Positions 1 to 25,060 of a stretch of 25,060 bases of DNA are shown in pieces. This stretch comes from a virus. Every line of letters starts with the position of its first letter. The stretch's first letter is position 1. Where the stretch lies: the IMG/VR virus record IMGVR_UViG_3300003690_000527, positions 1 to 25,060 of that record; one strand, written 5' to 3'. The notes under the pieces are model-generated. The model was not told the origin of the DNA. It did not search any database and was given only the letters and a program-made list of their open reading frames with translations. The translations under genes were made by a program, and so were the position numbers.

Positions 1-14
1 AACCCCTTGAGGCA

Positions 15-43
15 TATAAACACGGCTTGAGCTATAAACACGG
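15..43. repeat. Two direct copies of TATAAACACGG
   Basis: Identical 11-base units at 15-25 and 33-43 (18-base period), downstream of the PAPS-reductase-like gene at the window edge. Possible operator or start of a longer repeat; too little sequence to judge. Confidence 0.4.
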
Positions 44-55
44 TTAAACCTTCCA

Positions 56-913
56 TCACAAGCCGCACCCGCCCTCGCATTCCGCCATAAAAGCGAACTC
101 GCCTTGGTTTTCGTCTAGGTTCGCATCAGCCAGCGGCTTACAACTGCGATGGATAAACAGGTCTGCGTCGACCTTCCGCTGCAATACGACCCCCTCACGC
201 CGCAACGCGTCGTCAATTTCTACCGCACGGCTCCACCCCTTCGGGTCGTGTTCTTTGAGTGCCCGCCATTCGCGATTCGACTTATACGGGCAAAATACGC
301 ACGCCGACCTTGGTACGTGATGAGGCACGCGATCCCGTAAATATGCGGCGCAGTCCGCGCGGTTCCATTGTATGTCGATCAATGGAAACCCGACCCGCCA
401 GCCGCGTTGATCAAATCGCCCCTTCGCGCGTCCCGCTCGCCCTGGTTCGTCGAAACTAAACCCCATGTATTGAGTGAACGTCACACCCTTTGGTATCCGC
501 TGCCGCGGCTGCAGCCCGATTATGTCGCGACGTATGATTCGCTCGACTACTGCGACCTTATATTCTCTCGTACATTGCCGCTGAGTTATTCCCGTTTTCC
601 CTGTTTCGTTGTTTATAGTGAACGCCGGTATAGACGTGAATTGCTGTCCTGTTGAGTTCTCGCCCCTTGCTACGTCGTCACCAATACAACCGGCGGTCCC
701 TTTTAGTATTGGCGCGCCGCCCTGTTGTCCTAGCCATTCAAGGTGGCTATACACCGCGTCGGGCTCGTCCTGCGTGTCGGCGAAAACCGCGTGCGTAAAC
801 CGTACGCCCGTCTCGTCGAACAGTTCGCCGGTAACGTCCAGCAAATACAGCGCGCTCGACTGTACACCTGCGCCCAAATTCAAAATATGGTATTCGCTTT
901 TAACGCTACCCAT
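56..913 (-). CDS. PAPS-reductase-family (adenine nucleotide alpha hydrolase) protein
   Basis: This 285-residue protein belongs to the PAPS reductase/PP-loop superfamily common in phages. A modified PP-loop LGAGVQSSAL (13-22) binds the nucleotide; HAVFADTQDEP (41-51) and RQCTREYKV (112-120) follow; SACVFCPYKSNREW (203-216) has a CxxC pair. More cysteines (258, 279, 283) make a metal or Fe-S site possible. The family includes DndC-like DNA sulfur-modification proteins as well as enzymes of unknown role, so true sulfate reduction is not implied. I chose ATG 913 because GGGGTGG is upstream; 43 extra residues in frame precede it. It is translated from the same mRNA as the 92-residue protein. Confidence 0.83.
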   Translation of the reverse strand: MGSVKSEYHILNLGAGVQSSALYLLDVTGELFDETGVRFTHAVFADTQDEPDAVYSHLEWLGQQGGAPILKGTAGCIGDDVARGENSTGQQFTSIPAFTINNETGKTGITQRQCTREYKVAVVERIIRRDIIGLQPRQRIPKGVTFTQYMGFSFDEPGRAGRAKGRFDQRGWRVGFPLIDIQWNRADCAAYLRDRVPHHVPRSACVFCPYKSNREWRALKEHDPKGWSRAVEIDDALRREGVVLQRKVDADLFIHRSCKPLADANLDENQGEFAFMAECEGGCGL

Positions 914-1184
914 CACACCACCCCGCCGCAGAGAATTCAAAAACAGGCCACCCCAGCCACTTGCGTCGCACGTTTTTTCTGCGGGCCATAATCGAACCAT
1001 CTTCAGGCCAGGCAAACGTGCCAAGCAGCCCCTGCGTTTCATGCGTGACGGTCACGAAATCCCAGCCAGCGGCTGCCCTGCCCCTGGCAAACTCATCAGC
1101 CTCGGCAACGGTGCCAAATTTCTTTGTCGTGACTTCCTGGATCAAACCATCGAAGCTGTCTGCATAGTGCGCTGCGAATTTCAT
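906..1184 (-). CDS. Unknown small protein, 92 aa
   Basis: Unrecognised 92-residue protein: MKFAAHYADSFDGLIQEVTTKKFGTVAEADEFARGRAAAGWDFVTVTHETQGLLGTFAWPEDGS followed by a basic MARRKNVRRKW stretch. The first 60 residues suggest a small alpha/beta fold. ATG 1184 has GAAAGG 9 bases upstream and follows promoter P1. The stop overlaps the next gene's start by 8 bases, so the pair is probably cotranslated, and this protein may be a partner of the PAPS-reductase-like enzyme. Confidence 0.65.
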   Translation of the reverse strand: MKFAAHYADSFDGLIQEVTTKKFGTVAEADEFARGRAAAGWDFVTVTHETQGLLGTFAWPEDGSIMARRKNVRRKWLGWPVFEFSAAGWCDG

Positions 1185-1190
1185 TTTTCT

Positions 1191-1273
1191 GCCTTTCGTT
1201 TGTGGTTATGGTTGTCTCATCACTGATATCATTTTAACAGCTCGGCCCTTGAAAGTCAACCCGTCAATCAAGA
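1191..1273 (-). repeat. Promoter/leader direct repeat, copy A
   Basis: Near copy of the cassette at 2643-2722. In this copy the leader ATG opens a four-codon reading frame (ATG AGA CAA CCA TAA) just before the AACCAC and GAAAGGC elements. Confidence 0.85.
1231..1259 (-). promoter_or_regulatory. Predicted sigma70 promoter P1
   Basis: TTGACT (1254-1259), 17-base spacer TTCAAGGGCCGAGCTGT, TAAAAT (1231-1236), which is 5/6 matches at each box with ideal spacing. It lies 47 bases before the start of the 92-residue gene. The same -35 region occurs in P2. Confidence 0.78.
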
Positions 1274-1302
1274 TGACGTTAGCGAAGCGGCCCCCTACAA
1301 AC

Positions 1303-1340
1303 CCGGCACACAAGCTGGCCCCTGGTCGCCAGTGTGTCGG
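1303..1340 (-). other. Imperfect hairpin between the small genes
   Basis: Inverted repeat with an inner stem CTGGC/GCCAG (1315-1319 and 1328-1332) and an outer stem (1303-1310 with 1333-1340) separated by a 3-base bulge. It lies after the 171-residue gene and before promoter P1. There is no U run, so it may be a weak terminator or a processing or protein-binding element. Confidence 0.35.
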
Positions 1341-1382
1341 CAGATAGGGGAATGCACAAAGGGACTAACGCCCGTAGTTATA

Positions 1383-1898
1383 TTACAAGGAAATGCCCCA
1401 AGTGGCTGCAACCGCTTTGCCTGCATCGGTAAACTTTATGACCGCTTCGCCTGGCTCCACTTCGTGCGTTGTGATCCATCCGCGTTTCTTCATATTGCAA
1501 ATGTACCCATTGTTGGCAGGCGTGCCTGCCCCGTTCACGTTGGCGTGTTTCACCCATGGCGACCCGTCCCAATTTCTGGCGTCAGCGGCATACTCAAGGA
1601 ATCGCCCCAGAGTGCCGTGCTGCCCTTTCCGGTCTTTAGAGGCAACGCCAATAAATTCACGGCTCTGGCCACGCAGATACTCCAGATCACGGTGATACTG
1701 CCTGTTTTCGCGGTTGCTATGCGAAACCATCTTATCGATTTCTTCCTGTGTCCCATTGCTTGGAAATGCTGCAACTAGCATTCTGTCATATTCGCTGCAC
1801 TCATCCCGCACCGCTTGCTGATTCCAATCGCCAAAAGCGATTTCCCAGTCGTCTGTCTCTTTTTCCTTGATTACCAGCGTCCAGTATTTGCCTGTCAT
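1383..1898 (-). CDS. Unknown 171 aa protein, possible C-terminal winged helix
   Basis: Unrecognised 171-residue protein. It opens MTGKYWTLVIKEKETDDWEIAFGDWNQQAVRDECSEY, continues as polar helices, and ends with GAGTPANNGYICNMKKRGWITTHEVEPGEAVIKFTDAGKAVA, whose helix, turn, KKRGWI and beta-hairpin look like a winged-helix DNA-binding layout. ATG 1898 has CGAAAGG well placed, preceded by the AACCAC leader. It overlaps the previous gene by 4 bases. It could be a regulator of the block; confidence in that is low. Confidence 0.6.
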   Translation of the reverse strand: MTGKYWTLVIKEKETDDWEIAFGDWNQQAVRDECSEYDRMLVAAFPSNGTQEEIDKMVSHSNRENRQYHRDLEYLRGQSREFIGVASKDRKGQHGTLGRFLEYAADARNWDGSPWVKHANVNGAGTPANNGYICNMKKRGWITTHEVEPGEAVIKFTDAGKAVAATWGISL

Positions 1899-2284
1899 TT
1901 TTTCGCCTTTCGATTGTGGTTGTGGTTGTGGTTGTGGTTGCTGATTCGTTGCGCCAGCTCAATTTCCAGCCGTCGGGAAAGGTAGCCGCGTTTCGGCGGG
2001 CCAAAGAATTCACGATCGGCCGCGTCCTGTAGTTCGGCACCGAGTTGAATTCCCTTCTCGAAAGCGACGAGCCACTCGTGCATCTCTCCCGTAGCAAGCC
2101 GGTCCGATACACAGTGCTCGCCCTCCCTGTCGGTTAGCGTCCGCCTTGCGATGGACTGAAGCGGTCGACCCGGTGGCCGCATGAGGCGTGCCCGTCCTAA
2201 TAGCCAGTCCAGCTCGAAAGCAATGCCCGTCAGATCCGCGAGCCGCTCCGTTATTCGTTCGCAGTCTTTTTTTGTTCGTCTCAT
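1895..2284 (-). CDS. Unknown 129 aa protein with His-Asn repeat tail
   Basis: Unrecognised protein, 129 residues, charged and helical (MRRTKKDCERITERLADLTGIAFELDWLLGRARLMRPPGRP). The C-terminus reads SNHNHNHNHNRKAKK because the gene runs through a (TGTGGT)4 tract (1915-1938) that also serves as the leader of the next gene. The tail might bind metal, but it may also be a by-product of the overlap. ATG at 2284 has GGGAGAG 6 bases upstream. Its TGA overlaps the next ATG (ATGA). Confidence 0.6.
   Translation of the reverse strand: MRRTKKDCERITERLADLTGIAFELDWLLGRARLMRPPGRPLQSIARRTLTDREGEHCVSDRLATGEMHEWLVAFEKGIQLGAELQDAADREFFGPPKRGYLSRRLEIELAQRISNHNHNHNHNRKAKK
1915..1938 (-). repeat. (TGTGGT)4 hexamer repeat, coding and leader
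   Basis: Four perfect TGTGGT units on the plus strand, read as AACCAC-type repeats on the minus strand. They encode (His-Asn)n in one gene and form the C/A-rich leader just before the GAAAGG site of the next. Shorter versions occur before the genes at 2636, 2284 and 1184. Confidence 0.9.
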
Positions 2285-2330
2285 TTTGTCTCTCCCTGTT
2301 TGTGGTTAGCTGTTTGTGGTTGTGGTTATA

Positions 2331-2636
2331 TTACTCCGCGTCTTCTGGCGGGTGAATAGTAGGAGCTTCGGTGCTTTCATCGAGGTTCACCGGGAAGTTC
2401 GCCATTAGAGCCCCACGCTGCTGGCTTGCTAAGCTAAGAATCTTAGCTATATGATTTCTGAATTGCTCATCTAGCCACTCGCTACCAGTTGAGCCGGCTC
2501 CAAGCGAGATATCAAAAGGCGACTTCGACCATCCGCGATCGTCGCTAGCTGTGTGGGTGATAGCGCCATCGGCGGTATACCACAGGGTGTACTCATCGCG
2601 CTGCGGGTCGGTGTATGTGGTTTCCATCGTTTTCAT
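2331..2636 (-). CDS. Unknown acidic protein, 101 aa
   Basis: Unrecognised 101-residue protein opening MKTMETTYTDPQRDEYTLWYTADGAITHTASDDRGWSKSPFDISLGAG. The first half is beta-rich; the second half is a helix (EWLDEQFRNHIAKILSLASQ) and an acidic Pro-rich end. ATG at 2636 is chosen because GAAAGGC lies 6-8 bases before; an upstream ATG would translate the leader as MRQPQPQAKGKA. It is the first gene of the block behind promoter P2. Small size and own promoter suggest an early or accessory role, but nothing fixes the function. Confidence 0.65.
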   Translation of the reverse strand: MKTMETTYTDPQRDEYTLWYTADGAITHTASDDRGWSKSPFDISLGAGSTGSEWLDEQFRNHIAKILSLASQQRGALMANFPVNLDESTEAPTIHPPEDAE

Positions 2637-2642
2637 TGCTTT

Positions 2643-2722
2643 GCCTTTCGCTTGTGGTTGTGGTTGTCTCATCACTAGTATGATCGTCGCTCAGCCCTTG
2701 AAAGTCAACCCATAAATCAAGA
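2643..2722 (-). repeat. Promoter/leader direct repeat, copy B
   Basis: About 80 bases nearly identical to copy A at 1191-1273: TTGATT...GGGTTGACTTTCAAGGGC, then GTGATGAGACAACCACAACC and CGAAAGGC before the start codon of the next gene. The cassette contains promoter, C/A-rich leader and ribosome-binding site. Confidence 0.85.
2680..2708 (-). promoter_or_regulatory. Predicted sigma70 promoter P2 (small-gene block)
   Basis: TTGACT (2703-2708) with a 17-base spacer to GATCAT (2680-2685), or a wider spacing to CATACT (2677-2682). The -35 box and following TTCAAGGGC are identical to those of P1 at 1231-1259, which supports real conservation. The -10 is weaker than in P1. Confidence 0.6.
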
Positions 2723-2740
2723 CAATCGGAAAAAACACGA

Positions 2741-2780
2741 AAAAAAGGCTGCGGCAGATGGAAAACCACCCACCGCAGCC
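2741..2780 (-). terminator. Rho-independent terminator ending the late operon
   Basis: On the minus strand an 8-bp GC stem (arms 2773-2780 and 2747-2754, GGCTGCGG/CCGCAGCC) with an 18-base loop is followed by TTTTTTT-C at 2741-2746. It lies 80 bases past the methyltransferase stop and just before the promoter of the small-gene block. It separates the structural/glycan operon from that block. Confidence 0.85.
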
Positions 2781-2859
2781 CCCACCTTCCTGGCCGTGGC
2801 ACCAGGAAAAGAGCATGGAAATCAAAACAGATCAGCCACATCGATTGCTTTGTGCCGTT

Positions 2860-3366
2860 TTATTTGGTTGCGATCATTCGGAAATCACGAATCGGGAAAT
2901 GATGCCGCGCCGGCTTTTCTTCTATTTGCTTCGGCTTGAAGCCTGCCAGCAATAGGCTTTCTCTTAGGCTCTCTGGAGTGTATCCCCAGCGATGGCAAAA
3001 CCACTCCGACCGATGGCCAGGATCCCCATATAGTGGCCACATGGAAAATTGCTCTGGATGATCGCGTGGCGGATCCACCAGGCCAAGCAGCACGCGAGCA
3101 GCGTAAGCAATATTCGGCTGTTCCAAAATCAACTGACCGCCCGGCTGCAGGATCCCAAAAAACGACCGCAATAAATCGATCGCCTGCCAACGGTAGAAAT
3201 GCTCGATTCCGTGTATCAGCTCTATTGCTTCCCACCTTTCTGCCAGAACGGAATCCGGCAACGGCGGAATCGTTGCCACAATGTCCGGCGCTGTGCGCGC
3301 GTTGCAATCCAGCGTCACCCATCCGGCCCGCTTAGTGCGGCCGGCGCACACAATCAACTTATTCAT
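2860..3366 (-). CDS. SAM-dependent methyltransferase (glycan-type class I)
   Basis: This 168-residue protein fits the short predicted class I methyltransferases found in polysaccharide clusters. Its layout is GWVTLDCNARTAPDIVATIPPLPDSV (15-40), IHGIEHF (51-57, like the usual H.lEHf), and ILQPGGQLILEQPN (72-85), followed by a lid region (GHRSEWFCHRWGYTPESLRESLLLAGF). The usual glycine-rich loop before the first acidic residue is absent because the protein starts there, as in COG4627-like proteins. It would cap a sugar or another hydroxyl with a methyl group. It is the last gene of the late operon; a strong terminator lies 80 bases downstream. Target unknown. Confidence 0.75.
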   Translation of the reverse strand: MNKLIVCAGRTKRAGWVTLDCNARTAPDIVATIPPLPDSVLAERWEAIELIHGIEHFYRWQAIDLLRSFFGILQPGGQLILEQPNIAYAARVLLGLVDPPRDHPEQFSMWPLYGDPGHRSEWFCHRWGYTPESLRESLLLAGFKPKQIEEKPARHHFPIRDFRMIATK

Positions 3367-4000
3367 ATTTCCACCGATCCAGCACGGCCCTTTCCTGCTC
3401 GCAAATCAGACGATTGACCCACTTGGGACAATCCACACCACCGGCCGAAGCGTTGACCATATTTAGGCGGAATTTCAGCACGGCCTTTTCCTGCTCTTTC
3501 GTCAGCCCTGCACCAACTGCCTGCAGCAGTCGAATCAAATCCTTTGCGATTGATTCTTGTTTCCCGATATGGCTGATTTTCCTGCAACCAGGCGGCCCGG
3601 TATACCACTCACACATCCTAGAAAAAAAAGCCGGCTGCCGCTCAAATGTCGTTTCTACGAATTCAGGAAAGGACAAACCACGCTGCAGCTTTGCAACGTG
3701 AAATGGATGCCAAACTTCCTTGTTGATTCTGGCTGGATCGCCTTTATCGGTATCAATCCACTGCCAGACAGATTGCCACCAGGCAACCGGGTGGCGAACA
3801 AAGACCACCGTCCTTTCCTGTGATAACTTCAGCCGGCGATCGCGTAGGTGCCACCAGGTGGCGTGCCTTACATGCGAATCGCCACAGCGTACCGGAATCA
3901 ATACCAGGCCGGCGTGACGCAACGAATCGGCAACCCAACAGCCGGCGGTTTTAGGGATATGCAAAATGCAGCATCTGGAACCTCTTATATTCCACGCCAT
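3359..4000 (-). CDS. PAPS-dependent sulfotransferase family protein
   Basis: This 213-residue protein carries the two PAPS-binding signatures of the sulfotransferase superfamily. The 5'-phosphosulfate loop is HIPKTAGCWVADSL (14-27), the IPKT.G type found in glycan sulfotransferases. The 3'-phosphate motif VVFVRHPVAWWQSVW (65-79) carries Arg69 and Ser77. HIGKQES (144-150) resembles the later h-G-yE segment. It would move sulfate from PAPS to a hydroxyl, probably on a sugar. ATG at 4000 has AGGTGA upstream, formed partly by the preceding TGA; an in-frame ATG 29 codons earlier lies inside the glycosyltransferase gene. It overlaps the methyltransferase by 8 bases. Sulfotransferases are uncommon in phages. 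Confidence 0.83.
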   Translation of the reverse strand: MAWNIRGSRCCILHIPKTAGCWVADSLRHAGLVLIPVRCGDSHVRHATWWHLRDRRLKLSQERTVVFVRHPVAWWQSVWQWIDTDKGDPARINKEVWHPFHVAKLQRGLSFPEFVETTFERQPAFFSRMCEWYTGPPGCRKISHIGKQESIAKDLIRLLQAVGAGLTKEQEKAVLKFRLNMVNASAGGVDCPKWVNRLICEQERAVLDRWKYE

Positions 4001-4004
4001 CGAC

Positions 4005-4640
4005 TCACCTGCCTTGCAGCCTAAAGAGATCCGGCCGCCGGCCGCCGGCGAACCGGTGAAACGGAATCCCAGAATTCCGCAAAGCAACCGGCAGCGTGAT
4101 CTGGTCGCGTGCCGTTGTCCGTTTCATCAGATCCCACCAGGCCCGCATCAGATCATTTGACCTTTCATCGATTCGCCTCAAAATGAATCCGCCCCAGAAC
4201 AGCCCCCAGCGTGGCGGGTGCCCTATCTCATGCCGCAGAAGCTGCGCAGCAGCCTGCAGCTTTTGCTTGTTGTCTTTTTTCTTACTGATGCAGGCCCTAG
4301 CTTCGTGATAGATGCAGCGGCGCGAGTGTTCAACCAATGCAATCGATTCACTGAAGCCGGCCAGCAAGGCCACCGGATCAGACATCAGACGACAATGGGC
4401 ATCAATCCACAAGATCGCAGAAGCATGGGGCAGGTGCTCATTTGCGAACAACTTAAAGCGCTTAGCCTGCCATACCGCCGGATCATCAGAACGCTTGACC
4501 AGGTGCAACTGCCATGGCTCTCTATGCTTCAGCAGCCGATCAGAAAACGCATGATATTCGACGAAATCAGAAACGACGTTTGGCGTATAAAGCGATCGGC
4601 GGCGCTGGCCAATCGACGCCGTGACCACACAGACAGTCAT
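4005..4640 (-). CDS. DUF616-like (TOD1/MUCI70-type) glycosyltransferase
   Basis: This 211-residue protein has the layout of DUF616 proteins, predicted glycosyltransferases known from plant and bacterial polysaccharide clusters. PAVWQAKRFKLFANEHLPHASAILWIDAHCRLMSDP (54-89) gives the donor-binding region with a DxH motif in WIDAH. EHSRRCIYHEA (104-114), RWGLFWGGFILRR (144-156) and WWDLMKRTTARDQITLPVALRNSG (168-191) match the usual order. Its ATG overlaps the previous stop (ATGA), so it is coupled to the two-domain enzyme. No membrane segment is present. The acceptor is unknown; probable partners are the Ser/Thr-rich tail proteins or a surface glycan. Confidence 0.8.
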   Translation of the reverse strand: MTVCVVTASIGQRRRSLYTPNVVSDFVEYHAFSDRLLKHREPWQLHLVKRSDDPAVWQAKRFKLFANEHLPHASAILWIDAHCRLMSDPVALLAGFSESIALVEHSRRCIYHEARACISKKKDNKQKLQAAAQLLRHEIGHPPRWGLFWGGFILRRIDERSNDLMRAWWDLMKRTTARDQITLPVALRNSGIPFHRFAGGRRPDLFRLQGR

Positions 4641-6610
4641 GCCAGCACCTGCTGCATTTTCTCCAGCCAGGCCGCGTGCGTGAACTGTCTTTTCGGCGGC
4701 TTGTGCGCCAGTGCCTTTTCCAGCCAGGCGGCAATTTTCGGAACGCTGGTAAAGTCTTCAACAGGTGCGCAAACATCAGCAAGGCCAGGCCACAACGAAA
4801 CGACGGCCGGCCGGTCAGTGCAAAGAACAGGAATTCCGGCCGCCGCTGCGTTGGCTATCTTTACTTGTGGTTTTCCGATCTGGTTTAATGGCGTGGCATA
4901 CGGCGGCAGCCGAATGGCCAGCACCAGGCTGGCCCCCTGCAGTGATCGCCAGGCGTGGTGCGCATGATCAAAAACAACCTGCCGGCCAATCCTTTTGCCG
5001 GCTTCGGTGATGGCTGCCCGATATTTCTCAACAAACACACGGCCGCCGGCGTAAACGATCGGCCCGCCAGGATCACGCCAGCCAGGCTGGACCCTTGGAT
5101 CAGCCGCGTGCGGCACCATGTGAACGGTGACGCCTGGCAGTGCTGCCCGCATTGAATCGGCCACCGCTGGAGACGTTGCAATCAATTCATCGAATTCATG
5201 CCGGCCGTGAATCATTTGCCAGTATGCTTTCGGATCCATTCGCATGTGCTGGCGATTATCCCACCAGAGATCCATCACGTCAAGAATCAACCGCTTGCAC
5301 TTCTGCCGCATCACTGGCGGGGGTGCGCACTTCACAGCCAGGCCCACTGCGAAATCGTTTTTCAGTTCCACTTTCCCCCGGCTATTTTTAACCGGCCAGC
5401 CAGAGGCCGCAACGATCGGCTTGCCACGCATCCCAAATCCGCCGAATGAAGTAGGGCCAACCACCAGGCCGGCGTGCCCGTTGCTCTCAGGTGGCCTGGC
5501 TTTGATCTTCACCTGGTGATCAATGCCAGCGTCATCGATGATCTTTTGCATCTTTGCTTCACTGATTGCCGGCCGATTTCCGCGCATACCAAGGCCGCCG
5601 CAGAAATGATCAACAATCGCCTGAATATCCATTCCCAGTTCGGACCAGCCAAGCAGCACGTTGCGAATCTTCTGCTCGCGTTGTGGCCGGTGCGGCACTC
5701 CGCCTGGCCGTTGAAACTTATGCACCCACCGCAAACCAGGATGGCAAAGCACCTGGCCGCCACGCTGCCGCACCTTTTCGTGTATATAGCCCTCACCGCC
5801 AGAGAAGCCAACCAGGCCAGGATTGAAGCCAGGCCAAGCTGCACGCCTCATAGCAAAGCAGCCGAGACCGTGCATAGGGATTTCAAACGGCGGCCCGTTT
5901 GGATCCTGTGTGCGTTCATCGCGTGCCCATGTGCCAAACATCTCAGAGCGCCACTGCGGCCGCATCATGGCTTCTGCTGTGCCGTTTAGTGAATTCGATA
6001 CCATCGGCCCATGGATCAAATCGCTTGATTCTGGATTATCTTTGATCCATGCCAGCAGACGAGCCAGGCTACCTGGCGGCAATAATACATGGGAATCAAT
6101 GCACAGCACCCATTCCCCCCTGGCAACTTCAAATAGATGGCCCCTCGGTGGGCAACTGCCTTTCGGCTCTGGAAATTCGACATACCTGCCAACCCCTTTG
6201 CAGGCCCCTTCAATAAACACCTTGCAGGCCTTGCCGTCCTTACTTGTCGGATTGTTATCAATCACCACAATCTCACAAAGGTGCATAATGTCCTGGTGGT
6301 AAATCCGCAACGCTTGCACCGAATACCAGACGCCCTCAAAATCATCGAAACAAGCCATTCCGATAGTCAGTTTTGGTGCCTGTTTCATCTGTTTGATTTC
6401 TTCCCAAAGGCCCACCGGGCACCGTTCTGACTGCCAGGCTGCTTTCATCTTTAGCCCGCAGCCGCATTTGCTGCACTGCCATTTTCCAGGCCTGCGAAAG
6501 CGGCAAGGCCGGCACACCGCCAGCCTTGCTTCGTAGGCCTCATCGCTTACCTTTTTCCTGCCGCTGCGGATGTGACGCGCAACGGCTCTGGCAAACCTCA
6601 CCGGCTTCAT
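4637..6610 (-). CDS. Zinc-ribbon + GT2 + GT-B bimodular glycosyltransferase
   Basis: This 657-residue protein has three parts. Residues 30-70 form a zinc-ribbon-like module (CRPC, CSKCGC, C64 in SERCPVGLWE). Residues 80-325 form a family-2 transferase: IGMACFDDFEGVWYSVQALR, VVIDNNP, a DxD-like segment CIDSHVLLPPGSL at 170-182, HGLGCFAMRRAAWPG and FSGGEGYIHEKV, with a WVH motif. Residues 385-657 form a GT-B-like domain (VVGPTSFGGFGMRG, SPAVADSMRAALPG, VPHAADP, VKIANAAAAGIPVLCTDRPAV). It would move sugars from nucleotide-sugar donors to an acceptor. ATG overlaps the repeat-protein stop (ATGA); its TGA overlaps the next gene. The glycine- and arginine-rich middle (FCGGLGMRGNRP/FGGFGMRGKP) looks duplicated. 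Confidence 0.85.
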   Translation of the reverse strand: MKPVRFARAVARHIRSGRKKVSDEAYEARLAVCRPCRFRRPGKWQCSKCGCGLKMKAAWQSERCPVGLWEEIKQMKQAPKLTIGMACFDDFEGVWYSVQALRIYHQDIMHLCEIVVIDNNPTSKDGKACKVFIEGACKGVGRYVEFPEPKGSCPPRGHLFEVARGEWVLCIDSHVLLPPGSLARLLAWIKDNPESSDLIHGPMVSNSLNGTAEAMMRPQWRSEMFGTWARDERTQDPNGPPFEIPMHGLGCFAMRRAAWPGFNPGLVGFSGGEGYIHEKVRQRGGQVLCHPGLRWVHKFQRPGGVPHRPQREQKIRNVLLGWSELGMDIQAIVDHFCGGLGMRGNRPAISEAKMQKIIDDAGIDHQVKIKARPPESNGHAGLVVGPTSFGGFGMRGKPIVAASGWPVKNSRGKVELKNDFAVGLAVKCAPPPVMRQKCKRLILDVMDLWWDNRQHMRMDPKAYWQMIHGRHEFDELIATSPAVADSMRAALPGVTVHMVPHAADPRVQPGWRDPGGPIVYAGGRVFVEKYRAAITEAGKRIGRQVVFDHAHHAWRSLQGASLVLAIRLPPYATPLNQIGKPQVKIANAAAAGIPVLCTDRPAVVSLWPGLADVCAPVEDFTSVPKIAAWLEKALAHKPPKRQFTHAAWLEKMQQVLA

Positions 6611-6676
6611 GGCCCGCCAGGCCCGCCGCCTGGTATGGTCTCCGGCGTTGTCAATACTGGCTCAGGCGTTGTAGTT

Positions 6677-6742
6677 GTGCTTGAGCTGCTCGTGCTTGAG
6701 CTGCTCGTGCTTGAGCTGCTCGTGCTTGAGCTGCTCGTGCTT
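6677..6742 (-). repeat. 15-bp tandem repeat, four copies (Ser/Thr coding)
   Basis: Four perfect 15-base units (plus strand GTGCTTGAGCTGCTC) at 6677-6691, 6692-6706, 6707-6721 and 6722-6736, plus a partial copy. The length is a multiple of three; in the ending frame each unit encodes TSSSS-type residues. Recent slippage or expansion is likely. Confidence 0.9.
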
Positions 6743-6776
6743 GTCGTCGGTGGGTGCGTTTGTCGGCGCTGCTGTT

Positions 6777-6839
6777 GTGCTTGTGCTTGAGCTGCTTGTG
6801 CTTGTGCTTGAGCTGCTTGTGCTTGTGCTTGAGCTGGTA
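6777..6839 (-). repeat. 21-bp tandem repeat, three copies (Ser/Thr coding)
   Basis: Three 21-base units (plus strand begins GTGCTTGTGCTTGAGC) at 6777-6797, 6798-6818 and 6819-6839, the last with three changed bases. It is the upstream half of the Ser/Thr-rich stretch and is related to the 15-bp array. Confidence 0.88.
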
Positions 6840-6921
6840 CTGGAGCTGCTTGTGCTGGTCGTCGGCAGGCAGCAGCACTCTGCGTCAGTGATTCGCCAGC
6901 CCATTGGTCACGCCTTACAAA

Positions 6922-7788
6922 TTAGCCACATTCTTCGACGCCACAAATGTGATCATCTTTGATGCAAATTTCTCTTGTGCAAACGACAATATCGTTATCT
7001 TCACAATAGACGTTTGTGACCACATAGATCGACGTATAACCGGCAGGACAACAAACCGGCGGCGCAGTAGTTGGCGGCCCGGTGGTGGTTGTCGGTGGCC
7101 CGGTGGTGCTGGTGCTGGTGCTTTCTGGCGGCAGCGTCGTTGTCGGTGGGCTGGTAGTGCTCGTTGGATCTGGCGGCCTTGTGCTGCTTGTTGGTGGGCT
7201 GGTGGTCGTCGTCACGCAAATAGGGATATCGCCAGAGGGATTGGAAACGCGAACCAGTGCCCACTGCGAACCCGTGCCACCTTCGCGCCAAAGAATATGC
7301 GCAGCGCCTACGGCCGTAGCGTAAAGGTGGCCGGTTGTCTCATCAGCAATATCGGCGTAAAGGTAGCCCGTGGCATCTGCTTCTACGAATACTTTGCAAG
7401 CCACCAGGCCGCACGCCAGGCCCTTTGCCACCTGGCCCTGTGGTGCCGGCTCCAGCAATACAACAAATTTACCGCAGTGGCTTGCTTCGCTGGGAACCAC
7501 TCCAGAGTAGATTGATTGATTCGTGAAACTTTCAATATTATCATCATCAAGATCGGCCGGATTGAACAACGGCCCATCGATTCCCACAATCGAAAAGCGG
7601 CCTAGATCCAGCCCGGTATTGTTTTTGACAAGGCAAAGGCCACTGCTGCGATGATCAGCCGCGAATGATGCAGCATCCGACGCGCCACCTTTTACCAGCC
7701 GCGTGGCGTCAATGAAGGCGTTATAGGCTTCTGCAGGAATTTCAAGCCGTTCACCGCGCTTGACTTTTTTGAAAGCATCACCCGGCAT
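6922..7788 (-). CDS. Tail stalk/tip protein with Thr/Pro linker and Cys-rich C-terminus
   Basis: This 288-residue protein has three parts. Residues 1-190 form a globular domain (LCLVKNNTGLDLGRFSIVGIDGPLF... and VGAAHILWREGGTGSQWALVRVSN) similar to sequences I recall from planctomycete-like phages. Residues 192-242 are a Thr/Pro/Ser linker with TTTTSPP and TTTTGPP units, extended and potentially O-glycosylated. The last ~46 residues form a Cys-rich tip (CCPAGYTSIYVVTN...CEDNDIVVCTREIC...CGVEEC), likely cystine- or metal-stabilised. Its position after the tape measure and before glycosyltransferases suggests a receptor-binding or tail-fibre role. The ATG begins 3 bases after the upstream stop. 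Confidence 0.75.
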   Translation of the reverse strand: MPGDAFKKVKRGERLEIPAEAYNAFIDATRLVKGGASDAASFAADHRSSGLCLVKNNTGLDLGRFSIVGIDGPLFNPADLDDDNIESFTNQSIYSGVVPSEASHCGKFVVLLEPAPQGQVAKGLACGLVACKVFVEADATGYLYADIADETTGHLYATAVGAAHILWREGGTGSQWALVRVSNPSGDIPICVTTTTSPPTSSTRPPDPTSTTSPPTTTLPPESTSTSTTGPPTTTTGPPTTAPPVCCPAGYTSIYVVTNVYCEDNDIVVCTREICIKDDHICGVEECG

Positions 7789-7791
7789 TGA

Positions 7792-8592
7792 TCAGATTCC
7801 CAATAATGTTAAGTTTTTTTCTTCATAGACCTGCTCGACATAGGCAGCCAGTGGCGTGCGAATCATCTGGTTTGCTTCACCGTCTTCACCTTCGCGATAC
7901 CACACCCATAAATAATCCCAGCCGCGTTTCAGCGGAACAGTGATTAAATCACCGATCGGTATATCTGTGGCGCTAGGTGACGCGGCGAATTTGAAAGTCA
8001 ATTCGTATTGATCATGTTGCCGCAGTGATCCAGACGCGCCAAGAAAAAGCACTTCACCAACGCTAAAGCCCTTATATGTCGCGTTGTTCACAGATCCGGT
8101 AAGGCTAAAAATGGTCGCCTTATATGCGGCCGTCACGGCACTGGCCGCGACATAATGAGTTTCCTGGAAATTGTACTGCGGGATGGTAATCTGGCAGCCT
8201 TCAACTGCTCCAGATGTGACGTTGATGGCACCTTTGAAATCTGGCGCACCATCACGCAGCGGGCTGGTGCTAGATCGTGTAAGCAAACTATGCTGGATCT
8301 GTGAAGTGCCGCCGCCAGTATCAAAAGAGAAACTAGAATCATCAGTTTCAGGCTGCTCCATTTTCCCCCATTCGACTTCACCCGCCCACACGTCATCAGA
8401 CAGCCGCTCATTGATCCTGACCGATTTTTTGATAAGGCCGCCGGCGGTGTCGGCCGTGGCCGTATCAAGCTCATCATACGCTTCAAACTCGTCATCAGTC
8501 CCGCGTATGACGTACTCCGATTTTATCGACGCAGCATCAGAAGCTTGCGAAAGCTCTGATCCTTCCCATCGCTGGTGAACTGTAACCGGCAT
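7792..8592 (-). CDS. Distal tail / baseplate-type protein, unknown family
   Basis: Unrecognised 266-residue beta-rich protein directly downstream of the tape measure, where siphophages encode the distal tail and tail-associated proteins. Visible segments are AASIKSEYVIRGTDDEFEAYD, FKGAINVTSGAVEGCQITIPQYNFQETHYV, a beta stretch with GSVNNATYKGFSVGEVLFLGASGSLRQHDQYELTFKFAAS, and an ending with WDYLWVWYREGEDGEANQMIRTPLAAYVEQVYEEKNLTLLGI. No catalytic motif. ATG 8592 is preceded by GAGGGG; a GTG one codon earlier is possible. Role as baseplate or tail-tip subunit is inferred from position. Confidence 0.65.
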   Translation of the reverse strand: MPVTVHQRWEGSELSQASDAASIKSEYVIRGTDDEFEAYDELDTATADTAGGLIKKSVRINERLSDDVWAGEVEWGKMEQPETDDSSFSFDTGGGTSQIQHSLLTRSSTSPLRDGAPDFKGAINVTSGAVEGCQITIPQYNFQETHYVAASAVTAAYKATIFSLTGSVNNATYKGFSVGEVLFLGASGSLRQHDQYELTFKFAASPSATDIPIGDLITVPLKRGWDYLWVWYREGEDGEANQMIRTPLAAYVEQVYEEKNLTLLGI

Positions 8593-8602
8593 CACTTACC
8601 CC

Positions 8603-10702
8603 TCAATTAAAATGTGGAACCCCACCAATCTGCAGCAGCTTTTTCGTATTCTTGGCCGTCAGTTCTGTCCATTTCGCCGTGCGTGCCGCGTGCCTGGCAT
8701 TGCCAAAACCACGCAGAGCAAAAACAGAAAAGGCCCCCTGTGCTTTAATTCCTGACGACTCCCCGGCACCGGCCATATTGTCTCGCATTTCTTCCCAATC
8801 CGGCGCACCTGGTTTTTTTGCTTTCGGCAGCTTCTTCTCCCCTTTCGCCCTGGCTTCTGCTGCCTCATCAAGTGCCGCCTGCCATTCCTTTTTCGCCTTA
8901 TCTAACTTGCGGCCCGTTTTATCCATCTGCCGATCGCGTTCCTTATCATTACTGCGCTGTTCCTTGTTGTGCATATCGGCCAAATTTCGTTGCGTCCCCA
9001 TTCGATCACTTTCAACGCCGGCCAATTTTTCTTCTCTTTCTATTTCATTGGCGGCGATCGTTTCATTTCGTTTTTCATCTTCGCCCGCCAGCAGTTCCTT
9101 TTCTCGTTTTTCGATTGCCTGTTTTTTATTCCATAACTTTATCCATTTCCCTTCATCTGCAGGATCGTCACTGAATAGCACCCTATCCATTTCTCTCTGT
9201 GTCTGCCACTTTTCCCATGCTGCAACCATTCGGAACATGCTCTTGTGGAAAAAATGAACGAAGGTCGTCCAAGCGTCTTGGTAAATGTGCACCGTATTGA
9301 TCCAGTGGCTGGCCATTGAAGCCTGGGCGTTGATCATCATTGTCGAAAGCTGAAAAACAGCTTCGCTCCAGACGTTAAGGAAAGCAAACTTAAAATCTAT
9401 CCACATGCCCATTAGTGCAGCAATTCCGCGCTGCCATTCCATCTTCAGCGTAAGCCAGAGCACCTTGGCCGCCAGCGCAAGATCACCGGCCGCCAGCGCG
9501 TCACCGATTCCCCTAAATGCTTTTATCGCTGTATCCTTCAAATCCAGAAAACGCTTTTGCAGCCACGTTAAGAGCCGGCCAACAAAGCCAAGCGATTGAT
9601 TACCGACATCACCGATCCAGGCCATCAGCCGCCCCCATTGGCCAAAATGGCGAAGGATCGCAACCACGGCCACTGTGATACCAGCCAGAGCTACAATCCA
9701 CGGATTGAACAGCGCAGCCAATGCAATGCCGCCGACTGTGGCCAAAATCCCCATCAGCGTACCAAGCACGCTGCCAAGAAATACAAACGCGGCAGCGATG
9801 GCACCCAAAACCGCACCCAATGAACTGACAAGCACGCCAACCAAAACCAAAGCCAGACCGGCAGCAATCAGCACGCCGGCCACTTTTGCAACCAGGATAA
9901 CCAGCCGCTTATTGGCCTTGACGAAATCAAGGACCCTTTTCGCACCGTCTGTAAATTTCTTAAATAGGTCCGTCAGCATTGGCGCAAGTGCTGCGCCTAT
10001 TTTTATAGCTGTCATCTTTGCAACGCTCTTAAACCGCGTAAGCGCATCAGTCAATTCTGCGGCTGCTGTTGTATCTTCTGCACTCATTACAATGCCAAGC
10101 CTTTTGGCCTCTTCCATCATTGCTATCAAGCCATCTTTTCCATCTTTAAGCATAGGCAACAAAAGCGTCCCAGCCCTACCAAAAAGGATCTGTGCAAGCG
10201 CTGCTCTATCTGTTGCATTTTCAACTTGAGACAAAGCCGAGACAGTTTCCATAAATAGCTGTTCGGTGCCCTTTAGGCTGCCATCTGCGTTTGTGACTGA
10301 TACTTTCAAAAAATCAAACGCATCCTTCGATTCCAGAACGCCCCTTGAAGCATCGTAAGCAGACCTTGATAAACGTTTCATTCCCTTCTCTATATCTTGA
10401 AGACTTGCACCGCCAATCTGTGCAGCGTGTGAAAGAGCTGATAGGAACTCAACAGAGGCACCAACCCTGGCCCCCATTTTATCAAGCTCATCGCCGGCTT
10501 TCATAAACGCCCGAACAGCAAGCACCAACGGCGCAGCAATCAGAACGCCGATTGACATCATACCCATGCCCACACGCCGCACACTTGCGCCGAAGGCTTT
10601 TAGCCTGGCTGAAGCCGCTTTCAATCCACGCACAAGCGCAGAATTGTCAGCAAATATCGAAACGTATGCGCGACCCGCTCGAATTGCCCCGGCTTTAGCC
10701 AT
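8603..10702 (-). CDS. Tail tape measure protein
   Basis: This 699-residue protein fixes tail length and forms a channel for DNA. It opens MAKAGAIRAGRAYVSIFADNSALVRGLKAASARLKAFGASVRRVGMGMMSIGVLIAAPLVLAVRAF, a typical tape-measure start, followed by SALSHAAQIGG and helical repeats. A long hydrophobic region (about residues 268-350) has several potential membrane segments. Residues 520-650 are highly charged coiled coil (EKREKELLAGEDEKRNETIAAN). ATG 10702 has GAAAGGATG upstream. With the rule of thumb of 0.15 nm per residue, the tail would be about 105 nm, so a medium siphophage tail. Confident call. Confidence 0.9.
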   Translation of the reverse strand: MAKAGAIRAGRAYVSIFADNSALVRGLKAASARLKAFGASVRRVGMGMMSIGVLIAAPLVLAVRAFMKAGDELDKMGARVGASVEFLSALSHAAQIGGASLQDIEKGMKRLSRSAYDASRGVLESKDAFDFLKVSVTNADGSLKGTEQLFMETVSALSQVENATDRAALAQILFGRAGTLLLPMLKDGKDGLIAMMEEAKRLGIVMSAEDTTAAAELTDALTRFKSVAKMTAIKIGAALAPMLTDLFKKFTDGAKRVLDFVKANKRLVILVAKVAGVLIAAGLALVLVGVLVSSLGAVLGAIAAAFVFLGSVLGTLMGILATVGGIALAALFNPWIVALAGITVAVVAILRHFGQWGRLMAWIGDVGNQSLGFVGRLLTWLQKRFLDLKDTAIKAFRGIGDALAAGDLALAAKVLWLTLKMEWQRGIAALMGMWIDFKFAFLNVWSEAVFQLSTMMINAQASMASHWINTVHIYQDAWTTFVHFFHKSMFRMVAAWEKWQTQREMDRVLFSDDPADEGKWIKLWNKKQAIEKREKELLAGEDEKRNETIAANEIEREEKLAGVESDRMGTQRNLADMHNKEQRSNDKERDRQMDKTGRKLDKAKKEWQAALDEAAEARAKGEKKLPKAKKPGAPDWEEMRDNMAGAGESSGIKAQGAFSVFALRGFGNARHAARTAKWTELTAKNTKKLLQIGGVPHFN

Positions 10703-10704
10703 TT

Positions 10705-11022
10705 TTACATCCTTTCGCGCAGCGCTGGAGAAACTTTGCCATCTGTGAAAAGGCTTTTCAATTCTTCCATCGGTACGATATCACGGCGTTTTCTTGCAAC
10801 GTGCACCGGGTGAAAATCCGCCATTGTGAAAGGCCTAGGCCGGTGCTTTTTATCGCGATTGACTTCAGCGATCACCGCTTGAATCGATGCCCCTATATTC
10901 CATTCATGTTCGACCACAGCGTCAGCCATCCACATCAACTCTTTCAGAGAAAACGTCCACGGCTCAACGCCGGCAACTGCCGCAGACTCAAAGGCCATTT
11001 TCCAAACGCGGCCGGCCGTCAT
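10705..11022 (-). CDS. Tail assembly chaperone, second (gpT-like)
   Basis: This 105-residue protein (MTAGRVWKMAFESAAVAGVEPWTFSLKELMWMADAVVEHEW) resembles the T-part of G/T chaperones: a Trp-rich helix around PWTFSLKELMWMADA, then a basic tail. It begins in the -1 frame of the preceding gene at an ATGA overlap, with AAGGAA 12 bases upstream. Because the -1 frame is open well upstream, a G-T fusion by frameshift is possible, as in lambda; I see no canonical X-XXY-YYZ heptamer in the overlap. Coupled reinitiation is the simpler explanation. It is followed by the tape-measure gene with a 2-base gap. Confidence 0.68.
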   Translation of the reverse strand: MTAGRVWKMAFESAAVAGVEPWTFSLKELMWMADAVVEHEWNIGASIQAVIAEVNRDKKHRPRPFTMADFHPVHVARKRRDIVPMEELKSLFTDGKVSPALRERM

Positions 11023-11510
11023 TCTTTCGCCAGTTCCTTGCTGATTGCCTGGTCGAATTCTGGCCCGTCCACCATCTGGCCCGCCTTTTGCAGCTGGCTC
11101 GCCTGGTGGTCCGCCGTTTTGCTCCACACCTTCGCGAAGGCGCGCCGGAGAATCGCTGCCTTCGCCGGCTGGAAAAAATCTATAATCGAAAACATTAAAG
11201 CTTCCACTGCATCGTTACAGGTTTGCTCATTCATCGATTCGCCAAATTCCTGAACGCCGATCGCCATTCGATCGAATTGATCTTCAAGCAGCACGCAGAC
11301 CACCTCTAGCAATACTTCCCAATCACTGACCAGGCTTTCAAATGATCCGCTTTCACCTTCAACCACTGTCATCAAATCAATGCCGGTGGCCTTTTTCGTT
11401 TTCGCCACGGTGAACAGATTCACCGAAAACACAAAGCGCCGGCCGGCAGTATCGCAAAATGCGTGATCGCCAGCCAGCGGCGTTGCGTTGCTGTTTTCTG
11501 CAGATGCCAT
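11019..11510 (-). CDS. Tail assembly chaperone, first (gpG-like)
   Basis: This 163-residue protein occupies the slot between tail tube and tape measure where siphophages encode the G/GT tail chaperones that coat the tape measure during assembly. It begins with a strand-rich segment (RRFVFSVNLFTVAKTKKATGIDLMTVV) and continues as acidic helices (SDWEVLLEVVCVLLEDQFDRMAIG...AVEALMFSIIDFF), a layout typical for gpG-like proteins. GAAAGGA is 10 bases upstream of ATG 11510. Its stop overlaps the ATG of the next gene (ATGA), and the next frame is open 108 bases into this gene in the -1 direction. Confidence 0.72.
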   Translation of the reverse strand: MASAENSNATPLAGDHAFCDTAGRRFVFSVNLFTVAKTKKATGIDLMTVVEGESGSFESLVSDWEVLLEVVCVLLEDQFDRMAIGVQEFGESMNEQTCNDAVEALMFSIIDFFQPAKAAILRRAFAKVWSKTADHQASQLQKAGQMVDGPEFDQAISKELAKE

Positions 11511-11528
11511 TTTGCCACGGTCCTTTCA

Positions 11529-11960
11529 CTAGCTTGCTGTAATCCACTCCGGCGGATTTTCTGTACTGGCGACTTTCGCAGAAACGCTAACCGTCAGCAC
11601 TTCTTCGAGCGGCTCATTCCGGCTGAATCCAGTGATATAAAATTCGCCATGGAAACCCTGCGAGCCAGTGCCTTCACCATCCATGACCTTGAAGCCAAGT
11701 TTGTCACTGGGATCATTCATAAACGCGGTTTTGATAATTCCAAATTCGGTGTCAGCACTGTCATAAACCATCTCAAATTCCAGCGTGGCATCCTTGAGGC
11801 TTGCCACCGTTTCACGCCAGCCGCCGCCGCCCCTAGTTGTGGCGTCAGCTTCTGCGCTTTCCAAATTTAACGTCACTTCCTTGGCCGTATCGATTGCAGT
11901 AAATGAACCTGCAAACGATGTAGAAACGTATAGTTTTGCGTTCAATCCTAAAATTGCCAT
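11529..11960 (-). CDS. Major tail (tube) protein
   Basis: This 143-residue protein likely polymerises into the tail tube. It opens MAILGLNAKLYVSTSFAGSFTAIDTAKEVTLNLESAEADATTRGGGGWRETVASLKDATLEFEMVYD, the classic pattern of phage tail tube proteins (lambda gpV/TP901-1 type): N-terminal strand, A-D strand pair, then the AD.TTRG..W hairpin and the DATLEF strand. A final YITGFSRNEPLEEVLTVSVSAKVAS beta segment closes the barrel. The ATG at 11960 has CGAAAGGAAA upstream. Its place directly before the chaperone pair and tape measure is standard for siphophages. Confidence 0.87.
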   Translation of the reverse strand: MAILGLNAKLYVSTSFAGSFTAIDTAKEVTLNLESAEADATTRGGGGWRETVASLKDATLEFEMVYDSADTEFGIIKTAFMNDPSDKLGFKVMDGEGTGSQGFHGEFYITGFSRNEPLEEVLTVSVSAKVASTENPPEWITAS

Positions 11961-11990
11961 CCTGTTTTCCTTTCGATCGTTTCGCTGCTT

Positions 11991-12392
11991 TCAATTTCCA
12001 AGTTTCAGAAAATACGTTGGCGGCTTTTCGGTTGCCGGCACGGTTGCCGCTGGCCGATCCTGCCAGGCTTTCAACAGCCAAGGCACACCCGCCGCCGCGC
12101 CTGCTCCGCTTGCCAGTAAACCTGCACCCGCCGCAGCTTTCACCCACCACGGCAGCCCCTTTTCTGCTGCGTGGTTGTTGGTGATCGTTGGGGAATTCAA
12201 ATTTATCGGCACTTCCTGCCCCATCTCAAAATTCTCGCCATAATGCTCACGCATCACGGCCTTGACGTGCGCGCTCTGCAGTCGATCGGCTTGGCCAATC
12301 GACCGCTCGCGAATCACCTGCTTCAACTGCCAAAGCTCATCAATGCCGGCCTCATTCGCCTGGCCATTGCTGCCTGATTCTTTTTTCTGCAT
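11991..12392 (-). CDS. Unknown protein with one C-terminal membrane segment, 133 aa
   Basis: Unrecognised 133-residue protein. The N-terminal half is helical and polar (LWQLKQVIRERSIGQADRLQSAHVKAVMREHYGENFEMG); residues about 84-109 form a Gly/Ala-rich hydrophobic segment (WWVKAAAGAGLLASGAGAAAGV) that could span a membrane; the end is a short Pro/Thr stretch. ATG 12392 has AAAGG 7 bases upstream, inside the preceding gene. The single TM and location beside other membrane or lysis-type genes leave a holin, antiholin or virion membrane-interacting role open. Confidence 0.6.
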   Translation of the reverse strand: MQKKESGSNGQANEAGIDELWQLKQVIRERSIGQADRLQSAHVKAVMREHYGENFEMGQEVPINLNSPTITNNHAAEKGLPWWVKAAAGAGLLASGAGAAAGVPWLLKAWQDRPAATVPATEKPPTYFLKLGN

Positions 12393-12540
12393 TGGCCAAC
12401 CTTTCTTCTAGATATGGCAAAATGGATTTACCCTCGATAAACGCTTGACGCATCCGCTGCACTTGCTCGGCCGTTTCTTCGCTTTCCTTGATTGTCTGCC
12501 GCCTGATTTCCTGCAGCCTCTGCAATGCTTCGTTTTCCAT
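12352..12540 (-). CDS. Small charged coiled-coil protein, 62 aa
   Basis: Unrecognised 62-residue protein that is almost entirely helical and charged (MENEALQRLQEIRRQTIKESEETAEQVQRMRQAF...LEERLANAEKRIRQQWPGE), with heptad-like spacing predicting a coiled coil or helical hairpin. The ATG at 12540 lies 3 bases after the previous stop. No clear binding site precedes it, suggesting translation by coupling. Its last 41 bases overlap the next gene in another frame. Confidence 0.55.
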   Translation of the reverse strand: MENEALQRLQEIRRQTIKESEETAEQVQRMRQAFIEGKSILPYLEERLANAEKRIRQQWPGE

Positions 12541-12543
12541 GGC

Positions 12544-12819
12544 TTAGGCTGCCGGTGCGGGTCCGCCCGCCGCTTGTGGATTCATGCCTGCGGATCGGTG
12601 CTGAAGAATCTCACCTGCCAGCGCATCCTTGCCAAGCCTTTGCGCAGCTGCTGCGCCAACCAGGCTTGCGGCATTCAGATGATGCAGCCGCGCCTGTTCA
12701 GCGATGAAGTTTGCAGAATCATTTGCCCGCAGTGCCGCCTGGTTTAGCAGGCTATGCGTTGCCGCGAATTCCTGGTCAAGAATCTTTGCAATTGTCGGAT
12801 CGATTTCTGTGATGGCCAT
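12544..12819 (-). CDS. Unknown small helical protein, 91 aa
   Basis: Unrecognised protein made mostly of helices rich in alanine (MAITEIDPTIAKILDQEFAATHSLLNQAALRANDSANFIAEQARLHHLNAASLVGAAAAQRLG) with an Ala/Pro/Gly tail. No membrane segment or signal. The ATG at 12819 has TAGGAG about 8 bases upstream, overlapping the end of the protease gene. It is followed 3 bases after its stop by the next gene, so it is probably cotranslated with the two small proteins downstream. Such sets of small proteins just before the tail tube can be tail-assembly or cargo accessory factors; nothing decides between these. Confidence 0.6.
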   Translation of the reverse strand: MAITEIDPTIAKILDQEFAATHSLLNQAALRANDSANFIAEQARLHHLNAASLVGAAAAQRLGKDALAGEILQHRSAGMNPQAAGGPAPAA

Positions 12820-12830
12820 TTCTATGGCTC

Positions 12831-13899
12831 CTATCGTGGCAACGCTGAAGCACCAGGCAGCGCGCCACGTTGCGGCCTGGTGTCAAAATCTAGCTTGATC
12901 GGATCCCCTAGCTTGTACCGTTTTGAATCGATTACCGCGCCGGATCGATCCCTGATCTGTACAGGAATTTCAACCTGTGCCAGAGCTGCTGCAACTAAGC
13001 CAGCCACCTGGCCAGGCGTTGTGCCTGGTCGCTGCTTTAGCACCTGGCCCACAATCGCCTGCACTTCGGCCTGGCTGATCGCCCCCGGCCTGGCCTGCAG
13101 CTCTGCAATCTGCCGCTGTAAATCTGCAATCTGTTTCTGGATCCTGTCAGAGGCCGGCGGCTTCACTTCCACCAGTGGCGGCGCTGCGTCAATCGCCGGC
13201 GGCCGAATCGCACCAGGTGCCGGCTGGTCAAGGCCAGGCGATGGCTGCCGGCTGCGGCCTGGCCGCAACCAATAGAACGGCCCCTTGCCGCTATAGCATC
13301 CCTTGCCGAAGCAGGAAACGTGATAATCGACCAAATTCTGACGGCTTCCGCCTAGTGATTTCGACAAAGTGGAAGCAAGCACGGCCGTCGTTGTCCCGTC
13401 GCCAGGTGAAGAACCCCAAAGATTTCCAATCAATTCGCCGGCATCATTAAAAACCGGGCCACCGCTATCACCCGACACCGAATAAGGCGTGCAATCGAAC
13501 CAGGTGCGACCATGCCCGAAAGGCCCCGAAAAGCCTCTGACCTTTCCCTTGTGCCAAAGTAGCTGGCCGCTGCCGCCATATCCGGCCCGCCAAACCAGAT
13601 CATTTGCCTGCGGATCCACAGCAGCCAGCAGCACGCCCCTGTGTGCCGCCACCGTGCAGGCTGATCGATTGCCGGCCGCCGATCCGGTGCGAATCTCTGA
13701 CCACATGATGAGCAGTCAGGACCAGGCCCCGGCCAAGATAGACGCCGCTGCCAAGATCGAAGCCGCTGCCGGTCTGGCATCGCACGCGGCATACGTTTGA
13801 TTGCCATTGTGCAATTCGTTGCGGCAGCTCTCCAGCAGCCAGCCAGGTGCACAGAAACAACCACACGGCCACCGTCGTCACACTTTTAATAAATCGCAT
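12831..13899 (-). pseudogene. Secreted trypsin-like serine protease with coiled-coil tail, frameshifted
   Basis: Two frames together form one S1-family protease. The first (ATG 13899, AAAGGATGG upstream) gives a signal peptide (RFIKSVTTVAVWLFLCTWLAAG), GSGVYLGRGLVLTAHHVV with catalytic His65, and runs on through ISLHGGG. The second (+1 frame) supplies AAVDPQANDLVW (catalytic Asp), the nucleophile motif SVSGDSGGPVF, then a Pro-rich linker and a coiled coil (DRIQKQIADLQRQIAELQAR). Removing one base from the G run at 13636-13639 joins them as TQGVLLAAVDPQ, giving about 355 residues. The shift is therefore a one-base insertion, a sequencing error, or a programmed event. If expressed intact it would act outside the cytoplasm. 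Secreted trypsin-like proteases are rare phage cargo. Confidence 0.8.
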
Positions 13900-14624
13900 T
13901 TTCCCATCCTTTGATTCGCCGCCTGGTACTCGGCCAGGCTTTCGCCCATATCGCACCAGGCACCGCTAAACCGATGCGCCGCCAGGCGGCCTTCATAAAT
14001 CAACATCTGATTCAATTCACTAATTTCAAGCTCTCCACGATCTGAAGGCGTCAGGCTCCCAATCAGATCAAAAACGTCAGCAGGGTACACGTAGGCACCC
14101 GTGACAACCTGTTGCATCGTGCCGGCCAGGTGCTGCGGCTTCTCAACAATCTGCCGGATCTGGCCGGCTTCATCTTCGATTGCCACGCCATACGCCTCTG
14201 GCCTGGCGTGCTCTGTCAGGAAAACAGCCGCCTGGCTGGCCGGATGATCGGCCAAGATGTTACGCAGATGACCTTTTACCCACGGCAACGGGAAATAATT
14301 GTCACCAAGCACCACAAACAACGGGCCACCGGCGCAAAAGCCTCTAGCCCTGCCAAGTGCATCAGCAATGCCTGCCGGCTTCTGCTGGACACTATAAAAC
14401 ACATCTAGCCCATATTCCGCACCATCGCCAAGCACGTTGGCCATTGGCGCGAAATGATCGCCACCCATAACCACCAGCACTTCGCTGACGCCGGCGGCCG
14501 CCATCATGCTGACGGGCCATTCGATCATCAGACGATCACCAACTGGCAGTAAATGCTTGTTTGTGGCTTTCGTCAATGGATGAAGCCGGCTACCTGTTCC
14601 GCCGGCAAGGATCACGCCTTTCAT
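13878..14624 (-). CDS. Sugar-1-phosphate nucleotidylyltransferase, RmlA-like
   Basis: This 248-residue enzyme would join a nucleoside triphosphate and a sugar-1-phosphate (canonically dTTP plus glucose-1-phosphate) to give an activated sugar. The signature loop GGTGSRLHPLTKATNKHLLPV (8-28) carries the nucleotide-binding Gly-rich turn and catalytic Arg/Lys. QQKPAGIADALGRA (80-93) binds base and sugar, GDN (107-109) is the metal site, and VEKP and TGAYVYPADVFD follow as usual. It is shorter than classic RmlA (about 290), lacking the C-terminal extension. Its ATG overlaps the lipase stop (ATGA); its end overlaps the protease start by 22 bases. No other dTDP-sugar gene is visible, so the product may feed the glycosyltransferases at 4005-6610 or host pathways. 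Confidence 0.87.
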   Translation of the reverse strand: MKGVILAGGTGSRLHPLTKATNKHLLPVGDRLMIEWPVSMMAAAGVSEVLVVMGGDHFAPMANVLGDGAEYGLDVFYSVQQKPAGIADALGRARGFCAGGPLFVVLGDNYFPLPWVKGHLRNILADHPASQAAVFLTEHARPEAYGVAIEDEAGQIRQIVEKPQHLAGTMQQVVTGAYVYPADVFDLIGSLTPSDRGELEISELNQMLIYEGRLAAHRFSGAWCDMGESLAEYQAANQRMGKCDLLKV

Positions 14625-15409
14625 TTTGCCGACTCCAGATGCAAGCGGTGAATATAGTTTTCAATATCGTGATCAACTGCAGACTGGCTGGCCCACTTAA
14701 ACACGCCGCGCCCGATGTTTCGGTATCGGTCCCAAAGCACGCGAGCCAGACCAGGATTGACCATACGCCGGCCAGTGTGGGCCAAGTATTGCGTAGAATG
14801 CCGGCACGTTTGCCTATACTTGCCGACCAGGCCAAGCAGCGACGGCATACGCGCAACCATATCATTCTGGTACACCACACGGTGCGAAATATCCCGCGCC
14901 CGATGATCGTAAATCGTTGAAAATGAACGATTGCCCGTCATTGGCTTGCCAAACGTATAACAGCCGGCCACTTGTCTTTTTTCTGCAATCAATCTGGCCG
15001 TGGCAATCTCTGCAGCAGCCCCGCCAAGGCTGTGCCCAGTTATAAAAATCCGCCGATCGTCAAAAACGTACAAAGCGTCGTTTACCAGTTCCCAGATTTT
15101 GCTAACGTACTGATCGAAACCACGGTGTACCTTGTCACCGTTCCCGAATGGGCCAGGCACTTGCCGCACCTTCGCATCTGTCAGCCAGTCGGTGATTGAT
15201 GTGGTGCCACGCCAGGCGAGCACAGCCGTATGGTCATCAGCCGCCAGGAACGCTTCAGTGCCTTCTGTGTGATACGAAACAGCCAACGGCAGCCCGGTTG
15301 TAGTGCACCAGGCGTCCTGATCAATGGGCGTGCCGTAGGCTGCTTTGCAAAAGCGAGCCAGCCAGGTGGCCGTCATCGGATCGAATTTACCGGATTTCAG
15401 TTCAATCAT
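14621..15409 (-). CDS. Class 3 lipase (alpha/beta hydrolase)
   Basis: This 262-residue enzyme hydrolyses ester bonds, most likely in acylglycerols or other lipids. It shows the class 3 lipase order: AVLAWRGTTSITDWLTDAKV (63-81), VHRGF (94-98), the nucleophile elbow GHSLGG with Ser127, YTFGKPMTGN (151-160), Asp183 in QNDMVARMP, and His247 in the terminal DHDIENYI motif, so the Ser-Asp-His triad appears complete. No signal peptide is present. ATG at 15409 overlaps the upstream membrane-protein stop (ATGA) with GGAAA before it; a long upstream extension in frame is a shadow. The stop overlaps the next gene the same way. Coupling to a holin-like protein suggests envelope lipid attack at lysis; virion or capsule modification is an alternative. 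Confidence 0.88.
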   Translation of the reverse strand: MIELKSGKFDPMTATWLARFCKAAYGTPIDQDAWCTTTGLPLAVSYHTEGTEAFLAADDHTAVLAWRGTTSITDWLTDAKVRQVPGPFGNGDKVHRGFDQYVSKIWELVNDALYVFDDRRIFITGHSLGGAAAEIATARLIAEKRQVAGCYTFGKPMTGNRSFSTIYDHRARDISHRVVYQNDMVARMPSLLGLVGKYRQTCRHSTQYLAHTGRRMVNPGLARVLWDRYRNIGRGVFKWASQSAVDHDIENYIHRLHLESAK

Positions 15410-15657
15410 TTTCCTAACTCGATCGCTCTCAGTCTCTTTTCGTGATCCTTTAACGTGCGAGAATGCAACTCGCCTTGAATTGAATGCCCCTGCACCCTGC
15501 GATCGATTCGCTGCACCACTTCGCTGATTCCCTTCGTTTCTGCTTCGGTGCGTCTTACCGTGCCATGTACCGTTGCAAGCCACCAGGTACCGCCAAGGAT
15601 CGCGCCAAGTAGCGTTGCCAAAATCGTCACGCTGCCGATTAAATCCATATTGCCCAT
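15406..15657 (-). CDS. Single-TM coiled-coil protein, holin/spanin-like candidate
   Basis: This 83-residue protein has one membrane segment near the N-terminus (about residues 7-28, LIGSVTILATLLGAILGGTWWL) and a charged coiled-coil tail (RRTEAETKGISEVVQRIDRRV...LKDHEKRLRAIELGK). This shape is seen in XhlA-type membrane lysis proteins and some i-spanins. Its stop overlaps the lipase start by ATGA, so the two are translationally coupled. AGGG lies 6 bases upstream of ATG 15657. No partner holin or second spanin subunit was recognised nearby, so a lysis role is inferred from shape and pairing with a hydrolase; a membrane anchor for assembly is possible. Confidence 0.65.
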   Translation of the reverse strand: MGNMDLIGSVTILATLLGAILGGTWWLATVHGTVRRTEAETKGISEVVQRIDRRVQGHSIQGELHSRTLKDHEKRLRAIELGK

Positions 15658-15669
15658 ACTTGGCCCTGT

Positions 15670-16224
15670 TCATCTGGTCACGCTATTTTTCCACATCTTC
15701 GGCAGCTTCGGCAATTCCTTATCACGCGCCGGCCCCATGAAAGGACGTGGCGCAATCCTAATACGACGACGCACGCGCCGGCCCCGCCTGCCTGCAATCA
15801 TCACGGTTGCCGTGCCACCCTCTTCCAATGTCCTTGGCGCTTCGCCTGACGACCTGGCCGCAGCAATCGCCGGCCCGATGATCACCGTCTGGCGTTTTGT
15901 GTCATAACCAAAAAATATGTTCCGTTTCAGGATCTTTGTGTGCGTCCTTGGCGGCTTGCCAATGTCCGACGACGCAAACGGCCTCTTCGGCATTGGCCCG
16001 CCGTACCTTTTCGCCTGGCCCTTTTGCCTGTTGTACCGCTCTAAGACCTTGCCTTTCATTTCGTGCTGTTTCATTCGCCTGGCTGGCCTCATTGAAGTCT
16101 GTGCCGTTCTTCTGACGAAAGAACCAAACTTAGAGAGCACCCGCCTTTCCGCATCACCGACGCGGCGCATCACCGGGCCAGAATCAAAAAAAGTTTTCGC
16201 GCTGATTGAATAATCTATGGCCAC
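15670..16224 (-). CDS. HK97 gp10-like tail-completion protein (minor tail)
   Basis: This 184-residue, strongly basic protein belongs by layout to the HK97 gp10 / gpZ-like group that helps join heads and tails. The group shows an N-terminal helix around VMRRVGDAERRVLSKFGSFVRRTAQTSMR, a middle basic region, strand KRQTVIIGPA, and an ending RPFMGPARDKELPKL that matches the typical RPFL-PAL signature. A GTG at 16224 has AGAGGG seven bases upstream; a TTG at 16230 overlapping the previous TGA is the alternative. The stretch AGRRGRRVRRRIRIAPRP is unusually arginine-rich and might touch DNA or negatively charged subunits. Confidence 0.72.
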   Translation of the reverse strand: MAIDYSISAKTFFDSGPVMRRVGDAERRVLSKFGSFVRRTAQTSMRPARRMKQHEMKGKVLERYNRQKGQAKRYGGPMPKRPFASSDIGKPPRTHTKILKRNIFFGYDTKRQTVIIGPAIAAARSSGEAPRTLEEGGTATVMIAGRRGRRVRRRIRIAPRPFMGPARDKELPKLPKMWKNSVTR

Positions 16225-16226
16225 CG

Positions 16227-16685
16227 TCAAGCCCTCTGAACGCTGTAGGTGAACGTGATCACGCTGGTGAACATCTTCTGTTCCTTTAGGTGCTGAGGCG
16301 AATAGAGCGGTTCGATAGCGTGCCCGGCATACGTTGCCGACGTAAAGCCAGGCAGCGTGCCAGCCTGGCGGAAATGATCGGCAATATCTTCGACCAGTTC
16401 ACACAAATCATCCAGCTCGGAATCGTTTGTTGATTCCTTGGCCGGATCACCTGCCAGCCGCTGCTGCACCGCCACATCTACAAAGTGTTTTTCTGATATC
16501 GCTGATGATCGGCCAAGAATTTCTGCTTCAATGCTTTTGCTTGCAACTGTCACATGTAAATCATCCATCACGGAGAAATCAAACAACGGCAAAAACAAAC
16601 GCGCAGCCGAAAAGGCCTTGCCAAACGTCGTTGCGTTCAGCGAATCCTTGACGGCTTCTGCAATTTGTGTCGCCTGGCCTGCCAT
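16227..16685 (-). CDS. Tail completion / neck protein candidate
   Basis: This 152-residue protein is a soluble alpha/beta protein: an amphipathic N-terminal helix (ATQIAEAVKDSLNAT), strands around LHVTVASKSIEAEILGR, then DDLCELVEDIADHFRQ and a terminal strand FTSVITFTYSVQRA. This order (helix, central strands, FTSVITFTYSV ending) is typical of small neck or tail-terminator proteins that sit between connector and gp10-like genes. ATG at 16685 directly follows the upstream stop (TAGATG), with AGGTGG 4 bases before. No diagnostic residue exists, so the call rests on position, size and layout. Confidence 0.6.
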   Translation of the reverse strand: MAGQATQIAEAVKDSLNATTFGKAFSAARLFLPLFDFSVMDDLHVTVASKSIEAEILGRSSAISEKHFVDVAVQQRLAGDPAKESTNDSELDDLCELVEDIADHFRQAGTLPGFTSATYAGHAIEPLYSPQHLKEQKMFTSVITFTYSVQRA

Positions 16686-17885
16686 CTATCCACCTACCGA
16701 TTTCTTGATTTCGCCATCTTCCACAATCCCCTCTTTCAAGTTTCCATCGGAATCGATCAAACTTGATTTGAGATCACCAGAGGCCGAAGGATTGCCGCCA
16801 CTATACGAATCGGTGGTGCAGCCTGGCTTCAAATCAGAGCTATCACTAGTCAGCCAGCCTTTCTTCAAATCCGCCGGCTTGAAATCAGACCAGGCCACAC
16901 CGCCGGATGCCGCCAGGCTGCACGTATCGCACTGGTCAGCTCCAATATCCCAGGTGGAATCTTCGGCGTGGCGATCGTATCCATCAATGTCAAAATTTAC
17001 GCCTGTTGGTGTCGTCTCTAAATCATGAGCGACCCGCAGAGCGTCGGCGGCGTCTTTTAAATGCAAATCCGCTGGTGATGTAGAAACAAACTGATTGGCG
17101 GCGGTCTTCCCCGTAAGCGAACCAGTGCCCGTTGCCGTAGAGTCAGAGCTGAGGTTATAGCTAACCGCACCGCTGTATGACGAATCCCAATCGATGCAAT
17201 CACCGCCGACACCCACCGAAATGCTGTTCTTTATCACGCCTTGCAACTCGACACCTTTTCCAAGCGTTCCGAGGGTCGAATTAATGTCGTAAACAGTGCA
17301 ATTGAGAACCTTATGAGAGGCATTAAAGTGGCCGGAAATGCCGCGAGCCGCACCCGCACCGCCCGACACCGGCTGATCAATGTCATAGATCAGGCAGTTT
17401 AGAATGTCGCAGGGGGAACCGTAGGCTAACTGGATACCATGGACGTGGCTGTAGTTATTTCTGCCAATAATCTGGTGGATTATACAATTCCTAATCTGCC
17501 ACCCGGTCTCATAGTTTCCAGACGTTTCGATCCCAACGACCGTGTTGCTTGTAGCGGCATCGTTATAGACCTCTAGCCACTCGACCACCACGTTACTGAT
17601 ACCCACGATACAAATTACTACACCAGCTTCACCGATACGCGCACCGTTGCCAGCTGTTCCGTCGTGCCGCTCTCCAGTCGCCACTGTCAGCGTCACGGAA
17701 TCAAGGCCGACCGTATCGCCGCCATTCAAAGTCACATTTTCACTAAACACCGCATCGGCATAGCATTCACCTACGGCATCATCGCCAATTCCATAGGTAA
17801 ACATATCGTCCAAATCGTCTTCCCAGAGCGTGATCGTCGAATAATCGCGCCCGGTGAATCCAATAGTTTTTGTAATTGTTGCCAT
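16686..17885 (-). CDS. Right-handed parallel beta-helix protein (possible fiber/decoration)
   Basis: This 399-residue protein starts MATITKTIGFTGRDYSTITLWEDDLDD, an opening typical of secreted or phage beta-helix proteins. It continues with repeated coil-like segments: NVVVEWLEVYND, GWQIRNCIIHQIIG, CDILNCLIYDID, HKVLNCTVYDIN and GVIKNSISVG. Residues around 305-330 contain DGYDRH...WDIGADQ, the choice-of-anchor/pectate-lyase ending (usual form DiGA-E/D-Q). A C-terminal tail repeats DLK-containing units (ADLKKGW, SDLKPG, GDLKSS, GNLKEG, GEIKKS), perhaps an attachment domain. The ATG has TAGGAACAA upstream. Beta-helix proteins in phages are often receptor-binding or glycan-cleaving; none of the lyase residues could be identified. 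Position among neck genes is unusual. Confidence 0.8.
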   Translation of the reverse strand: MATITKTIGFTGRDYSTITLWEDDLDDMFTYGIGDDAVGECYADAVFSENVTLNGGDTVGLDSVTLTVATGERHDGTAGNGARIGEAGVVICIVGISNVVVEWLEVYNDAATSNTVVGIETSGNYETGWQIRNCIIHQIIGRNNYSHVHGIQLAYGSPCDILNCLIYDIDQPVSGGAGAARGISGHFNASHKVLNCTVYDINSTLGTLGKGVELQGVIKNSISVGVGGDCIDWDSSYSGAVSYNLSSDSTATGTGSLTGKTAANQFVSTSPADLHLKDAADALRVAHDLETTPTGVNFDIDGYDRHAEDSTWDIGADQCDTCSLAASGGVAWSDFKPADLKKGWLTSDSSDLKPGCTTDSYSGGNPSASGDLKSSLIDSDGNLKEGIVEDGEIKKSVGG

Positions 17886-17891
17886 TTGTTC

Positions 17892-18716
17892 CTACAGTGT
17901 AACGATGCCCGCTAATACTTTATCAACGTGAATTTCGTCCATGCGATTTCGTTCGGCTAGTGGCGCACTTGATCGCGCATCGACCGCTTTATTTTTGTCG
18001 CGTACGTCGTCGATATCGATTGACAACTCTGAAGCCAAATCCCAATAGGGTATTTGCCACCGACGCTTTGCTATCATAGGAGCCGCTTCACCTGGGCTTG
18101 GTTCATCACCAAAAACAGAACCACGCCGCAGCTTCGCGGTATCTGGAGAAATGGCCCGCACGGCATCATCCTTGAAGCCGACACAATTTACAGCTAAGCA
18201 GTTTCTCTTTTCTCTATCCGTCACCGGCCACCTGTCATGCTCTGCCTTTACGTTATCGCTGTTGCTCTCTATCTCAGCCCACACGGTATCGATTACCGCG
18301 CTATCGCGTTCGACGTTGCCGCCATACCAGACTTCCGACCCTAACTCTGTGCCGAATATTTTGTGACGATCGCTCTGCAACCTCCGACTGATAAACTGCT
18401 GCGCGTGAATACATTTCCCGCGTGCATTTGGCCTGTCGCTTATCACATCCATTTCACCACTCGCTAACTCAAGCCGTTCGACGTTTGCACTGCTGACCCT
18501 TGTAAATTTATACTGGCTCGTTTTGGCTGTGAACATCTCCAGCAGCGTCCCGCGATCCCTCAAGCCCGCCGAATTGAAACCGAACTGGTCAGGATGGCAA
18601 ATCATTTCCGCGTGGCCGAAAGCAATCCGAACATCTGAGAACGCTTCGATCACATCCCCGTCCTGGTAGTGGATATGGTCGCTCGCCGTAAGTGTGACTT
18701 TTAGAACCAGCTCCAT
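17892..18716 (-). CDS. Unknown structural-region protein, 274 aa
   Basis: I do not recognise this protein. It begins MELVLKVTLTASDHIHYQDGDVIEAFSDVRIAFGHAEMIC, suggesting a beta-rich N-terminal domain, and continues as a soluble charged protein without signal or membrane segments. The C-terminal ~60 residues (RRWQIPYWDLASELSIDIDDVRDKNKAVDARSSAPLAERNRMDEIHVDKVLAGIVTL) are helical and charged. Its ATG follows the upstream stop directly, with GGAG eight bases before, and its own stop lies 6 bases before the beta-helix gene. The position between head-tail connectors and tail genes suggests a neck or capsid-associated protein. Its codon choices look more AT-tolerant than the flanking GC-rich genes. 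Confidence 0.6.
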   Translation of the reverse strand: MELVLKVTLTASDHIHYQDGDVIEAFSDVRIAFGHAEMICHPDQFGFNSAGLRDRGTLLEMFTAKTSQYKFTRVSSANVERLELASGEMDVISDRPNARGKCIHAQQFISRRLQSDRHKIFGTELGSEVWYGGNVERDSAVIDTVWAEIESNSDNVKAEHDRWPVTDREKRNCLAVNCVGFKDDAVRAISPDTAKLRRGSVFGDEPSPGEAAPMIAKRRWQIPYWDLASELSIDIDDVRDKNKAVDARSSAPLAERNRMDEIHVDKVLAGIVTL

Positions 18717-19127
18717 TTAAGGCGCTCCGGTGGTGGTGGTTGTTGTTACGGCTTCCTGCTCGAATTCCTGTGTGTGAACGCGAAGCACAGAGCCATCAAT
18801 TGACGACCAGGCGAAATGCTGCTGGCCCACCGGGCCAAGCACCTCATGCACAAATCGAATACTGCCGATCACTTCCTTGATCTGATCGCCCCGATCTGGC
18901 TCTACGATGTTTCCATCCAGAACCAGATCGGCAGCCTTTACCAGATAATCGCGCACCTTTAGCCGCACCATAGATCCAGCATCGTCGATGGCTTCCATGC
19001 TAGTGGTAGCCGGCACGGCCGTGATCGTCACGCTATCAGCGCCACGATGGTACGAAACCGAAACCCCGGCCACCACTCGATTCGACTCAAAGGCGCGCAA
19101 TTGCGCCGCTGCATGGGAATTTGCCAC
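18717..19127 (-). CDS. Head-tail connector, lambda gpFII-like candidate
   Basis: This 136-residue protein contains VSYHRGADSVTITAVPATTSMEAIDDAG, a middle segment VRDYLVKAADLVLDG, EPDRGDQIKE, and WSSIDGSVLRVHTQ near the end. That series resembles the small head-tail joining proteins of many siphophages, which cap the portal after packaging and bind the tail. The start is GTG at 19127 with AGGGAA overlapping the capsid stop. The C-terminus carries an odd VTTTTTTGAP tail encoded by a GGTGGT/GTTGTT tract. The stop codon abuts the next ATG (TAAATG), suggesting coupling. The family call is from remembered similarity. Confidence 0.7.
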   Translation of the reverse strand: MANSHAAAQLRAFESNRVVAGVSVSYHRGADSVTITAVPATTSMEAIDDAGSMVRLKVRDYLVKAADLVLDGNIVEPDRGDQIKEVIGSIRFVHEVLGPVGQQHFAWSSIDGSVLRVHTQEFEQEAVTTTTTTGAP

Positions 19128-19139
19128 GCTATCAATTCC

Positions 19140-20066
19140 CTAGCTGATAGCGCTTTCACCATCACCAGCGCCATCGCTTGCAATGATCGGAACGCCGAAG
19201 GATTCACTCGGAAATTCTGCCGGTGCTCCGGTTGCGTTGGTTGCGGTCCTGCTCTGTTGGAGCTGCCGCAAGCTGCGTCGACTCATCACCAGATAATCAG
19301 GCCAACCACCAGCCGGGAACAACTCAAGCAAGCTGGCAACCTTATCGTCATCTAGCTTATTTGATGAATCATCTAGATTGCAGATCCTGCCTTGCGACCT
19401 GGTGCCACCAATCTGCAGCGCCATCCAGCCGCTGATCGGCGTATAGAGTGCCGGAAATGTCCCGGTTGTTGCTCCAGCAATTCGCTGGCTTACAGTTTCG
19501 CCCATGGAGATTTCACCACCTTGGCCGATAATCACAGCGACATCATTTAAGCCAGACTTAACCGCCCAAACGCTAGAAAGATCACTGCCAGAGCTAGCCC
19601 CGCCGTTGATCATCATAGTGTCGGCCAGCGCGTTCAGCTCATCAGCCAGGCCGGTGAAACCAGCAGAGCTGCCAGAAACCGTGCCACCAATGACCTGAGT
19701 TTCCGCCTTGAAGAACGCAGCGCGCAAATGCCTCTCAGCTTCGCGACCAACATACGCCTCACGGCCGTGCCGGTATGCGTCGGCGTTTGCCTGGTCAACC
19801 GCAAACGATGCGTCAAGAATCTCAAGCGTAGACGTCACGCTGGTATCGGTAGAATCAGCATTTTCACGGCCATCATTCACATCACGAAAACCGACGCTAG
19901 GGGCAGCAGTTTCCTTGACATAACGGTGCACCGTATCGGGCGAAACATCAGCAGCCAAAACTGCCAAGAGCGGCGCTTTATCCAACAAATCACTAATCTG
20001 GCGATCGGCCAGCCGTGCGTCGTTTATCGTGGTCAAATCCGCCAAACTTAAAAAGGTATCAGCCAT
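19140..20066 (-). CDS. Major capsid protein (HK97-fold candidate)
   Basis: This 308-residue protein is the best candidate for the main shell subunit. It has the expected length and the order portal-protease-scaffold-capsid. The N-terminus MADTFLSLADLTTIND and the block DLLDKAPLLAVLAADVSPDTVHRYVKETAAPSVGFRDVNDG match the N-arm and E-loop style of short phage capsid proteins. LELFPAGGWPDYLVMSRRSLRQLQQSR followed by SFGVPIIASDG resembles the P-domain ending common in these capsids. The ATG at 20066 has GAAAGGATG well placed upstream; an ATG three codons earlier overlaps that site. The leader is A-rich (20084-20099), which may favour strong translation. HK97 fold is inferred, as no single diagnostic motif exists. 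Confidence 0.82.
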   Translation of the reverse strand: MADTFLSLADLTTINDARLADRQISDLLDKAPLLAVLAADVSPDTVHRYVKETAAPSVGFRDVNDGRENADSTDTSVTSTLEILDASFAVDQANADAYRHGREAYVGREAERHLRAAFFKAETQVIGGTVSGSSAGFTGLADELNALADTMMINGGASSGSDLSSVWAVKSGLNDVAVIIGQGGEISMGETVSQRIAGATTGTFPALYTPISGWMALQIGGTRSQGRICNLDDSSNKLDDDKVASLLELFPAGGWPDYLVMSRRSLRQLQQSRTATNATGAPAEFPSESFGVPIIASDGAGDGESAIS

Positions 20067-20152
20067 TTCGAACATCCTTTCACAAATGCAGTTTTTTTGT
20101 TTTTGCTGCTTGTAAGGATGTGCTGCGGCTGTGCTGCTGCCGTGCTAGTTTT
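20067..20152 (-). promoter_or_regulatory. Capsid-gene leader with A-rich tract and strong RBS
   Basis: The 86-base gap before the capsid gene reads on the minus strand as CAG/CAC-rich sequence, then an A-rich run (AAAAACAAAAAAA) bounded by GCAG/CTGC, then GTGAAAGGATG. An unstructured A-rich leader next to a strong binding site fits high capsid expression. I see no convincing -35/-10 pair. Confidence 0.4.
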
Positions 20153-20386
20153 CTACTTGCGGCCGTTGCCGCTCATGCGAACATTTGCAGCCAGCACGCT
20201 TGCCGTGCGGCCCATATTCATGCCCTTAAATCTATCTACTTCCTTTTCAAAATCGGACCCTTGGCGATCTTCGCCCATTCCGACCGGCTCCGGCTCGCCT
20301 TTGCCATCTTCTACCTGCTGCTGCAACGCTGCGTTTTCTTGCTGCAGGCTTTCGATGTGGAAATCCTTTGCCTGCGTCATCGTCAT
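20153..20386 (-). CDS. Small coiled-coil protein, possible scaffold component
   Basis: This 77-residue protein overlaps the protease stop region and begins with MTMTQAKDFHIESLQQENAALQQQVEDGK, a short coiled-coil heptad stretch, followed by a charged segment and NMGRTASVLAANVRMSGNGRK. Two ATGs (20386 and 20380) are possible; GAAGG lies one and seven bases upstream, so the second has better spacing. The gene lies directly before the capsid gene, where phages encode scaffold or decoration proteins. It is in the +1 frame relative to the protease and starts 6 bases beyond that gene's TGA, so a frameshifted protease-scaffold fusion is an alternative. No family is recognised. Confidence 0.6.
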   Translation of the reverse strand: MTMTQAKDFHIESLQQENAALQQQVEDGKGEPEPVGMGEDRQGSDFEKEVDRFKGMNMGRTASVLAANVRMSGNGRK

Positions 20387-20390
20387 GCCT

Positions 20391-20549
20391 TCAGCAAACC
20401 ACCACTTCGGCCGTGGCTTCAACGTCGGCAATTTCCTGATCTACGTTTTCCACTTCAGCCACTTCATCTTCCACCACTTCGGCCACTTCGGCCACTTCGT
20501 TTTCCACTTCGGCCACTTCGGTGCCTGCTTCGTTTTGAATCTCTGGCAT
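20391..20549 (-). CDS. Nested in-frame scaffold protein (internal start in protease gene)
   Basis: Within the protease frame, ATG at 20549 (MPEIQNEAGTEVAEV...) is preceded by CGAAAGGATGAAGCA, the same ribosome-binding site used by the capsid, tape-measure and zinc-ribbon genes of this phage. Initiation here would make a separate 52-residue Val/Glu-rich acidic peptide identical to the C-terminus of the protease. In lambda, the scaffold Nu3 is made exactly this way from within gene C. At 52 residues it is short for a scaffold, and it might be extended by the overlapping next frame (see the 20153-20386 gene). The initiation signal is seen in the sequence; the role is inference. Confidence 0.6.
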   Translation of the reverse strand: MPEIQNEAGTEVAEVENEVAEVAEVVEDEVAEVENVDQEIADVEATAEVVVC

Positions 20550-21335
20550 TGCTTCATCCTTTCGATTTAATTCTAGGCTGTGCCGCTGTAAAAATCTTTC
20601 GACAAAGCCGGCCACGCGGCCGGGATCAATTTCAAGTGCAACCATCTCTGGCCGCTCATCAGTCAGGCCAAGGCTGAAAGCTACCAACGCCTCCGCATCG
20701 GCTGCAATCTCATGGCCCTGGTGAAACAAGCCGGCAGGATTGGCCGCCGGCTCATCAACTACGTCAACGGCCCGGATAGACTTCAATCTAGCATGCTGCA
20801 GGTTGTCAGCGTTAAGCGGATCCGGTGACGAAAAAATGCCGTCGTCGTCGGTGTGCTGTTCCTTAAATTCTGCCTCTGCGGTCTGATCGTGCACAAACAC
20901 GATCGAAGTGCCAAAGGCCTGCGGATCATCCACGGCCAGGGACATCACATAATCAGCCAGATCACCGTCTGGCGTTTCATGCGCCGCACGCGAAAAATGA
21001 AGATCGGCACGAACCTGGTTTCCATCAACCTTTGCGTCAAACGCCCGGCCAAGGAATTTGCCCGTCCCATCACTGGATAGGCCGGGATGCGTGAAACGGC
21101 TTTTCGCGCCTAGTGTTTTTCCGTTCATGGCATCCGCAACCTGGCCCAGGAATTCCTGATCGATCCAGACGCCATGGCCTTTTGCTTCGCCGGCTGTAAT
21201 CACGGCCATGCCACGAATGATCCCGGCAGCCTTGTTGCCGCCGTCAGGATCCACTGCATCAGAGGCCAGGCCCGTGGCCAAGCTACCGCGAGCAAATTTC
21301 GTTGTTGTTGCCAAGACTTCTGGAAATTCTGTCAT
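20391..21335 (-). CDS. Prohead (head maturation) protease with C-terminal scaffold domain
   Basis: This 314-residue protein probably cleaves scaffold and capsid termini during prohead maturation. Residues 38-205 look like an assemblin-fold (peptidase S78-like) protease: GIIRGMAVITAG at the start, a candidate catalytic His83 in RFTHPG, a candidate Ser144 in FGTSIVF, and the ending SIRAVDVVDEPAANPAGLF. The C-terminal ~55 residues are acidic and built from AEV/EVAEV repeats encoded by a 9-bp tandem repeat, as expected for a scaffold or delta domain. ATG at 21335 has AAAAGGA 7 bases upstream, inside the portal stop region. An internal start at 20549 would yield the scaffold alone, as lambda C/Nu3 do. 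The class of protease is inferred from motifs, not proven. Confidence 0.78.
   Translation of the reverse strand: MTEFPEVLATTTKFARGSLATGLASDAVDPDGGNKAAGIIRGMAVITAGEAKGHGVWIDQEFLGQVADAMNGKTLGAKSRFTHPGLSSDGTGKFLGRAFDAKVDGNQVRADLHFSRAAHETPDGDLADYVMSLAVDDPQAFGTSIVFVHDQTAEAEFKEQHTDDDGIFSSPDPLNADNLQHARLKSIRAVDVVDEPAANPAGLFHQGHEIAADAEALVAFSLGLTDERPEMVALEIDPGRVAGFVERFLQRHSLELNRKDEAMPEIQNEAGTEVAEVENEVAEVAEVVEDEVAEVENVDQEIADVEATAEVVVC
20451..20521 (-). repeat. 9-bp tandem repeat (CCACTTCGG) coding acidic Val-Glu-rich segment
   Basis: Imperfect tandem copies of a 9-base unit (plus-strand GGCCACTTC) encode the Ala-Glu-Val repeat in the C-terminus of the protease/scaffold. Copies differ by small substitutions and short insertions in multiples of three, consistent with in-frame expansion. 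Confidence 0.8.
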
Positions 21336-21337
21336 TG

Positions 21338-22750
21338 TCAATCCTTTTCCTGTTCTGTGATTTCTTCCAGCTCATCCGCTGCCGGCAAATTCACACGAAT
21401 GCCCTTTTCTGAGAGGTAGTTTTCTTCAATGGCCAATTGATCAACCACTGAAAACCAATCATCGCCAAACCGCTCACGTCTGATTTCCTGCCGCGTTCGT
21501 AGCCCGGCGTTGATAGCTTCAACGTCTGCCCTGATTTCCTTGCCGGCATCAAACCACGGCACACCAGAAGCCACCCACTCAAAACGCAACCCTGGCAAAG
21601 TCATTCCGGCCGGAAGCTGTAAAACGCCCGAATCGATCCACAGCCCCAGCCGCCAGGCAGTGATCCGCCGCAATATCTCGCGCACGTCGTTGCGTTTAGC
21701 TTCGCAGGATTTCAGATATAACTGCAGCGCTGCTTTGGATCCAAAAAAATTGGTATGCGCTTCATCGTAGAAATTGTAAGGCAAGTCTAACGCCTTCATT
21801 GTCAGGCCGATCATCTGCATGGTGAAGGCCTGCCACTCAGGCGCTGGCGTTTTGTTTTCTAAAAATTCGGCCCGGTCGCCCGGCTCCAAATCGAGCACCA
21901 GCGGCCTGGTGCCAAAATTTACGTCGTAAGTCTTCTCTGCTGCGTCGTCACCTTCGGCATCTGATTCACTTAAACCGCCTTGGCCAATTGATGCCGTCGC
22001 ATCACGATAAAACGTCAAGCCAAATAACTGGCTGACCTTGGCCCGTGCCAGCGCATAATCTAGATTTTCTTGCAAGTCAACCAAAACCGTCAACGCAGCA
22101 ACCAAAGGCGAAACGCCGCGCACCTGATCGAATCGATCGAAATAGGCGTGGTGCAAAACATTCTTGGCCTGTACCCATCGTTCAAAATCAAGGCTGCCCG
22201 TCCTATCGCCTCGGCTGTGAACAGCGTACCGCCTGGCCTTGCCACGGCTGTCAACTTCCACGCCATTGATGACCTTGGGAATCGGTGCGGCAATCCGCAT
22301 CGCTGCCGTGCGATCTTGCGGCGTCTTGATTCGATCGCCCTCAATTGCCTGCAGCTTGCCTTCGCGCAGCTTCATCAGTAGGCAATCACCGTCAACGATT
22401 CTGCAGGATTCCGCCAGGCGGATCATACGGGCCAGGCTGTGCCGGCCGGCAACGTCGCAATTCTGCGGCCGTGACCACCAGGCCATCAGATCATTGATTC
22501 TTGTATCCAGCTCAGGATTGCCAGTGCCTGATTGAAAATTGAAACTGGCCACGAAATCAAGGTGTTTGCGAACAGCCCAAGCCGCCAGGCTGAAATTGCG
22601 AACAGCATCACGGCCGCCGTTGATCAATTCGCGGCGCTTGGTATCGGTGATTTCCACATCTACCGACTTAACGCGGCTGCTCGTTGCTCTCCGTTTGTTC
22701 GGCACATCAACGGCGTCAACGGCAAAGCTGCTGGTTTTTTCTTCAGCCAT
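21338..22750 (-). CDS. Phage portal protein, lambda (gpB) family
   Basis: The portal forms the dodecameric ring at one capsid vertex through which DNA enters and to which the tail attaches. The 470-residue protein has the lambda-portal hallmarks: an N-terminal RDAVRNFSLAAWAVRKHLDFV segment, the WW/NCD..G-SLARM..LAESCRIVDGD block, IEGDRIKTP, VLHHAYFDRFDQVRGVSPLV near mid-protein, LEPGDRAEFLE, and the DLPYNFYDEAHTNFFGSKAAL region. Length is near the family's usual 450-550. I chose the ATG at 22750; a TTG two codons earlier is possible. An AGGG site overlaps the end of the gpW-like gene. The stop is followed at once by the protease gene. Confident assignment. Confidence 0.93.
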   Translation of the reverse strand: MAEEKTSSFAVDAVDVPNKRRATSSRVKSVDVEITDTKRRELINGGRDAVRNFSLAAWAVRKHLDFVASFNFQSGTGNPELDTRINDLMAWWSRPQNCDVAGRHSLARMIRLAESCRIVDGDCLLMKLREGKLQAIEGDRIKTPQDRTAAMRIAAPIPKVINGVEVDSRGKARRYAVHSRGDRTGSLDFERWVQAKNVLHHAYFDRFDQVRGVSPLVAALTVLVDLQENLDYALARAKVSQLFGLTFYRDATASIGQGGLSESDAEGDDAAEKTYDVNFGTRPLVLDLEPGDRAEFLENKTPAPEWQAFTMQMIGLTMKALDLPYNFYDEAHTNFFGSKAALQLYLKSCEAKRNDVREILRRITAWRLGLWIDSGVLQLPAGMTLPGLRFEWVASGVPWFDAGKEIRADVEAINAGLRTRQEIRRERFGDDWFSVVDQLAIEENYLSEKGIRVNLPAADELEEITEQEKD

Positions 22751-22752
22751 GA

Positions 22753-22950
22753 TCAAAGCCCTGATAATTTAACGCGAAGCACAGGCGGCCGGCTGCCTTT
22801 GTGCGTATCATCTTCGGCACGCAGCCGCCGCAATTCGGAACGCAAGCCGGGAAAATCGTATCGGGTTTTTTGGCCATCGATGACGACTTCAACGACGCCG
22901 GATCTTAAAATGGCTTCAATCGCCGCGATCTGTTCGCTATGGTCAGCCAT
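22753..22950 (-). CDS. gpW-like head-tail joining protein
   Basis: This 65-residue protein starts MADHSEQIAAIEAILRSG, followed by a strand pair around VVEVVIDGQKTRYDF and a helix LRSELRRLRAED. That layout (helix, beta-hairpin, helix, about 65-68 residues) matches the lambda gpW family, which plugs the portal after packaging. Its place just upstream of the portal gene is the lambda position of W. The ATG at 22950 is chosen because AAAGGTG lies 5-11 bases upstream; a 40-residue in-frame extension looks like translated leader and covers a hairpin. Its stop region abuts the portal start, suggesting coupling. The call rests on size, layout and position. Confidence 0.75.
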   Translation of the reverse strand: MADHSEQIAAIEAILRSGVVEVVIDGQKTRYDFPGLRSELRRLRAEDDTHKGSRPPVLRVKLSGL

Positions 22951-22978
22951 GCGCACACCTTTCAAAGATGCAGAAAAT

Positions 22979-23007
22979 GCGCTGCCGCAGAAGATCCACG
23001 GCAGCGC
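22979..23007 (-). terminator. 8-bp hairpin followed by ATTTTC, terminator-like
   Basis: Inverted repeat GCGCTGCC/GGCAGCGC (22979-22986 and 23000-23007) with a 13-base loop. On the minus strand it is followed by ATTTTCTGC. It is the second hairpin in the 174-base gap between the zinc-ribbon and gpW-like genes. It may be an attenuator, an mRNA-processing or stability element, or a weak terminator. Confidence 0.45.
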
Positions 23008-23053
23008 CTGGATAGCAGCAGCACACACCATCCGACCTAGAGAATCGCAGAAA

Positions 23054-23092
23054 ACGCACCAGGCCGTCAATCGATCACATGGCCTGGTGCGT
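23054..23092 (-). terminator. 12-bp hairpin with short T run, terminator-like
   Basis: Perfect 12-bp inverted repeat (arms 23054-23065 and 23081-23092, ACGCACCAGGCC type) with a 15-base loop. On the minus strand the 3' arm runs into TTTTC, and on the plus strand it is followed by TCATTTTC, so it could act in both directions. It lies downstream of the zinc-ribbon gene. The T run is short, so termination may be partial. Confidence 0.55.
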
Positions 23093-23124
23093 CATTTTCT
23101 CAATGTTTTAATCATCGATGACAA

Positions 23125-23421
23125 TTAAACCACGCCCGGCAGGCCGTCTGGCCTTGGCTTCTGCTGCTTTTGCGTCAATTCGTAGTGCTGTTCAATCCGC
23201 CACTGATCGCACTGCAGGCACCTGCACCAGCGACGAACTATCTGATTGAACTTTTCGCCGGCTATCGTCCCGGCGTGCAGCTGCGTCGTTGTCTGTGTGT
23301 ACCTTGTCCGCTCGCTACTGCCGCACTTCGGGCAATTCGCCGGCTGCACCAGAACCGTGACCGCATCACGATTCCTTGCCCCTTTCGGCCGCCCCGCTCC
23401 GCTTGTTTTCTTTTTCGCCAC
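23125..23421 (-). CDS. Small zinc-ribbon protein (C4), phage
   Basis: This 98-residue protein has two CxxC knuckles, CPKC and CLQC, about 40 residues apart, predicting one structural zinc ribbon. The N-terminus is basic (KKKTSGAGRPKGARNRD, AT-hook-like GRPKG). I chose the GTG start at 23421 because GAAAGGA sits 8-10 bases upstream; an ATG exists 28 codons earlier but lies inside the terminase gene and lacks a site. The spacing of the cysteines recalls Ogr/Delta-type late activators and other nucleic-acid-binding phage ribbons, but sequence similarity by eye is weak. Lying between the terminase and gpW-like genes, it could be a small terminase-like DNA-recognition factor or a regulator. Function is unassigned. 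Confidence 0.75.
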   Translation of the reverse strand: MAKKKTSGAGRPKGARNRDAVTVLVQPANCPKCGSSERTRYTQTTTQLHAGTIAGEKFNQIVRRWCRCLQCDQWRIEQHYELTQKQQKPRPDGLPGVV

Positions 23422-23440
23422 TTGTGCATCCTTTCGCCTC

Positions 23441-25060
23441 TTAATAGCTAACACGCACGCGCCGCCGCCTGCGCTTTTTCGCCGTCCCTGGTGCCAGCTT
23501 GGCATCAGGTGAACGGTGTAAACTTACGCCCATGACTTGGGCAGCCACGGCCGACCCAACCAGGCAATCCCACCAGTGATTATCATGCCGCTCTGGCCGG
23601 CTGTGCCATTCTTCAACAACGCGGCCCCGTGCCTCTGTTTTGACTCGATACTCGGCCAGAACATGATCCGCCAGCATTCTGTGCTGGCTCTCTTTCCCAA
23701 ACAATGACAGGCAAGCGACATCACCCATCGGTACGCCAAGGCGATCATACGCAAACGATTTCCAGTAATTCACATCGTATAAAATATGCACCTGGCTGCG
23801 GATCACGCTAGTTTTCCAGTGATCACCGCCACGATCACCCTTGCGCACCCTTTCAGCCAGAGGCCGTGCCGACGCGCCAACGTATCGAGCATGCGCCGGC
23901 GCAACAGCCGCCCCGTGCTTTGATCGGCGGCACCAGTCGCGCACCGTTGTTGTGCTTGCTCCCCAATTTGCATCTACTAGAACCAGATTCACGCGCATGG
24001 CCGCGCCGTCTTCTCTGGTGTATTCCCTGCCGCAAATCTGATCAGAGATTTCATCCATGGCGTGCCACAGGGCACCTTCAAAACCAGCACCTGGTTTGGC
24101 CTTTTGCATCGTTCGCTTGACATCGTACAGGGTGAAATGATTCCGATTCTGATCAGGCCAGGTGCCATAGTTCATCACCGCGCCCGTAAAATCAGAACGC
24201 CAGGCGATCACCATCCAATAAAGGCATTTCCGTTGAACATCAATAAAACCAGTAATGGCCTGCGTGTGGCCAATAGCTTCATCCTTGGCCAATCCATTTG
24301 CCTTTCTGGCAATTTCCTTGGCCGTCAAAATCCGCCAGTCGTCGCCTGAATCATATACGTTGATCGGCGCATTTTGGTATTCGCTCATAAAGGCCCGTTC
24401 ATCTCTCAACTTTAGATTCATAGCGTGCTGAACTGCTGAAATCTCATCATCGTTAAACCTCTGAGGCCATGCAGCCTCCGCCCCTTCATCCATTTTCTTC
24501 CTATTCCGTTTATAAAATTTGGTTGCTGGCGCAATACCAAGGCCATCACGAAAGCCATCCGCACGCAACCTAGCGTACTTATCCCATAGCTCATCATTTG
24601 TCGGCAGGCTGTTCATCATCGCCGTGCGTTCACCGTTCCATTCTGGATGGCGTTCACGGTCCAGAATTCGATCTGCCATATCATCTTCAGCGATGACCGT
24701 GCACGGCATGATTCCGCTGATCTTTTCGCCAGGCCCTGCCAGGCCAAGAATGGCACCGGCCAGGATCCTTTCACGCTGTGCACACTGGCTTGGTGATCTG
24801 GCCGATTCATCCGTTTGCGGATCATCAACCAGCACCAGATCCGGCCGGATTGCCTGGCCATCTGCCAGCTTATACTTCAGGCCACGAATCCGGCCAGTGA
24901 TTCCGGCCACGCTTATCACGCTGCCGGCAGCCACACTGCCTTCAACCTGCGGCAGCACCACCTGCGTGGCGGTGAATTTCATCCAAAGCCGCTGGCCATC
25001 AAGCAGCACCTTGCGCTGGCGGATCCCCTCAAGTGCATGAATCGGGGCCAGCACTTCTGG
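23441..25060 (-). CDS. Phage terminase large subunit, N-terminus cut by window edge
   Basis: This is the DNA-packaging motor subunit: an ATPase that pumps DNA into proheads plus a nuclease that cuts the concatemer. The frame stays open to the last base (25060), so the N-terminus with the Walker A motif lies outside the window. What remains is about 539 residues. A Walker B-like segment (PDLVLVDDPQTDESARS, near residue 75) is followed by a nuclease-like region. That region shows GFIDVQ, the segment LVLVDANWG, and the C-terminal DNHWWDCLVG signature seen in GpA/gp19-type terminases. The protein ends in a basic tail (KKRRRRRVRVSY). The next genes are a zinc-ribbon protein and a gpW-like joiner, as expected for a lambda-like packaging module. 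The assignment to a terminase is firm; the exact subfamily (GpA-like) is inferred from motifs only. Confidence 0.9.
   Translation of the reverse strand, partial: PEVLAPIHALEGIRQRKVLLDGQRLWMKFTATQVVLPQVEGSVAAGSVISVAGITGRIRGLKYKLADGQAIRPDLVLVDDPQTDESARSPSQCAQRERILAGAILGLAGPGEKISGIMPCTVIAEDDMADRILDRERHPEWNGERTAMMNSLPTNDELWDKYARLRADGFRDGLGIAPATKFYKRNRKKMDEGAEAAWPQRFNDDEISAVQHAMNLKLRDERAFMSEYQNAPINVYDSGDDWRILTAKEIARKANGLAKDEAIGHTQAITGFIDVQRKCLYWMVIAWRSDFTGAVMNYGTWPDQNRNHFTLYDVKRTMQKAKPGAGFEGALWHAMDEISDQICGREYTREDGAAMRVNLVLVDANWGASTTTVRDWCRRSKHGAAVAPAHARYVGASARPLAERVRKGDRGGDHWKTSVIRSQVHILYDVNYWKSFAYDRLGVPMGDVACLSLFGKESQHRMLADHVLAEYRVKTEARGRVVEEWHSRPERHDNHWWDCLVGSAVAAQVMGVSLHRSPDAKLAPGTAKKRRRRRVRVSY

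Follow-up and report, generated by a model that had tools for sequence, protein, structure and literature searches.

A minus-strand gene cassette of an environmental phage, located at positions 2860-7788 of the 25,060-nt stretch of DNA that we analyzed (the window), encodes Ser/Thr-rich proteins followed by putative glycan-modifying enzymes. Judged from the sequence and from a structure model, this cassette probably glycosylates the phage's own virion stalk, and the glycan would be extended, sulfated, and methylated. The host of the phage probably belongs to the phylum Planctomycetota. A sulfated, methylated O-glycan on the stalk had been proposed in the initial annotation; this proposal is now favored by the predicted GT27-like fold of the glycosyltransferase (GT), its metal triad, the linkage of Ser/Thr-rich genes to the position immediately upstream of the GT (-1), the conserved gene order, and a parallel arrangement in the unrelated virus L082. 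The resemblance to polypeptide GalNAc-transferases (GT27) had not been recognized in that annotation.

Gene order and conservation of the cassette

The order 3' of the tape-measure gene is stalk 1, stalk 2, zinc-ribbon/GT-A/GT-B, DUF616, sulfotransferase-like, and methyltransferase-like genes, and a strong terminator-like site. With the tape-measure gene upstream of it, the cassette closes the tail module. The features are as follows.

8603-10702, minus strand: tape-measure protein (PHROGs tail length tape measure, E 1.2e-43)
7792-8595, minus strand: tail-region gene upstream of stalk 1, synteny marker (57%, 58%, and 38% in the relatives L238, L287, and L349, respectively)
6922-7788, minus strand: stalk protein 1, 288 aa (N-terminal domain, ~1-185; Ser/Thr/Pro mucin-like stretch, ~194-246; Cys-rich C-terminal domain)
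7057-7209, minus strand: Ser/Thr/Pro-rich stretch, proposed O-glycan acceptor (21 T, 15 P, and 8 S in 53 aa)
6607-6904, minus strand: stalk protein 2, Ser/Thr repeat (frame from 6904 to 6662, then a second frame to 6607)
6401-6610, minus strand: zinc ribbon (DUF6171/phrog_13558), N-terminal in the GT protein (Pfam and PHROGs profiles)
5573-6385, minus strand: GT-A domain, polypeptide GalNAc-transferase (GT27)-like (D-S-H and distal His; predicted fold)
4637-5550, minus strand: GT-B-like C-terminal domain, proposed second (extending) GT (weak Glyco_trans_1_2 match, E 0.027)
4005-4640, minus strand: TOD1/MUCI70 (DUF616) glycosyltransferase-like protein (PF04765, E 1.5e-8)
3359-4000, minus strand: PAPS-type sulfotransferase-like protein (HIPKTAG ... 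VRHPVAWWQS motifs)
2860-3366, minus strand: SAM-dependent methyltransferase-like protein (Methyltransf_23, E 1.2e-4)
2744-2783, minus strand: intrinsic-terminator-like hairpin closing the cassette (18-bp stem)

Gene overlaps of ATGA or a few bases, noted in the initial annotation, were confirmed. An RmlA-like gene that had been assigned to the same operon (13878-14624) is on the same strand but ~7 kb upstream, and because it is missing from the syntenic relative L238, its membership in the cassette is not established. Both this gene and a lipase gene, likewise absent from L238, were dropped as cassette members. A tRNA scan and an Rfam scan gave no matches.

A comparison of gene neighborhoods showed that the set recurs in identical order (stalk 1, stalk 2, zinc ribbon, GT, DUF616, sulfotransferase, and methyltransferase) in the Planctomycetota contig L287 and, except for the sulfotransferase, which is replaced by a methyltransferase, in a second phage, L238. 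The unrelated virus L082 carries a stalk gene followed by genes for the GT, a polysialyltransferase-like protein, a GT2 protein, and a Sulfotransfer_2 protein (4e-12); this sulfotransferase differs from that of the window and sits behind the virus's own stalk-GT pair. The GT protein includes a methyltransferase domain in L349 and L044, three Thr-rich tail-region proteins precede a GT of 47% identity in L002, and an exported-looking S/T/P/G-rich protein adjoins a GT of the same family in Rhodococcus (L345). No close relatives of the DUF616, sulfotransferase, or portal proteins were found in scans of viral contigs. Among isolate phages, no match was found to the GT, the sulfotransferase, the stalk, the gene at 7792, or two further family members, and the DUF616 homologues, found in Cellulophaga and Synechococcus phages, were distant.

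Stalk proteins and accessory enzymes

The Ser/Thr/Pro stretch of stalk 1 is written in mixed codons. Whereas the N-terminal domain retains 36% identity in L238 and 32-33% in L287 and L349, the stretch varies in both length (53 aa in the window, ~150 aa in L238, and ~120 aa in L287) and sequence among relatives with its composition kept, as is expected of a mucin-like region. The second of the two Ser/Thr/Pro-rich tail-region proteins originally described is not a single open frame: the frame from 6904 stops at 6662, and a second frame, likewise Ser/Thr-rich, reaches its stop at 6607, with the shift at approximately position 6770 between two tandem repeat arrays. The counterparts of stalk 2 in L287 and L238 are open frames with a C-terminal domain. 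The head-tail joining protein also ends in a poly-Thr tail, a short one, in the window and in L238.

The GT2 and DUF616 assignments held in profile searches, with scores of 40.3 bits for PF00535 on the GT protein (gathering cut-off, 23.3) and 34.8 bits for PF04765 on the DUF616 protein (gathering cut-off, 21.4). Identity to the counterparts in L238 and L287 was 43-44% for the DUF616 protein and 48% for the methyltransferase-like protein, although the Methyltransf_23 score of the latter (22.2 bits) was below the gathering cut-off of 27. The sulfotransferase ORF was listed as 3359-4087, and its true start is most likely the ATG at 4000. Its product contains the PAPS 5' phosphosulfate and 3' phosphate motifs (HIPKTAG and VRHP..W..S) and has a counterpart in L287 (E 6.5e-23). 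The K, RHP, W, and S columns were near-invariant in 23 aligned sequences of its viral family, for which the RHP..W part had been used in finding the members. A Pfam search with the window protein alone gave no match, but Sulfotransfer_2 was matched by 10 of the 23 viral relatives, and the family profile matched heparan sulfate 6-O-sulfotransferase 3 in the PDB (E 4.8e-4), with which it shares the HIPKTGG and RHP...W motifs. The PAPS-type assignment is therefore supported by the motifs and the viral family but not by a Pfam match of the window protein itself. Overall, the initial annotation was borne out in part: the cassette exists and is conserved, but the single stalk 2 frame and RmlA membership were not upheld.

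Predicted fold and genomic linkage of the glycosyltransferase

The GT gene (4637-6610, minus strand) encodes the DUF6171 zinc ribbon, the GT2 domain, and the weakly matched GT-B-like part, which is kept in L238 and L287. The zinc ribbon forms its own ORF in L238 and L287 and is C-terminal in L043 and L349. The GT-A domain is a member of a large family in uncultivated viruses and bacteria. A close-relative scan of viral contigs with the GT yielded one locus, and a motif pattern then widened the set; in bacterial genomes, a two-sequence profile (A1) gave 0 matches and a 50-sequence profile (A2) gave 99.

Both the D and H of the D-x-H motif and a distal His were invariant in the alignment of 50 relatives, in agreement with the Asp/His/His Mn site of GALNT enzymes (PMC4202792, PMC6115407). 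Against the PDB, profile A1 matched polypeptide GalNAc-T10 (E 1.7e-4), in an alignment in which the DSH and distal His line up, and GalNAc-T7 (E 3.3e-3). The deeper A2 profile placed TarP/TarS first, with no GT27 enzyme within E 0.01, so the sequence carries less of the GT27 link than do the fold and the metal residues. A structure model of the GT-A domain had a high-confidence pLDDT of 91.8, and each of the 50 best Foldseek matches in the PDB was a polypeptide GalNAc-transferase (best E 3e-14, TMq <=0.72), at a low sequence identity of 14-19%. An earlier fold computed from two sequences had a pLDDT of 51.6, and the structural matches obtained from it were discarded. Searches of the open-access literature turned up no description of a phage enzyme that resembles GT27.

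In each of two collections, stalk and GT genes are neighbors much more often than the background would give. A Ser/Thr-rich gene lay immediately upstream of the GT in 32 of 101 viral loci, compared with 14 of 631 other neighbor positions (Fisher, 1.4e-19), and the linkage remained after reduction at 60% identity (8/19 versus 4/116, p 1.2e-5). In the second collection, bacterial genomes, the corresponding values were 11/44 and 3/364 (p 1.9e-9). The enrichment was confined to position -1; neither positions -2 to -6 nor positions +1 to +6 showed it. Family members lacking any Ser/Thr-rich protein, which the initial annotation had regarded as evidence against a stalk acceptor, do occur: one marine GT clade adjoins an exonuclease in a DNA-metabolism setting, mostly without Ser/Thr-rich proteins. 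The GT lies beside a gene of PDDEXK exonuclease length in ~40 loci (exonuclease identity was established in three), and a run of ten Ser/Thr codons was absent from 14 of 18 exonuclease-type records. The stalk reading is therefore not valid for the whole GT family. Conversely, this GT was present in only 4 of 116 poly-Thr loci, so Thr-rich stalks can do without it. A rule that Thr-rich implies glycosylated was rejected, as poly-Thr loci in general rarely have a GT behind them.

Proposed pathway and alternative explanations

The analysis shows the gene content and its conserved order, the linkage statistics, a predicted fold, and the residues of the metal site; the acceptor, the sugar, the order of steps, and the benefit in the following scheme are inferred. 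Both stalks would be produced together with other late tail proteins, and during infection the zinc-ribbon/GT-A protein would attach the first sugar to Ser/Thr residues in the mucin-like stretch. Extension or branching of the glycan may fall to the GT-B-like domain and the DUF616 protein, the sulfotransferase would transfer sulfate to it from PAPS, and the methyltransferase would cap it. The stalk would thus carry a rigid brush of methylated, negatively charged O-glycans. Such a brush may extend receptor-binding parts, shield against proteases, or imitate or bind glycans of the host surface.

The conserved order, the variability of the stalk, the linkage, and the GT27-like fold favor an own-stalk glycan over the alternatives. 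The GT may instead, or in addition, target other virion proteins, such as the tail tube or the poly-Thr end of the head-tail joiner found in the window and L238; mycobacteriophages are known to glycosylate capsid and tail-tube C-termini, as cited in PMC12363180 and PMC12619734. We consider this unlikely but realistic, as only the stalk gene repeatedly adjoins the GT and the joiner tail is short. It is improbable that the enzymes alter a host surface glycan for superinfection exclusion or receptor change, with the stalk nearby incidentally. DUF616, sulfotransferase, and methyltransferase families do act in polysaccharide synthesis too, and the GT profile resembles TarP/TarS in its N-terminal half; however, the GT is preferentially the next gene after a Ser/Thr-rich one, both in divergent viruses and in bacteria, the cassette ends a late tail module, the predicted GT fold is nearest to protein O-GalNAc transferases, and no flippase or polymerase gene was seen in the conserved cassette.

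A slightly more doubtful explanation is that Thr-rich stretches are common phage linkers and that the GT adjacency reflects only the gathering of moron genes behind the tail module, as the scarcity of this GT in poly-Thr loci and of GTs among the genes behind poly-Thr proteins (2/111) would suggest; enrichment specific to position -1, also in bacterial chromosomes such as that of Rhodococcus, argues against it. Hypermodification of phage DNA by the GT family is very improbable. Virus-encoded DNA-hypermodifying GTs are on record (reference in PMC12619734), and one clade lies beside the PDDEXK exonuclease, but in the window and in the relatives syntenic with it the GT is within the tail module, and its partners (sulfotransferase and DUF616) as well as its GT27-like fold speak for a protein as the acceptor. 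Against the own-stalk glycan we counted the TarP/TarS matches of A2, the lack of a lectin domain, the exonuclease clade, the 4/116 poly-Thr loci, and the broken stalk 2 frame.

Eukaryotic mucin-type O-glycosylation by GT27 shares with the cassette the predicted GT-A fold, the D-x-H and distal His, and adjacent Thr/Ser/Pro-rich acceptor-like proteins. The phage GT differs in having no Golgi anchor and no ricin-type lectin domain by Pfam, with GT-B-like or methyltransferase domains there instead, and in its fusion to a zinc ribbon. TarP/TarS, which are wall teichoic acid GTs, give the best sequence-profile match to the N-terminal half of the GT domain, whereas the full-domain fold is nearer GT27 and the GT genes adjoin Ser/Thr-rich proteins. 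GtfA and GtfB, which glycosylate serine-rich repeat adhesins, are GT-B enzymes. These adhesins of Gram-positive bacteria also combine a low-complexity Ser/Thr protein with intracellular glycosylation by dedicated enzymes, according to PMC7948813. In the mycobacteriophages Che8, Corndog, and Myrna, a phage-encoded GT glycosylates proteins of the virion that the same phage builds (Freeman et al. 2023, as cited in PMC12363180 and PMC12619734); the available parts of these two articles do not describe a mucin-like stalk, a sulfotransferase, or a GT27-like enzyme for that system.

It is possible, at a chance slightly short of even, that a widespread prokaryotic GT27-related family starts O-glycans on mucin-like stalk or surface proteins encoded by adjacent genes, that the cassettes of phages extend these glycans and decorate them with sulfate and methyl groups, and that this family shares an ancestor with the eukaryotic mucin system. 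Virion glycosylation is known from a few phage groups. If the own-stalk glycan is true, the cassette would represent a separate version that is widespread, has not yet been cultivated, and resembles animal mucins in its Ser/Thr/Pro stalk, GT27-like initiator, sulfation, and methylation. It would assign a function that can be tested to a group of poly-Thr genes in viral dark matter, may offer a compact enzyme-substrate pair for the production of glycosylated proteins in bacteria, and suggests where prokaryotic relatives of mucin-type initiating enzymes may be found.

Cassette layout and conservation

The window covers all 25,060 bases of its IMG/VR record, and the minus strand carries every cassette gene behind the tape measure and gene 7792.

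Features of the cassette region in transcription order
8603-10702 (-), tape-measure gene (PHROGs, E 1.2e-43)
7792-8595 (-), gene 7792, after the tape measure and upstream of the cassette
6922-7788 (-), stalk protein 1, first cassette gene
6904 to 6607 (-), Ser/Thr repeat gene (stalk 2), second cassette gene
4637-6610 (-), glycosyltransferase (GT) protein, Pfam GT2 (PF00535) and DUF6171 zinc ribbon
4005-4640 (-), TOD1/MUCI70 (DUF616) protein
3359 to ATG at 4000 (-), sulfotransferase-like protein, PAPS motifs
2860-3366 (-), methyltransferase-like protein
2783-2744 (-), terminator-like hairpin of 18 pairs, after the last cassette gene

Stalk 2 had initially been annotated as a single frame at 6607-6904, which had to be abandoned since the frame from 6904 stops at 6662; a second Ser/Thr-rich frame stops at 6607, and the change near 6770 separates two tandem arrays. 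The counterparts in loci L287 and L238 are open, with an extra C-terminal domain. The contig is compatible with a genuine lesion, with recoding or with an error of assembly as the cause of the frame change.

The gene-neighbourhood search that the initial annotation had proposed recovered the set elsewhere: the full set, in the window's order and with the sulfotransferase (E 6.5e-23), in a Planctomycetota MAG (L287), and all but the sulfotransferase in L238 (the record of L111). L238 is syntenic with the window from the tape measure onward, through gene 7792 (57%) and stalk 1 (36% in the N-terminal domain; its Ser/Thr stretch is much longer), followed in turn by stalk 2, zinc ribbon, methyltransferase and GT (51%); the DUF616 (43-44%) and methyltransferase-like (48%) counterparts are present, and a methyltransferase occupies the sulfotransferase position. 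In two Planctomycetes MAGs (L349 and L356), the tape measure and gene 7792 accompany the GT and a stalk about 980 residues long. Since these relatives were binned in Planctomycetota MAGs, the host is probably a member of that phylum. Window positions 13878-15673 (-) encode an RmlA-like nucleotidyltransferase as well as a class 3 lipase; L238, which of the two cassette-bearing relatives is the one that covers this place, lacks both, and they are likely an accessory insertion.

Elsewhere in the window, a short gene ends in the Asn-His repeat NHNHNHNHNHN (1895-1940, -), encoded by a perfect 6-base tandem repeat. An ORF at 56-1042 (-) resembles by eye the phage PAPS-reductase/adenine nucleotide alpha-hydrolase type; a Pfam search at E 0.1 gave no match.

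The glycosyltransferase and tailoring enzymes

A first search for close relatives of the GT returned only L002, whose GT domain is 47% identical and lies immediately 3' of three Thr-rich tail-region proteins, in a phage whose tape measure is unrelated to the window's. A motif pattern added at least 119 viral loci, and the GT was present in 117 of the 121 viral loci among the matches listed, including the window's own (L001) and L002. Besides GT2 and the zinc ribbon, Pfam gave a weak GT-B-like match. A two-sequence profile matched polypeptide GalNAc-transferases 10 (E 1.7e-4) and 7 (E 3.3e-3) in the PDB, aligning the DSH and distal His of the GT with theirs, in agreement with the metal ligands described for these enzymes (PMC4202792, PMC6115407). 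D112, H114 and H237 were invariant across 50 sequences, as were the EGYIHEK columns, because the sequences had been selected on them. Every one of the best 50 PDB matches of the model built from these sequences (pLDDT 91.8) was a polypeptide GalNAc-transferase (best E 3e-14, TMq <=0.72); however, the 50-sequence profile ranked TarP/TarS first, matching the N-terminal half. The GT is therefore predicted to be GT27-like in fold and metal site, a likeness that stops short of established sequence membership, and it lacks the lectin domain of the GT27 enzymes.

The sulfotransferase-like protein bears both PAPS motifs, on which, with 22 aligned viral homologues collected by motif, its putative identity rests. 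The family profile matched heparan sulfate 6-O-sulfotransferase at E 4.8e-4; Sulfotransfer_2 was matched by 10 of 23 family sequences. Downstream of stalk-GT pairs, in a tally that mixes other pairs with some genes of the window and its relatives, we found GT2, methyltransferase, polysialyltransferase-like, GT6 and Sulfotransfer_2 genes. One locus (L082) reads stalk, GT, polysialyltransferase-like, GT2, Sulfotransfer_2, and in L349 and L044 a methyltransferase domain lies on the GT protein itself; thus sulfation and methylation genes recur beside this GT beyond the window.

Linkage of the GT to Ser/Thr-rich neighbours

Neighbours of the GT were scored as Ser/Thr-rich (at least 18 Ser/Thr within 30 residues) at the 101 viral loci whose upstream neighbour lies on the same strand, against the other eleven positions, using greedy ORFs on partial contigs. 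Among the matches listed, the immediate upstream neighbour was Ser/Thr-rich at 32 of 101 viral loci versus 14/631 elsewhere, at 23/71 versus 12/442 after reduction at 90% identity and at 8/19 versus 4/116 at 60% (p 1.2e-5); an independent genome collection gave 11/44 versus 3/364 (p 1.9e-9). On the GT tree this state is scattered across deep branches, the window's among them. About 20 viral stalks (L113, L121, L020, L040, L087, L008, L094, L115, L018, L045 and others) end just before the GT in a shared Cys tag (e.g. CPEDPDCNNLQF, ICPEDPDCNNLQF, KCPPKSCNILGF), a possible signal for enzyme docking or for attachment.

Against such linkage, about 40 loci among the matches listed (L004, L007, L010, L016, L024, L029, L031 and about 30 more) have an upstream gene of 325-365 residues, a PDDEXK exonuclease in all three tested. 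Ten consecutive Ser/Thr codons occur in only 4 of 18 exonuclease-type records, in one of these outside a Thr run. The enzyme without a Ser/Thr-rich protein, which the initial annotation regarded as contrary to its reading, was thus seen in this GT clade (14/18 records), so the initial reading does not extend to the whole GT family. Poly-Thr genes are seldom accompanied by this GT (4/116), and GTs are not regularly 3' of poly-Thr genes in general.

In Rhodococcus sp. P-2 (L345), a short protein (7335-7904) with an apparent twin-arginine signal and a Ser/Thr/Pro/Gly-rich tail adjoins a family GT (7944-10028), and the Rhodococcus loci L343, L348 and L354 are arranged similarly; this pair is possibly a cellular, non-phage version of the stalk-GT system.

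A putative decorated stalk

Gene content, order, linkage and the metal residues were observed; the fold was predicted. In the most likely reading, the GT would start a glycan on Thr/Ser of the stalk, the GT-B-like domain and DUF616 protein would extend it, and sulfation and methyl capping would yield a charged brush on the virion stalk, in line with the sulfated, methylated O-glycan initially proposed. We take the stalk to be a virion protein because it is encoded in the tail module and because in L002 a Thr-rich stretch shares a polypeptide with a Phage-tail_3 match (weak, below the cut-off). Alternatively, the enzymes might modify the host surface, the adjacency of stalk and GT might be accidental, or the GT might modify DNA or other virion targets; among the latter, a short poly-Thr C-terminus of the head-tail joining protein (VTTTTTTGAP, window 18717-19127, -; ITTTTTTAGA, L238 15390-15794, -) is a possible second glycan acceptor site.

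Phage virion glycosylation is already known from mycobacteriophages, as cited in PMC12363180 and PMC12619734. At E 1e-5 the GT had no match among the isolate phages of INPHARED, and in open-access text we found no report of a phage in which a GT27-like enzyme is coupled with mucin-like stalks. A stronger reading, prokaryotic mucin-type O-glycosylation, is plausible.
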